Positions 1 through 64,000 of a DNA stretch of 64,000 nucleotides are shown piece by piece; the first letter of the stretch is position 1; the number at the start of each line of letters is the position of its first letter. The stretch is taken from assembly GCA_001730015.1 (NCBI GenBank), contig MDLA01000133.1:1-64000 (forward strand). Direction: 5' to 3'. Both the position numbers and the translations under genes were made by a program. Origin of the DNA: Chromatiales bacterium (ex Bugula neritina AB1). Lineage in GTDB: Bacteria > Pseudomonadota > Gammaproteobacteria > Granulosicoccales > Granulosicoccaceae. A model generated the notes under the pieces. That model worked only from the letters and a program-made list of their open reading frames with translations, was not told the DNA's origin and searched no databases.

Positions 1-904
1 GTTTTCGAATGACTAGAACGCGACAGCGTTTATAGTGCCAGCTGTTGGGTTTCCACAGTAGTTCAAACCCTTCGTGTATGGAGTCGATAGTCTTCCACAG
101 ACACCGATGTTCAATAATATTCTTCAACCCTGAAAATCGCTCGAACGGTAAACTAATGGAGAAATTTACGTTAAGCTGTTCGAGTAGCTGTACTGTTGAT
201 TCACTATAAAACGCAGCGTCCATGCGAGATTCGAGTTGCACATTAGGTATTTCTAATTGAACACGCCCAAGTGTTTGTTCAATAAATTCCAGTGACCCAT
301 TTGAGTCGTGCACGTTGCCACTACGGTGCAGCACGTCAACGACTTGAGCGGTTTGTGCCACTGTAGCCAATAGCGGATAGTAACTGCGTTGTCCCTTCTT
401 CTTTCGATTGAAGCCCACCGCCGCCCCTTGAGCGTATCGACAAGTGCCTGTAACTGAACCGTCAAAATCTACGGTGACACGATTCAGACCCAGTTTTACC
501 AATCTCTCTAGTACCTGATTAGTGCTCATGGATTGCATCGCGATTTGTTCGTCAGTTGATATCGTAGCCAATTGTCGAGTTAATGTACTTATATTGGGGA
601 ACCTGCGCAGTCCAGTGATTCTACAAACGAGCTCATCGTCGCGATAGTAGTCCAGATGGCGTAACTGACGGTATCCCAACAGCAGATGGACAACCAACAT
701 TAGTATACAGCTGCTCATCGAGTAAATTGATTGTCGTTTAGAGGCGCTAAAGCAATTCGAGATCTGTTTTTTTAACCCTATCGAGATAAACAACTGCTGA
801 AAAATCACTAGACCAGAGAAGCTGGTTAATTTTTGCTCATCAAAACGAAGTTTTGGCACTGCGTACTGTTTGCTTCTAGTATCAGATATGCTAACTTTAG
901 CCAT
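1..904 (-). CDS. IS1380-family-like transposase, partial (runs off left edge of window)
   Basis: Reverse complement of 904..1 reads open from ATG with no stop: MAKVSISDTRSKQYAVPKLRFDEQKLTSFSG...VTVDFDGSVTGTCRYAQGAAVGFNRKKKGQRSYYPLLATVAQTAQVVDVLHRSGNVHDSNGS...; DFDGS...GFNRKKKGQRSYYPL is characteristic of IS1380-type DDE transposases. Missing from the ORF track because no stop codon lies in the window. Confidence 0.88.
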   Translation of the reverse strand, partial: MAKVSISDTRSKQYAVPKLRFDEQKLTSFSGLVIFQQLFISIGLKKQISNCFSASKRQSIYSMSSCILMLVVHLLLGYRQLRHLDYYRDDELVCRITGLRRFPNISTLTRQLATISTDEQIAMQSMSTNQVLERLVKLGLNRVTVDFDGSVTGTCRYAQGAAVGFNRKKKGQRSYYPLLATVAQTAQVVDVLHRSGNVHDSNGSLEFIEQTLGRVQLEIPNVQLESRMDAAFYSESTVQLLEQLNVNFSISLPFERFSGLKNIIEHRCLWKTIDSIHEGFELLWKPNSWHYKRCRVLVIRK

Positions 905-1131
905 AAGCGGTCGGTTGATTAGTAGGTGGTTTTTGCGAACATAATTCTATCAAATTAACAGGCCGCTTACCTTTCCATCCTAACGCTCATCGCCAAAAAG
1001 CGACTCATTGCTAAAAGGTCACTGTCACTGTCAGTGGCAGCTAGCGTATCGCTTCAATCATTAATATCTCCCCTCCTGCATAGCTCGATCATCGAATTTC
1101 AATCGGTTTTAATGCAACCTGGGGGTATATC

Positions 1132-1227
1132 CTAGACTACCTTCTTGGCATAAAAGCTGGAGCTGTGGGCAATAAAATCATGTATGGAACGTAAATCAGC
1201 TTTGGCCGGTTGAGACCAGATTACCAT
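1132..1227 (-). pseudogene. truncated ParE/RelE-like toxin (31 aa N-terminal remnant)
   Basis: MVIWSQPAKADLRSIHDFIAHSSSFYAKKVV* resembles the ParE-type N-terminus (WSxxAxxDLxxIxxFIA...YAxKVV) and stops where a full toxin continues for about 60 more residues; start overlaps the upstream antitoxin stop (ATGGTAA). Confidence 0.7.
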
Positions 1228-1400
1228 GAATCAATTTCTCGCTTTAGGTCCTCGCTTGAAATGGTTTTTCCTTGCTCGACGGCTTCCTGTCCCTTTCTGA
1301 TTTTGTCCAGTACGTAAAGACGGTACATGATCTCGTCCATGTCGACATTTTCTGGCAGTTGACTGATGGTTTTGAGGGCTTCTTGTTTTGCAGCTTGCAT
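1221..1400 (-). CDS. small antitoxin-like protein (59 aa) of a ParE/RelE-type TA module
   Basis: MQAAKQEALKTISQLPENVDMDEIMYRLYVLDKIRKGQEAVEQGKTISSEDLKREIDSW*; AAGGAA RBS upstream; resembles the small antitoxins ending in 'GxxxxxEDxKxE' that precede ParE toxins. Shorter than the ORF-track cutoff. Confidence 0.7.
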   Translation of the reverse strand: MQAAKQEALKTISQLPENVDMDEIMYRLYVLDKIRKGQEAVEQGKTISSEDLKREIDSW

Positions 1401-1981
1401 GATGGGTTCCTTACCGTAGTAGGTTTGGTGTGCAGTCTTTTCTTTGCCAGAGAGTTCATTATGACACCCCGGCTGTTTTCAGTACACAATCAGCTAGTTT
1501 TCGTAACGCAAGAGATGCGAAGGGCTTTAAACTAACCAGTATCAATTTTGAATTTGAATGATATAAGCTGATCTTTCAGCACGATGAAATCAAATTAAAT
1601 AGTCAATGTTGATCAGTGTATTTAATGCAATTTACAACCGATAAAAATTGGTGTTTTGACGGATATTCACAGCGTGAGATTCCTGAACAATTTGTGCCAG
1701 GGAGCTAGAGCAGCTATTGAAAATTCGGATTGACCGAAGTTGTTGTTGTATTCCCGACTCTATGTGCTTGATTTTGTGCTCGTTATCATTTGTCGTTTTT
1801 CGAATTTCGGATCAACTTTGGCTGTTGTCTTTTGGTGGATCTGGTTGTCAACGATGAATAGTGGTTGCCAGGTTCTGGTCGATTTGTAAGTTTCTGTCAT
1901 CAGTCGCTGCAGTGATACTCCTGAGTTGAATTCAAAAGGTGCAGTCGGCACACTGAGCTTACGTGCAGACAGACGGGTATC

Positions 1982-3523
1982 ATGAATTCGCGCAAGCAAA
2001 CAGTACGCAAAAGGAGAAGGGCCAAATGCGCTGGTCGTTCAGCCAGCCAACAGCCGCGTTCTGCCTATATTAACCGGCAAATTGCTCCGATGAATATTCT
2101 CTCGGAGGAGGGTCTCGGCATTATCGAGCACAATGCGGATTGCATACTGGAAGAAACCGGTATGGAGTTCCACGATGATCCCGAATTGCTTGAAATATTT
2201 CGACATGCGGGCTGTGAGGTTGAAGGTGTTCGAGTGCGCTTTGCTCCAGGTTTCTGTCGTAAAACCATTCAAGCCACTGCGCCGTCTTCGTTTTTGCAGC
2301 ATGCGCGCAACTCCGCTAGTACTGTAAAGCTAGGAGGTGATTCGACTGTTTTGTGTCCCTCGTGGGGGCCGCCTTTTGTGCACGACCTTGATCAGGGCCG
2401 TCGTTACGCCACGCATGCTGATTTTGTCCGGCTGGTGAAATTGCATCAGGGCATTCCCTGGTTGCATCACTCCGGTGGTGTTGTGTGTGAACCGGTGGAT
2501 TTACCGGCAAACAAACGCCACCTCGATATGATGTATGCGCATATTCGCTGGTCTGATCGCGCCTATATGGGTGCGTTCATCGGCGCAGAGCGGGCTGGCC
2601 ATGCGCTGGATATGGCAAGGCTCGTATTCGGTGAGGAGTTTCTGGCGAATAATGCGGTGCTTTATTGCGTCTCCAACACCAATGCGCCGCTGGTGATGGA
2701 TGCCAATATGTCCGGCGCGCTAAAAACCTATGCAAAAGCCGGTCAGCCCGTAGCTTGCACGCCCTGGGTGCTCACGGGTGCAATGAGCCCTTGCACGGTG
2801 GCGGGCACTTTGTCTCAGGTGCTGGCGGAAGCACTTGCCTGCCTGACTCTTGTACAGCTTATTAACCCTGGTGCGCCGTGCCTTATGGGTAGTTTTGCCT
2901 CGACAATGTCGATGCAGTCCGGTGCGCCGACTTTTGGTTCGCCGGAGGCGGGGCAAATGGTGCTGGCAGCGGGGCAGCTTGCCCGTCGTTTAGGTGTGCC
3001 GTTGCATACGGTGGGTACTCTGTCTGCATCAAAATTGCCGGACGGGCAAAGTCAGCAGGAAGCAACCTGGGGGTTACTTATGTCGATGTTTGCGGGGGCT
3101 AATTTAATTAATCATGCAACGGGCTGGCTGGAGGGCGGTCTGGTAACGAGCTTCGAAAAAACAATGCTCGATGCCGATCTCTGTGGCAAGCTGGCGCGCT
3201 TTTTTGAGGGCATCGATCTCAGTGAAAATGCACAGGCGATGGATGCCATTGCTGCAACCGGGCCGGGGCAGCACTTCCTAGGGGCTGAGCACACACAGAT
3301 AAATTTTCTATCGGCGCTGTTCCGTCCACAGTCTGCTGATAATAACTCGTTTGAGCAATGGCAGGCTGATGGCGGATCAGATAGCGCACAGCGTGCCAAT
3401 GCGTTGTGGAAAAAACAGTTAGATGAATATCAGGACCCGGGGCTGGACCCTGCAATTGATGCAAGCCTTAGAGCCTATATTGCTGACAGAAAAGCTGAAA
3501 AACCGGATGTAAATTACTACTGA
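1982..3523 (+). CDS. trimethylamine methyltransferase (MttB) family protein, no in-frame amber codon
   Basis: 513-aa ORF with MttB-like sequence (ILEETGMEF..., SWGPPFVHDLDQGRRYATHADF, GSFASTMSMQSGAPTFGSPE, ATWGLLMSMFAGANLINHATGWLEGGL). Confidence 0.85.
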   Translation: MNSRKQTVRKRRRAKCAGRSASQQPRSAYINRQIAPMNILSEEGLGIIEHNADCILEETGMEFHDDPELLEIFRHAGCEVEGVRVRFAPGFCRKTIQATAPSSFLQHARNSASTVKLGGDSTVLCPSWGPPFVHDLDQGRRYATHADFVRLVKLHQGIPWLHHSGGVVCEPVDLPANKRHLDMMYAHIRWSDRAYMGAFIGAERAGHALDMARLVFGEEFLANNAVLYCVSNTNAPLVMDANMSGALKTYAKAGQPVACTPWVLTGAMSPCTVAGTLSQVLAEALACLTLVQLINPGAPCLMGSFASTMSMQSGAPTFGSPEAGQMVLAAGQLARRLGVPLHTVGTLSASKLPDGQSQQEATWGLLMSMFAGANLINHATGWLEGGLVTSFEKTMLDADLCGKLARFFEGIDLSENAQAMDAIAATGPGQHFLGAEHTQINFLSALFRPQSADNNSFEQWQADGGSDSAQRANALWKKQLDEYQDPGLDPAIDASLRAYIADRKAEKPDVNYY

Positions 3524-3539
3524 TGGTATTTTTTTCTCT

Positions 3540-5942
3540 ATGACCAGACAAATCATAATAGGGGGCGGCGCACTGGGGCTCAGTGTTGCCTGCCACCTTG
3601 CTGAGCGCGGTAGTCAGGATATTCTTTTGCTGGAGCGAAACCAGCTGATGTCTGGTGCCAGCTGGCACGCAGCGGGCATTGTCGGGCCGCTGCGTGCTAC
3701 CCCTAATATGACTCAGCTTGCACTCTATGCCTGTGAATTGTTCCCTCGACTGGAGTCGATTACCGGGTTGTCGACAGGCTATCGACAAACCGGCGGGTAC
3801 TGGCTGGCGCGACAGCCGGAGCGTATGGATGAATTGCATCGTATAGCGGCACTCGGGCAGCATCTGGGTTTAGCGGCAGAGATTGTTAATACGCAAACGG
3901 TGATGGATTCGGTGCCGTGTTTAAATTTGAATGGTCATGCTGGTGCAATGTCGGTAGCAGAAGACGCCAGTGTCAACCCGGTTGATCTGTGCCTCGCTTA
4001 TGCGCGTGCTGCGAAGGACAAAGGGGTGGTAATACGCGAAAATTCGACCGTTTCGGATATTATGGTTGCAAATGGAGTTGCCACTGGTGTTCAGCTTGAA
4101 GACGGCACCACTATAGCAGCCGACACCGTGATTCTATGTGCCGGTGCCTGGTCAAAACCTCTGGCCCGGCGTGCCGGACTGGAGCTGCCGTTGCAAGCTG
4201 TTGAGCATATGTATGTAGTCACTGAACCGCTTGCCGGAAATAATAGACCGTTTCCGGTAGTGCGTGATTTAGATACCGGAATCTATATCAAGGGGGATAG
4301 CGGCAATAAGCTCATTATTGGAGGTTTTGAGCCGGATGCAAAGTGCTGGGACGCGTTTTCTGCACAAGGTGATCGACCTTTTCTGGAGTTGCCGGAAGAC
4401 TGGGAGCAATTTCAGCCTTTTATGCAGGCGGCACTCGACCTGATACCCGGGCTTGAAAACACCGGTATTCAGCGTTTTATGAATGGCCCAGAGAGTTTCA
4501 CCGCTGATACCCGTCCACTGGTGGGCGAAGCACCCGAGGTCGATGGTCTCTATGTTGCCGCAGGTATGAATTCGGTCGGGATTATGTCTTCTGCCGGTAT
4601 CGGCCGGGCTCTCGCCGACTGGATAACAGACGGCTACCCGCCGATGGATTTATGGGAGGTCGATATCGCCCGCATCGATCCGGCCACAGCAAGTGATGCG
4701 CACATGCGGCAGAGAATGCGTGAATCAGTCTCTGATCTATTCGCAATGCACTGGCCCTATAAGCAGCCTGTGGCAGGGCGCGGCTTGCGCAAGTCGTGTC
4801 TGCACGATTACTGGGCTGCGCAGGGCGCTGTGTTTGGTTTGACCGCGGGCTGGGAGCGGGGTCTCTGGTATGCAAAAGAGCAAAGCGGGCGCGAGTTCAA
4901 TTACTCGGTTGGAGTGCAACCGTGGCATAAAATAGCGCAGCAAGAAGCTGCTGAACTATGTGATGGCGTTTGCCTTGTGGATCTGTCTCCGCTTTCGAAG
5001 TTTGAACTATCCGGCGCTGATGCCTGTGTATTTTTACAGCAGCTTGTGTGTTCCAATTGTGATATTGCGATCGGTAGTACGGTTTACACGCAGGTTTTGA
5101 ATGATCGGGGTGGGATCGAGGCGGATATCACCATCACACGCTTTTCGGAAACCCGTTTCCGATTGTCATCGGGTGCCGCCAGCCGATGGCGGGACAAGCA
5201 GTTGTTGCGCAAGCGAAGTCGCAATTATACGGTGACTATAGATGATGTCACAGAAGACGAGGCAGTGATTGGTGTGATGGGTGGGGGGGCGACGCGGTTA
5301 CTCGCGCAATTGTCCGATACTGATTGGTCACAATTCGCCTTTAGTACCAGTCAACTGGTGCAAATAGTGGGTATTTCAGTGCGTGCGACGCGCTTGAGCT
5401 TTGTTGGGGAATGCGGGTGGGAGTTTAATATTCCCTGTGACAAGGCAGGTGACTTGTTTGAAGCGTTTATCGGAGCTGGCGCAAAGCCACTAGGGCATTA
5501 TGCCGTTGATGCCTGCCGTATGGAAAAAGGTTATCGTCACTGGGGGCACGATACAGGCCCGCAGATATCACCATTGGTTGCAGGCTTGGGTTTTACCATA
5601 GACTGGCATAAGGAATTTACCGGTAAGCAGGCTTTGCTGGATGAACGTGGGAAAGGTTGCAGTCAACGGCTTTGCCTGTTTGAGGTGAGCGGTGATCCGT
5701 TAATATTACATGATGAACCGATACTGGAGGCGGGCAGGGTGATCGGGCTGACAACATCCGGAGCGAAAGGCGTGCGGGTATCGAAGACACTCGCATTCGG
5801 TTTAGTCAACATTGCATCGGGTGAATCAAGTGCGCAAACGCAGCAAAGGAAATTTGAAATAAAAGTGGCAGGAGCGTGTTATCCGGCAACGGTATTGCTG
5901 AACCCCCCCTACGATCCAACCGGTGAAAGGATGCGTCCGTGA
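3540..5942 (+). CDS. FAD-dependent oxidoreductase / GcvT-domain protein (dimethylglycine/sarcosine dehydrogenase-like)
   Basis: N-terminal FAD-binding IIIGGGALGLSVACHLAERG, WHAAG motif typical of DMGDH/SarDH, C-terminal aminomethyltransferase-like domain (RLSFVGECGWEFNIP, MEKGYRHWGHD). Confidence 0.85.
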   Translation: MTRQIIIGGGALGLSVACHLAERGSQDILLLERNQLMSGASWHAAGIVGPLRATPNMTQLALYACELFPRLESITGLSTGYRQTGGYWLARQPERMDELHRIAALGQHLGLAAEIVNTQTVMDSVPCLNLNGHAGAMSVAEDASVNPVDLCLAYARAAKDKGVVIRENSTVSDIMVANGVATGVQLEDGTTIAADTVILCAGAWSKPLARRAGLELPLQAVEHMYVVTEPLAGNNRPFPVVRDLDTGIYIKGDSGNKLIIGGFEPDAKCWDAFSAQGDRPFLELPEDWEQFQPFMQAALDLIPGLENTGIQRFMNGPESFTADTRPLVGEAPEVDGLYVAAGMNSVGIMSSAGIGRALADWITDGYPPMDLWEVDIARIDPATASDAHMRQRMRESVSDLFAMHWPYKQPVAGRGLRKSCLHDYWAAQGAVFGLTAGWERGLWYAKEQSGREFNYSVGVQPWHKIAQQEAAELCDGVCLVDLSPLSKFELSGADACVFLQQLVCSNCDIAIGSTVYTQVLNDRGGIEADITITRFSETRFRLSSGAASRWRDKQLLRKRSRNYTVTIDDVTEDEAVIGVMGGGATRLLAQLSDTDWSQFAFSTSQLVQIVGISVRATRLSFVGECGWEFNIPCDKAGDLFEAFIGAGAKPLGHYAVDACRMEKGYRHWGHDTGPQISPLVAGLGFTIDWHKEFTGKQALLDERGKGCSQRLCLFEVSGDPLILHDEPILEAGRVIGLTTSGAKGVRVSKTLAFGLVNIASGESSAQTQQRKFEIKVAGACYPATVLLNPPYDPTGERMRP

Positions 5943-8368
5943 CAGATGCTCAGGTGGTTATTATAGGTGGCGGCGTAATGGGCGTGTCACTGTGCTATCA
6001 CCTGGCCAAAGCGGGGTGGACTGATGTAGTACTGCTCGAAAAAAACGATCTCACGCATGGTTCTACCTGGCATGCCGCAGGGCTTTGCACGCACTTTGCG
6101 CATAACGCAACGATACAGGCGTTGCGTGCTCGATCGGTGAAGCTATACCGCGACATACTACCCGAGGCCACTGGCGAGAGTTGTGGCTTTCATCCGTCGG
6201 GGGCGATGCGAATCACGCGCTGTGCAGATCGCATGGATGAATTTAAGCATGTGGCTGGACTGTCTGCGTTCACCGGGTATCCGCTAGAGGTGTTGACGCC
6301 GGAACGAATTCGGGAACTGTACCCGCTTGCGCAACTGGACGGTTTGATTGGTGGTATCTATGAGCCCGAAGACGGACACGTTGATCCGACGCTGGCGACG
6401 CAGGCCATGGCGAAACTGGCGGTGCAGTACGGTGCCAGAATTGCGCGCTATAACCCGGTGCTTGGAATACGCCGTGAGCAGTCGCGATGGCTGCTGGAAA
6501 CCGGCGACGGTATTATCAGCAGCAGGCATATAGTGAATGCAGCGGGCACCTGGGGCTATGAAGTGGGCCGGATGATGGGCCTTGATATACCGACAGTGCC
6601 GGTGTTGCATCAGTACCTGGTAACCGACAGCGTGCCTGATATTACTGCTAGAGAACTGGCAGGTACGCCGGAGCTTCCGATCATTCGTGATCCCGAAGAA
6701 AGCTGGTATGTGAGGCAGGAGCGAGACGGCTTTATTCTGGGGCCGTATGAAAAAGAGGCGCAGGTTTGGTCGGTTGATCAGGTGCCGCCTGATTTCGGAG
6801 CGGAGTTACTGGCGCCCGATCTGGAGCGGCTCGAACCGATTATAGAAGCGGCTATGCAGCGTATACCGGCACTTGCCGATGCCGGTGTTAAGTCTGTGGT
6901 TAACGGGCCTATAACCTTTACTCCTGATGCCAACCCGCTAATTGGCCCGGCGCATGGTTTAAGCAATGCCTGGCTGTTGACCGGTTCATCGATGGGTGTG
7001 ATGGAAGGCGGTGGCGCGGGTTGGTTTCTGGCGCACTGGATGACCACAGGGTCACCACCTCTCGATGCTCTCTCTATAGACAGCCGCCGTTTCGGTCGAT
7101 GGGCTGACCGGGACTACCGTGTGAACAAAGCCATAGAGTGTTTTGGTTTGCAGTTCGGGATTCATTTTCCATACGAAGAAAGAACCGTCGCTCGCAATAA
7201 ACGCCGCTCGCCATTGCATGATGCCATGCTGCAGCGAGGAGCGGTAATGGGTGCGGCTTATGGCTGGGAGCGCCCTAACTGGTTCTCGTCTAAAAAGGGT
7301 GATCGTGCGGTAGAGAGTTTTCAGCGCACAAACTGGTTTGAGGCCGTAGCAAGTGAGGTACATACTACGACCACGGCAGTTGCCGTCGCTGATCTGTCTG
7401 TGTTTTCAAAATTCGAAGTAACCGGGTCGCAAGCAAAGCGATTTATAGATTCGCTGGGGGCGAATAGAGCACCGGCCATCGGGCGTATTGGATTGCTGCA
7501 TGTGTTGACGCCGGCAGGTGGGGTGCTGGCTGAATTCAGTGTATCAATGCTAACTGCAGACAAGGCTTATTTAACATCTGCTGCCGCGGCGGAAGAGATT
7601 AATTTTGATCTCCTGCTCGAAAGAGCCGCGGCTTACAATGTGGCGGTTAGCAACGTCACAGATAGTCTGGCGGTTATCGGTGTGATGGGGCCATATGCGC
7701 GCGATACACTGAATGCTTTGGTGGCACCAGAGTCTAAATTGTTTGGCAGTGATTTTCGCTGGCTCGATTGTAAAACCGTTTCTATAGCGGGGCATGATGC
7801 TGTGGCTCTGCGTGTTTCTTATGTTGGCGAGTCGGGATGGGAGTTGCATGTTCCGGTAACTGCGGCACTGGAGCTACTGTTGGCTATAGAGCGGTCTGGT
7901 AAGCCATACGGCCTTGGCTACTACGGGGCCTATGCCGCAAATTCCATGCGACTGGAAAAAGGCTACCGCGCCTGGGGTGCAGACCTTACTACCGAGCGTA
8001 CACCAGCTGAAAGCGGTGTTGGTCAATTTGTTAATTCAGTAAACCGGAGTTTTGCTGGTAGCGAGGCGATGCAGGTGCGGGAGCAAGCCGCTGATGCCTG
8101 GCAGCATGTGTTGCTTGCCATTGATTGTGCTCACACAGATGCCTTTTATAGTCACCCGGTTCAATGCGATGACCGAATCGTTGGTATTGTCACCTCGGGT
8201 GCCTACGGGCATCGGTGTGGGCAGTCGCTTGCGCTGGCTTACCTGCAGGAGCCATTGAGCGCCCGGGAAAAAGTTTCGCTAACAGTCCTGATACTCGGTG
8301 TGTCTTATACTGCTGAAATACTGGATCAACCTCCATTTGATCCGCAAAATGAACGATTAAAGTCCTGA
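5939..8368 (+). CDS. FAD-dependent oxidoreductase / GcvT-domain protein, second paralogue
   Basis: VVIIGGGVMGVSLCYHLAKAGW, STWHAAGL, C-terminal VSYVGESGWELHVP...MRLEKGYRAWGADL; GTG start overlaps upstream TGA. Confidence 0.87.
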   Translation: MTDAQVVIIGGGVMGVSLCYHLAKAGWTDVVLLEKNDLTHGSTWHAAGLCTHFAHNATIQALRARSVKLYRDILPEATGESCGFHPSGAMRITRCADRMDEFKHVAGLSAFTGYPLEVLTPERIRELYPLAQLDGLIGGIYEPEDGHVDPTLATQAMAKLAVQYGARIARYNPVLGIRREQSRWLLETGDGIISSRHIVNAAGTWGYEVGRMMGLDIPTVPVLHQYLVTDSVPDITARELAGTPELPIIRDPEESWYVRQERDGFILGPYEKEAQVWSVDQVPPDFGAELLAPDLERLEPIIEAAMQRIPALADAGVKSVVNGPITFTPDANPLIGPAHGLSNAWLLTGSSMGVMEGGGAGWFLAHWMTTGSPPLDALSIDSRRFGRWADRDYRVNKAIECFGLQFGIHFPYEERTVARNKRRSPLHDAMLQRGAVMGAAYGWERPNWFSSKKGDRAVESFQRTNWFEAVASEVHTTTTAVAVADLSVFSKFEVTGSQAKRFIDSLGANRAPAIGRIGLLHVLTPAGGVLAEFSVSMLTADKAYLTSAAAAEEINFDLLLERAAAYNVAVSNVTDSLAVIGVMGPYARDTLNALVAPESKLFGSDFRWLDCKTVSIAGHDAVALRVSYVGESGWELHVPVTAALELLLAIERSGKPYGLGYYGAYAANSMRLEKGYRAWGADLTTERTPAESGVGQFVNSVNRSFAGSEAMQVREQAADAWQHVLLAIDCAHTDAFYSHPVQCDDRIVGIVTSGAYGHRCGQSLALAYLQEPLSAREKVSLTVLILGVSYTAEILDQPPFDPQNERLKS

Positions 8369-8378
8369 CGGAGGCAAC

Positions 8379-9689
8379 GTGAATTCACCAACTGAGCTGC
8401 ACACTGACTGGTCTGCTGCGGCAATAACCGAGCGCCGCAATACCTATTATGCGGCTTCGCAGAGCAGGTTTGTCCCGTTTCAGGAACCGATTATTTTCAA
8501 ACGCGGTTCGATGCAATACCTGTGGGATGTTGACGATCGCAAGTTTACTGATTTACTGGGAATGAACGTGTGTATTTCGGTGGGGCATTCACACCCGCGA
8601 GTAGTTGCTGCAGCTGTTCAGCAGGCACAGGAGCTGACCCATTGCACCACCATGTTCTACCACCCTGCACCGGCGCATCTGGCCGAAGAGCTGGCAGCCA
8701 CGTTGCCGAACAGCTCGCAATGGGTGGTGCATTTCACCAACTCGGGGGCAGAGGCGATTGACCTGGCTATGACGATGGCGCGGGGCTACACCGGCAACCT
8801 CGATCTGCTTGCGCTGCGTACGGCTTATCACGGGCCGACCAGTGCTGCGCAATCGGTTACCGGTATCGCGAGCTGGCGCCACTCCGGGCTGCCGGGCAAC
8901 GTGGCCTTTGTTGCCGACCCCAACCAGTACCGGGGCATTTTCGGTGAGGGCACAGATGCTTACCTCGACGAGATTGACCGCACAATCGCAACCGCCACTA
9001 GCGGCAGAATTGCCGGCATGCTAATCGAAAGTATTCAGGGTTATGGTGGTGTAGTAGAGATGCCGGAAGGCTATCTTGCCGGTGCGGCGGAGCGGGTGCG
9101 TGCCGCAGGTGGTTTGTACATTGCCGATGAAGTGCAGAGCGGGTTCGGGCGGACCGGGGATCACTACTGGGGGTTTCAGGCGCACGATGTTGTACCCGAT
9201 ATCATTGTTTGCGCCAAGGGTATGGGTAACGGCTTCCCGATTGCGGCGGTCATCTCGAAAAGAGAAGTTGCCGCGCCGATGGCCGAAAAATTTATGTTTC
9301 ATACCTATGGTGCAAATCCAACGAGCTGCGCTGCGGCGCGCGCCGTACTGCAGGTAATTGAAGACGAAAAACTGCAGGATAATTCCAGGCAGGTCGGTGC
9401 AGCATTGCTTGAGCGCCTCAATGATCTGCAAATCCGCTACGATTCCATTGGTGATGTACGCGGTCGCGGACTCATGCTGGCTATAGAACTGGTTAAAGAT
9501 CGCAATACGAAAGAGCCCGATAAAGCGGTTGCAGCGGCAGTATTCGAGAAATGCCGTGAGCAGGGATTAATACTGTCTAAGTCAGGGCCTTCTCAATCCT
9601 GCTTGCGAATGGTGCCCCCGATGTGTCTGGATATGAGCGATGTGGACGCAGTGGGTGACGGGCTCGATGCGGCGTTTGCGTCTCTATAG
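8379..9689 (+). CDS. class III PLP-dependent aminotransferase
   Basis: GHSHPRVVAAAVQQ, NSGAEAIDLAMTMAR, ADEVQSGFGRTGDHYWGFQ, PDIIVCAKGMGNGFPIAAV. Confidence 0.92.
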   Translation: MNSPTELHTDWSAAAITERRNTYYAASQSRFVPFQEPIIFKRGSMQYLWDVDDRKFTDLLGMNVCISVGHSHPRVVAAAVQQAQELTHCTTMFYHPAPAHLAEELAATLPNSSQWVVHFTNSGAEAIDLAMTMARGYTGNLDLLALRTAYHGPTSAAQSVTGIASWRHSGLPGNVAFVADPNQYRGIFGEGTDAYLDEIDRTIATATSGRIAGMLIESIQGYGGVVEMPEGYLAGAAERVRAAGGLYIADEVQSGFGRTGDHYWGFQAHDVVPDIIVCAKGMGNGFPIAAVISKREVAAPMAEKFMFHTYGANPTSCAAARAVLQVIEDEKLQDNSRQVGAALLERLNDLQIRYDSIGDVRGRGLMLAIELVKDRNTKEPDKAVAAAVFEKCREQGLILSKSGPSQSCLRMVPPMCLDMSDVDAVGDGLDAAFASL

Positions 9690-9733
9690 TTGGTATCCTT
9701 TTGGCGATTTATTGAAAATATATAGAGCTACAG

Positions 9734-10486
9734 ATGAATAGAGTTATAACAGCGTGCGCACTGTGTGCTTTATTGCTGATAAATACCAGTGCCGTGGCCC
9801 GCGGAGTTGCCAGTATTGTCTATGAAGACGATACTGACTATGCCGATGTGCGCGAGCTGATGATGCATGAAGCTATTCTCGATGATGCGGTGGAGTTCAT
9901 AAATGAGATATTCACTCTTGAGCGCGATATTGAGATTGTTGTCGGCACTGACGATGGGCCGTTGTACGATCCGGCCATCAGTACAATTCAGATCCCCTAT
10001 TTTTTCTATACGGAAATAGTAGAGCGCTACCGGCAGATAGACAGCCGTGAGATCGAACAACTAGAGTTCGCTGATGATGCGATATTGCATACGCTGTTTC
10101 ACGAGATAGCCCACGCACTGACAGACCAGCTCGAAATACCTATCGTCGGAAAAGAAGAAGATGCCGCTGACGGGCTGGCCAGTGTATTGTTGCTTGAGTA
10201 CTACGAAGATGGCGCGGAAATGGCGCGAAACGCGGCCGAGTTATTCGCTATGGAGGGTGAAGAGCGAGGCGAGCTGAGCAAAGAGGATTTCTGGGACGAG
10301 CACAGCCTGGATGAGCAGCGCTACTTCAGTACGATGTGTCAGATCTATGGTAGTGATCCGGAGAAATACACCGCGCTAGGAGATGAGATGGAGTTTACGG
10401 AGGATCGCAGAGAGATATGTGTAGAGACTTACCAGCGATTAGTGGATGACTGGATTACTTTGCTGGGTGGAGCACTCGCGGAATAA
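9734..10486 (+). CDS. DUF4344-like putative metallopeptidase, secreted
   Basis: Signal peptide, HTLFHEIAHALTDQLEIPIVGKEEDAADGLASVLLLE (HExxH). Confidence 0.75.
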   Translation: MNRVITACALCALLLINTSAVARGVASIVYEDDTDYADVRELMMHEAILDDAVEFINEIFTLERDIEIVVGTDDGPLYDPAISTIQIPYFFYTEIVERYRQIDSREIEQLEFADDAILHTLFHEIAHALTDQLEIPIVGKEEDAADGLASVLLLEYYEDGAEMARNAAELFAMEGEERGELSKEDFWDEHSLDEQRYFSTMCQIYGSDPEKYTALGDEMEFTEDRREICVETYQRLVDDWITLLGGALAE

Positions 10487-10599
10487 AACCTCACTTGTCA
10501 ATTACAACCAATGTCGATTACAACCGATACCGTCGAGCGATCCGGTTGTTGCCATGTTCCCTTGCGAGGTATAGTGAATAGCATTGATCGGGCAGGGAA

Positions 10600-11841
10600 T
10601 TGATTATGAGAAGATTAAGATCGCGGGTTACGCATACCGTTGGTTTCGCCGTTTTATTGCTTCTGACCGGATCAATGGCAGTGGCTTCTCAGTCGATTGA
10701 GCTGGGGGCTCGCCCGGGCGAACTTATCAACACGCTGCCCCAGGGCAGTTTGCGTTCGAAACTTGAGTCGTGTGCGGCAAACCCGCCTGGCCGGTCATTA
10801 TTTTCAATCGGCCACCGCGGTGCGCCGCTGAAATTTCCCGAGCATACCCGGGAGAGTTATATTGCTGCCGCAGAAATGGGAGCAGGGATAATTGAATGCG
10901 ATGTCACATTCACTGCGGATAAAACTCTTGTTTGCCGCCACTCTCAGTGCGACCTCCATACCACCACCAATATACTGCAGACCCCGCTGGCGGCACAGTG
11001 CTCTACACCGCCCGATTTCAGCAGCAATACGCCTTTCAAGAATGTGAAATGCTGTACCAGCGATATTACGATCGCTGAATTTCAAACTCTCCGGGGTAAA
11101 GTCGATAGCGGCAACAAGAAAGCAAAAACGTTGCAGGAATATCTGTCACTTTCAGGAACACCGAAAGCCGCGCTGCAAGGTGTTACCGGTACGCTGATGA
11201 CACACAGGGAAAGTATTGAGCTGTTCCGTGATTTGGGCGTCAAAGTGATTCCCGAGCTCAAGAAACCTCAGGTCAGCATGCCGTTTGAAGGCGATTTTAC
11301 TCAGGAGCAATTTGCGCAGGCGCTGGTTGATGAGTACAAAAATGCGCGAATAGACCCAGCTGATGTATTTCTTCAGAGTTTCAACCTCAATGATGTACAC
11401 TACTGGCTCAGAGAGGAGCCGGAATTCGGCGGGCAAGCGGCCTGGCTTGATAGTCGGTACCGCGATAAAAGCTTCAGCCCGGCGAACAAGGAAACCTTTA
11501 CGCCGTCGATGGCCGAACTGGCCGAAAGCGGTGTTAAAATTATAGCGCCGCCACTGTGGATGCTGCTATCACTCAACGACGAAAAACGTATCGTACCTTC
11601 AGTGTATGCCATAGAAGCGAAGGCGGCTGGCCTCGATATAATTGTATGGACTCTCGAACGGTCCGGATCACTTAAAAACGGAGGAGGGTGGTACTATCAG
11701 TCGATAAAAGAAGCCATTTCAAATGAAGGCGATATCTATGCTGCGCTCGATGTTCTGGCTCAGCAGGTAGAAATTCGCGGAGCATTCAGTGATTGGCCAG
11801 CTACCACAACCTATTACGCCAATTGCATGGGTATTCAGTAG
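10600..11841 (+). CDS. glycerophosphodiester phosphodiesterase family protein, secreted
   Basis: IGHRGAPLKFPEHTRESYIAAAEMGAGIIECDVTFTADKTLVCRHSQ...; signal peptide; ATG at 10606 is an alternative start. Confidence 0.87.
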   Translation: MIMRRLRSRVTHTVGFAVLLLLTGSMAVASQSIELGARPGELINTLPQGSLRSKLESCAANPPGRSLFSIGHRGAPLKFPEHTRESYIAAAEMGAGIIECDVTFTADKTLVCRHSQCDLHTTTNILQTPLAAQCSTPPDFSSNTPFKNVKCCTSDITIAEFQTLRGKVDSGNKKAKTLQEYLSLSGTPKAALQGVTGTLMTHRESIELFRDLGVKVIPELKKPQVSMPFEGDFTQEQFAQALVDEYKNARIDPADVFLQSFNLNDVHYWLREEPEFGGQAAWLDSRYRDKSFSPANKETFTPSMAELAESGVKIIAPPLWMLLSLNDEKRIVPSVYAIEAKAAGLDIIVWTLERSGSLKNGGGWYYQSIKEAISNEGDIYAALDVLAQQVEIRGAFSDWPATTTYYANCMGIQ

Positions 11842-12001
11842 GTGGCTATCCAAGAATGAAAGATCTACTGCGGATGCGGTCTTTTGGCCAGCTAACGCGA
11901 TCAATTTAGTTGAATATGAATAACTATTCGCCAAAATCGATCGCGCTATCTGACTCAAAATCTCACAGCCTCGCTACGATCTTCATCCTCGGACAGCCAC
12001 C
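11841..12001 (+). repeat. RA dispersed repeat, copy 1a
   Basis: GGTGGCTATCCAAGAATGA...TCATCCTCGGACAGCCACC; ends form an imperfect inverted repeat; internal AAAGATCTACTGCGGA...TTTTGGCCAGCTA...TGAATAACTATTCGCC...ATCGATCG...CTCGCTACGA shared with the other copies. Confidence 0.88.
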
Positions 12002-12003
12002 TG

Positions 12004-12057
12004 GGCCAGCCGAGAATGAAAGATCTACTGCGGAACAGTCTTTGGCCAGCGATTACG
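12004..12057 (+). repeat. RA dispersed repeat, partial copy 1b directly downstream of copy 1a
   Basis: GGGCCAGCCGAGAATGAAAGATCTACTGCGGAACAGTCTTTGGCCAGCGATTACG matches the 5' part of copy 1a. Confidence 0.8.
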
Positions 12058-12256
12058 TTTAACAACTATATGATTGTGCAGCGAAATTAGAAATCGATTG
12101 CCCGTGCTGTCGCAAAGTATTAGCATTTCCATGCTGAATTGCTCTTATAGACGGTGCAGGTAGACGGTGCAGGCAATTAAACGAATTGCCTCTGGCAGAC
12201 ATTGCTGAAGCAATTCACACGCAAATTCAAGTTTAGTCAACGGAGAAACAACAACA

Positions 12257-13552
12257 GTGAAATTGAGATCCCTGATAATTGGTATGGCCTTCAGCGCCAG
12301 TACCGTAATGAGCACCGCGGCAATGTCTGCAACGGAAATTCAATGGTGGCATGCGATGGGAGGGCGTCTTGGTGAAGTCGTCAATGAAATCGCAGAAAAA
12401 TATAATGCCAGCCAGTCAGATGTGGTGGTTGTGCCGACTTACAAAGGCGGCTACGAAGACACAATGACAGCTGGTATCGCTGCGTTCCGTGCAAAGGAAC
12501 AGCCACACGTGATTCAGATCTTTGATGCCGGTGCAGCAACAATCATCAACGCAAAAGGTGCCACTGTACCTGTTGCAGATTTGATGAAAGATTTTAACAT
12601 TGAAGATTACATTTCCGGCGTACGCTATTTTTACGCTGATTCGGACGGCAAAATGATTGGTTTGCCGTTTAATTCGTCAACCCCGCTTCTTTACTACAAC
12701 AAAGATGCCTTCGCAGCAGCAGGTGTCGACGCTCCGCCCAAAACCTGGGAAGAATTCGAAGAAATTGCACCGAAGCTTAAAGAAGCCGGTTTTACTGCGC
12801 TGGCACAAAGCCACAGCCCATGGATCTTCTCTGAAAACTTTCACAGTCGGCACAATATTCAGCTTGCAACCGGCAACAATGGCTACGACACCACTGACGT
12901 AAAAATCCTCTATAACAACGATCACATGAAAATGCACTGGTCGAAAGTTAAAGAGTGGCTCGACGCCGGGTACTATGGTTTCTACGGTCGTGCCTGGGGT
13001 GATAATCAGGATGCATTCGTACAGAAGAAAGTGGCCATGTGGCTCGGCTCTTCCGGCTCATTCGGTGGGCTGAGCAAGTCGACTGACTTTGATTTCGGAA
13101 CCACTTTCCTGCCTTACTGGGAAAGCATTATCAAGGAGCCGAAGGGTACATTTATCGGCGGAGCCGCCTTGTTTGCCATGGCCGGTCACTCCGATGATGA
13201 ATACAAAGCGGTCGCAGACTTCTTTGGTTACATGACTGCATCAGATAACCAGGTGTTCTGGCATAAAGAAACTGGTTATGTACCTATTACCAGTGAAGCC
13301 TATGATGCGGCTAAAAAAGAAGGCTACTATGATTCAACACCCGATGCCGAAATTGGTATTCTGCAGCTGAGCCAGCCGGGTGGAGAGTGGACTAAAGGCT
13401 ATCGACTGGGTTATTACGTACAAATCCGCGATGTCATGTATAAGCACTTCGACGATATCTTTTCGGGTTCAGCAAGCGTAGATGATGCATTTGCTGCAAT
13501 GGAAACGGAATCAAACGCGCTTCTGAAGCGTTTTAGCGATACATACAAGTAA
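12257..13552 (+). CDS. ugpB: ABC transporter extracellular substrate-binding protein, UgpB-like
   Basis: Signal peptide, TEIQWWHAMGGRLGEVVNEIAEKYN...VVPTYKGGYEDTMTAG; followed by ugpAEC-like genes. GTG start. Confidence 0.85.
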   Translation: MKLRSLIIGMAFSASTVMSTAAMSATEIQWWHAMGGRLGEVVNEIAEKYNASQSDVVVVPTYKGGYEDTMTAGIAAFRAKEQPHVIQIFDAGAATIINAKGATVPVADLMKDFNIEDYISGVRYFYADSDGKMIGLPFNSSTPLLYYNKDAFAAAGVDAPPKTWEEFEEIAPKLKEAGFTALAQSHSPWIFSENFHSRHNIQLATGNNGYDTTDVKILYNNDHMKMHWSKVKEWLDAGYYGFYGRAWGDNQDAFVQKKVAMWLGSSGSFGGLSKSTDFDFGTTFLPYWESIIKEPKGTFIGGAALFAMAGHSDDEYKAVADFFGYMTASDNQVFWHKETGYVPITSEAYDAAKKEGYYDSTPDAEIGILQLSQPGGEWTKGYRLGYYVQIRDVMYKHFDDIFSGSASVDDAFAAMETESNALLKRFSDTYK

Positions 13553-13569
13553 CTTGTAATCGCATGAAA

Positions 13570-13610
13570 CCGGCAGTCGTGTTGCTATCAGGCCTCGACT
13601 GCCGGATTTT
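13570..13610 (+). terminator. stem-loop with T-run after the substrate-binding protein gene
   Basis: CCGGCAGTCG (13570-13579) pairs perfectly with CGACTGCCGG (13596-13605), followed by ATTTTT. Confidence 0.75.
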
Positions 13611-13663
13611 TAAGCCAATAGAAACCAGCTATTGATATGAACGTTTCCTACGGATACCTCTGA

Positions 13664-14542
13664 ATGAAGCGAGTTCAGTTCGAGCACAGCAGTATTCCTT
13701 ATCTGTTTATTGCTCCGCAAATAATTATTATCGCTATATTTTTTCTATGGCCTGCTGTACAGGCTATATATCAATCTTTCCTGCTGGAAGACGCGTTTGG
13801 TTTGTCAACGCAGTTTGTCTGGTTTCGAAATTATTCCGATACCATCTTCAGCACATCGTGGCTGCAAGCCGCGGGCTTCACCGCTATTTTTGCAACATTG
13901 GTTACCTTTTTGTCTCTGGGTCTGGCGTTGTTACTGGCGGTGAAGGCAAACGAGGTCATTCGCGGGGCCAGCACCTATAAAACAACGCTAATGTGGGCTT
14001 ACGCTATTGCTCCGCCGGTGGCTGGTTTAATGGGCAACCTGATGTTTAATCCGCTTATCGGTGATTTATACAAATTTTTTAACGCAATCGGCTGGGATTT
14101 TAATCACAAGCTCGATTCCTTTGACGCCGGCTTTGTGGTGGTACTGATTTCGGTGTGGAAGCAGGTTAGTGTCAACTTTATATTTTTCCTCTCTGGCTTG
14201 CAGGGTATTCCAACATCTGTGAATGAAGCCTCGATGATGGATTGCAATAGCCCCACCCGACGTTTCTGGACGATAACTTTTCCGTTGCTTGCCCCCACCA
14301 CGTTTTTCCTGATGGTGATCAATATCACCTATGCATTCTTTGAGACATTCGGAATTATAGATACAACAACGCGAGGTGCGCCTGGCGGGGCAACCAACAC
14401 GCTGGTGTTCAAGGTCTTTCAAGATGGTTTCAGAGGTGCTGATCTCGGTGGTTCCTCGGCTCAGTCTGTAGTGCTGATGATCCTGGTGCTGGCGTTAACC
14501 GTAGTTCAGTTCCGATTTATAGAACGCAAAGTGCATTATTAG
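13664..14542 (+). CDS. ugpA: ABC transporter permease, UgpA-like
   Basis: FIAPQIIIIAIFFLWPAVQAIYQSF, EASMMDCNSPTRRFWTITFPLLAPTTFF, membrane protein. Confidence 0.85.
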   Translation: MKRVQFEHSSIPYLFIAPQIIIIAIFFLWPAVQAIYQSFLLEDAFGLSTQFVWFRNYSDTIFSTSWLQAAGFTAIFATLVTFLSLGLALLLAVKANEVIRGASTYKTTLMWAYAIAPPVAGLMGNLMFNPLIGDLYKFFNAIGWDFNHKLDSFDAGFVVVLISVWKQVSVNFIFFLSGLQGIPTSVNEASMMDCNSPTRRFWTITFPLLAPTTFFLMVINITYAFFETFGIIDTTTRGAPGGATNTLVFKVFQDGFRGADLGGSSAQSVVLMILVLALTVVQFRFIERKVHY

Positions 14543-14622
14543 CATGCCGGGTGATCCAGTGAATTGTTCAGGCCGAAGTGCAATGCGGCAGCTACCCCTT
14601 CACTCTTTAGATAATTTACACC

Positions 14623-15477
14623 ATGACTAACTGGAATTGGCGACTGATAACATCCCACGCAATTCTTATTGTCGGGATCCTGTTCATGAGTTTGCCGGTG
14701 TGGGTGGCTTTTGCAACCTCAACCCATGCGCCCGAGATCATCCTGAGAGATGGGCTGCAGCTGTGGCCGGGTGGCAATTTTACGGAAACGTATCGTGCGG
14801 TATTGTTTGAAGAAGGCGGGGTGATGAAGTCGGTGCTTGGCACCACCATGCTCAAAAATAGCTTGATACTCGGTATCGGTTTTGCGATTGGCAAGGTGAT
14901 TATCTCAATGCTGGCGGCGTATGCGATTGTCTACTTTCGCTTTCGGTTAGCGCTGCCGCTTTTCTGGGTAATCTTCATGACGTTGCTGTTACCGCTTGAG
15001 GTACGCATTATACCGTCCTACGAGGTTGTTGCCGGCCTGGGCCTGCTCGATACCCACTTCGGCCTTATTGTGCCGTTAATTGCATCGGCTACCGGTACGT
15101 TCTTTTTCAGGCAGTTTTTTCTTTCGGTACCTGATGAATTGTTAGAGGCGGCTCGTCTGGATGGTGCAACTGCCTGGGGGTTTTTTGTCGATATATTGAT
15201 CCCGCTGTCTAAGACAATGATCGCAGCAATTCTAATTATTATGTTTGTGGTCGGCTGGAATCAGTACCTTTGGCCATTGATCATGACAACCAAAGAAGAA
15301 AACTACACACTTGTTATAGGGATCAAGCAGATCTACCAGATACTGGCTGAGGGCGGTGAATTACCGCAGTATCAAAAGGCATTTGCTCTGACAATTTTAG
15401 CGACACTGCCGCCGGTGCTGGTGGTGCTGGTGTTTCAAAACTGGTTTGTGAAAGGTCTGGTGGAGAGCGAAAAATAA
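14623..15477 (+). CDS. ugpE: ABC transporter permease, UgpE-like (copy 1)
   Basis: [48 protein letters not shown] (EAA motif). Confidence 0.86.
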
Positions 15478-16553
15478 TGGCCAATGTTCAGTTAAGTGGT
15501 GTTCGCAAGACCTACCCCAATGGCGCTGTTGCTGTCCGTGGTGTGGACATGACTATTGAAGATGGTGAATTCATTGTCTTTGTCGGGCCGTCCGGGTGTG
15601 GAAAATCCACTCTGCTGCGAATGGTAGCGGGGCTCGAGAAAATCACGGATGGCAATATAGAGATCGGTGGGCGCCTCATCAACGATGTTTCTCCGGCTGA
15701 AAGAGATGTTGCCATGGTTTTTCAGAACTACGCTCTTTATCCACATATGACGGTTCGCGGTAATATGTCTTACGGCTTGAAAAACCGTGGTATGCCGAAA
15801 GCGGATATCAATAAGCGGGTAGAGGAAGCAGCGGGCTTACTGCGAATCGGTGATTTTCTTGATCGACAACCGAATCAGTTGTCAGGTGGCCAGCGACAGC
15901 GCGTGGCGATGGGACGGGCTATTGTCAGAGAGCCCAAGGTTTTCCTCTTTGATGAGCCCTTATCTAACCTTGATGCAAAATTGCGCGTACAGATGCGTAT
16001 CGAAATCAAGCGCCTGCAGCGTCGCTTAAATGTAACCAGTATCTATGTCACCCACGATCAAACGGAGGCGATGACTCTGGCCGATCGGCTAGCTGTTATC
16101 AACGATGGAAAAATCGAGCAGATGGGGGCCCCCATTGATCTCTATAACAACCCGTCAACTTTGTTTGTCGCTTCGTTTATTGGATCGCCACAGGTTAATT
16201 TGCTGCCAGTCACCTTCGATGGCAATAATCTGGTCAATGGTGAACTCGCTATTCCCGGCTTTAATGATCTGCCGCAATCAACACCGCTGGTTCTCGGGAT
16301 CCGGCCGGATGATCTCACGCAGGCAGAGCACGGGCTGTTTAAAATCAGGGTTGATATAGTCGAGCAGCATGGAGCGGATAATCTGATTTACGGCGCGGTT
16401 CGCGGCGCAGAAAAATTAAAAGAAGACGAAGCCGAGTTCTGTTTTAAAACCGGCCATGAGTTGCTGCCGGAACTGGAAAGTACGCTTACACTGGATTTCG
16501 ATACCAACAAGGCGATGGTTTTCAATAAGGAAACTGGCCAGAGGCTGATCTAG
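15477..16553 (+). CDS. ugpC: ABC transporter ATP-binding protein, UgpC-like
   Basis: Walker [13 protein letters not shown], signature [19 protein letters not shown], Walker [16 protein letters not shown]. Confidence 0.93.
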
Positions 16554-16577
16554 ATTTTCTTTTTGTAGTTCACAGAG

Positions 16578-17408
16578 ATGGTAACCGGGTACAGCCTGTT
16601 GCGGCGGTGTACGAGTCATGTCGTTCTGCTGTGTGGGCTGATCTTCATTCTGGCACCGGTTGTATTGATGTTGTTTTCCTCGACACATACTACGCAGGTT
16701 CTGCAACAGCAGGGGTTGCAGTGGTTTCCGGGGGAGCATGCTGTATCGAATTATTCCCGTGTGTTCGGCTTTGAGGCGGGCTATTTTGATCAGGTAACAC
16801 CAGGCGCAATGCTTATTAATTCGTTGATTGTTGCGGTCGGGGTTGCCACGCTTACTACTTTTTTTTCACTGCTGACCGCCTATGCGATTGTGTTTTTTAG
16901 AATGCCGGTTGCCGCCGGTGTTTTCTGGCTGGTCCTGGCGACGCTATTGTTTCCACTGGAGTCCCGATTTATAACAACGTTTCAGGTTACTGCATCGCTG
17001 GGTCTGATTAACACACATATGGGAATAATCCTGCCAGTGCTGGCCGCGGCATTGGGAACATTTTTCTTCAGGCAGTATTTTTTAACCCTGCCGAAGCATC
17101 TGATCGAAGCGGCTATTCTGGACGGGGCGGGCCCGTTGAAATTTTTTGTTGATATTATTATGCCTATATCCCTGCCGCGTGCCGGGGCTATTTTTGTTAT
17201 TGCTTTTATGATTGGCTGGAATCAGTACCTGTGGCCGCTGATGATCAGTACTGACGATTCCATGTACACGCTGGTCCGTGGTATTCGATTAATAGGTCAG
17301 GAGTCCGGACCGGGGATGGCGTTGCTTGTTATTACTATAATTCCGCCGTTTATTTTACTGCTGGCTTTTCAGCGTTGGTTTTATCAGGCGTTGACTCACG
17401 TTGAATAA
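16578..17408 (+). CDS. ABC transporter permease, second UgpE-like paralogue
   Basis: [48 protein letters not shown]; clearly paralogous to 14623..15477. Confidence 0.85.
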   Translation: MVTGYSLLRRCTSHVVLLCGLIFILAPVVLMLFSSTHTTQVLQQQGLQWFPGEHAVSNYSRVFGFEAGYFDQVTPGAMLINSLIVAVGVATLTTFFSLLTAYAIVFFRMPVAAGVFWLVLATLLFPLESRFITTFQVTASLGLINTHMGIILPVLAAALGTFFFRQYFLTLPKHLIEAAILDGAGPLKFFVDIIMPISLPRAGAIFVIAFMIGWNQYLWPLMISTDDSMYTLVRGIRLIGQESGPGMALLVITIIPPFILLLAFQRWFYQALTHVE

Positions 17409-17429
17409 TAGCCTGGTCTATAAAAACCG

Positions 17430-17795
17430 TTATTCCAGTTTTAATTTCATGCCTTCGTGGCTGGCAATAAACCCGAGTTGCTCATAAAACCGAATAGCTT
17501 TCGGGCGTTGCTTATCGGACGTGAGCTGGATCATTCCAGCGCCCCTGGTTCGTGCTCTTGCGATAGCCCATTTGAATAGTGCTGCACCGATCCCCTGGCC
17601 GCGAAAGTCGCTATGAATGCGTACATCTTCGATGAGGCGGCGCCAGGTACCGGTGTGTGTCAGATAGGGGATAAATGTCAGGTGCAGCAGGCCGATGATT
17701 GCGGTGTCGTGTTCCAGTACGATAAGCTCGTTATTCGGGTCGGCGGCAATTGCAGAATGTAGAAATCTATCTGGAAAGGCCGCTGCCGGCGACGG
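17430..17795 (-). pseudogene. GNAT N-acetyltransferase fragment lacking a start codon
   Basis: Reverse frame: ...FLHSAIAADPNNELIVLEHDTAIIGLLHLTFIPYLTHTGTWRRLIEDVRIHSDFRGQGIGAALFKWAIARARTRGAGMIQLTSDKQRPKAIRFYEQLGFIASHEGMKLKLE*; in-frame TAG upstream (17796-17798) and no ATG/GTG/TTG start before the conserved core. Confidence 0.65.
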
Positions 17796-17879
17796 CTAAT
17801 CCATATGTCAGGGTGGTTGATAGCGAAAATAGCCAAGCCGCGTGCCAGTAAACGCCGGGTACTAACTGGTTGGTAAACG

Positions 17880-18443
17880 TCACTGGTTTGAAGCAGTTGA
17901 GTGGTCGCTTTTCATTGTGCTTTCGCCGTGCTTCATTTCTTTTTTCTTTTGATTCATTGATCCGTGCGCGTGATTGCCGCTAATAGGCACGATATCCATT
18001 TTCACTTGAACTTCACCAGCGTGCTCGAATGTAAAGGTGGCTGTTGCCTGTTCTCCGGGTATAAGCTGCTTTTTGAGCTGCATGTACATCATGTGTAGTC
18101 CACCGGATTTCAGTGTTACTTCACCACCGGCCGGTATTTCCAGGCCATCTTCAAGTTGCCGCATTTTCATAACGTCGCCGTGCATAGACATTTCGTGTAT
18201 TTCGGTAATTTCGGCGAAGCCCGCGCTGCCTCCTGTCAATCGGTCTGCGGTGTCGCCGTTGTTGCGGATTATCGCGTATCCCGCAGCGGTTCTGGCGCCC
18301 GGCGGTGTTGCGCGTGTATGCGGGTTTGCGATGGTGAGTTTTCCGATTGTGAAATCTTCAGAAAATGCGGCAGGCGGAACCAGTAGCATTGAAAGCGATA
18401 CGCATGATGCGAGGTATAGGGTTCGTAGTGACATAAGCGGCAA
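17880..18443 (-). CDS. PCu(A)C-type copper chaperone, periplasmic
   Basis: Signal peptide, ANPHTRATPPGARTAAGYAIIRNNGD, HEMSMHGDVMKMRQLEDGLEIPAGGEVTLKSGGLHMMYMQLK; His/Met-rich tail. Confidence 0.9.
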   Translation of the reverse strand: MPLMSLRTLYLASCVSLSMLLVPPAAFSEDFTIGKLTIANPHTRATPPGARTAAGYAIIRNNGDTADRLTGGSAGFAEITEIHEMSMHGDVMKMRQLEDGLEIPAGGEVTLKSGGLHMMYMQLKKQLIPGEQATATFTFEHAGEVQVKMDIVPISGNHAHGSMNQKKKEMKHGESTMKSDHSTASNQ

Positions 18444-18555
18444 TAACAGGTGGAGGACGGCAGGACTGAATATAAATTATTTAAGTGATGCTGGTAGATC
18501 AAAAATCAACCGTCATCCATAATTACGTTTACAAAAATTTCTGTCAGGGATTCCA

Positions 18556-19638
18556 TTGGAACTGATTAACGATACGGTGTTTGGTAAAAGCCTGAGGCTC
18601 GAGGCCAATATGGCAGGCTGGCAGCAGTTGTACTGGGATGGCCAGCTGGTTTCGGTTCGACCCGCGAGCCCCGACACCCCCGAAGAGATCCAGCATGTCT
18701 TTGAGCTGCAAAGTGAGGCGGGAAATGTAGATTGCCAGCTCGATTTAAAACTGCGCTGGTCGCCATTGCAGCTGGAGTACACGGTATCCTCACAAGGTCA
18801 GGTGCTGCAAAGTAACAGTCGGGACGAAAAAGATATCGCCGGTACCACACCGGAAGAGCTGGTACCGATGCGGCGGCAGTTCAGTGTTGTGGGTCTGGCG
18901 TCTCTGGGAATTAAACTCCTGAAAAGCGCCAAGGCAATCAAGGTGCTGCTGGTTGGTGCCAGCGTGGCTGCTTACTCGTGGCTGTTTTCCTTTCAGTTTG
19001 CATTGCTGTTGTTGCTGTGTCTGGTTATACATGAATATGGACATATTCGCGCTATGAAGTATTTTGGCCTTAAGACCAAAGGGATCTATCTCATACCGTT
19101 TGTCGGGGGGCTGGCTGTAGGCGAAAACCGTCTCAATACCCGATGGCAAAGTGTGGTGATTTCTATTATGGGGCCGGTGTTCGGGTTGTTCCTTTCGGTG
19201 GCCTCGCTAGTGCTTTTCTATATAACCGGGGAGGCGATATTTGCTGGTCTGGCGGCATTTAATGCATTGCTGAACCTCTTTAATCTGTTGCCGATTCTAC
19301 CGCTCGACGGTGGACACATTCTAAAAGCGATAACCTTTTCCATGCACAATGCGGTTGGTCTGGTGTTGTGTGTGGCCGGTGCGATTCTGGGGGTTGTGCT
19401 GAGTTACTCCTTGGGTCTGGCGTTACTGGGTTTTCTGTTGTTGATTGGTAGCGGTGAGATTTTGCTCGAATGGCGCATGCGGCATCATAGTCCGTTGCTG
19501 CCACTTGATCGATATGGCCAGATTTTTTCGACGGTCTGGTATGTGCTGGTGATAGCAGCGTTTATCGGTGTGATCTATATTGTGGCATCAAGTGGAGACG
19601 AAGTGCTGAGGCTGCCGCTGGAGATACTGAAAAGCTGA
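18556..19638 (+). CDS. site-2 protease family (M50) membrane metalloprotease
   Basis: VIHEYGHIRAMKYFG (HExxH) and NLLPILPLDGGHIL (NxxPxxPLDGG) in a multi-TM protein; TTG start. Confidence 0.85.
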   Translation: MELINDTVFGKSLRLEANMAGWQQLYWDGQLVSVRPASPDTPEEIQHVFELQSEAGNVDCQLDLKLRWSPLQLEYTVSSQGQVLQSNSRDEKDIAGTTPEELVPMRRQFSVVGLASLGIKLLKSAKAIKVLLVGASVAAYSWLFSFQFALLLLLCLVIHEYGHIRAMKYFGLKTKGIYLIPFVGGLAVGENRLNTRWQSVVISIMGPVFGLFLSVASLVLFYITGEAIFAGLAAFNALLNLFNLLPILPLDGGHILKAITFSMHNAVGLVLCVAGAILGVVLSYSLGLALLGFLLLIGSGEILLEWRMRHHSPLLPLDRYGQIFSTVWYVLVIAAFIGVIYIVASSGDEVLRLPLEILKS

Positions 19639-19856
19639 TTACTGTGGTTCTTCGTCGAGGCTTCGGTATGCCGTCCCGCGTGATGCGGCGGTGACAGGCG
19701 TGAATGAGCATTTACTTCGGTTAATCCGGCGCTGAGCGTTTAAATAAACTGTTCAATATGGAAAGGTAGAGGGCAAATCGGTTGTAGTCAGCGTTTTTTT
19801 TGAATTATCGACTATTACACAAGAGGTAGATTCAAAAAGGACGAGGATAACGTTCG

Positions 19857-20936
19857 ATGATTCATCTCTATTTCGCCATCCGCCGTTGGTCAATTCTGTT
19901 GCTGCCGCTAATGTTGCTGGCAGCCTGTGGCGGCGGTTCGACTATTAGCCAGAGTATCAGTACGGCTGATGCTAATCCGCCGATTCCGCAACTGGATGCC
20001 AGTACTACTACAGCAGCCTCTGCACCGGCGCAGCAAGCGCAGGCTCCAGCTGATGTTATGCCTCAACCAGCGCCGGTCCCGGAACCACCACCGAAACCTG
20101 AATCACCACCGACACCGGAACCAACGCCGGCGCCGGAACCAACTCCGGTAAGTGCCCCGGAGCCGGCAGTGGAAGCTGAGCCGACCCCTGAGCCAGCTCC
20201 GGTTGTAACACTAGCCATTAACCGGAACTATACCGTTGCTGATATCACTGATCTGATACTTGTCACTGGCCAATCTAATGCGCTTGGAGCCAATACCGAT
20301 TACGACGCAACGCTGGATAGTCCCGACAATCAGGTATTCGCCTTCACCGATGGCGGATGGCGTGTGGCTGATCTGCATCAGGTGTGGGATTTAAACTGGT
20401 TTCCGCGAGGTCATCCCACAGAAGAGCCGAGCAATAATTTTGCACTTCACTTCGGCAAACAGCTGGTCCGACAGGCACCGGATCGGGTGGTGGGTTTTAT
20501 CCTGGTTACGGCGCCGGGTACCGGGATCGAACATTGGGATCAGGGTGGAGAATTCTATACTGATCTGCAAAATAAGGTGGTTTCGGCGATAAACCAAACA
20601 CCCCATAAAAGTGGCGTTGACGGTATTCTCTGGCACCAGGGTGAAAACAATGCCGGAGACACCGCTTACTCTGGAAAGCTCGATGCATTGATTGCAAATT
20701 TCAGAAGTGAAAACTGGTTCGCTTCAAACCGGCCGTTTATCTGTGGTGAGACTGCCGTTTTCGAGGTCGTTAACCGGCAGTTGCTTGCGTTAAATTCAAA
20801 TGGCGACCAATGGAGCGGATGCGTGCGCTCGAACAGTCTGCTGGCTCAGTCTGACGGGTTTCATTTCAGTGCTGCCGGTCTTCGGGAGCTGGGTCGCCGC
20901 TATGCGGAAAAATACAGCGAAATGCTCGGGCTCTAG
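19857..20936 (+). CDS. lipoprotein with Pro/Glu-rich linker and sialate O-acetylesterase (SASA)-like domain
   Basis: Lipobox LLAACGGG, repetitive PEPTPAPEPTP linker, DLILVTGQSNALGAN...GVDGILWHQGENNAGD...SDGFHFSAAGLRELGRRYAEKY. Confidence 0.75.
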   Translation: MIHLYFAIRRWSILLLPLMLLAACGGGSTISQSISTADANPPIPQLDASTTTAASAPAQQAQAPADVMPQPAPVPEPPPKPESPPTPEPTPAPEPTPVSAPEPAVEAEPTPEPAPVVTLAINRNYTVADITDLILVTGQSNALGANTDYDATLDSPDNQVFAFTDGGWRVADLHQVWDLNWFPRGHPTEEPSNNFALHFGKQLVRQAPDRVVGFILVTAPGTGIEHWDQGGEFYTDLQNKVVSAINQTPHKSGVDGILWHQGENNAGDTAYSGKLDALIANFRSENWFASNRPFICGETAVFEVVNRQLLALNSNGDQWSGCVRSNSLLAQSDGFHFSAAGLRELGRRYAEKYSEMLGL

Positions 20937-20949
20937 ATGTTATTTACAG

Positions 20950-20993
20950 GCCCGTTATTAGCACAACGGGCCGGGCGGCAGGGTAGGCCGCCT
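20950..20993. terminator. two tandem stem-loops between convergent genes
   Basis: GGCCCGTT/AACGGGCC (20950-20973) and GGCGGC/GCCGCC (20975-20993); no clear T-run. Confidence 0.4.
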
Positions 20994-21011
20994 AAGCAGT
21001 ACGCTAATTCT

Positions 21012-21608
21012 CTAACGTAGAGCAACTTTCACCGCCATGCTGAGGAGGTCGTCTATAACAGAGCCGTCTTTATCAGCATCGAGGAAGGTTGCCAGTAGTC
21101 CGCGGTTTTTGTTTGCTGAAACGCCGGAACTGAATATATCGTTATTCCGGTTACCTTCGAAAATACCACCACCAGACGATTTATTACCACCGCCCAGAAA
21201 TTTTTTACTCAGAGAGCTCATCACCAGGGTTGCCAGAATTGGCAGCGCTTTTTTTAGCAGCATGGAGGAAAGTCCGGATTTTTGAGCTCCGTGATTGGCA
21301 ATATTACGGCTGACATCTTTATTGCCGAAAATATGTCCTAGAATCGCGTTGCCTTCCTGAGTAGTAGCGCTTTGGCCTAAAGACGACGGGCTATCGAGAT
21401 ACTTTGAGTGATTGCCTTTGCTCAGTGCCCCGATGAGGTTGTCGAGTCCGTTGTCTGATTTCGCATTATTCTGCAGGCCGCGAGCCAGCGAAGGGATTAA
21501 TTGTCTGGCAGCAGTACGGGCATCGTTCTCGCCAACTCCAAGTTGCTTAGCCAGTTCTGCTACAACTTGATTGCTGTCGTTGCCGAGTATTGAATCCAGT
21601 AAGTTCAT
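21012..21608 (-). CDS. DUF937-like protein
   Basis: MNLLDSILGNDSNQVVAELAKQLGVGENDARTAARQLIPSLARGLQNN...; internal Met at 21608 is the likely start of ORF 21012..21677. Confidence 0.65.
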   Translation of the reverse strand: MNLLDSILGNDSNQVVAELAKQLGVGENDARTAARQLIPSLARGLQNNAKSDNGLDNLIGALSKGNHSKYLDSPSSLGQSATTQEGNAILGHIFGNKDVSRNIANHGAQKSGLSSMLLKKALPILATLVMSSLSKKFLGGGNKSSGGGIFEGNRNNDIFSSGVSANKNRGLLATFLDADKDGSVIDDLLSMAVKVALR

Positions 21609-21762
21609 GAGCGGTTTCCAATTAGTGTGAAGGCCGGGTGGGGTTCCAGGTGGCGGGATCTGACAGCCAGGTGGCAAGTAGGATGATTTGAATATGAGTG
21701 CAGGGTGAAAAATCAGCTTGCGGCAGCGGCGGCGGTAAATGCCACCGTTGCGCTTTGTTGAA

Positions 21763-22245
21763 TCAGCCTAGCTGTTCGAGAATCTTTTCTGCGGAGCTTA
21801 CGTCGTACGCCGGACCGTCTTCAACATTCAGGTGGGTGATTTTGCCATTGTCGACAATCATAGAAAACCGTTGCGATCGTACCCCGAGACCTCGCTCGAT
21901 CAGGTCCAGCTCAAGGCCCAATGCCTTGATCCAGGTGCCGCTGCCGTCAGCGGCCATCAGCAGATGCTCGGCATTCTGGGTTTTACTCCAGGCTCCCATT
22001 ACGAAGGGGTCATTGACCGAAACACAAACAACGCGATCGACTCCCTTCGCTTCAATTTTGTCGCAATTGGCGATAAAGCTCGGTAGATGTGATTCGGAGC
22101 AGGTTGGGGTGAATGCGCCTGGCACACCGAAAACTACTACTTTTTTTCCATTGAACAGATCATCTGTACTGATGCCTTCCGGGCCTTTTTCGCCCATAAA
22201 ACCAAGGTTGCCTGATGGGATGGTGTCGCCGACTTTAACGGTCAT
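21763..22245 (-). CDS. peroxiredoxin (Prx5/AhpC-TSA type)
   Basis: VKVGDTIPSG...KVVVFGVPGAFTPTCSESHLPSFI. Confidence 0.92.
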   Translation of the reverse strand: MTVKVGDTIPSGNLGFMGEKGPEGISTDDLFNGKKVVVFGVPGAFTPTCSESHLPSFIANCDKIEAKGVDRVVCVSVNDPFVMGAWSKTQNAEHLLMAADGSGTWIKALGLELDLIERGLGVRSQRFSMIVDNGKITHLNVEDGPAYDVSSAEKILEQLG

Positions 22246-22349
22246 TGTATTCTCGCTAGTGGGTTATGATGCGAAATGGAAACATAACGTGGCGAGTCCG
22301 TAAAGAGGTTTATCCGGGTTTTGGTTGACTGCGCAATTATAGATTGCGG

Positions 22350-23519
22350 TCAGAGTTCCAGTAGCTCCTGCAATTTCGAGCGCTGTGCGTAGCCATCATT
22401 GTAGCCAAGTTCGATCAGATCCCGGGCGAATGCTGAGTCAAACAGTAAGTAGCTGGTCAGTGGTCTGCCTTCTTTAGTCATGGCACCGAGCCCGCTCAGA
22501 AGAATTTTCATGGAGCGTGGAAACGATTTAATGTGCCTGGCAACAATTTGCCGGATATCGACACTCGGGGAGATCACCAGAAATTCAATCGGGCGAAGCA
22601 GTGCGTCGTCGTGCTGAAAGCTCTGACGCTTCGATTCGGCCAACGCAAAATTTATTCGGTTGAGGCGTTCGATATCTGAATCAAGGCGATCGATAAATAG
22701 TGTGTCAAACATGTAGCCCGCGATCTGGCCGAGATTCGGATACACAGGGGTGCTGTCGGGGATATCGTCAAGATACGGATTGCGCACACTGATGATCAGC
22801 AGTTTATTCGCACCGAGGTGTAGCGCCGGGCTCAAAGGTGCTGCCTCGCGCATGGAGCCATCACCGTAGTATTCATTAGAGAGTTTTATTGCCGGGAAAA
22901 CCACCGGTATGGCAATGGAAGCCATAAAATGATCAAGACGCAGGCGTTGTTCTGTGCCCATTCGCCGGGTCCGTTGCCACGGGGCGAGGTCGTCACATCC
23001 TTCGAAAAAGGTAACCGATGAACCTCGTCCATAGGAGGATGCGGTGATACCCAGTGCCCGCAATTGACCGCTTTGTATGCATTGGCGCATACGCGCAAGA
23101 TTGACATGGTGCTCGATCAGTGAGCGAAGCGGGGTGTTGTCGAGCAGAGACTCCGGCTGTGATTCTGATTTACCGCCGCTGGCAAATGACCAGATCCAGC
23201 GCGCTCCGGTTTTGGTGGTGGTTTTTGCATCGGTGCGAACGACCATGTCCATATGGAGGTTTTCCCACATGCCGAGCAGCCGGCGCATGGCGTCGCTGAA
23301 ATCGCCTGAGCGGCTGGCGATCATGCCGGCGTTTAATGCACCGGCAGAGGTACCGGTAACCACCGGAAAAGGTGATTGTGCACCGTTTGGGATCAGTTCT
23401 TCAACTGCTTTGAGCACCCCGACCTGATAGGCGTTACGCGCCCCGCCCCCGGGTAAAATCAGCCCTTTGGTTTGCTCTTCGGTGGAGGCTCGGTTTGCGA
23501 ACCAGTGTTGGATGCCCAT
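22350..23519 (-). CDS. patatin-like phospholipase family protein
   Basis: GLILPGGGARNAYQVGVLKA, VVTGTSAGALNAGMIA (GxSxG), YGDGSMREAAPLSPALHLGA (DG motif). Confidence 0.9.
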   Translation of the reverse strand: MGIQHWFANRASTEEQTKGLILPGGGARNAYQVGVLKAVEELIPNGAQSPFPVVTGTSAGALNAGMIASRSGDFSDAMRRLLGMWENLHMDMVVRTDAKTTTKTGARWIWSFASGGKSESQPESLLDNTPLRSLIEHHVNLARMRQCIQSGQLRALGITASSYGRGSSVTFFEGCDDLAPWQRTRRMGTEQRLRLDHFMASIAIPVVFPAIKLSNEYYGDGSMREAAPLSPALHLGANKLLIISVRNPYLDDIPDSTPVYPNLGQIAGYMFDTLFIDRLDSDIERLNRINFALAESKRQSFQHDDALLRPIEFLVISPSVDIRQIVARHIKSFPRSMKILLSGLGAMTKEGRPLTSYLLFDSAFARDLIELGYNDGYAQRSKLQELLEL

Positions 23520-23658
23520 AGAGAATAATTCGGCGGTCTGTGGCGTTTCTATAGCGCATCGGGTCGCACTATCGCGGGTGAATCAGCCGCGAAGAATACC
23601 AAGGGAATTGATCGATGGACAGACAATCCAATGCACCGTGTGTGCTTGTAATTTTTAA

Positions 23659-23868
23659 CTACGGTTTTGCGGATTTAACCTGCATCGAGTGGAACAAATC
23701 GCGTTTGGCAACTTCCACACTTTGCAGAGTTTTGCTGACATCCTGCCAGGTGACCTGGGAGGCGATACGGGCATTGCGATGATGCGCGCCAGCCATAGCG
23801 ATAATAACCCCTGCGGCAAACAGGATCAGTACCGCTTTACGAACTCCCGGATAACTAGCTTCTTGCAT
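23659..23868 (-). CDS. small single-TM hypothetical protein
   Basis: MQEASYPGVRKAVLILFAAGVIIAMAGAHHRNARIASQVTWQDVSKTLQ...; overlaps the upstream gene's stop region, suggesting coupling. Confidence 0.45.
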   Translation of the reverse strand: MQEASYPGVRKAVLILFAAGVIIAMAGAHHRNARIASQVTWQDVSKTLQSVEVAKRDLFHSMQVKSAKP

Positions 23869-24694
23869 TGCTGAAGAACTCCTGGCGTCCGATTTCCTTG
23901 ACAATCTGATCCACTTCGCGCCAGCTGGCAGCAAGATCGATCAGCGAACTTTCAATTCCGCCAAGTGCCTGCAGGTCTGTGAGAGCAAGGCGTACGTTGT
24001 TTCTAAGCTTTGCGGTGTTTGCCGCCTCCCGATACACTTGGGCGTTTTTTTCCAGCACGAACAGCACGTAGTCAACGCGTTCAGTACTGATTTTAAGTGT
24101 GGATAGCAAACGTGCCTGTGCACTGTCAAATCGCTGCCAGATATCAATCTGTGTCTGCAATGAATGCAGCACACTCTGGTTAGCGTTGATTGTCATCTGG
24201 TATCGATCCCGCTCTATGTCACTTTTCGCATTGGGTAGCGCCAGCCGGGCCTGTTCCATCTCGCGGGTTTTCTCGGCTATATGCTGATCGATTTCAGAAA
24301 TTGCGTCTCGGGTCTCGTGGCGTTTTTCATTGAGCTGCCGGTTACTTTTACGCGTGTACTTATGGTAGTCGCGGCGCATCGAGGCTGCTTCTTCAAAGTT
24401 GGCGGCAATCCGGTCAAGCTCGATGGACAATTCTTCGATGATATCGTCCATGCGGGACGCTTCGTCCACGCGCAGTTTCAGCTGCTGAAAAGCAATCAGG
24501 TTGCTCTGCAGCAGCGCTTGAGTGGTAGCTGCGCCAATGCGCTGTGACTCTGAAACCGTGTCGAGCAGGAATTGCTTGATTGATACGAATTGCTCGGGCA
24601 GATCGGACGTTGCAGCTGCCTGTGGTGAATTCCACAAACACAGTGCTAGCACCAGGCTTTGCAGGCATCCGGTATGGGATGGTCTGGCCCTCAT
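23855..24694 (-). CDS. secreted coiled-coil hypothetical protein
   Basis: Likely start MRARPSHTGCLQSLVLALCLWNSPQAAAT (signal peptide) followed by helical, charged sequence. Confidence 0.5.
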   Translation of the reverse strand: MRARPSHTGCLQSLVLALCLWNSPQAAATSDLPEQFVSIKQFLLDTVSESQRIGAATTQALLQSNLIAFQQLKLRVDEASRMDDIIEELSIELDRIAANFEEAASMRRDYHKYTRKSNRQLNEKRHETRDAISEIDQHIAEKTREMEQARLALPNAKSDIERDRYQMTINANQSVLHSLQTQIDIWQRFDSAQARLLSTLKISTERVDYVLFVLEKNAQVYREAANTAKLRNNVRLALTDLQALGGIESSLIDLAASWREVDQIVKEIGRQEFFSNARS

Positions 24695-24880
24695 AATTCT
24701 CCTCGACCCGTTTCTTATTATTATTGTTTCGCTACCGGTTCTCTGCCGGCAGCCGTCGCGGTTAACGGCCTTGCGTGCAGATTCTTTAATTGTGTGCCCG
24801 CTGCAGATGATCTTACAAAGCAACACAAACCGACGATGTGAATTACAATAGAGGGAGACTGATAAGAGCAATCCTCACGT

Positions 24881-26833
24881 ATGAACGCCCTGCAAGAAAT
24901 AAAAGGCCACTTTGCTACTGCGCTGGCTCAGCTTACCGGCGACCCTGGTCCGCTGCTGGCAATGATCCGCCCGACGCAGGACGGAAAGTTTGGTGACTAT
25001 CAGGCCAATTGCGCAATGCCTCTGGCAAAGCAGCTGGGCAAAGCGCCGCGCGAGATCGCAGCGGATCTGGTCGCCTCGGTAGAGCTGTCTGACTTATGCG
25101 AAACCATTGAGGTGGCTGGCCCGGGTTTTATTAACCTTACCCTCAAGGACAGCTGGCTGACACGGCAACTTGCAGCGGCTCAGCAGGATGAGCGGCTCGG
25201 TATTGAGAACGCGCAGACGCCGCGCACGGTAGTAGTTGATTATTCGTCGCCGAATGTGGCCAAACCCATGCATGTCGGCCATATCCGCTCAACGGTCATT
25301 GGTGCAGCGCTGGCAAATATCCACCGCTTTCTTGGCCACCGGGTAATTACCGATAACCATCTCGGTGACTGGGGCACTCAGTTCGGCATGATCATTTATG
25401 GCTATAAGCATTTTGTTGATGCAGCGGCTTACCGGAAGGAGCCCGTATCTGAGTTAAGCCGGTTGTATAAATACGTGCGTGTACTGATGGACTATCACTC
25501 TGCAGTGCGCAAACTGCCGGAAGCCCGTGAAGCACTTGAAAAAATGCAGCTGGCGCAAGAACGGGTAAGTGCTACTGAAGCTTCCGGAAAATCTGAGATT
25601 AAGCAAAAGAAAAAAGATATATCCCGCCTCAACGAAAAAATAGCAGCGCAAACTGAAGTTATAGAGGGGCTGGCCGGCACCATTGAAAAAGTCAAAGCGG
25701 ATGCGGCTTTGCTTAGCGTAGCAAACGAGCATGCTGCTGTAGGGCAGGCAGTGCTCGATGAAACGGTTAGACTCCATTCGGGAAATCCGCAGAACCGTGA
25801 GTATTGGGACGAGTTTCTACCTTACTGCCTTGAAGATATTAATCGATTATATGATCGTCTGGGTGTCCGCTTTGACTATATTCTAGGGGAGAGCTTCTAC
25901 CATGATCAGCTTGGTCCGGTAGTTGAAGATTTCATCGAGCGGGATCTGGCCAGGGAAAGTGATGGTGCTATCTGTGTTTTCCTCGACGGCTATGAAGCGC
26001 CGATGATTATTCGTAAAAAAGATGGCGCGTATTTGTACCCCACCACAGATCTTGCCACCATTCAGCACCGGGTCAGTGAGTGGCAGGCCGACACTATGCT
26101 GTATGTTGTAGATCATCGACAGGGGGATCACTTCGATAAACTGTTTGATGCAGCAAGGCTATGGGGCTACACCGATGTTGAAATGACGCACGTCAGTTTC
26201 GGCACAGTACTGGGTGATGATGGTACGCCGTTTAAGACCCGTGCTGGTGATACGGTCGGGCTTGAAGGGCTGCTTGATGAAGCCGAGTCAAGAGCACTTG
26301 CGGTTGCCAAAGCGCAAAACCCTGATCTGGAAGAAGGCCGGCAGGCAGAAATCGGGCGGGTGGTCGGGATTGGCGCGCTAAAGTATGCCGATCTATCACA
26401 GAACCGTTCGTCTGACTATAAGTTCAGCTACGATAAAATGCTGGCGCTAAGAGGCAACACTGCCACGTATTTGCAGTATGCCAATGCCCGTGTGCACGGC
26501 ATTTTGCGCAATATGAATGTAAGCGTTGAGTCACTGCGAGGTGCCGATGGTGAGTTAATTTTTGCTGAACCAGTTGAGCGGCAAATGGCCATTCAGCTAT
26601 TGCGCTTCAGTGAAGCGTTGGATGATGTTCTAGTCGACTACAAACCAAATCTGTTGTGCAATTACCTGTTTGATCTGGCCCAGTTGTTTGCCCGGTTTTT
26701 CGATCAGTGCCCGGTAAAGGATGCGGGTTCAGTTGAGTTGCAGCAAAGCCGCCTGAAGCTTTGTGATTTGACAGCGAGAACGCTGACTACCGGTCTGGAT
26801 TTATTAGGCATAGAGGCACTTGATAGAATCTAG
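24881..26833 (+). CDS. argS: arginyl-tRNA synthetase with coiled-coil insertion
   Basis: VVDYSSPNVAKPMHVGHIRSTVIG (HIGH-like), DNHLGDWGTQFGMIIYGYK, KYADLSQNRSSDYKFSYDKMLALRGNTATYLQYANARVH. Confidence 0.95.
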   Translation: MNALQEIKGHFATALAQLTGDPGPLLAMIRPTQDGKFGDYQANCAMPLAKQLGKAPREIAADLVASVELSDLCETIEVAGPGFINLTLKDSWLTRQLAAAQQDERLGIENAQTPRTVVVDYSSPNVAKPMHVGHIRSTVIGAALANIHRFLGHRVITDNHLGDWGTQFGMIIYGYKHFVDAAAYRKEPVSELSRLYKYVRVLMDYHSAVRKLPEAREALEKMQLAQERVSATEASGKSEIKQKKKDISRLNEKIAAQTEVIEGLAGTIEKVKADAALLSVANEHAAVGQAVLDETVRLHSGNPQNREYWDEFLPYCLEDINRLYDRLGVRFDYILGESFYHDQLGPVVEDFIERDLARESDGAICVFLDGYEAPMIIRKKDGAYLYPTTDLATIQHRVSEWQADTMLYVVDHRQGDHFDKLFDAARLWGYTDVEMTHVSFGTVLGDDGTPFKTRAGDTVGLEGLLDEAESRALAVAKAQNPDLEEGRQAEIGRVVGIGALKYADLSQNRSSDYKFSYDKMLALRGNTATYLQYANARVHGILRNMNVSVESLRGADGELIFAEPVERQMAIQLLRFSEALDDVLVDYKPNLLCNYLFDLAQLFARFFDQCPVKDAGSVELQQSRLKLCDLTARTLTTGLDLLGIEALDRI

Positions 26834-26885
26834 ATATATATACCATAGCGTTAATTTGTAAACGAATTCAGAGAGCGTCGGACAG

Positions 26886-28943
26886 TTGGATCCGCAATCG
26901 TATTTTAACCGGGAGTTGAGCTTTCTCGCGTTTAATCGCCGGGTATTGTTGCTGGCTTTTGATGATGAAATCCCGTTGCTTGAGCGCCTGCGTTATCTGT
27001 GTATTTGCAGCAGTAACCTCGATGAGTTTTTTGAAGTGCGAGTGGCCGGTCTGCAACAGCAATTGCAGGGTCGATTTGCAGGCACGGGGCCGGATAAATT
27101 AACACCGGAAGAGCAGCTAAGCCGGATTTCTAAAAGTGCACGGTTTCAGGTCAGGCACCAGTACCGTCTGTTGAATAGAAGACTGCTTCCAGCGCTGAAG
27201 AAAAACGGAATTGAATTTCTGGCGCCCGGAGCCGGCTGGACTCCAGGGGTAATTGAATGGGCTACGCATTATTTTATAACTGAGTTATTGCCGGTGCTTA
27301 GCCCGCTGGGGCTGGACCGTGCCCACCCGTTTCCGCTGTTGATGAACAAAAGTCTCAATTTTATTGTCAAGCTCAGCGGAAAAGATGCCTTCGGGCGTGA
27401 CACCAGCCTGGCCGTTGTGCGAGCGCCGCGATCACTGCCGCGGATAATTCGCGTACCGTCTGAATTCGGCAATGGCGATAAATTCGTTTTTCTTTCAACC
27501 ATGATTGAAGAGAATATTGAGCGGTTGTTCCCCGGTTTGAAGGTGGAGGGTACGTATCAGTTTCGTGTTACGCGAAATAGTGATTTGTACCTTGAAGATG
27601 AGGATGCCGCTGATCTGCGCCTGGCTTTGCAGGATGAATTAAGCACGCGAAATTTTGGCGAGGCGGTTCGACTGGAAGTTGACAGTGAATGCCCTGATTC
27701 TATAGTGCAGTTTTTATTGCGTGAATTCCGGTTGCAGCCGCGTGATCTGTTTTCGTGTGATGGGCCAGTCAATTTGAGTCGGCTGCAAAGTCTTCCGGAA
27801 CGGGTCGATCGACCTGATCTTGAATTTCTGACATTTGTTTCCCACACACCAAAGAGCCTGGGCGCTAATCGGGATCTGTTTTCCCGAATCAGGCGTGCAG
27901 ATGTCATGCTGCATTACCCCTATGAATCAAGTTCGCCGGTTGTCAATTTGTTACGTAAGGCCGCTAGAGACAAACAGGTTCTTGCGATTAAGCAGACACT
28001 ATACCGTACGGGAACAGAGTCGGTTTATGTCGATGCTTTACTGGAGGCCGCAGCAAACGGGAAGGATGTCACGGTTGTGATTGAACTCAGAGCACGGTTT
28101 GACGAAGAGGCGAATATAGAGCTCGCACGGCGTTTACAACGGGAGGGTGTGCAGGTTGTATATGGTGTAGTGGGTATAAAAGCGCACGCAAAAATGACAC
28201 TGATTGTGCGGCGAGAACAGGATCGCCTGATCCGGTATGCCAATGTGGCAACGGGCAATTATCATACTCGCACAGCAAGAGTCTATACCGACATCAGTCT
28301 GCTCACAGCAGATGAAAATATAACTGTTGACGTACAGAACGTGTTCAACCAATTGTCAGGTCTGGGGAAGGTACCGAAGATGCAGTCGTGCTTGCATTCA
28401 CCGTTTAATCTGCACAAAAAACTCATGCACATGATTGAAGAGCAGACAGCGCTTGCCGCAGCTGGTAAGCCCTGCGGTATTAAAGCCCGGATGAATTCTC
28501 TCAGTGAGGCAAAGCTCGTTCGGGCATTGTATAGAGCTTCACAGGCGGGTGTTCAGGTGCAACTGCTTGTCAGGGGTATCTGCATACTGAAGCCGGGTAT
28601 CGAAGGCTTGTCTGAGAATATCAGTGTCTGCTCCGTGGTCGGGCGTTTTCTGGAACATTCACGGGTATTTGCGTTTGGGCCGGAGGGAAAAGAAAAGGTA
28701 TATATTTCCAGTGCCGACTGGATGCCGCGAAATATGTTCAATCGGGTTGAACTGGCTGTACCGGTTGTTGAGCCGAAACTGCGCTCGCGCGTTATTAGCG
28801 AGACGCTTAATCAGCATCTTGCGGATAACCGTTTTAGCTGGGAGCTATTGCCTACCGGGAGGTATCGACGAAAAAGAGCACAGGAGGAGCGTTTTTCGGT
28901 GCAGGAAAATCTACTTCAGGTACTAAACCTCGATAAAAAGTAA
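26886..28943 (+). CDS. ppk1: polyphosphate kinase 1
   Basis: YFNRELSFLAFNRRVL, HPFPLLMNKSLN, AIKQTLYRTG, VTVVIELRARFDEEANIELARRLQREGVQVVYGV; TTG start. Confidence 0.96.
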   Translation: MDPQSYFNRELSFLAFNRRVLLLAFDDEIPLLERLRYLCICSSNLDEFFEVRVAGLQQQLQGRFAGTGPDKLTPEEQLSRISKSARFQVRHQYRLLNRRLLPALKKNGIEFLAPGAGWTPGVIEWATHYFITELLPVLSPLGLDRAHPFPLLMNKSLNFIVKLSGKDAFGRDTSLAVVRAPRSLPRIIRVPSEFGNGDKFVFLSTMIEENIERLFPGLKVEGTYQFRVTRNSDLYLEDEDAADLRLALQDELSTRNFGEAVRLEVDSECPDSIVQFLLREFRLQPRDLFSCDGPVNLSRLQSLPERVDRPDLEFLTFVSHTPKSLGANRDLFSRIRRADVMLHYPYESSSPVVNLLRKAARDKQVLAIKQTLYRTGTESVYVDALLEAAANGKDVTVVIELRARFDEEANIELARRLQREGVQVVYGVVGIKAHAKMTLIVRREQDRLIRYANVATGNYHTRTARVYTDISLLTADENITVDVQNVFNQLSGLGKVPKMQSCLHSPFNLHKKLMHMIEEQTALAAAGKPCGIKARMNSLSEAKLVRALYRASQAGVQVQLLVRGICILKPGIEGLSENISVCSVVGRFLEHSRVFAFGPEGKEKVYISSADWMPRNMFNRVELAVPVVEPKLRSRVISETLNQHLADNRFSWELLPTGRYRRKRAQEERFSVQENLLQVLNLDKK

Positions 28944-29013
28944 CTGTCGTTTATATATTTGGGGTTTAGTGACACTCGAAGGTTTGAGGCTATGGGCTAT
29001 GGCACCGTTGTGC

Positions 29014-29190
29014 TTACGCAGGTGGTATGTCCTGGTGGCTGCTTTAATTCACGGCAAGAGTTTTTACAGTGGAATTTCTTCTCGCGTCGAATACTTACTG
29101 ATATTTGCAAGAGAGAAAATTCTTTGTGGAATCAAAGATCAAGTGAGATTCCCAGGTGAGACTCTGTCAATCCCGTGAATAATGCGGGTT
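29014..29190 (-). repeat. RB dispersed repeat, copy A (MITE-like)
   Basis: Minus strand CCCGCATTATTCACGGGATTGACAGAGTCTCAC...ACTTGATCTTTGATTCCACAAAGAATTTTCTCTCTTGCAAATATCAGTAAGTATTCGACGCGAGAAGAAATTCCACTGT matches 53001-53170; far end diverged. Confidence 0.8.
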
Positions 29191-29448
29191 AACGGGTATA
29201 GGGTAACTGGGTCGTCGAGACACAAAAATAGCGGAAAACCCACGCTGGGCCGCTGTTTATAGAGACGCTTGAATCGCGCTTGCTGTTCTCCGTTGACATA
29301 ATTCCCGCACTGGAATCTGCGGAGCCCAAACATTTCGAACCTGCAAATGCAGATACAATCACCCAGGATGCCTGATGCGATTCACATTATCACTCTGGAT
29401 ACCGCGTCGGTTGTAGTGCGCTCGCGAGCGTTAGTTGTCTGGGGAGAA

Positions 29449-30426
29449 TCAGTGGATGCTGGCTGATTTCAGCCGGTCGCTACGATCTTCGGTAGAGATA
29501 ATTACGGTGTTTGTTACCAGATCGCGCTCAAAGGTAACTGAGATTTTCACGCCGGCATCACCAGCTGCCCAAACCGCCCTGAATAGCTCAGCAAGTGTGG
29601 TAACGTCCTGGCTATTTATCTGGAGAATTGTATCGCCACTTTGTATTCCAGCCTGGTCTGCGGGACCGCCTGCAGTCAGACCGGCAATCTGCAATGCGTC
29701 GGCGGACTCTAGTGCAAACCAGCCAACCCAGGGGCGTGCCGGTTCGTTGCGTCTGCCGTAGAGCATTAGATCGTTGAGGATGGGTGGCAGCAGATCGATC
29801 GGAATGACCATATTGGCGTGATTAACGGTGTTTTCCTGATCAACCATTTGCAGTATGAGAGAGCCTATCCCATAGAGCATGCCGTCCTCTCCAATTAACG
29901 CGGCGCCGCTCCAGTATGGGTGAGCCGGAGCGGTGAAAATGGCAGAGTCGAGCAGATACTCCCAGTAACCCGCGAATTCTTCAATGCCACCAATCTGGAC
30001 TTGTTGTGTGTGTGCTGGTCCACCGCAACCGGCCAGTAACAGCGACTGCCCTCGTATCAGATCAGCAGACTTACCGAGCATGACCGGAGGCAGCGTCAAT
30101 TTGCCGAGTGTCTGCACCAGCCCGAAACCGCTGGCCTGATCGTAGGCGACTACATGGCCTTGCAGAGTGACTCCCTTATGATCGACCAGCCAGACGCTGC
30201 TCGCTTCGGTGACGATATAGCCTATAGTGAGAATGAGCCCTTGATCATTGATAACAACGCCGTGTCCCTGGCGTTCAGTGCCAAGAAATTCAGCGGTCAT
30301 AGCGTCTTCAGGGATGCGGGTGCGAACTGAAACCACACTATCCAGCGTGGTTAATACCTGGGCGCTGTAGTCTGCCGGGTCGGGTGGATTGTCGGGCAGA
30401 ATTTGCGAAAGTTCTGAATCAGTCAT
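29449..30426 (-). CDS. HtrA/S1C-like protein with PDZ domain and degenerate catalytic triad
   Basis: GHGVVINDQGLILTIGYIVTEASSVWL...YDQASGFGLVQ...HPYWSGAALIGEDGMLYGIGSLILQ, then PDZ GLTAGGPADQAGIQSGDTILQINSQDVTTLAEL. Confidence 0.8.
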   Translation of the reverse strand: MTDSELSQILPDNPPDPADYSAQVLTTLDSVVSVRTRIPEDAMTAEFLGTERQGHGVVINDQGLILTIGYIVTEASSVWLVDHKGVTLQGHVVAYDQASGFGLVQTLGKLTLPPVMLGKSADLIRGQSLLLAGCGGPAHTQQVQIGGIEEFAGYWEYLLDSAIFTAPAHPYWSGAALIGEDGMLYGIGSLILQMVDQENTVNHANMVIPIDLLPPILNDLMLYGRRNEPARPWVGWFALESADALQIAGLTAGGPADQAGIQSGDTILQINSQDVTTLAELFRAVWAAGDAGVKISVTFERDLVTNTVIISTEDRSDRLKSASIH

Positions 30427-30875
30427 TAAGCACTAACATAGCAGAACTGGGGCTTTTCGTGAGTAGGTTCGTGGCCTGTAACGTTTAATTTTTCGTTACT
30501 GTTTCTGGATGTGAGGAAACCTGGTCGACGAAGGTGAGTTGGTTTCTTTCCCTGCTGATTTTCCATAGCGGAAAGTTCAGGCACTCGGAAATGATTACTT
30601 TGCCATGAATGTTAGAGGCCTCTTGTTTTAACTGAATTCAGTGGAATTGGTGCGTTCGATTCCTGACGATTTCGTATGGAGTGGTGATTGATCTTAACCC
30701 TTTGATGCAATGGAATATCCAGCCAGTCTGACTAAAACTGCAACCCGAACTAATTGAGAAGTAAACCGATAGATGAGCAGAGCATGCAAATGCGATTCTC
30801 AAAAATATTGATTGCAAGCAATTTCATGGGGAATTGATGTGCTGAGCACGGATTACCCCTCGGTATGGGACAAGT

Positions 30876-31448
30876 TCACGCTACTGTTGCCTGATGATTA
30901 GTCGCCGCCAACTGCTCGTCAGTGAAGCGCGGTGTAATATGTTGTGGGCAATTCCAGTCGTATGCGACTACATCAATTAACCCGATTCGCTCAATTTTCG
31001 CCGGGTAGTCCGGTGAGGCGGCGTATGCTATTGCATCAGATGATGCCGTTCGAGCATCGGCAAAATGGAGGTGTCCGAGCAGTTTCAGTCGACGCCGATT
31101 CGGGTAATCCATAAGGATCAATGAGCAGCGATCGTTGATGGATATATTGCCGGCACTAATGAGCTGTGTATTACCGCGAAAATCGGCGTAGGCCAGTTGC
31201 GTGGGACTTAGTACTTTGAGAAACCCGGCAGGCCCCCCGCGATGCTGGACGTATGGCCAGCCAGTCTCGCTGACTGTCGAAATATAGAAGGAATCTCGGC
31301 GCTTGATAAATTCGGTTTCTCGCACGCTCAGTTGATCGTTCGGCCCAAACTGGCTCTGCAGACGCTCGTTCTGCGCTCGGGAATCGTACAGTTCCTGGGC
31401 TGATTTGACGCTGTCTGTAAAGGTGATCTCTGCAAATCGGTGTGGCAT
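30876..31448 (-). CDS. pyridoxamine 5'-phosphate oxidase-like FMN-binding family protein
   Basis: MPHRFAEITFTDSVKSAQELYDSR...RRDSFYISTVSETGWPYVQHRGGPAGFLKVL; likely start at internal Met. Confidence 0.82.
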   Translation of the reverse strand: MPHRFAEITFTDSVKSAQELYDSRAQNERLQSQFGPNDQLSVRETEFIKRRDSFYISTVSETGWPYVQHRGGPAGFLKVLSPTQLAYADFRGNTQLISAGNISINDRCSLILMDYPNRRRLKLLGHLHFADARTASSDAIAYAASPDYPAKIERIGLIDVVAYDWNCPQHITPRFTDEQLAATNHQATVA

Positions 31449-31516
31449 GATTGTATCCTTTTTGTGAAAGTCAGTGCACTGGCAGCCGCTTAAACGCGGC
31501 TGCGTAAGCACTGGTT

Positions 31517-32563
31517 TTAATTTGTAGCCATGTTTGATGTAGCTACGTTTCGACCAATAAAGTCAAGCATCAGTATTGCGATCTCTGTTCCGTGGGTTTC
31601 TAAAGCAAAGTGTCCTGTGTCTAATATATGGTACTCAAGATTTTTCAGATCGCGTTTGAAGGGCTGTGCACCTGCGGTCGGAAATATCTCGTCGTTCTTT
31701 CCCCAAACAATCAAGGTGGGCGGCTGATGGTCTCGAAGATACTGTTGCCAGGCAGGGTAGAGTGGTGGGTTTGAACCATAGCTATGAAACATCTGCAGTT
31801 GTATGTCCTGATTGCCTTCCCGGTCCAGCAGAGGCTGAACATGACCCCAGGTGTCCGGGCTCACCGATTCTATTTTTTTCACTCCATTCGTGTACTGCCA
31901 CTTGGTGGCGCCGATAGTTGTCAGGAATTGCAGTGCATCGGCGTTCGACATGGACGGTTGCCTGTAGGCAGTCTTAACTTGTTTCCAGAACTCATTGTCT
32001 AGACCTTCATTCACAGCATCCCGATTCTTCCAGTAGGCCTTGATTGGTTCCCAGAAGTTATTGTCGATCCCCTCATCATAGGCGTTTCCATTTTGCACTA
32101 TTAAACTCTGAATTCGATCAGGCTGTGCAGTTGCGAGTCGAAACCCAATGGGGGCGCCGTAATCCATCAAGTAGAGGCTGAATCGCTCTAGTCCAATCTT
32201 ATCGACCAATTTTCCAACCAGTCGTGCCACATTGTCGAACGAGTAGTCGAACTCATTGACAGTTGGCATCGAACTATATCCATAGCCGGGGTAATCAGGT
32301 GCAATTACGTGATATTGGCCTGATAGCTGAGGGATTAGATCCCGAAACATGTGCGAAGAGGTTGGAAAACCGTGCAGCAGCAAGATTGTGGGGTTATCGG
32401 GGTTTCCTGCTTCGCGATAGAAGATTTTGACATTTTCCACTATAGCTGTGCGATAGCTGGTAGCGGTAATCCCGGGTTCGGCGTGTACCGTTGATTGAAG
32501 GCCAGCAATTGATAGCAAATACAACAAGCATAATGCTGTTTGTCTGGTGATGAGCCTGCTCAT
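31517..32563 (-). CDS. alpha/beta hydrolase (haloalkane dehalogenase/epoxide hydrolase-like), secreted
   Basis: [74 protein letters not shown]; signal peptide. Confidence 0.9.
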
Positions 32564-32723
32564 GGGTTGTGTCCTCGAAGTAAATTGGTTGAATTTCGGA
32601 TTTATAGGGCTAGTAAAGCCAGGTCATAAATACAAGACTTGTGGTCTGGGTGATTTTATAAGCAATAATTAAGGTCTGGACAAACGATGAATTCTCACGC
32701 AGGCTTAGAAAAAATAAGTTAAA

Positions 32724-33635
32724 TTGATGTCTCGAAAAAACTATCCTCTCAATGCGCTGCGTACGTTTGAAGTGTCAGCCCGCCACCTGAGCTTCGTGAA
32801 GGCGGCGGACGAGCTTTCGGTAACTCCCGCTGCAGTCAGTCATCAGATTAAAAAGTTGGAAGAATTTCTGGGCTTTCCGCTTTTTCGTCGGCGCACAAGG
32901 GGGTTGGTTCTGGTTGATTCTGGTCAGTTACTGTTAGCGGAGTTAAGTGACGTATTTCTTCGTCTCGACAAAGCAATGGAGCGGGTTATTGATAGTGACT
33001 CAAGTGGTACTCTCACAGTAAGCGTTGCCCCTACTTTCGCCGTCATGTGGTTTATTCCGAGATTGCAAAAGTTTTCGGCTCTTAATCCGGATATCGATGT
33101 GCGTACCTCAACGGGCTTAGGGTTAGTCGATTTTCAACGTGATGACTTTGATGCAGCCATTAGGTTAGGTAGCGGCAAATGGCCTGGTCTGGAAGCGCTC
33201 AAGCTTTTTGACGAATCCGTAACACCTATGTGCAGTCCACGTATGCTGAAAGGGCCCAATGCGCTTAGCTGCCCCGATGATCTGTGCAGGCATGTTCTAT
33301 TGCACAATCATTCGATGGACTATGATCCCGAAGCGCCGACCTGGGAAAAATGGCTGGATGCAGCCGGCGCGAGTAGTGTGGATGCAACGCGAGGTATGCA
33401 CTTCAGCTTACCGGATCACGGGCTGCAAGCTGCTATTGATGGTGCAGGTGTCGTTTTGGGCTGGCGATCGCTTGCTGCGGCAGATCTGGCGGCTGGACGA
33501 GTTGTTGCCCCGTTTGAACTAAATCTGCCACTCGGATCAGGCTTTTACCTTTGTTACCCGGAGGCCCATGCACTGAGATCGAATATTGTTGCTCTGCGTG
33601 AATGGATAATGAGTGAGGTTCGCGAAGCCGTGTGA
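32724..33635 (+). CDS. LysR-family transcriptional regulator, GcvA-like
   Basis: PLNALRTFEVSARHLSFVKAADELSVTPAAVSHQIKKLEEFLGFPLFRR. Confidence 0.95.
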   Translation: MMSRKNYPLNALRTFEVSARHLSFVKAADELSVTPAAVSHQIKKLEEFLGFPLFRRRTRGLVLVDSGQLLLAELSDVFLRLDKAMERVIDSDSSGTLTVSVAPTFAVMWFIPRLQKFSALNPDIDVRTSTGLGLVDFQRDDFDAAIRLGSGKWPGLEALKLFDESVTPMCSPRMLKGPNALSCPDDLCRHVLLHNHSMDYDPEAPTWEKWLDAAGASSVDATRGMHFSLPDHGLQAAIDGAGVVLGWRSLAAADLAAGRVVAPFELNLPLGSGFYLCYPEAHALRSNIVALREWIMSEVREAV

Positions 33636-33678
33636 CTCAGTCGTGCCCGAAATTCAATGTCATTGCTTGCCAGAGTAT

Positions 33679-34119
33679 TCAACCAGGGATGTTGATTTCT
33701 ATTGACCGATGTATGGGCTTGCCATTGCTTGTCAAGAATTTATGATCAGGCAGAACGTTCAGATAAACAGTGACTGTGTGCGATCCAGGTGACAGATTCT
33801 CCAGTATGCTATTTGGCGTATACACACTGGAATGTTTGGTGTCGTCCAGGTAAATATGGGCGTGACCGAATAAGGTTTCTCCGTCGGCAACAATGCAATT
33901 GCGACTGAATGTAAAATTGCTGGTTCGCATAGTTAGAAAAACGCGGTGATTGTTTACTACGGCATCAACGTGAAGGGATGGTGCATCCTCGAGAATCGGG
34001 TATTCTACAAAATGGTCATTAAATGTGTTGATCGAATTTGCATCCATTTGCATAAATACTATGAAAAGGGCAAATGTGCTGCCAACGGGTAAAAGTACAT
34101 GGAGCATCCATCGAATCAT
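33679..34119 (-). CDS. small membrane-anchored periplasmic protein with GHAH-type segment
   Basis: N-terminal TM; LFGHAHIYLDDTKHSS...LENLSPGSHTVTVYLNVLPDHKFLTSNGKPI; directly downstream of 34131..36497. Confidence 0.55.
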   Translation of the reverse strand: MIRWMLHVLLPVGSTFALFIVFMQMDANSINTFNDHFVEYPILEDAPSLHVDAVVNNHRVFLTMRTSNFTFSRNCIVADGETLFGHAHIYLDDTKHSSVYTPNSILENLSPGSHTVTVYLNVLPDHKFLTSNGKPIHRSIEINIPG

Positions 34120-34130
34120 CTGGATTATCT

Positions 34131-36497
34131 CTAGGCAGCTTTTTTGTTTTCGGACAAATGTTCGGGGAATTGGGTTTTATCCATTGTACTTGTGTTTGAA
34201 TTGGTTGGCGTACCCGAACCAAGATCCGAAGTGCTATTGCCAAAAAACACGCTAAATAATTCATCGATTAGCAATCGAACTTTACATTCGAAAGTGGGCA
34301 GCAGACTGAGAAATCTCACACGATTAATTACTCTTGAAATTATTGCCGGCAGCTTTACCCCGCACCAGGATGTGATCGTTTTATGCCCCATATATAATTC
34401 GTATGTCTTGTGGCGACATTGCACGAATGAGGTGGTTGGTAGTCCTTGAGACCGCGCCCACGCATTTGTTGCTGCTTTTCTGCCTTGTGCAATCGTGTAA
34501 GAAGGTCTGTGTTCTGACATCATTGATCGTAATGATACAACCCACGTACCATTGTACAGTGGATCAGACAGGCTCAGGTCGTGCTCGATATCGGGTAGTT
34601 TCTCTCCTGCATGGCGTTGCAGAGAATCCAGGTTTGAATGATAGTTTAGATTTACCACGGTTGACACCTCAATAAGACCTGAACGTTTGAGGACGATGCC
34701 CGATCCATCAATTCGCTCTATGGAGTCTTTATTTACGACACCAATCTCGTGAGAATTAAAAAGCTCATTTCTTCTATTTAATAATTTCGAGTCGATATTT
34801 TCTATTTCTGACTCACTTTCGAATACTACTACCTTGGGGTTGTATAGCTGTGATATCTGTCGTTCGACCCTGAGCCGGTTGAGTAGCGATCTAATCTCCA
34901 TAGCCAGGGCCGATCCGTGTTGCCCACCACCGACGATAGCAAATCCTAGTTCGTCAGGTAGTAGTGGCGCCTCGTTGCTATTGCTGGATGCCTGATTGAG
35001 AATGTGTTGCTTTAATCGTAATGCGTCTGCAATGTTATCCAGATAAAATACGCAATTGGGCTTGCGATTGGGTGAAAGGGAGTGATTTGGCCCGGGTTCA
35101 ACAGCATAGATTAACTGATCGTAGTGATGTAGCTTTGTTTTGTGGTCCGGGCAGCAAAGAACAAGGCACTTCGCACGAAAATCAATCAATTCGGCCTCAG
35201 CTAGTATGACTTCAGTTTTTACTAGAGTTCTGACTAATGGACTTACGACTGAAGTGGGCTGGACAGTACCTGATACAACCTCTGGAAGCATTGACTTGAA
35301 CTGATAGTCAAGAGTGTTGCTCACGAGGGTTACCTTCACGTTGCTAGGCTCGGGTAGAATACTCTCTAGTCGACGCGCAGCGGAAATAGCCGCCAGGCCA
35401 TTTCCAAGTATTGTAATTCGGGTGCTTTTATCTGACGCAGGCTTGAAGCGCCAACGACCGCTGCCATTAAACAGAAATGAGACAGCCACGCCATAGTAGA
35501 GCAAGTGGGAGGTCAGATACTCAGCCTGAGTTAAGCATAGTGAGAAAAAAAGGAACGCTGCAATCAATATAAATGAAAGAAATCTCAAAACCACTCCAGC
35601 CACTATTAGCAGGCCGATAGATACCTCTGTGGCAGCCAGAATGAGTACAAATGTCTCCGGGGAAAACCCCATGGTGGGCAGTTGGTGAACGTCGATTATC
35701 GCCATTGCCAGATTCGGCTGAATAACCTTGAAATAAACCGCCAGGTATAGGAAGTTAGCCCCAACCAGTATGCGCAGTAGAAACTGAGCGCGCCCGAGGT
35801 TAATGGTGTGAGCTAACCGTTGATTCATTGTTTGAAGCGTAGTCGGTACCGGCATCGGAATATACAGAGCTCCAGAGCCCGCAAAGAAAAGATAGGCGCT
35901 AACCCCGATAAAACTTGGCGCATAGGCAATAGCGGGCACACCGAGATATACGAGTGCGAAAACCGCCAGTGATATAGTGCAAAGCGCAGCAAGTCGCGTA
36001 TAAATTCCTAGAACAATAGCAATACCAGTTGTTACCTCAAACCAGCGGAGCCACTGTGTTGAAGGTGGTAGTTGACTAATCACCAGGTCCGGTGCGAGCA
36101 ATGTCGGCTCAGTAAAAATGGTATTTCCGTAGCGAGGTTCCAGTGCTAATGCAGACGAGATCAGCACCCATCCGAGACAGAATCGTAAAATAACGGATGT
36201 ATACTTCCGTAATGAGCGCATTCGCGCCCGGAACATAGGGAATAGTTCTCGAGCGCCGTTAGCGTCTAAATGAAACAACGTTAAATTGACAGCGAGAGCT
36301 ATTGCCAGAATAGCAAAGCCAGATAGAGTAATCGATGTGTAGATGGAAGGTTTGGGCTTTCCGTTCCACTCAAGAACCTGATCAGGCGTGAGTACCCAGA
36401 GTTCATGAGCGCCGGCCTTGTTGGCGAGCACAACAAAAAAAATCAAGAGGAGCATGGAACACCGGCTATGTTGGTGACGGCCGTTGTGTCGGTTCAC
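34131..36497 (-). CDS. multi-TM DoxX-like protein fused to NDH-2-like FAD/NAD(P) pyridine nucleotide-disulfide oxidoreductase
   Basis: Signal/TM N-terminus AHELWVLTPDQVLEW, several TM segments, then ITILGNGLAAISAARRLESILPEPSNVKVTLVSNTLDYQFKSMLPEVVSGTVQPTSVVSPLVRTLVKTEVILAEAELIDF (NDH-2-like). Confidence 0.7.
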   Translation of the reverse strand: MNRHNGRHQHSRCSMLLLIFFVVLANKAGAHELWVLTPDQVLEWNGKPKPSIYTSITLSGFAILAIALAVNLTLFHLDANGARELFPMFRARMRSLRKYTSVILRFCLGWVLISSALALEPRYGNTIFTEPTLLAPDLVISQLPPSTQWLRWFEVTTGIAIVLGIYTRLAALCTISLAVFALVYLGVPAIAYAPSFIGVSAYLFFAGSGALYIPMPVPTTLQTMNQRLAHTINLGRAQFLLRILVGANFLYLAVYFKVIQPNLAMAIIDVHQLPTMGFSPETFVLILAATEVSIGLLIVAGVVLRFLSFILIAAFLFFSLCLTQAEYLTSHLLYYGVAVSFLFNGSGRWRFKPASDKSTRITILGNGLAAISAARRLESILPEPSNVKVTLVSNTLDYQFKSMLPEVVSGTVQPTSVVSPLVRTLVKTEVILAEAELIDFRAKCLVLCCPDHKTKLHHYDQLIYAVEPGPNHSLSPNRKPNCVFYLDNIADALRLKQHILNQASSNSNEAPLLPDELGFAIVGGGQHGSALAMEIRSLLNRLRVERQISQLYNPKVVVFESESEIENIDSKLLNRRNELFNSHEIGVVNKDSIERIDGSGIVLKRSGLIEVSTVVNLNYHSNLDSLQRHAGEKLPDIEHDLSLSDPLYNGTWVVSLRSMMSEHRPSYTIAQGRKAATNAWARSQGLPTTSFVQCRHKTYELYMGHKTITSWCGVKLPAIISRVINRVRFLSLLPTFECKVRLLIDELFSVFFGNSTSDLGSGTPTNSNTSTMDKTQFPEHLSENKKAA

Positions 36498-36965
36498 TGT
36501 TTTGTATTTCGTTAGAGGACAAAAGGGTATCGGCTGGTTAGATTGATTTCTTAATCACCGCAACGATGCCCTCATAACTTCGTTGAAATAATAATATTCA
36601 GGAAAAGTAACACCTCCATCGTACTGATCTGATGCTGTTATGTGTGTTAATTCAGTGAGTTGATTGAATTCAATTTTTAAAGATGAATTGTTGTGGTTAT
36701 TGGCAGTTCCGGCATCAATTGCATGATTTTCCTCGGAGATATCCTGGTGTAGTCCTCTTGCTCTTGTGTCACAGCAATCGGGTGGATTGGCGGTAAACGG
36801 CGCTAAAGTCGCGTGCTGCGGCAGTTAGTAATCAACTTGGTGATCGTACTTGAGGTGCATCTGCCATTGCAATTCTTCATTGGTAGTGGTTTTAGTGGTG
36901 GACATTTTCGCCAGTAGTGGAGTGGAATGTCGTGTGGCGCACCATCCTTCTCCGGTTCGTAGTGG

Positions 36966-37295
36966 TTGTGTCTGGCCGATTCCGGAGTAGAAAAATGTTT
37001 CCAGCTCAGCGGACGGTCCGGTGATGCTTTCCGTAGCCATTTTAGCGCGGGGCCTAACCAGGGGAGATGCTATTCGGTTTCTAATACCCCACTCAATGAT
37101 ATTGTCGTTGCAGTTTTGGTTGGGGTGGTTTGCCGGTTTATTTGCAGCAGCTACATGGGTATTTACATCATAGTGTTGCTGTGGATTGGTCTGGTGTTGA
37201 ACATAAAAGGTTGGTGTGACTTATTACGGATGCAGTTGAATGGCGAGACTACTCTGTGGTTTGATCAGGGAGAATGCGAGAGTTTGGTAAAATAG
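36966..37295 (+). CDS. hypothetical small membrane protein
   Basis: ORF with two hydrophobic stretches only; no family recognised. Confidence 0.25.
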   Translation: MCLADSGVEKCFQLSGRSGDAFRSHFSAGPNQGRCYSVSNTPLNDIVVAVLVGVVCRFICSSYMGIYIIVLLWIGLVLNIKGWCDLLRMQLNGETTLWFDQGECESLVK

Positions 37296-37412
37296 ATGAC
37301 TCTGGAAGCAGAAAATGTAGAGAGGGGTATTTTTGAGACTTACCCTCAGATTTTATTTAGGTCAATCCGGGTTTATTTCTCAGATTTTATTTGTCTATTT
37401 CTCAGAGTCTAT

Positions 37413-38507
37413 TTATCCGGGTTGTTGCAGAAGGTGCGCGCTGGAGCTTTTCCAGTTTAAGTAGAAAGTACCGCCGTCGGTGTGATTCAGCGTGGCCAGT
37501 TCACGTTCCTGAAGCTGTACCTTAAACTCTGTTCCGTCAGTGGTTTCAAGAAAGAGAGTGACAACCGAGCCGATAAATTCTTCGGAAATCAGTGTGCAGA
37601 CGACTCCGTTTTCAGTATTCCTATCGACTCGCGATATTTCAACGAGATCTGCGGCGATAACAAATGTTGCATCATCGCCTGGTGTCAGGCTGGCGTGTTC
37701 TTCGGTGGTCTGGATACTGAATGCACCAACGGGGGATTCCATATAAACGAGACCAGATTCGATTCCAGAGACTTTGCCTCCTACAATATTATTTCGCCCG
37801 ACAAACTCGGCAACAAAGCGGTTTGCTGGTTCTCTATATATATCTCTCGGTTTAGCGGTCTGTGCTATTTCACCATCCGACATGATAACTACTCTGTCTG
37901 CCATGGCAAAAGCTTCTGATTGAGAGTGAGTGACATAAACAAAGGTGATTCCAAGTTCGCGTTGCAACCGGGTGAGGACCGACTGCATGCGTATCACCAG
38001 ATGTGCATCAAGCGCTGAAAGTGGTTCATCGAGTAATAATAACCGGGGCTCGATAACAAGTGATCTGGCTAGCGCAACGCGTTGCTTCTGTCCGCCTGAG
38101 AGTGTTTCGACGTTTCGTTCTGCAAACTCAGCGACGCCTAATCGTTCGAGCCAGTCCAGTGCTTTTTTTCGCCTTGTCGTGGCATCCTGATTGCGCATTT
38201 TTAGGCCGAACTCGACGTTTTCGCGGACGTTTAGAAAAGGAAACAAAGCCAAAGACTGCCAGACCAGCGGGGTGTCACGCTCATGGGGGCGGACATCGTT
38301 CATCAATTGACCGTCTATAGTGATTGAGCCTGAAGTTGGTTTTTCCAGACCGGCCAGCATGCGCAATGTGGTTGTTTTGCCGCATCCGGATGGTCCCATT
38401 ATGGCGATAAACTCACCGGCATCTATGCTGAGGTCCATACTTTTTACGGCGACAAAATCACCAAAGTGCTTGGCTACGCTTTCAAAGGTGACTAAGGGGT
38501 TGCTCAT
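37413..38507 (-). CDS. potA: ABC transporter ATP-binding protein, PotA-like
   Basis: GPSGCGKTTTLRMLAGLE, LSGGQKQRVALARSLVIEP, LLLDEPLSALDAHL; C-terminal TOBE-like domain. Confidence 0.88.
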   Translation of the reverse strand: MSNPLVTFESVAKHFGDFVAVKSMDLSIDAGEFIAIMGPSGCGKTTTLRMLAGLEKPTSGSITIDGQLMNDVRPHERDTPLVWQSLALFPFLNVRENVEFGLKMRNQDATTRRKKALDWLERLGVAEFAERNVETLSGGQKQRVALARSLVIEPRLLLLDEPLSALDAHLVIRMQSVLTRLQRELGITFVYVTHSQSEAFAMADRVVIMSDGEIAQTAKPRDIYREPANRFVAEFVGRNNIVGGKVSGIESGLVYMESPVGAFSIQTTEEHASLTPGDDATFVIAADLVEISRVDRNTENGVVCTLISEEFIGSVVTLFLETTDGTEFKVQLQERELATLNHTDGGTFYLNWKSSSAHLLQQPG

Positions 38508-39301
38508 GAGAAAGTCTTGCTCTGGCGGACGGTGAAAAATACCTGGGCTATGATTACCAGTGTCATTGATACTAGAAATACAAAGGTGCCGATTGCATTG
38601 ACCTGTGGATCAATATTGCCCTGAACAATCTCCAGTATAAGGACAGGTACGGTTTTGTTCAGTCCCGATACAAACCAGGCAATAGCGAACTCGTCGAATG
38701 AGACTGCAGCGGTGAGAAACAAAGAAGAAATGATAGAAGGTTTGCAGAAGGGGATAATAACTTCCCGCATGGCCCGCCATTCACTGGCGCCAAGATTCCA
38801 GGCTGCTGATTCAAGATCTTTGTCCATCTGATTTAGTCGCAAACGACAGATGGCCATTGCAAACGGGGCGGTTAAAACACTATGAGCAATAATAATTGAC
38901 CACAGCTGGCCTGAGGCGCCGATCTTTGAAAACCAGGCCAGCATAGCCAGAGCCATAATAATTAACGGGATAGTTGGTGGTAACAACACCAGCGCCAGAT
39001 AGGCACTTTTGAAGCGGAAATTGTAGCGATAGTCGGTGTAGGCTGTGCAAAATCCAAGTACCGTTGCAATAACGGCGGTGCAGCTGGAGACAACAATACT
39101 ATTGCGAATGGCGGTCCAGACATCGGGGTCTGCCCAGATCGTTTCGTACCAATGCAGTGTGAAAGATTCAAGCGGAATGGTTGGAAAGCGTGCAGAATTA
39201 AAAGAAAATACAACACTGAAAAGAATCGGGGCAAACACAAAAACGAACAATAGCAAGGTGTATCCGCGCAGTGTCCAGGAAAGCAGAAAATCGTTTTTCA
39301 T
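38504..39301 (-). CDS. potC: ABC transporter permease, PotC-like
   Basis: MKNDFLLSWTLRGYTLLLFVFVFAPILFSVVFSFNSARFPTIPLESFTLHWYE; DLESAAWNLGASEWRAMREVIIPFCKP. Confidence 0.87.
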   Translation of the reverse strand: MKNDFLLSWTLRGYTLLLFVFVFAPILFSVVFSFNSARFPTIPLESFTLHWYETIWADPDVWTAIRNSIVVSSCTAVIATVLGFCTAYTDYRYNFRFKSAYLALVLLPPTIPLIIMALAMLAWFSKIGASGQLWSIIIAHSVLTAPFAMAICRLRLNQMDKDLESAAWNLGASEWRAMREVIIPFCKPSIISSLFLTAAVSFDEFAIAWFVSGLNKTVPVLILEIVQGNIDPQVNAIGTFVFLVSMTLVIIAQVFFTVRQSKTFS

Positions 39302-40182
39302 CGGCTTGCTCGCTTGCGGTAAGCCAGCGCCAGTGCCGCAAAGGCGATGGTAATCAGTGTGATCATCATAACAACGGCTACAACTGCTGCGCGTGGCCAC
39401 TGCTGCCCGGACTTTGTAGTGTCTATAATTAATATCGGGAGTGTTGGTGGCTTTGATCCGCCGAGGTAATAGGGGCTGACAAAATCACCAAACGATAAAA
39501 TAAAGCAAAACAGTGCGGCAACAATCAAACCTGTTTTGGCTAATGGGATGATTACCCGGTATACAGCTTTGAACGGTGTGCAGCCCAGATTGAAGGCTGC
39601 CTGAATAAGGTTTCGATCTATATTTGACAGTGCGAACGTCTGCAGAACCACAACAAGTGGCAAGGTGAGTGTCATGTAGCCGACAAGTGTGCCGAATTTA
39701 GTATTCAGCATGGTATAGGGCCCCAGGCCGATATGGGCCAGTAAGGCGTTAACTACCCCGCTTTCGGCAAGAATGACGTACCAGGAAAATATTCGCACCA
39801 GGTAACTGGTGAAAAACGGGATGATCAAAAGGAAAAGTGCCCATCGCCGCACAGCGGGCGATACCTTAAATGCCAGCGCAAATGCGGCCGGAAACGCTAG
39901 AACCGAAGTTACTACGGTGGAAAGAGTGGCCAGTGCCAGAGTGAGAAAGTAGCTGTCCCAGAAATAGCCGCGGGTTAGCATCTTCTGCCAGTTTTTAAAT
40001 TCGAAGGCTTCTTCCATCCGGTAGTTTTTCACCAGAAAGAAAGACATGGCGACCATGAATATAAGCGGGCCCAGAAAAAACAGTGCCTGCCAGATAATAA
40101 TGGGAACGCGCCAGGTGGTGGCGTATCCGTTAAACCACTTGCGGGCGGGGGGGCGTGCTGTGGGCAATGGTCTAGCCTGCAA
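39298..40182 (-). CDS. potB: ABC transporter permease, PotB-like
   Basis: LIQAAFNLGCTPFKAVYRVIIPLAKTG EAA-type motif; multi-TM. Confidence 0.86.
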   Translation of the reverse strand: MQARPLPTARPPARKWFNGYATTWRVPIIIWQALFFLGPLIFMVAMSFFLVKNYRMEEAFEFKNWQKMLTRGYFWDSYFLTLALATLSTVVTSVLAFPAAFALAFKVSPAVRRWALFLLIIPFFTSYLVRIFSWYVILAESGVVNALLAHIGLGPYTMLNTKFGTLVGYMTLTLPLVVVLQTFALSNIDRNLIQAAFNLGCTPFKAVYRVIIPLAKTGLIVAALFCFILSFGDFVSPYYLGGSKPPTLPILIIDTTKSGQQWPRAAVVAVVMMITLITIAFAALALAYRKRASR

Positions 40183-40206
40183 TTTTGTTTTGTATGAGTT
40201 TTGCTG

Positions 40207-40230
40207 CTATAGAAACTTGCATTTCTATAG
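40207..40230. promoter_or_regulatory. inverted repeat in the potD-potB intergenic region
   Basis: CTATAGAAA (40207-40215) - CTTGCA - TTTCTATAG (40222-40230), perfect 9-bp stem. Confidence 0.5.
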
Positions 40231-40402
40231 ACAGGTTTGCATTAGATTTTCGTTGTTGCCGGATATGGCCGGTATGGCTGGCAGTAGCCAAAGGGTTTAA
40301 TAAATTGGCGTTTGTAACTGCGTTTGAGCTATATGATACAGTCACAGGTTTATGACCCGGAAATTTCCAGCTGCGCGGACGTCCCTGTCCGGCACGGATC
40401 AA

Positions 40403-41572
40403 TCAAGCGTTTTTATACTCCGACCAGTAGTCGTTCCAGTCTTCCAGAGATTGCTGCTGCGGGATGTCGCGATAGTGAATTCTGCCTTCGTTGATCAAGG
40501 CTATCGGCTCGTTGGCCATGCCTTCGATCTGATGGGAGCGTTCCGCTTCTTTTCTGTCGACTTCAATTAATTTGGCGCGGCCGGCCCTGGTGACGCAAAA
40601 GCCCGGGTAAGCGGCCATCTGCGCGGATTTCACTTGTCCGGCAGGAGACATCATGTATTGAATGAATTTCTTAACCTCATCGGCTTTTTCCGACCCTTTG
40701 CCAATGCTGTAGCTCTCGGTAAACTGGATGCCGCCTTCCTTCGGGATGACCGAGGCAACCGGAGCGCCGTCTTTTTCCAACACGCCGGTAATCCAGTCAC
40801 CGATGCCGCACATCGCGAGCATTTCGCCGTTTTTCAGCGAATTAAATGTTCCGCCGTAGTCGAAGAAACCACCGACCTGTGGGCGCAGACTGGTTGTGGT
40901 TTCCTGCAGTTTGCTCCATTTGTCGTCATCAAGATCCCACAGTGAGGGGCCGTTGCCGTCATACAGGCTCATCATTCCAAGGTTTGGCAGGTGCCAGTCG
41001 AAGTGACCGACTTTGCCTTTGAGTTCCGGTTTCCAGAAGCATTTATAGCTGGCAGCTTCCTCTGCAGTTACTGCCGTTGTGTTGTATGAAACTCCGAGGT
41101 GGCCTCCGCGAAGCATCATTGAAAACAACTTGCCGTCTTTCCAGTGGCCGGGGAACTGAGTGAAATCTTCATGCAGCATATCGTCGAACGGATAGTCTGC
41201 AGCGTTCATTTCCTCAATGTAGCCTGCTGCGTTAAGTTGCTGCACAAACTCTGCATCGGACAGAATCAGGTCATAGGTGCCCGGAGGTGACTGTGCGATC
41301 AGGGCCAGCATGTTATCGCCACCGGCGTAATACTTAGGCTTGAACTTAACGTTATTTGCGGCTTCGTACTCGGCAACTACATCGGGCTCGCCGTGACCGT
41401 ACCAGGCCAACATGTTGATTTCTGTAACATTCGCCCATGCCCGGCTGATATAGGGTGCACCGAGAATGGTGGCACCACCGTATTTGAGTAGTTTGCGTCG
41501 ACCGGGAGAGGCCACTTTTTTCTCGGTATTTTGATCTTGCATAATTTCAATTATCCCTGGTTGGTTATCCAC
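40403..41572 (-). CDS. potD: ABC transporter substrate-binding protein, PotD-like
   Basis: RRKLLKYGGATILGAPYISRAWA signal, NMLAWYGHGEPDVVAEYEAANNVKFKPKYYAGGDNMLALIAQSPPGTYDLI. Confidence 0.85.
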   Translation of the reverse strand: MDNQPGIIEIMQDQNTEKKVASPGRRKLLKYGGATILGAPYISRAWANVTEINMLAWYGHGEPDVVAEYEAANNVKFKPKYYAGGDNMLALIAQSPPGTYDLILSDAEFVQQLNAAGYIEEMNAADYPFDDMLHEDFTQFPGHWKDGKLFSMMLRGGHLGVSYNTTAVTAEEAASYKCFWKPELKGKVGHFDWHLPNLGMMSLYDGNGPSLWDLDDDKWSKLQETTTSLRPQVGGFFDYGGTFNSLKNGEMLAMCGIGDWITGVLEKDGAPVASVIPKEGGIQFTESYSIGKGSEKADEVKKFIQYMMSPAGQVKSAQMAAYPGFCVTRAGRAKLIEVDRKEAERSHQIEGMANEPIALINEGRIHYRDIPQQQSLEDWNDYWSEYKNA

Positions 41573-42020
41573 TTTACCACCTGGCGGACTTTAGCTGTTC
41601 GGTTGCACCGGCTCCTGCAGTAGTTGGCTGGTATGCCCGGCACAGGTGCTGGTGCGCTTTGATACTTTCTGGTTTGGATGCTCTACTACTTGCAAGTACG
41701 TATTGTACGGGCAAACCGGGTGAATTTTCTCCATGCACGAGACGGGTCGTGTCATGAATAAGACAGCTGGCATGCGGTGCATGGTACGTACTCGCTGTGT
41801 TGACTGCCACCGGTAAACTGCTCGCAGGAACGGCTCATTGGCTGAAACTATATCATTATTATTATGCTGGCGCCTTTAGGCTGCTATCCAGCAAGCCGGT
41901 TCATGGTTATACTAGCGCTGGCCGCCGGGAATTATTCTGGAAGGAAAAGGCGTGGCTGTTGAGCGTTGTCTGGATGTGAGTTTTCGAAAAGCAGCAACGC
42001 GAAGTTTTTGACAGATTCTT

Positions 42021-42797
42021 GTGGTTGAATTTCAGCTGGTGAAAGCCGGGATACGGGTTTTGGATAGAGAAAAATTCAGACAGAATTTTGGTGGCAGGGG
42101 CGTGGCTGTTCTGCCCGTGATTCATGTTCTTGACAACCAGCAGGCTGAACGCAATATCGAACGGGCCAGGGATGGTGGCTGTCCGGGTGTGTTTTTGATC
42201 AATCACGATTTCCCGTATGAGCGGTTTCTTCCGATTATCCGGCATTGCCGGTTGTGCTTTCCTGACTATTGGATCGGAGTGAATTTTCTTGCGGTTACGG
42301 GGAAAACAGCGTTTCCGATTTTAGCTGAACTGCGAGACGAAGGTGTCCGTGTCGACGCCTATTGGGCAGACGATGCCCGTATTGATGAAAAAAAACCGGT
42401 AGATAATCAACCGGAGGCATCCGAGATTGCCGGTGTACGGAATGATTGCAATTGGAACGGTTTGTATTTTGGCGGCACTGCATTTAAAAAGCAGCGGGAG
42501 ATCGATCCGGCCGATTACGCCCGAAGTGCGACTATTGCGTGTGAGTACATGGATGTTGTAACCACTTCAGGCATTGCAACTGGGCATTCGGCTGACCTTG
42601 GTAAGATCGAAACTTTCCGGCGTGCCTGTGGTGATTCTCCGGTAGCGCTGGCATCCGGTATTACACCTGAGAATGTTTCAGACTATGCGCCCTGGGTTGA
42701 TGCGGTACTGGTGGCTACGGGAATCAATATCAGAGACGATTTCTACACAATCGATCCGGCCAGGCTGGCAGCGTTATTGAGCCAGATTAGCCATTGA
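42021..42797 (+). CDS. BtpA/SgcQ-family TIM-barrel-like protein
   Basis: VAVLPVIHVLDNQQAERNIERARDGGCPGVFLINHDF...WIGVNFLAV...GLYFGGTAFKKQ...VVTTSGIATGHSADLGKIETFR...VALASGITPENV; GTG start. Confidence 0.65.
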   Translation: MVEFQLVKAGIRVLDREKFRQNFGGRGVAVLPVIHVLDNQQAERNIERARDGGCPGVFLINHDFPYERFLPIIRHCRLCFPDYWIGVNFLAVTGKTAFPILAELRDEGVRVDAYWADDARIDEKKPVDNQPEASEIAGVRNDCNWNGLYFGGTAFKKQREIDPADYARSATIACEYMDVVTTSGIATGHSADLGKIETFRRACGDSPVALASGITPENVSDYAPWVDAVLVATGINIRDDFYTIDPARLAALLSQISH

Positions 42798-42836
42798 ACC
42801 CTTCAACAGCGAACTGATGAAAATGGAATCGAAACT

Positions 42837-43451
42837 ATGAACAAAGGCCCGAGAGACAATCGCTGGTATTTCAGGTTGATGGCCCCTAATACCAAAGGTG
42901 AAAAGTTTGCCTGGCTGGACCCGACTTCAATCTATATCAACGGGGCGGCGTTTCATGATTTGCTCGATGACTTATGCAATGACCTCACGCTGGAATCGAT
43001 AGATGTGGTAGCCGGTCTTGATGCGATGGGGTTTGTGTTAGGTGCCGGAATTGCTACGCGCATTGGCAAGGGGTTTCTGCCAATACGTAAAGCCGGCAAG
43101 CTTTGTGTGCAAACTGATTCGGCCTCATTTAAAAATTATTCAGGCCGGACGCAGGATATGGAAATGCGTCTGCCGGCATTTGCTCCCGGCACGCGAGTGC
43201 TGCTGGTTGATCAATGGGTGGAAACCGGCGGCACAATGCATGGTGCGGTGCAATTGGTGGAACAGCAGGGCGGTCATGTTGCCGGAATGGCGGCGATTGT
43301 TATGGAAGAAAATGAGCAAACCAATGCGTATAGAGAAAAGTACAGCTGTGTAACAGCCATTCTGCCAGGTACGGACTGGCAACAGCAGTGCAATGCTCAA
43401 TACCTTGAGAGCTTTAAAGCCTATGATCCGGAGTTGGCGTTCCCGATTTGA
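42837..43451 (+). CDS. phosphoribosyltransferase family protein (adenine PRTase-like)
   Basis: IDVVAGLDAMGFVLGAGIATRIGKGFLPIRKAGKL...MEMRLPAFAPGTRVLLVDQWVETGGTMHGAVQLVEQQGG (PRPP-binding loop variant). Confidence 0.75.
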   Translation: MNKGPRDNRWYFRLMAPNTKGEKFAWLDPTSIYINGAAFHDLLDDLCNDLTLESIDVVAGLDAMGFVLGAGIATRIGKGFLPIRKAGKLCVQTDSASFKNYSGRTQDMEMRLPAFAPGTRVLLVDQWVETGGTMHGAVQLVEQQGGHVAGMAAIVMEENEQTNAYREKYSCVTAILPGTDWQQQCNAQYLESFKAYDPELAFPI

Positions 43452-43479
43452 AATCTGGGGTGTGGGTTGTTTTATAAAT

Positions 43480-45099
43480 CTAGCTGGAGCAGGTGAGCAT
43501 TGTGCATCCAGGTCGCTGCGTCGCCCACTCGGGGCGGCGGCTGGCGTACTTCTCAAATTCCGGCTGCTCAGAGTAGGGGTTTTGCAGTACTGCCATGAGT
43601 TCTTCTATCACTGAGTAATCACCTTGCTCAGCCGCATCGATAGCTTGCAATGCCATATAGTTGCGCAGCACATATTTTGGATTTGTGCTGTTCATCAGCT
43701 TAGTGCGTTTGGATGGATCGATGTCAGCGACACGTGCGGCCCACTGCCCCAGCCATGTATTGAATGCCTCTATTGTTGTGTCGTCGAGCGGCTTGGAATC
43801 GTAAAACGCATCTGATATCACGGCCAGCATGTCAGTGGGTTTTTCCTGCCCGCCAGCTGCTTCTATCTGTGCCAGTTTACGGAAAAACAGGGTGTAGTCT
43901 GTTGCGGTGAGTTCGAGAGTTTCCCACAGCGAGTTATATAGTGCCTTGTCTGCTGGCTGTGGATCGGTAATTCCCAGTTTCGCGGCGACAGTGTTGTTCC
44001 AGATGTTGTCGTAGTAGTCGTTGTATGTTTCCAGTACTTCCTCAAGCGGCTTAGTATTGTTGTCGAATAAAGGTAGTATGGCGTTTGCCAGGCGGTATAG
44101 ATTCCATAGTCCAATCTGCGGCTGATTGCCAAAACTGTACCGTCGATTTTGCCGGTCGACGAAATTAGGTGTCCAGCGTGGGTCGTATTCTTCCAGCCAA
44201 CCGTAGGGACCGTAGTCGATAGTGTGGCCCAGAATAGACATGTTATCTGTGTTCATTACCGCGTGGACGAATCCGACACGTTGCCAGTGAGCCATCAGTT
44301 GTGCTGTTCGCTGAAGTATCTCTTGAAACCATTGCTGGTAAACATCCGGTCCCGGTTTACCCAGATGCGGGTAGTCACGGGTAATCACGTGATCGGCCAG
44401 GGCTTTTAGTTCGTCGTGCTCGTGGTGGGCTGCGTGAATTTCAAAGTTACCGAACCGGACAAACGAGTGCGCGGCACGACATAATATTGCGCCTTGTTCA
44501 GCTTGTACGTTGCCGTCGTAGAAGACGTCTCGATCGACACTGTCGCCGGTCAGACACAAGGTGAGCGATCGGGTGGTAGGAATGCCGAGGTTGTGCATAG
44601 CTTCGGAGCACAGATACTCTCTGACTGATGAACGCAGAACGGCAAAACCGTCGCCTTGTCGCGAGTAGGGTGTCTGTCCGGCACCTTTGAGCTGCAGCGT
44701 CCAGTGCTGCCCTTCCCGGTCCTGAATTTCACCGAGCGCTATGGCGCGACCGTCGCCCAGTTGACCGGCCCAGTTACCGAATTGATGCCCGCCATACCGC
44801 ATTGCATAGGGAGTTGATCCAGCTGCGACTTCACTGCCGGTGAAAAAACGGGCGCTGGCGTCGGGGGTACCTTGGATATTCAGTCCCAGACGCTTTTCCA
44901 TGTCTGCAGACCAGGCTATTAGTGTGGGCGCGCTGGGTACCGCCGGTTGCACTTCAGACCATATTATATGCTCCTGCTGGTGGTTGCAGTCGGCCGGTAG
45001 CGGTTTCCCGGGCAGGGCTTGCGTGAAAGCGTCAGTGAGATTGAGGCCTTGTATGCCGCTGTCTGCATCTTTGGCTGGTTGCTGTGGTTGTGTTTTCAT
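43480..45099 (-). CDS. selO: SelO (YdiU) family protein AMPylase, Cys form
   Basis: YGGHQFGNWAGQLGDGRAIALGE, LQLKGAGQTPYSRQGDGFAVLRSSVREYLCSEAM, FVHAVMNTDNMSILGHTIDYGPYGWLEEYDPRWTPN; C-terminus CTMLTCSS. Confidence 0.93.
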   Translation of the reverse strand: MKTQPQQPAKDADSGIQGLNLTDAFTQALPGKPLPADCNHQQEHIIWSEVQPAVPSAPTLIAWSADMEKRLGLNIQGTPDASARFFTGSEVAAGSTPYAMRYGGHQFGNWAGQLGDGRAIALGEIQDREGQHWTLQLKGAGQTPYSRQGDGFAVLRSSVREYLCSEAMHNLGIPTTRSLTLCLTGDSVDRDVFYDGNVQAEQGAILCRAAHSFVRFGNFEIHAAHHEHDELKALADHVITRDYPHLGKPGPDVYQQWFQEILQRTAQLMAHWQRVGFVHAVMNTDNMSILGHTIDYGPYGWLEEYDPRWTPNFVDRQNRRYSFGNQPQIGLWNLYRLANAILPLFDNNTKPLEEVLETYNDYYDNIWNNTVAAKLGITDPQPADKALYNSLWETLELTATDYTLFFRKLAQIEAAGGQEKPTDMLAVISDAFYDSKPLDDTTIEAFNTWLGQWAARVADIDPSKRTKLMNSTNPKYVLRNYMALQAIDAAEQGDYSVIEELMAVLQNPYSEQPEFEKYASRRPEWATQRPGCTMLTCSS

Positions 45100-45284
45100 A
45101 TAAGCCAGTATATAGGTTCGCTCATTCGGGTTTGCTAGAGCTTTCAGCTAAAGGATCGGTAATTGGCACGCGAAGATCCCAGTCTGCTTTGGTTAACATT
45201 ACAATGATCGATGTGTTGTAACGTTTTCGCTACAAATACACGGGTAGTGCTGGTACATTTGCGGGGTGAATCCGGAGTGTTAGT

Positions 45285-46040
45285 TTGCGCATTAAGCCAC
45301 TTATATCAGTTGCCTACCTTATTGCCGTGCCTGTGGTGCTGTTACCAGTGAGAGCAGTGGACAAGGTACCGGCGGATTACGGCGCATTGATCTCGCAATT
45401 GCAACTGCCGATACAGCACAACGCCAGAAGCTTGTCTGAGAATGAAGATCTTCTGCGGACGCGATCTTCTGGCCAGCTATTCCGATCAAATTCGTTAAAT
45501 ACGAATAACTATTCGCCTCAATCGATCGAAATATCTGACTCAGAACCACGCGCCCTCGCTTCGACCCCAATTCCCGGACAGGGTCCAGGCAGCTCAGCGG
45601 CGGTGGAGTACGTGCAGGCAGATGTGAAGGTTCAGGGAGTCCTTTCAACAACCGAATTACTGGCAGACTTAGCGGTCAAGGATAATACGGCTGAGGAAGC
45701 CACCTTAGCGGCACAGCCGTCTGAAAGTCCAAATGATAAAGAAGAAGTATGGGCCGAAATCAGCAATGCGATCGCAAGTCTGAATGAGATGGTGGGCGAC
45801 AAAATGTTCAGAGGCTTGCGGCGTACCAGTGAAAATAGAATGGATGTACGGTTGGATACGCACTATTGGCGCCGGGTGCTATACCAGACCCGTGTTGATC
45901 TCAAAAATGATATCAGCGATATCTGGCATCTGTATGTTTTGCAATACAATAACGACAACGCATCATCCGTTTTTTTTATCGATGACAGAACCGGGAAAAC
46001 GATCGATATATTTACCCGGACATCAGGCGGTAATCAGTAG
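45285..46040 (+). CDS. secreted hypothetical protein carrying an in-frame RA repeat
   Basis: N-terminal hydrophobic segment; continuous 251-aa ORF; residues ~49-101 (SLSENEDLLRTRSSGQLFRSNSLNTNNYSPQSIEISDSEPRALASTPIPGQGPG) are encoded by the RA repeat. Confidence 0.65.
   Translation: MRIKPLISVAYLIAVPVVLLPVRAVDKVPADYGALISQLQLPIQHNARSLSENEDLLRTRSSGQLFRSNSLNTNNYSPQSIEISDSEPRALASTPIPGQGPGSSAAVEYVQADVKVQGVLSTTELLADLAVKDNTAEEATLAAQPSESPNDKEEVWAEISNAIASLNEMVGDKMFRGLRRTSENRMDVRLDTHYWRRVLYQTRVDLKNDISDIWHLYVLQYNNDNASSVFFIDDRTGKTIDIFTRTSGGNQ
45431..45590 (+). repeat. RA dispersed repeat, copy 2, inside the coding region 45285-46040
   Basis: CTTGTCTGAGAATGAAGATCTTCTGCGGACGCGATCTTCTGGCCAGCTATTCCGATCAAATTCGTTAAATACGAATAACTATTCGCCTCAATCGATCGAAATATCTGACTCAGAACCACGCGCCCTCGCTTCGACCCCAATTCCCGGACAG. 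Confidence 0.88.
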
Positions 46041-46083
46041 GCAGGTGATTTACCATCGGTGTTTTTTTTATTGTTTGTGGTCT

Positions 46084-47082
46084 CTATTTACGAGAGCTGA
46101 TGGTGCTTGTACCCGGTTCTGGAGTGGTAATTTCCAGTACAACGGCAAAGAGAATAAACATTGCTGCAATTACTTCTCTAAGTGATAACAGCTCCCCTGC
46201 GACGAGTGGGGCACTCACTCCGGCAACGAGTACTTCAGACATCATTAAAATCCCGACCCGACCGGGTGACAAGAGCTGTGCGCATCGAGCGCACACGTAA
46301 AGAGATGGAAGCACGATCAGTACATAAAAACCGAACAACCAGGGCAGGGCCTGCAGCCAGGCGGTTGCGGCTGGAATGCCGTAGCTGGATGCCGGGTTCG
46401 AGCTGGTTGCCCCCAGCATAAGAAATACAGCGCTTGCAGCAATAGCTGAGAGATATTGCAGAGGCACTATATCGAGTGCCTCAAGTTGCGGCGCTTTTCG
46501 AATTAGTACCATGGAGATTCCCCAGCTTATACCGGCTGCCAGGGCAGCCAGGTCGCCGATGTTGAGACTGGCTTGTGTGCCATCGGCCTTGGACAACATA
46601 ATCCACAGCCCGAAAAAACCGATGGCCATTGATATCCAGCGTCGAAAGCCTGCCTGTTCATTCAAAAAAACAATACTCAGCAGGGTTGACCAGATCGGGG
46701 TCATATAGAACAGCAGAGTAGTTCGCATCACGGTTGTGTGCAGGAAGCTGGTTGCATAGCTCGCCAGAGCGAAACCTGCTGTGAGTCCGATGAGAAGAAG
46801 GGCTGGGAAGTTACCGCTGAGCTTCTGATGCCGTACCAGCATGAGGGGCAGCAGAAACAGAAACGGCACGAAATAGATTGCGAAAACAGACCAGCCGCCG
46901 ACGATCCCCGCGGCTTCAATATGGCGCAGTGGTAGCCAGTACAAGCCCCAGAATGCTGCGGCGATAAATGCGGCAATACTGGGTTTGAGAGTGTTGCTGG
47001 TCGGCATAGAGCGATGTTGTCGGTGATCGGAATTGAGGGGAGGATGGTACGTCAGGCAGTTTGATATTGCTGAACGGTTCAC
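46084..47082 (-). CDS. EamA/DMT-family transporter
   Basis: AAFWGLYWLPLRHIEAAG, ten hydrophobic segments, LLFYMTPIWSTLLSIVFLNEQ; likely start MPTSNTLKPSIAAFIAAAFWG within the ORF. Confidence 0.85.
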   Translation of the reverse strand: MNRSAISNCLTYHPPLNSDHRQHRSMPTSNTLKPSIAAFIAAAFWGLYWLPLRHIEAAGIVGGWSVFAIYFVPFLFLLPLMLVRHQKLSGNFPALLLIGLTAGFALASYATSFLHTTVMRTTLLFYMTPIWSTLLSIVFLNEQAGFRRWISMAIGFFGLWIMLSKADGTQASLNIGDLAALAAGISWGISMVLIRKAPQLEALDIVPLQYLSAIAASAVFLMLGATSSNPASSYGIPAATAWLQALPWLFGFYVLIVLPSLYVCARCAQLLSPGRVGILMMSEVLVAGVSAPLVAGELLSLREVIAAMFILFAVVLEITTPEPGTSTISSRK

Positions 47083-47235
47083 GAACTTTTTGTGAGCTGT
47101 GGTATGGCGGTATATCTCCAGGAATGGTTTTTTATTGAAATTACTATTGATAAAACAGAGTGTTAAGTTGTTTTTTCCTGGAATGTGGACAATAAATTGC
47201 TAATCGGATCCAAGGCTGTAATAATATGAATGTAC

Positions 47236-47255
47236 ATATAAAGATATCTTTATAT
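47236..47255. promoter_or_regulatory. perfect 20-bp palindrome, candidate ArsR-type operator
   Basis: ATATAAAGATATCTTTATAT, 19 nt upstream of the ATG of the ArsR-methyltransferase gene. Confidence 0.7.
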
Positions 47256-47274
47256 AATACCGATAAAATAAATT

Positions 47275-48219
47275 ATGGAACAACTTTTAACAGGGCTTCG
47301 TGCTGCGGGCGAACCAACCCGGCTGCGGTTGCTGGCACTTTGCGCTTACGGTGAGCTCAGTGTCAGCGAGCTGACGCAGATTCTCGGTCAAAGCCAGCCT
47401 CGCGTGTCCCGGCATTTAAAGCTTCTGGTTGAGGCCGGGCTACTGCAGCGGTTTCGCGAAGGGGCACAGGTGTTTTACCGTATTGCCGACCGCTCGGAGG
47501 AGGCCCATTTAGCGCGTACTGTTGTTGATTTGCTGCCACCACATGATTCCGAGTTGAATCGGGATCTGCAGCGCCTGGATCAGGTCAAGCAGAGGCGGGC
47601 TGATCTTGCTCATAATTATTTTCGAGAAAATGCTGCGCGCTGGAGTGAGATCAGGGCATTGCATGTGCCTGAGGTGCAGCTGGAGAGAGAGTTACTGGAA
47701 GTGGTTGGCGACCAGCCGGTTGCCGATTTTCTTGATATTGGAACGGGTACCGGCCGGGTGCTGGAGTTGCTTGCCAGCCGCGCGGAGCGAGGAATGGGCA
47801 TTGATCTGTCTCAGGAAATGCTAACGGTGGCTCGAGCCAATCTGGAAAAAGCGTCGCTCAGAAATGTGCACGTTCGCCAGGCAGACATGTACAACATGCC
47901 GCTTGAGGATGACGCAATAGACCTCGCCACTTTACATCTGGTGCTGCACTACAGCGATTCGCCTGCGCGCGTTATAGAAGAAGCGGCCCGTGTATTAAGG
48001 ACCAACGGGCGGCTGGTGATTGTCGATTTCGAGGCGCACAACGAAGAACACCTGAGGCTGGAACATCAGCACCATCGATTGGGTTTTGAAGATACCGAGA
48101 TCGATAGCTGGTTTGCTCAAAATGGCCTGGATGCAGAGCAGTGCCGGGGGCTGCAGGGTAGCCCGTTAACGGTAAAAATCTGGCAGGCAACCAAGCGTGC
48201 TCAAGTGGCCACGGGCTGA
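47275..48219 (+). CDS. ArsR-family HTH regulator fused to SAM-dependent methyltransferase
   Basis: LRAAGEPTRLRLLALCAYGELSVSELTQILGQSQPRVSRHLKLLVEAGLLQRFREGAQVFYR, then DFLDIGTGTGRVLELLASRAERGMGIDLSQEML. Confidence 0.93.
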   Translation: MEQLLTGLRAAGEPTRLRLLALCAYGELSVSELTQILGQSQPRVSRHLKLLVEAGLLQRFREGAQVFYRIADRSEEAHLARTVVDLLPPHDSELNRDLQRLDQVKQRRADLAHNYFRENAARWSEIRALHVPEVQLERELLEVVGDQPVADFLDIGTGTGRVLELLASRAERGMGIDLSQEMLTVARANLEKASLRNVHVRQADMYNMPLEDDAIDLATLHLVLHYSDSPARVIEEAARVLRTNGRLVIVDFEAHNEEHLRLEHQHHRLGFEDTEIDSWFAQNGLDAEQCRGLQGSPLTVKIWQATKRAQVATG

Positions 48220-48252
48220 CTTTATACCTAACAGGAGCAAGGTGGAAATAAT

Positions 48253-49122
48253 ATGAAGGACGTGAATTTTTCTTACGAGTTTTTCCCGCCGGGCAACCTC
48301 ATTGGCGAACGCCGTTTCTGGCGAAGTCTGGGTTGTATAGAAACAATGAATCCGGCGTTTTTCTCCATTACCTATGGTGCTCTGGGAACAGACCAGGAGC
48401 GTAGTATCAATACGATAGAAAATGTTGTTCAGGAAACTGATGTACCAATAGCCGCACATCTGACGTTTGAGGGTTCGACCAGGAAAGAAATAAACCGGGT
48501 TGCCAGGCGGCTGGCAAAAGCGGGCGTTGATAAAATAGTTGCACTACGTGGTGATGCACGAGCAGATGCCGATGCTGCCGCGCAACGCGGGCCGTGCTAT
48601 CAGAGTGTGGCAGAATTTATCGCGGGACTGGTTGAGATTTATCCGTTTGATATCAGCGTGGCATGCTATCCGGAGGTGCATCCTAAAGCCCTTAGCGTAG
48701 GTGCGGATATTCTAGAACTGAAAGGCAAGTGTGATGCGGGTGCGAATCGCGCGATTTCGCAGTTCTTTTTCGACGTGGATCAGTTTGAGCGTTTTCGTGA
48801 CAATGCAACAGCCGCTGGAATCAATGTTCCGATTGTTGCAGGTATACTGCCCATTCGGGATTTCCACAAAATGACGGTTTTCGCAGAGCGTTGTGGCACA
48901 AAGGTACCGCAACGCTTGTACGATTTATTCGAGCCCGCAAAGAGAAATCCGCAGCTGGCGGCGCAAATTGCTCAGGACGAGGTAGAGTCATTTATAGATA
49001 GGTTGATAAGTCGCGATTGCAGCGATTTTCATATCTATACATTGAATCAGCCAATTGAGTTGCGTCAATGCGCTATGTCACGTCAGCGTTCGCTTGCGGC
49101 ACCGATTGCGGTTTCAGCCTGA
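48253..49122 (+). CDS. metF: methylenetetrahydrofolate reductase
   Basis: NFSYEFFPPG, PAFFSITYGALG, VPIAAHLTFEGSTRKEI, IVALRGD, ISVACYPEVHP, ISQFFFDVDQFERF. Confidence 0.92.
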   Translation: MKDVNFSYEFFPPGNLIGERRFWRSLGCIETMNPAFFSITYGALGTDQERSINTIENVVQETDVPIAAHLTFEGSTRKEINRVARRLAKAGVDKIVALRGDARADADAAAQRGPCYQSVAEFIAGLVEIYPFDISVACYPEVHPKALSVGADILELKGKCDAGANRAISQFFFDVDQFERFRDNATAAGINVPIVAGILPIRDFHKMTVFAERCGTKVPQRLYDLFEPAKRNPQLAAQIAQDEVESFIDRLISRDCSDFHIYTLNQPIELRQCAMSRQRSLAAPIAVSA

Positions 49123-50936
49123 CGATTGAAATTAAGTTGCTCGAATTGCAATAACTGCTCTATTGCATCGAGAAGATCAGCAGGCGCCGCCGGTTTGTGC
49201 ATTAACCTGAAGCCACTTTTAGATGCTTCCAGGACACGCTGAGGGGATGTGTCGCCTGTGATAATTATTGCGGGTATATTTGTGCTTGTGGCCTTTCGAA
49301 CATTAAATATAGCCTGGTCGCCACTGGTGTTTTCACGCAGGCGATAGTCGGTGATCAATATATCTGGCAGGATATCGGCATCATTGAGAAGTTCTATAAG
49401 ATCCCGGTCTGATTCTGCGGTAATCGTGGCATAGCCCTGGGCCCCGAGCATTATCTCCATGCCGTCCCGTATATCTTTTTCATCATCGATAACTGCAATA
49501 ACGGCATCTTTTGCGCAACTACTCTCCAGCTCAACAGGCTGTTCTGTATCTGCGGGCTGAGGGTTGGTAGCCGGGATTCCGATGGGAACCTGCAGGGTGT
49601 AGGTGCAGCCGCGATTCACGCTGGATTTCAATTCAAGAGGCAATTCCAGCAGCTCGCTCAAGCGCTTCACAATTGATAGCCCGAGCCCTAACCCTTTTGA
49701 TCTGTCTCTCTCGGGGTTGCCTATTTGATAGTATTCGGAAAAAATCGCATGCTGTTCGTTGTTGGGTATGCCCTTGCCGTTGTCTTCTATTGTGATACGT
49801 ATGGTTTCTTTGTGTTGTCGACTGCTCACTTTAATAAAGGTGCCGTTGCTGTGAATAAGCGCGTTTTCGATCAGATTACGAAGTACCCGATCTAACAGAA
49901 CCGGGTCAGTGTGGATGGTTGCATTACCGGGTGTAATAATCAGCTTCATGTTGTTTTCTAATGCTGTGCTGGCAAACGCCTGTTCCAGTGTTTGCAACAG
50001 CGGGGCAAGCTGGAAACTTTTTTCAATTACTTTTATGACACCGGCGTCGAGCCGTGACAGATCTAGCAGGCTGGAAAATAGATTGGTGAGGACCGTTGCT
50101 GATTGCTGGGCTTTTTGCATAGTCGAATGGCCCGCTGGTAATACATGTTTTTCGAGTGAGCCAAGAAATAAACCCAATGCATGAAGCGGCTGCCTCAGGT
50201 CGTGACTGGCTGCGGCGATAAAGCTGTCTTTCGCCTTGCGTTCGAGTTTTCCACTGCGCAGTTCGTTGACAACCTCTGACAGCTGCGCCTGCGTTTGTTC
50301 TGATTTTTCAAACAAATTCCGCGAACGCCTGTTTGCAACGAATAACAGGTAAGTGGCAATTGACGCAGTAGAGAATAATAAGGCGCTGAAAAACCAGAAT
50401 GCCCGGTACAGAGTGTCCATACGACTATTGAGTTCGTCGCGTAACTTAGAGCTCAGTACAAAATACAAGTGCCCGATTTCGTGTACCTGGCCGGACAGCA
50501 GTCGAGCGCGGTCGTAAATTTGCCTGGCTTCGTTTACGGCCAGTGGTTGCTCTGATGATACGAGCGGGTCGGTCTCGATGAGGAAAACATTCGCTTCGGC
50601 AAGTAGCGTCCTGAGCCTGGGGAGTGGTGCGCTTTTCCCCGGGTTTTTCAGGGAAAATATATTTATGGCGCTCCAGACCATCTCGAACTTGTTTTTGTAC
50701 TCGGTTATTTGATGATGATTTTCCCTGTGGTTACCATGGTTCTGGATATACATGCTGAGTGCGTGCTGAAAGTCATCGAAAATACTATCTGTTTGCAGCA
50801 GAAAATTCAGTCCTCCAGGACTGCTGTTGCTGAGCTGCACTCGGGTTTTGTCTAATTGCTGCACAATCAGAGCTACCTGGGTGGCGCTCAGAATGGCGAA
50901 CAGCAACAATAAGAGTGAGAGGTACCTGCTGCTCAC
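49083..50936 (-). CDS. hybrid sensor histidine kinase with C-terminal receiver domain
   Basis: FIAAASHDLRQPLHALGLFLGSLE (H-box), IRITIEDNGKGIPNNEQHAIFSEYYQIGNPERDRSKGLGLGLSIVKRL, REC AVIDDEKDIRDGMEIML...PDILITDYRL; GTG start. Confidence 0.93.
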   Translation of the reverse strand: MSSRYLSLLLLLFAILSATQVALIVQQLDKTRVQLSNSSPGGLNFLLQTDSIFDDFQHALSMYIQNHGNHRENHHQITEYKNKFEMVWSAINIFSLKNPGKSAPLPRLRTLLAEANVFLIETDPLVSSEQPLAVNEARQIYDRARLLSGQVHEIGHLYFVLSSKLRDELNSRMDTLYRAFWFFSALLFSTASIATYLLFVANRRSRNLFEKSEQTQAQLSEVVNELRSGKLERKAKDSFIAAASHDLRQPLHALGLFLGSLEKHVLPAGHSTMQKAQQSATVLTNLFSSLLDLSRLDAGVIKVIEKSFQLAPLLQTLEQAFASTALENNMKLIITPGNATIHTDPVLLDRVLRNLIENALIHSNGTFIKVSSRQHKETIRITIEDNGKGIPNNEQHAIFSEYYQIGNPERDRSKGLGLGLSIVKRLSELLELPLELKSSVNRGCTYTLQVPIGIPATNPQPADTEQPVELESSCAKDAVIAVIDDEKDIRDGMEIMLGAQGYATITAESDRDLIELLNDADILPDILITDYRLRENTSGDQAIFNVRKATSTNIPAIIITGDTSPQRVLEASKSGFRLMHKPAAPADLLDAIEQLLQFEQLNFNRQAETAIGAASER

Positions 50937-51454
50937 AACACCTCAATTTCCAGTAGCTGCCAGACACAGGTGTTTTTATTTGATTCTGTTAGAGAATCCG
51001 GGTAGTCGTCAAAAGGCATCATGATCCACAACGGGCCCTGGTCCCGCACTCGCATGTAGTTATTGTCTTTTTTGTATGCAACGATAGCGGGGACATCGGC
51101 AAAATTATCGGTGTCGGCTTCAAACCAGTATTTATCCAGCGCCGAGGCACGGATTTGAGTTGATTGTGCACCGACGAGATCCAGCAACATATGTAAATTG
51201 ACGCCGGTGAACAAGGTGGGTTTCTTAGTCCATGGGGATGACGTGGTAAATTCGGTCCGATTGAGGGATTCGAGCATTGCCAGATCAAATGCCGCGATTC
51301 CATTGCTGTTGGTATTTGAGATCTTACCGGTGATCTTTAACAATACCGGGCCGGTGGGCGCAGACAATTCATCTCCGATAGCCGGAGGCATTGCAACTAG
51401 TAGTATCAGTGTTAGCAGTATACGGCTGGTAGTGAGCCTGGATGATATTGGCAT
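50933..51454 (-). CDS. periplasmic molybdopterin-dependent oxidoreductase-like domain protein
   Basis: Signal peptide; FDLAMLESLNRTEFTTSSPWTKKPTLFTGVNLHMLLDLVGAQSTQIRASALDKYW...VRDQGPLWIMMPFDD; overlaps HK start (GTGA). Confidence 0.65.
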   Translation of the reverse strand: MPISSRLTTSRILLTLILLVAMPPAIGDELSAPTGPVLLKITGKISNTNSNGIAAFDLAMLESLNRTEFTTSSPWTKKPTLFTGVNLHMLLDLVGAQSTQIRASALDKYWFEADTDNFADVPAIVAYKKDNNYMRVRDQGPLWIMMPFDDYPDSLTESNKNTCVWQLLEIEVL

Positions 51455-51540
51455 GTCATTCCGTGATTGTTGTCCGGCGGTAAGTCAGTTCTAATCATTT
51501 TTCCATCGTATTACAAGCCGGTGCCATCCATTATGATGGA

Positions 51541-52851
51541 TTGTTTAAACCCCGTGCGCAGACTTGCTATGCTGTAGTTTGTCGATTTTGTACGTATGGG
51601 TTATTGAAACCCTTAAGTTTTCACGGAGTGTTTATGGCTGGTCCGTTACGGTTCCTATTGCTGAATCTCGCCCATTTTCTTGATCACCTGTTCATGCTGG
51701 TATTTGCCACCGTGGCTGCGCTCGCATTGATATCAGAGTGGCAAATGAGTTACTCACAGCTGATTCCTTATGCAACACCGGGCTTTGTTGCGTTTGGTTT
51801 GTTCGCGCTTCCTGCAGGCTGGCTGGCTGATCGATGGGACCGTCACCTGATGATGGTGGTGTTTTTTACAGGTATTGGTTTATCTGCCGTGGCTACCGCA
51901 TTAGCAACATCGCCGCTGCAGATTGGCGTTGGTTTGTTCTGCATTGGTGTGTTTGCTGCGATCTACCATCCGGTAGGTATCGCGCTGGTTCTTGAAGGAC
52001 AGCAGCGTGCCGGTATTCGGGTCGCTGTCAACGGTGTGTGGGGAAATATGGGAGTAGCGGTCGCGGCATTGCTGACAGCGTATTTCATAGATACTGTTGG
52101 CTGGCGTGCCGCATTTGTGGTTCCGGGTGTTGTCTCCTGTCTGCTGGGTGTTTTGTACTGGTTTACGCTGCGGCTGACGGAGGCATCGGCAATAACTCAG
52201 TCACCGGGGAAGAAAAAACCGGTTATGCTGCTGGACAAAGCGATCCTTGTGCGTGTGCTTGCTGTAGTCTTTTTCACGACAGCACTCGGGGGCCTGGTGT
52301 TTCAGAGTACTACTTTTGCGTTGCCTAGAATCCTCGCTGAGCGGGTGAGCTCACTTGAGGGTGCGGCTACCCTGGTCGGGCAGATTGCATTTATGGCTTT
52401 TGCAGCCGGTTCCCTCGGGCAACTGATTGTTGGCTACCTGCTTGATCGGTGTTCTATTGCCTTTGTTTTTATGAGCGTTGCAGCGCTGCAAGTGCTGTTC
52501 TTTTCGATCGCCATTTTTGCAGAGGAGAAGGTAGCTATAGTTGCGGCCGTCGGTTACATGCTGGCCGCCTTCGGGCAAATACCAATAAACGATATTTTAA
52601 TCGGTCGAATAGCCGCGCCGGAACTACGCAGCCGTATTTTGGCTATGCGCTATACGATTACTTTTATTGTTATGGCGAGTACGGTGCCGTTGATCGCATG
52701 GATACATGCATCCCATGGTTTCGGACTACTGTTTAAGGTTCTCGCAATGGCATCTGCACTGATTTTCCTTGCAGTCTGTACACTGATTTCAACGGAACGA
52801 CAGCTAATTGGAGATACACTGACTAGTTCCCCGGAACCTGTCCGGGAATGA
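51541..52851 (+). CDS. MFS transporter
   Basis: Multi-TM; LPAGWLADRWDRHLMMVVFF; likely start MAGPLRFLLLNLAHFLDHLF (~51634); last codons (PVRE*) lie in RA copy 3. Confidence 0.88.
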   Translation: MFKPRAQTCYAVVCRFCTYGLLKPLSFHGVFMAGPLRFLLLNLAHFLDHLFMLVFATVAALALISEWQMSYSQLIPYATPGFVAFGLFALPAGWLADRWDRHLMMVVFFTGIGLSAVATALATSPLQIGVGLFCIGVFAAIYHPVGIALVLEGQQRAGIRVAVNGVWGNMGVAVAALLTAYFIDTVGWRAAFVVPGVVSCLLGVLYWFTLRLTEASAITQSPGKKKPVMLLDKAILVRVLAVVFFTTALGGLVFQSTTFALPRILAERVSSLEGAATLVGQIAFMAFAAGSLGQLIVGYLLDRCSIAFVFMSVAALQVLFFSIAIFAEEKVAIVAAVGYMLAAFGQIPINDILIGRIAAPELRSRILAMRYTITFIVMASTVPLIAWIHASHGFGLLFKVLAMASALIFLAVCTLISTERQLIGDTLTSSPEPVRE

Positions 52852-52991
52852 GTATCTACAGCAGACGCGATCTTCAGGTCAGCTATTGCGATTAATTTCG
52901 TAAACGTATGAATAACTACTCTCTGCAATCGACCGAAATATCCGACTCAATACCTCACGCCCTCGCTACGACCCTTATTCTCAGACAAGCT
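52837..52991 (+). repeat. RA dispersed repeat, copy 3
   Basis: CTGTCCGGGAATGAGTATCTACAGCAGACGCGATCTTCAGGTCAGCTATTGCGATTAATTTCGTAAACGTATGAATAACTACTCTCTGCAATCGACCGAAATATCCGACTCAATACCTCACGCCCTCGCTACGACCCTTATTCTCAGACAAGC. Confidence 0.88.
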
Positions 52992-53000
52992 TTTATCTAA

Positions 53001-53173
53001 CATTATTCACGGGATTAACAGGATCTCACTTGATTTTTGATACCACAGAGAATTTTTTCTCTTGAAAATATCAGTAAGCATTTGACGCGAGAAGAAAATC
53101 CACTGTGAAATCTCTTGGCGTGAATAGATCAGGTTGGCGCGATATCCTCGCCACCACTTGAATAATGCGGGCT
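53001..53173 (+). repeat. RB dispersed repeat, copy B (MITE-like)
   Basis: CATTATTCACGGG...TTGAATAATGCGGG: CATTATTCA (53001-53009) and TGAATAATG (53159-53167) are perfect inverted repeats; body matches copy A (29014-29190). Confidence 0.8.
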
Positions 53174-53279
53174 AGCCTGCTGTCAGGTCTCGAAGGAAAC
53201 TCTTTAGATTTGTTAAATTAGCTGGCGGATAGGGTAGACTATCTACTGATTCCCATAAATTTAAAGAGTAATCAGGAAT

Positions 53280-54713
53280 ATGTCGGACCCGTGTGACCTC
53301 ACTGCGGTAGAAGCTCTGGAGCAGATTCGCGCCAGACAACTTTCTCCTGTTGAGCTGTTTGAAAGCTGTGTTGAACGAATTGATGCGATTAACGGCACGG
53401 TCAATGCCGTTGTCGCAATTGATCTGGAAGGCGGGCGTGAGCATGCGCGGCGTACGGAAAAAACCCTGCAGCAAGGTGGCGATATCGGTCTGCTGGGCGG
53501 CTTGCCCACCGGCATTAAGGATCTTGAAGCGACTGCCGGTCTGAGAACTACCTGGGGTTCGTTACTGTTCAAAGATGATATCCCGGAACAGGATGATCAG
53601 ATGGTGGCTGATATCCGTTCTGATGGCGGAAATATCTTTTGCAAAACAAATACCCCCGAATTTGGTGCCGGTGGCAATACGGTGAATCGGGTTTATGGTG
53701 CTACTGGCAACCCGTTTAATCCTGAGCTTACCTGTGCTGGTTCTTCGGGCGGAACAGCGGTTGCGCTGGCAACCGGAATGATGCCAGTCGCGACGGGGTC
53801 TGATTATGGAGGTAGTTTGCGTACCCCGGCTGCCTTTTGTGGTATAACCGGATTTCGACCGTCACCGGGAACGGTACCGAGTGTACATGCGGGCAGTGCT
53901 CTGACGCCTTTTCCGGTGCTGGGTCCAATGGGACGAACAGTAGCTGATGCTCATTTACTGTTGCGCTCACAGGCAGGTTTTGATTCCCGGGATCCTTTCA
54001 GTTCTTCTGATAAAACGATTCCATCTACACTGGAAAGCGATGACCTTGGTTCCTTGCGTGTAGCCTGGTCAGCTGATCTTGGTTGCTGCCCTATAGATTC
54101 CGGGATAAAGGCAACTTTTCTGTCACGAATGAACCGACTGAAGAGCGCTTTTAAAGAGTGTGATGAAAGCGCGCCACCTATGGACAACGTTCACAGCGTG
54201 TTTGAAGTGCTGCGAGGTCTGAATTATGTCGGAGCCCATGCTGAGCGGCTGAAGGAAAATAGAGATCTTCTAGGGCCCAACGTCATCGACAACACAGAAC
54301 GGGGTTTATTGTTAACCGCAGAGCAGATCGCACATGCCTACACACAACATGCAGAAATCTATCGCAACACACTGAGCTTTTTTAAGGACGTTGATCTTTT
54401 GATCTGCCCGGCTGCTGCTGTAAGCCCTTTTCCGCACAGCCAGTTAACAGTGACTGAAATCAATGGCGAAAAAATGCCAACCTACATGCGATGGTTGGCT
54501 TTGTCCTATGTGCCGACGACAACAATGTGCTGCATTTGTGTGTTGCCGTGTGGACTCGACGATAGCGGCATGCCATTCGGTATTCAGGTGATTGGACCGA
54601 TCGGCTCCGATGCGCGGGTTCTGGCGGCCGCTTCAAGTATTGAGCAGTTTTTCGCAGCCGATGAGTCTACACGTCGACCGTTACCTGATATAAAAATGCT
54701 ATCGGGGAAATAA
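53280..54713 (+). CDS. amidase family protein
   Basis: GLPTGIKDLEATAGLRTTWGS, AGSSGGTAVALATGMMPVATGSDYGGSLRTPAAFCGITGFRPSPG (amidase signature). Confidence 0.94.
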   Translation: MSDPCDLTAVEALEQIRARQLSPVELFESCVERIDAINGTVNAVVAIDLEGGREHARRTEKTLQQGGDIGLLGGLPTGIKDLEATAGLRTTWGSLLFKDDIPEQDDQMVADIRSDGGNIFCKTNTPEFGAGGNTVNRVYGATGNPFNPELTCAGSSGGTAVALATGMMPVATGSDYGGSLRTPAAFCGITGFRPSPGTVPSVHAGSALTPFPVLGPMGRTVADAHLLLRSQAGFDSRDPFSSSDKTIPSTLESDDLGSLRVAWSADLGCCPIDSGIKATFLSRMNRLKSAFKECDESAPPMDNVHSVFEVLRGLNYVGAHAERLKENRDLLGPNVIDNTERGLLLTAEQIAHAYTQHAEIYRNTLSFFKDVDLLICPAAAVSPFPHSQLTVTEINGEKMPTYMRWLALSYVPTTTMCCICVLPCGLDDSGMPFGIQVIGPIGSDARVLAAASSIEQFFAADESTRRPLPDIKMLSGK

Positions 54714-54810
54714 ATATCCAGCTTTGTCTGTGGTGAGGTGGTTTTGTCAGCAATCAGGCCACCAGGGATTATCGATAAAATTCAGCAGATCTTATTAGGG
54801 GGAAGCCAAC

Positions 54811-55449
54811 GTGGTCTATTTTATTGAATTTTTGTTTCGCTGGGCGCATGTCTTATTCGGAATGACCTGGGTCGGGCTGCTGTATTACTTCAATTTTATT
54901 CAAGGTGAATATTTTAAGGAGGCGGAGGCCTCGGCCAAAGCAGATGCATTGAAAAAGTTGGCCCCTCGCGCGCTGTGGTGGTTTCGATGGGGCGCGATGA
55001 TGACGTTCGCTACCGGTGTCTACCTTTTTATCAGTCTGGGGGCGGCGGTAAATCAGTACATAACGGTTGCTGCACTGATGGGTACGATCATGTTTTTTAA
55101 CGTCTGGTTAATTATATGGCCGCATCAGAAAGTCGTTTGTGGACTGAAACCGGGAGATGCTGCGGTGTCAGGGGCGAAGGCATTGCTGGCATCACGTACA
55201 AATACCTTATTTTCAGGCCCTATGTTGTTTGGCATGCTGGCTTCGAAGCATGGAGGCTTTGGAGCAGGCGGTGGCATCGAGTCGGTGTCGTTTTCGGATT
55301 TCGGTTTTCTTCTGGTTCTGCTGATGATACTGGTGCTTGAAGCCAATGCGATATTGGGTAAATTACGCCAGCTTGCAACGGTCAGTGGTGTAGTACACAT
55401 GAGTATTGCTCTCACAGCCGTGATGTACCTGGTGCTGCATTTTCTGTAG
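54811..55449 (+). CDS. PuuD-like (urate hydroxylase-type) membrane protein
   Basis: FLFRWAHVLFGMTWVGLLYYFNFIQGEYFKEAEA...LAPRALWWFRWGAMMTFATGVYLF...IMFFNVWLIIWPHQKVV; GTG start. Confidence 0.75.
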   Translation: MVYFIEFLFRWAHVLFGMTWVGLLYYFNFIQGEYFKEAEASAKADALKKLAPRALWWFRWGAMMTFATGVYLFISLGAAVNQYITVAALMGTIMFFNVWLIIWPHQKVVCGLKPGDAAVSGAKALLASRTNTLFSGPMLFGMLASKHGGFGAGGGIESVSFSDFGFLLVLLMILVLEANAILGKLRQLATVSGVVHMSIALTAVMYLVLHFL

Positions 55450-55458
55450 TTTTTTGTT

Positions 55459-56238
55459 TTGAAAACTATGAGCGCGGAATTTATGTTTGATTTAAAAGAC
55501 AAGGTGGCGATTATCACCGGTTCTACCCGGGGTATCGGTAAAGCCATTGCCCGCAGCTATGCGCAAATGGGAGCGAAGGTGGTTGTGTCCAGTCGCAAGG
55601 CGGACGCGTGTGAGGCGGTAATTGAAGAATTCCGGTCAGAGGGTCTGGAAGCTATAGCGATACCTTGTCACGTTGGGCGTAAAGATCAATTGATCAGGCT
55701 GGTGGACGAAACTGTGTCTAAATGGGGCCGTATTGATATTCTTGTCTGTAATGCGGCGACGAATCCGGTTTATGGTCCTATGCATCAGATCAGTGATGAA
55801 GCATTTGATACCGTGATTAACACCAACGTTCGTGGCGTATTTCAGCTGTGCAATCTGGTGTGTCCCGGAATGGCCGATCGTGGTGAAGGTGCTGTTATTG
55901 TGGTATCCAGCATTGCTGCGATTCGCGGCGATGCGGTGTTGGGAGTTTATGGTATTTCTAAAGTGGCGGAGACTGCTCTGGTTCGAAATCTAGCTGTTGA
56001 GTGGGGACCACAGGGCGTCAGAGCTAATGCTATTGCACCGGGTTTAATTAAAACCGATTTTGCCAGGGCGCTCTGGGAAGATCCGGCTCGATTGGGTCGG
56101 GTGGAGCAATCGACGCCCTTGCGTCGTATCGGTCAGCCGGAGGAGATTGCCGGTGTCAGCTTGTTTCTCGCCAGTAAGGCATCTTCCTTTGTAACGGGTC
56201 AAACTATTGTTGCGGATGGGGGAATGACCATATGCTGA
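55459..56238 (+). CDS. SDR-family oxidoreductase
   Basis: VAIITGSTRGIGKAIARSYAQMGAKVVVSSRK, CNAAT, YGISKVAE, APGLIKTDFA; likely ATG at 55468 or 55483. Confidence 0.94.
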   Translation: MKTMSAEFMFDLKDKVAIITGSTRGIGKAIARSYAQMGAKVVVSSRKADACEAVIEEFRSEGLEAIAIPCHVGRKDQLIRLVDETVSKWGRIDILVCNAATNPVYGPMHQISDEAFDTVINTNVRGVFQLCNLVCPGMADRGEGAVIVVSSIAAIRGDAVLGVYGISKVAETALVRNLAVEWGPQGVRANAIAPGLIKTDFARALWEDPARLGRVEQSTPLRRIGQPEEIAGVSLFLASKASSFVTGQTIVADGGMTIC

Positions 56239-56363
56239 GTAGTCTTCATGGCAAAGCTTAGGTAAAGTAGCGTGTAGTGAACCCAGCGAGTCAACCGCTT
56301 AGAACTGTATTCGGGTGGCACATGCGTTGATAGATACTGCATTGATTGCCCATTGAGTAAGTA

Positions 56364-57215
56364 TTGGACACCAGATACCTAAGTGATATTCAACCGCAGT
56401 TTTTCCCGCGGCTGCATTATTTTTCCCGAATGCTCAATTCTCACGAATTTATTTTTCGAGATGATGTGCAGTTTGTCCGTAATCACAGATATCCGGACGG
56501 GCGACGGCAGCCGTCTTACCAGATACATACACCGGTTGTGGGTTCGAACGGCTTGTTGCTTTTGAATGCACAAATAAAAAAGAAGTCTGGTCAATCTATT
56601 CGTTATCAGCAGCTTTCGTATGAGCCGGACTGGACAAAAAAACTGCTGAATAAGCTCGATGAGTGTTATAGAAAAGCTCCCTGCTATGGGGCGATACGAG
56701 GGGAGCTGGTTGGCTTGCTCAATTGTAGTTATGCCACGGTGGCGGAGCTGAATATTCGCACGACTTTGTGGGGCCTGTGTCGCTTGCTGGGTTTGACCTA
56801 TGATAATCAGATACTGCCGAGTTCGATTGCTGCAATAGCGGCCACCACACCAGGCTGTCTGCTGCGGAGCATCTGCCTTGGGAGCGATCTGTTGGCGGAT
56901 CAGGCGGGTGTTGTCAGTACCGCTACAGATCGAATTCTGATGCTCTGTCGCAAAACAGAGAGTAGTGGCTATATAGCCGGTGGTACCGCAATCGCCAGCT
57001 ATTTTGAGCTTGGAAAATTTTATTCTGGCGACATGCAGGTATTTCAGCAGCAATGGCGCTGCGCAGAGTATTCTCAGGGCCCGGGTGTTAGTCCGTTTGT
57101 AGCAAACCTTTCTATTCTGGATTTACTGGCTCATCTGGAACCGTCAAAAGCGTTATCGCTTTTGACGAGTGACTTCGAGCTTGTGCCAGTAGATTGTTTA
57201 GTCAAGTCAGGTTAA
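56364..57215 (+). CDS. WbqC-like family protein
   Basis: DIQPQFFPRLHYFSRMLNSHEFIFRDDVQFVRNHRYPDGRRQPSYQIHTPVV; TTG start. Confidence 0.75.
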   Translation: MDTRYLSDIQPQFFPRLHYFSRMLNSHEFIFRDDVQFVRNHRYPDGRRQPSYQIHTPVVGSNGLLLLNAQIKKKSGQSIRYQQLSYEPDWTKKLLNKLDECYRKAPCYGAIRGELVGLLNCSYATVAELNIRTTLWGLCRLLGLTYDNQILPSSIAAIAATTPGCLLRSICLGSDLLADQAGVVSTATDRILMLCRKTESSGYIAGGTAIASYFELGKFYSGDMQVFQQQWRCAEYSQGPGVSPFVANLSILDLLAHLEPSKALSLLTSDFELVPVDCLVKSG

Positions 57216-57250
57216 ACGCTGCAACGTCTTAGCGAATCTCTAACAGTTGA

Positions 57251-57958
57251 TCATACTATTAAGCGTTTAATTTTAAATGCTTCGGCATAGTTTGATTGTG
57301 TCTGTAAGCCCCGGTATTTCGCTTGTATGGTTATACCGTTAACTGACAGCGGAGAGTTTTCTGATTTTAACTGTGACGAATAAAACTTCAGCGCCTCGAC
57401 TTTTCTTGCGAAATCTTCGTCGGTTAATTCGACATATAAATTGGGTCTCTCCGGAGATTCACTGTGACCCCAGTTGGAGTAGGGTAATTCGTAGGTTATT
57501 ACGAGTGGCTGAAAATGCTTGAATCGTGCTTCGGCCGGTCGGGTGGCTGTTATTACCGCTGAGTACAATGCGCGGTGATCCTGATTGTAGTCATCGTGAT
57601 CCGGTGCGATCAGAATGTCAGGTTTGACATTCTGGAGTGAGCATCGTGCGTCACGTTCAATGAGCGAAATCAGTTTGGAATTTGGAAGACTGTCCAGCTT
57701 CAGGTGATACTCGTTGCCGGGTAAGGCAAGTTCGTAGTCTTCGAACTGGTAGAAGTCTGCGACGTTTTCTATTTCCTTGATTCGCTCTTGCGGGCCTGAA
57801 GAACCTTTATTGGAAAAATCCCGGGTTTCCCCGACGGTGACGTACAGCACGTATACTTTGCAGTTTTGCCTGATCATTTTAGCGATCAGCCCTCCGCAAC
57901 CGAACACTTCATCGTCAGGGTGTGGTGCTATTACAAGAGCGGTTTTATTACTGAACAT
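57251..57958 (-). CDS. PIG-L family deacetylase
   Basis: LVIAPHPDDEVFGCGGLIAKMIRQNCKVYVLYVTVGE, PDILIAPDHDDYNQDHRALYSAV. Confidence 0.93.
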   Translation of the reverse strand: MFSNKTALVIAPHPDDEVFGCGGLIAKMIRQNCKVYVLYVTVGETRDFSNKGSSGPQERIKEIENVADFYQFEDYELALPGNEYHLKLDSLPNSKLISLIERDARCSLQNVKPDILIAPDHDDYNQDHRALYSAVITATRPAEARFKHFQPLVITYELPYSNWGHSESPERPNLYVELTDEDFARKVEALKFYSSQLKSENSPLSVNGITIQAKYRGLQTQSNYAEAFKIKRLIV

Positions 57959-58011
57959 GGCAATCTCCGTCTGAGCTTTTTTAGGAGCAGATCCGTTGGG
58001 TTGTTTTTCGC

Positions 58012-58175
58012 CAGGTGACTATCCGGGAATGCGGGGCGTAGCGAGGAAGTATGATTTTGAGCCGGAAATAGTGATCGATTGTGGCGAATAGTTATTTATA
58101 TTCAACTCAATCGACCGTAATTGCCGGCCAAAAGAACACATCTGCAGTAGATTATACATTCTCGCACAGACCCCT
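58012..58175 (-). repeat. RA dispersed repeat, copy 4
   Basis: Minus strand: GGGGTCTGTGCGAGAATGTATAATCTACTGCAGATGTGTTCTTTTGGCCGGCAATTACGGTCGATTGAGTTGAATATAAATAACTATTCGCCACAATCGATCACTATTTCCGGCTCAAAATCATACTTCCTCGCTACGCCCCGCATTCCCGGATAGTCACCTG. Confidence 0.86.
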
Positions 58176-60210
58176 AAGTGACGTTGCTTGAAGTACGTGT
58201 CGGGCTTGTCCATCGTCCGTTTGATTTGACGAAGAAAGCCATAGGAAGTGTTATTAAAAAATACAGAGCATCCAGCCATCGAAGCGCAAAGTAAAAAAGC
58301 CCGTGCCATAGCATGGCAGATATGCCTGTGATTCGGGCGACGATAACAGTACCAACATAGTCCAATCCAAAAAATAGTACCAGACCTGCGAAAAACACGC
58401 TGGGGCTTGTGTTCGGAAAAATAGCCGGCAGTGCGGCGTCTGTGATCATAGGTACTGCTGCGAGAAAGCCGAGCAAGGGCAGTATTACCAGTGCGCTGCT
58501 AATCACCAAAGATTCGAGCATGAAAAACAGCAGGGCTACAATGAAGCGGCTTTGCCAGAGACCGTGGCGGAGTACCGTTTGCCAGAACCCGAGGTGCCAG
58601 CGCTTGATCTGGCTGGTGTAGTCGCTAAAGGAATGGGGTTCGTGGCAATAGGCAGCGGCTTTTGGACTGTAAGCTATACGACCGAGTTGCTTTCGATGCA
58701 ATTCGAACGTCATATTAAAATCTTCTATAACGAGGCCTTCCGCTGCAATATCGATCTGCGGAATTATTTTAGTGCGGTAAATGCTGGAAAAACCGGGGAT
58801 GATAAAGCTGACATTGAGATGCCGCGTCGTTTGCCCGTAGCGCAGAAATGCTTGGGTAATCATGTATAGTTTAATTCGATAACTGATGAAAAATGAGCCA
58901 TAGCTGAGTGCTGTTTTTTTGTCCCACTTAGGGATTGCATGTCCGGCAACAGCAGAAACTTCCGGATCACTGAACAGCGGCAGTGCGTGACTCAGGTAGT
59001 CAGGATCTATCTCAGAGTCGGCATCGAGAATCAATAGAAATTCGAAATTTTCACATAATCGAAAGTGCCTGATTGCAGTTTCCAGGGCTCGTGCTTTACC
59101 CATGTTGTTTATCAGATTAATGCGATTGACCTGTAGTTGCGCCACGATATCACTCGTGTTGTCTTTTGATGCATCGTTAACTACAAACACATTCTTGCGC
59201 CCGACAAGCTTAATTGCCGACAGTATAGTGGGCCTGATGCCGGAGCCTTCATTGTAAGCGGGAATAAGGATTGCGACATGGCTGCGGTTGAATACGGTTG
59301 TCGAAGGATTAACTGCATTCGATACTGAACGGGTTGCCGTTCTTGTTGATGTCAGGTTTGCGATGGCAATCAGTAGCAAAAGGGGAATGCCAAGCGCCAC
59401 AGAGACGTATTCCAGGTTCCATGGCGACAACTGAGAGGCGTTGGGAGCAGCAGTTTGAAATTCGCTTGTTATGCCGAGCAGCAGGCTCGCGGGTACTATG
59501 AATAACAAGTGCTGGTACAATTTTAGTTGTCTGCCATTCAGGATGATGCTTATTAGATAGATGGGAAAAACGATTGCAAAGTAGAAATAAAAGGCGGTTA
59601 GTGTCAATGAACCATGTGCTGTCTGAGAGGATTTAGATGCTGCCGAGCTGAGGCTTGCATTGTCAATATAGCCACTTTGGAAAGTAAGCCAGGTAAGAAA
59701 GGAAAAGTAGCTGACCAGAACAGTAAGAACCAGTGCCTTGCTATTGAGCATACCGTGTGCAGGCTGACTCTTGTCTATGTCTTTGCCTGAGATCGAGGTC
59801 AAGTTTACCGCCAACAGAGCCGCCGGGAGTATCAACAGAAACCATGCAAGCGCACGTTGTAGGATCGGCGTCAGCGACCCCAGCCAATGTGACCCGTAAT
59901 ACCAGCAGTAGGTGCTGAACGCTGCTACCAGTACCACAGCCACGTGCGATAATTTACTGCCTCGTTTTTCAGATGGAACACTCAGTAGGAAATAGATGAC
60001 GAGGCCGGCAAGAACTGCAGAGTTTAACAAGGTTAATGCTGTCGAGTCCGAGGGCTTGCTAAGTGTAAATACCCCGACACTCAGTAGTAGTGTAGCGGTT
60101 ACAGCGTGGTTGCGATGGGACAGTTCAACTACATATCGCGCTATACCTATAATGCCCCAGAAGAGAAAATTCCAACTGACCAGAAGAGGAATGATGAGTA
60201 GAAATTTCAT
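58174..60210 (-). CDS. membrane glycosyltransferase family 2 with long N-terminal multi-TM region
   Basis: HVAILIPAYNEGSGIRPTILSAIKLVGRKNVFVVNDASKDNTSDIV, LLILDADSEIDPDYLS, EDFNMTFELHRKQLGRIAYSPKA, QIKRWHLGFWQTV. Confidence 0.9.
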   Translation of the reverse strand: MKFLLIIPLLVSWNFLFWGIIGIARYVVELSHRNHAVTATLLLSVGVFTLSKPSDSTALTLLNSAVLAGLVIYFLLSVPSEKRGSKLSHVAVVLVAAFSTYCWYYGSHWLGSLTPILQRALAWFLLILPAALLAVNLTSISGKDIDKSQPAHGMLNSKALVLTVLVSYFSFLTWLTFQSGYIDNASLSSAASKSSQTAHGSLTLTAFYFYFAIVFPIYLISIILNGRQLKLYQHLLFIVPASLLLGITSEFQTAAPNASQLSPWNLEYVSVALGIPLLLLIAIANLTSTRTATRSVSNAVNPSTTVFNRSHVAILIPAYNEGSGIRPTILSAIKLVGRKNVFVVNDASKDNTSDIVAQLQVNRINLINNMGKARALETAIRHFRLCENFEFLLILDADSEIDPDYLSHALPLFSDPEVSAVAGHAIPKWDKKTALSYGSFFISYRIKLYMITQAFLRYGQTTRHLNVSFIIPGFSSIYRTKIIPQIDIAAEGLVIEDFNMTFELHRKQLGRIAYSPKAAAYCHEPHSFSDYTSQIKRWHLGFWQTVLRHGLWQSRFIVALLFFMLESLVISSALVILPLLGFLAAVPMITDAALPAIFPNTSPSVFFAGLVLFFGLDYVGTVIVARITGISAMLWHGLFYFALRWLDALYFLITLPMAFFVKSNGRWTSPTRTSSNVT

Positions 60211-60333
60211 GGTTCCTCTTTATACGGTTTGAATCAATTCAGAGATTGGAAAAACCGCTGACTGATGAGCCAGCGGGCTCTGCAACAAGAATACTAAGCG
60301 TGAAATTGCACGCCTAAGTATCGGTAGAGAGTA

Positions 60334-61368
60334 CTAGGCCGGGAGCTCATGTATGTTGTGACTTGGCCATACAGGAGGTGAGCTTAGCGTTTTGGCCGGG
60401 GCTGTTTTAACGTCAATGCCGTATTCACGGCACATAGCGGTGAGCCCGGTTTTCAGATCTGTATTCATGCGCCAGCCCAGTCGCATTATCGCACTTACAT
60501 CGGGTTCACGGCCGCCATGATCTTCAATAAAGTGTTCTTTGTATTGCACCGGTAGTTCGCGACCGACAATTTGCGAGAGTGTTTTTACCAGCTGATTAAT
60601 GGACATTCTTTTGTTGCTGCCAACGTTATAAGGTGTAGCGTTTTCCCCTTTGTCCATCACAATTTCTAACCCGTTCAGTAGATCAGACACATGAAGATGA
60701 GTCCGGGTCTGTTCGCCGTTGCCAAAGATTGTCAGCGGTTTTTTGGCTATTACTTTTGCCAGCGAATTGGGTATTATCCGGGTATCGGATCTTGACATAT
60801 TCGGGCCGTATGAGTTGAATATGCGCACGAATTTGGCATTCACTTTATATTTTTGCGCATAAAGTTTAACCAAAGTTTCTCCGAAGCGTTTGCCTTCCTC
60901 GTAAGTGGACCGCTCTCCAACCGGATCTACGTTTCCGAAGTAGTCCTCTCGCTGTGGAAATACTTCCGGGTCGCCATATACTTCCGCACTACTGGCGTAT
61001 ACGAGTGATGCTTTGTGTTGTTGTGCTACTCTCAGTACATTCTCGGTACCCTGCGAGCAGGTTCTTAGCATCTCTTCACCGTATACTGAAATATTCGGGA
61101 CTCCGGTCGGGCAAGCGAAGTGATAAATTTCATCGTACTGTTCTTTTAGTACGCGATGGAGGTCGTCCTGATTGTTGATGTCTATCTGATCGAAATGAAA
61201 CCCCGGGTGCTTGTTTAACCTCTGTATATTGCTTTGCGAGCCCGTGATAAAATTGTCAATCCCGTGAACGTTGTGACCTAATTCAAGTTGTCGCTCGGAC
61301 ATTGAACTACCTACGAAGCCGGCTGCGCCGGTAACCATAATTCTTTTTACTTTTTCTGTCTTGTCCAT
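60334..61368 (-). CDS. NAD-dependent epimerase/dehydratase (UDP-sugar epimerase/decarboxylase type)
   Basis: IMVTGAAGFVGSSMSERQLELGHNVHGIDNFITGSQSNIQ, YASSAEVYGDPEVFPQ, STYEEGKRFGETLV. Confidence 0.9.
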   Translation of the reverse strand: MDKTEKVKRIMVTGAAGFVGSSMSERQLELGHNVHGIDNFITGSQSNIQRLNKHPGFHFDQIDINNQDDLHRVLKEQYDEIYHFACPTGVPNISVYGEEMLRTCSQGTENVLRVAQQHKASLVYASSAEVYGDPEVFPQREDYFGNVDPVGERSTYEEGKRFGETLVKLYAQKYKVNAKFVRIFNSYGPNMSRSDTRIIPNSLAKVIAKKPLTIFGNGEQTRTHLHVSDLLNGLEIVMDKGENATPYNVGSNKRMSINQLVKTLSQIVGRELPVQYKEHFIEDHGGREPDVSAIMRLGWRMNTDLKTGLTAMCREYGIDVKTAPAKTLSSPPVWPSHNIHELPA

Positions 61369-62011
61369 GTTGTCTCCGTACATGCTGCTGAATCTGCTGC
61401 TGAAGTGATGGAAGATATTCTTTTTATATTTCTTCCACACAGCAATTCTATAAGTGGTACGGATCGATGTGTTATGACCAGACAGTATTACTCAGCCCCG
61501 AGTGATTGATTTGGTTCCTATGTGAGCATCCAGTGGCAATTATCCGGGATCTGTCTGAACATGGCAATTTGTTTATCTTTTGTGGATGATGTGTCTCGCT
61601 CCTGTCAGCTCTGCTGGTGCAAAGTTTACAGATCAACGACACGATCATACGGCAGCACCTTGCAGACTACAAATCGAGGGTGGGGTGAAGGGTTGTGTGT
61701 TTGACTTGAGAGTCGCCGTAGTGGTGTCAAAGCATTAGTTGTAAGTAGTGCCGAGATTGCAGGAACGTGGCAGACGACTTCCCCGTTTGAGCTCGACAAG
61801 GTTGTTGAGCCTTCTTTACTGCGCACATCTGACTGATGTCTTTGTGTGCTATTCACAGCGGTCAACCTATTACCGGCCACATGTGGTTATTTAGAAGTGT
61901 TGTCCAACTACATGTTGCAGATGTTACTCATAAGGCTGAAAAGCTGATCTGTTGTCCGGTAGGTGTATGGAATAAGAAATATATTCAATCGATTGCAGCA
62001 GTCAACAGAAT

Positions 62012-63190
62012 TCAGTCTTCTACGGATACTTGATGAGGAGGACTTACCGCTTCGTTTCCCTCGCCTTTGTAAGCTAGCAACGATTTTGAAATAATCGCGT
62101 CGGAGGCTACCTGTGCGACGACTCGATTACCCTCGATGCTCATATGGAGGTGGCCGGTTTGATAGTAGTATTTCTCCTGCGCGTTTTCGGGGTGAGTGAA
62201 TACGGCCATTGGAGATACCAAATTGAAATTTGCTGCCAGGTTGTAGTCTTTCATTTCGAGATCGAGTACAGAGTAGTAGTTCGGCGGATCAAAGCCGTTT
62301 GGAATATCGATCAATAAAAATTCCGCGTTGTTATTCGTGCTGAGCTGCTTTCCCTTTTCAAGCAAGGCAAAAAGCAGATCTTCCGGAGTGTTGCGGGGCT
62401 CGGGTTCGGAATCGTGCCCCTGGCTTGAGTCTGAAGGACTGGACAGATAGTTCTTAATGTTGTTTTTTGCCAGCAGAAGCTGTTTGACCGTTTTACCCGC
62501 GTGCTCACGGATTACGCTGTAGAGTTGGCTGTGCTCGATTAACCATTTATAAATCCCGTATTGCATCAGTTTGTCTCGTACTGCAATTGCGGGCAGGTAG
62601 TTATTGCCCGTTCTTGTAAGCGTTCCGTCTTCGAGTGAAAACAGATTGGAAATAACATTCTCTCGCAGATCGGTTTGATGTAATTCGAAGATGACCAGGT
62701 CCGGATCAAAAGGCAGTACTCGCGATTCCATTGAAACAACATATTCTGCCGTTCCAAATCCACTGACAGAAAAATTCAGAACTTCACAGGGTTGGCCTGC
62801 CTCCCTCAAGTTCTCTTCCAGAAAATGCGAGAAGCTGTGCTCTATATCGACTTCATAGCCCATAAAGAAGCTGTCGCCAAGAACTGCAATTCGACAAACA
62901 CCGTCAGGTTTTTGCACCCTGAAATCCCGGTCGGCCCGCAGCCCCTGACTATTCACGCGAATTTCTATATCAACTTCTCGGGAAGTCTGGCTGTAAACTG
63001 AATTGGGTATATTGCGGCGGATGCCATCGTCACCTCCAGTGACGTACCGTGGCATCAGGGCGACTCCGGCGAACAATCGCATGAATATCTCGCCGAACAC
63101 TAAAATGTATATTGGCGAAAAAAGAATGATCAGCGCTATTTTTCCAGGTGAATGGAAGCGCCCGGTTGAGTTGTTTTTAAATATGTCCAC
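62012..63190 (-). CDS. membrane-anchored SGNH/GDSL hydrolase-like protein
   Basis: N-terminal TM; CRIAVLGDSFFMGYEVDIEHSFSHFLEENL...VLNFSVSGFGTAEYVVSMESRVLPFDPDLVIFELHQTD. Confidence 0.75.
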   Translation of the reverse strand: MDIFKNNSTGRFHSPGKIALIILFSPIYILVFGEIFMRLFAGVALMPRYVTGGDDGIRRNIPNSVYSQTSREVDIEIRVNSQGLRADRDFRVQKPDGVCRIAVLGDSFFMGYEVDIEHSFSHFLEENLREAGQPCEVLNFSVSGFGTAEYVVSMESRVLPFDPDLVIFELHQTDLRENVISNLFSLEDGTLTRTGNNYLPAIAVRDKLMQYGIYKWLIEHSQLYSVIREHAGKTVKQLLLAKNNIKNYLSSPSDSSQGHDSEPEPRNTPEDLLFALLEKGKQLSTNNNAEFLLIDIPNGFDPPNYYSVLDLEMKDYNLAANFNLVSPMAVFTHPENAQEKYYYQTGHLHMSIEGNRVVAQVASDAIISKSLLAYKGEGNEAVSPPHQVSVED

Positions 63191-63192
63191 AA

Positions 63193-64000
63193 TCAGAAAT
63201 CAAAGTAAATAAATTCAACTTCGCCCTGGTACGTCAAAGCGACGATAGAAAACAATACAAAAAGGTACATGTTGTAACGAAGGAAAGGGGTTACATCTGA
63301 CTGGAACTCGAGCTTTTTGTAATGTGCCTGCAGAATTTGAACAATGATCAGCGGAACAATGAATTTGAGCACGGTGCTTATTGAGCCAATGTCGCCGATT
63401 GCGCGCATAGCAAACAGCCCGTCAAAATAGGTACTGAGATTGTCGAGCCCGTTAGCGCGAAATATCAACCAGCCAATCATGGTAAGAAAAAAGAATATAC
63501 CCATTGTGATGGCGCTGCGTGTCAGCTCAAATACGGGTGCAAGTGGCTTGGCCAGCCATTGATCAATGTGTGCTATACGGTACACCACCAGCACAGAGCC
63601 CTGATAAGCGCCCCACAATACGAATGTCCAGGCGGCGCCGTGCCACAGACCGCCCAGCAGCATGGTGAGAAACAGATTGCGGTAGGTAAGCAGCCCGCCA
63701 CCGCGATTACCACCCAGGCCGATATAAAGATAATCGCGCAGCCAGCTGGAGAGACTGATATGCCAGCCGCGCCAGAACTCAGAGGGAGTTCTGGAAAAAT
63801 AGGGCAGGCGGAAGTTAACCATTAAATCAAAACCCATGATTCGGGCTATACCGCGAGCCATATCGCTGTAGCCTGAAAAATCACAGTAGATTTGAAAAGT
63901 AAACGCGAGCAGGCCGAGCCATAGTCCTCCGGAGCTCATGGCGTCCGGGTTCGCAAAAGCGTCGTTGGCAATAATCGACAGGTTATCTGCGATTACGGCC
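63193..64000 (-). CDS. MBOAT-family O-acyltransferase, partial (runs off right edge)
   Basis: FQIYCDFSGYSDMARGIARIMGFDLMVNFRLPYFSRTPSEFWRGWHISLSSWLRDYLYIGLGGNRGG...NLFLTMLLGGLWHGAAWTFVLWGAYQG; frame stays open (AVIADNLSIIANDAFANPDAM...) to the window edge, so the ORF-track start at 63939 is probably internal. Confidence 0.93.
   Translation of the reverse strand, partial: AVIADNLSIIANDAFANPDAMSSGGLWLGLLAFTFQIYCDFSGYSDMARGIARIMGFDLMVNFRLPYFSRTPSEFWRGWHISLSSWLRDYLYIGLGGNRGGGLLTYRNLFLTMLLGGLWHGAAWTFVLWGAYQGSVLVVYRIAHIDQWLAKPLAPVFELTRSAITMGIFFFLTMIGWLIFRANGLDNLSTYFDGLFAMRAIGDIGSISTVLKFIVPLIIVQILQAHYKKLEFQSDVTPFLRYNMYLFVLFSIVALTYQGEVEFIYFDF

Follow-up and report, generated by a model that had tools for sequence, protein, structure and literature searches.

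The insertion of MITE-like palindromes in frame into genes is a known type of event (PMC2229807, PMC2759123, PMC5896051, PMC10969869). The Rickettsia palindromic elements (RPEs) are palindromic repeats of about 105-150 bp that carry an open frame and insert in frame, and the product of the receiving gene is expected to stay functional (PMC2229807, PMC10969869). This has happened repeatedly, the first report listing 19 reading frames and R. conorii having close to half of its copies in frame (PMC2229807, PMC10969869). ERIC/RU-1 and YPAL/RU-2 are MITE-like hairpins of 127-168 bp that are mostly intergenic and whose open frames are occasionally fused to genes; the ends of ERIC carry TA (PMC2759123; PMC2229807). 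QMITE2 from Coxiella burnetii is a gammaproteobacterial hairpin MITE with about 50 copies, located mostly at the 3' ends of ORFs and in some cases in frame inside hypothetical proteins (PMC5896051). The R0, R2 and R6 families of Pseudomonas fluorescens are MITE-like inverted repeats found between genes (PMC2718517).

We analyzed a stretch of 64 kb (the window) from the 7.4 Mb draft genome of Chromatiales bacterium (ex Bugula neritina AB1) (G000). The window contains four copies of a repeat, here called RA, one of which lies inside a gene (Table 1). The first-pass annotation had placed this copy wholly within an ORF of 251 aa and had it translated without interruption. Both the ORF and the segment were confirmed, the latter with 54 residues. 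The body of this copy (copy 2) was matched at 45427-45585 (+) in a profile search, and the segment derived from it reads RSLSENEDLL...PGQGP.

Table 1. Features of the window that bear on RA copy 2 and its host gene
Feature	Position	Strand	Description
RA copy 1	11840..12001	+	intergenic; GDPD gene 10600-11841 has its native TAG stop at the border
SelO	43480..45099	-	conserved upstream neighbour, synteny anchor
Upstream block	45230..45259	+	CTACAAA...CTGGTACATT, common to the orthologues; probable promoter, a putative function
GGAG	45274..45277	+	probable Shine-Dalgarno, 7 nt 5' of the TTG start
Host gene	45285..46040	+	251 aa, TTG start; probable exported protein
N-terminus	45285..45362	+	signal-peptide-like, hydrophobic helix at residues 7-18, as read off the sequence
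RA copy 2	45424..45588	+	borders CCAG...CCAG; net length 162 bp (54 codons), giving residues 48-101
Native linker	45589..45728	+	variable, 3' of the insertion, low confidence (predicted disordered; alignment and AlphaFold2)
C-terminal domain	45729..46022	+	conserved alpha/beta domain, residues 149-246, block pLDDT 68-88
EamA transporter	46084..47082	-	conserved downstream neighbour, synteny anchor
RA copy 3	52833..52991	+	MFS gene 51541-52851 stops at a TGA within the copy
RA copy 4	58014..58175	-	GT2 glycosyltransferase gene 58174-60210 has its native TAG stop at the border

About 78 RA copies were surveyed in the genome by an iterated profile search (the stretches fetched first yielded 54, fragments included), a number that rests on the surveyed stretches. 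This recurrence is far beyond chance. In the aligned and oriented copies, RA is about 160 bp long, with a near-palindromic body, ends of CTAGGAGCCTGTCCGAGAATGA and its complement, terminal inverted repeats of about 20 bp and CTAG or CTGG at both borders. When the border bases were compared end to end against shuffles, the second base showed an excess of matches (p 0.016), the third less so (p 0.076) and the other two none, which is a weak indication of a target-site duplication. The net length from border to border was 163 bp in 22 of 44 copies and 162 bp in 17 of 44; the commoner 163-bp type shifts the frame. A transposase with matching ends was sought among the DDE_3 and DDE_Tnp_1 loci and through distant TIR pairs, and none was found. 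RA is small, present in high copy number and free of a transposase gene, with terminal inverted repeats and a covarying hairpin, as in MITEs. Since an autonomous partner was sought only among these two transposase families, we use the label "MITE-like".

RA and the RPEs are both palindromic and open-framed, and both have entered an existing gene in frame, whose product is expected to stay functional. They differ in host class, in the CTAG borders of RA and in frequency, as RA was found in frame in one of about 78 copies. The parallel to RPEs drawn in the first-pass annotation holds for the entry of a mobile palindromic repeat into a conserved gene whose orthologues lack it, but not for a recurrent habit across many genes; the RPE1 profile TIGR01045 found nothing in the genome, in a search run without a positive control. 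RA behaves as the RPE, ERIC, YPAL and QMITE2 fusions do, without belonging to the RPEs. ERIC/RU-1 and YPAL/RU-2 differ from RA in host range, and the borders of RA are CTAG-like. In sequence and ends these two families are unlike RA, and they are set apart here by description and not by alignment. QMITE2 is likewise a different element by description, and many RA copies at 3' ends coincide exactly with a TAG stop. The R0/R2/R6 families resemble RA in size and in their gammaproteobacterial hosts, a likeness drawn from description alone. Copy 2 offers a well-documented case, outside Rickettsia and the enterobacteria, of a mobile hairpin turned into part of a protein.

An orthologue survey was positive in 15 of 48 genomes. 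The orthologue is single-copy in all 14 genomes of the genus, the source genome included, and occurs in one genome of a sister genus. From the N-terminus it consists of a hydrophobic stretch, a linker of varying length and a conserved C-terminal domain. RA was inside none of 14 orthologues, which keep the start region and the domain, and the insertion was present in the source genome only. Twelve other genomes were examined for gene order: 11 have both SelO and EamA beside the gene, and the last has SelO alone. The GGAG motif also occurs at about the same position in the orthologues of G013 and G001. The gene of the source genome retains the conserved upstream block, the GGAG, the start position, the frame and the domain, and so shows no sign of being a pseudogene. 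A base-exact empty site was sought in comparison with the nearest relative, G013, and was not demonstrated because the linker of that relative is too diverged. G011, another genome of the survey, carries an RA copy some 120 bp ahead of the start of its orthologue (L014 2180-2351 / L129 6741-6912). This copy is an independent RA insertion at the same locus.

The C-terminal domain displayed 38 invariant columns in an alignment of 13 sequences. Its pN was 0.22-0.26 against a pS of 0.77-0.92 (clade-wide values, with synonymous change saturated), indicating purifying selection over the clade. In the AlphaFold2 model of the 251-aa protein, an N-terminal helix is followed by low-confidence, unstructured residues 55-146, which take in most of the RA part, and by the alpha/beta domain at 149-246. 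The RA segment itself had pLDDT <50 and no secondary structure, and is predicted to be disordered. No match to the 251-aa protein was found in Pfam or NCBIfam, and a fold search of the domain against PDB gave nothing below E 0.001. Kinship of the domain to a secreted protein and to T2SS pilotins (3npd, 6i2v) was considered and rejected, the resemblance being weak and not significant. The most that can be said is that the host protein appears to be a small exported domain on a long tether.

We consider it highly probable that copy 2 is a tolerated in-frame insertion of a MITE-like RA element, in a disordered linker of a conserved exported protein, that by chance fell in an open frame. RA would be a non-autonomous MITE-like hairpin inserting at CTAG-like sites, and transposition would have been its route into the gene. 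A frame-neutral copy of 162 bp would have entered the unconserved, disordered linker that joins the signal peptide of a genus-core exported protein to its globular domain, in the orientation and phase that happen to be the single stop-free ones. In the 162-bp type one of the six frames is open, and this is the frame used by copy 2. Being stop-free and frame-neutral, the insertion would leave a gene that still encodes its protein, with an unstructured segment of 54 residues added. This gene is presumably expressed, and the extra segment would be neutral, tolerated as a longer tether. Detection of a peptide such as SNSLNTNNYSPQSIEISDSEPR would prove translation of the RA segment. The case illustrates the conditions for such an event: the length must be frame-neutral, the element must lie in its only open frame and orientation, and the receiving linker must be disordered.

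The frames were inspected at every surveyed RA copy. Among the approximately 78 copies, 45285-46040 was the only instance in which an orthologue-supported frame runs on both sides of RA. A few other open passages (e.g. L096, L120), read without a homology test, look like chance frames, and no convincing in-frame insertion was found among the copies fetched from relatives. Roughly 7% of RA insertions into genes would be readable in frame, as estimated from one open frame in six and about 40% frame-neutral copies, and the linker of the host gene is a tolerant site. Nearly all surviving copies lie in intergenic stretches or precisely on TAG stops, presumably because selection usually removes insertions within genes. 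A terminal TAG exactly at the border was scored for 16 of the 120 long ORFs that face an RA border (one of them, L024, with a mislocated border). Border TAG stops were found on apparently intact genes at copies 1 and 4 of the window and at L029, L026, L035, L054, L065, L070, L072, L151, L156 and L161. Orthologues of the GDPD and glycosyltransferase genes end at about the same residue as the genes in the window, and the clpP, cysS, MTTB, DUF924 and FAA hydrolase genes at RA borders span to the end of their family profiles. Judged from these sequence comparisons, the border TAGs checked are native gene ends and not truncations. CTAG was counted 349 times against 1659 expected from base composition, being about 4.8-fold rarer, and among the 132 CTAG sites outside ORF interiors 25 are gene stops. 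Therefore, a preference for CTAG combined with the loss of insertions within genes suffices for the stop-codon pattern. The RA family thus provides a natural experiment on where such elements survive, between genes or on stop codons, in a genome in which CTAG is scarce.

The RA segment could instead have been recruited after insertion, being selected as a more hydrophilic spacer or as a binding segment, which we regard as unlikely. Measured against the consensus of its closest copies, copy 2 has 18 differences, none of them a stop or an indel, and the changes removed five hydrophobic residues while adding none (simulation P about 0.004-0.015). However, much of this variation, both Leu-to-Pro changes included, recurs in other, intergenic copies and is therefore probably older than the insertion. 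With this, the hydrophobic-to-polar excess dissolved, and selection on the inserted peptide was rejected. About six changes are private to copy 2 or nearly so, one of them synonymous, which leaves a selection test powerless. By chance, 18 changes would include no stop in about half of cases (P 0.48). Selection against the hairpin in the mRNA was also rejected, since the decay of the hairpin in copy 2 is as expected from random change and fits neutrality (P 0.44). No evidence for selection on the RA-derived peptide was found.

It is very improbable that a collapsed repeat was misplaced inside the gene by the assembler. The genome is a metagenome-derived draft of 207 contigs with an estimated contamination of 5.14%, and several contigs end within RA copies. 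Nevertheless, the repeat sits in one frame between the N- and C-terminal halves of the same orthologue, and the neighbouring genes on either side are conserved. The divergence of copy 2 from each of the other RA copies is at least 11%, which is not what a pasted consensus would show.

The remaining copies had been described as noncoding and carrying stops; the three others in the window are interrupted, but the description does not hold for the family in general, as 13 of the 17 full-length copies of 162 bp, copy 2 included, are open in the matching frame. That RA is itself coding, its peptide being maintained as a small protein or module and the insertion being a fusion, is nonetheless scarcely credible: many copies, those of relatives included, do share the open inner frame, but divergence was equal among codon positions (0.120, 0.121 and 0.131; 80 copies), synonymous changes in the copy-2 frame were in deficit (272 observed against 309 expected), a large share of copies carry a +1 indel near the 5' end and RA in other families is mostly closed in all frames, the lack of codon periodicity and the synonymous deficit indicating that the open frame is fortuitous.

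RA is not confined to the source genus. A pattern for both RA ends matched in 13 of 369 genomes of the class, G000 included, and an RA-type core was detected in 11 other gammaproteobacterial genomes from 10 other genera. A distant match lies on a plasmid of Pseudomonas sp. MPC6. These elements (L150-L162 except L154 and L158; L147) have the ends of RA and a covarying hairpin. Among 15 aligned elements, 26 of 53 pairs were changed on both sides, compared with 14.0 after shuffling and far lower values in all slid controls. This excess of paired changes indicates that the RA hairpin is maintained, as DNA or RNA. The Rfam covariance models gave no match at the gathering threshold (best E 4.2). RA was not named in the searchable literature, which is no proof of its being undescribed, and searches by element sequence returned unrelated papers only. 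We tentatively suggest, as a possibility somewhat short of even, that RA is an undescribed family of CTAG-bordered mobile hairpins across many families of Gammaproteobacteria, its asymmetric hairpin kept by compensatory changes, often placed on the TAG stops of intact genes such as clpP and cysS and rarely within proteins. If so, settling on TAG stop codons makes RA nearly harmless.

An element in G279 (L158 1487-1648), one of the 13 genomes matched by the end pattern, has the same CTAGGAGGCTGTCCGAGAAC ends with a different core, and may point to an insertion sequence mobilising the RA family. An insertion sequence with CTAGGAGSCTGTCCGAGAA ends, if found, would name the transposase that mobilises RA. 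At L020, L049, L060, L068 and L019, RA copies stand in tandem or close together, some with a common border sequence, and mixed ends (AGGTGG/AGGAGC) are also seen. These arrangements suggest that RA has inserted into older copies of itself and that copies have recombined. The window also contains a 103-bp inverted repeat pair, apparently unrelated to RA, at 53023-53125 and 29047-29149, the two arms being 89% complementary.
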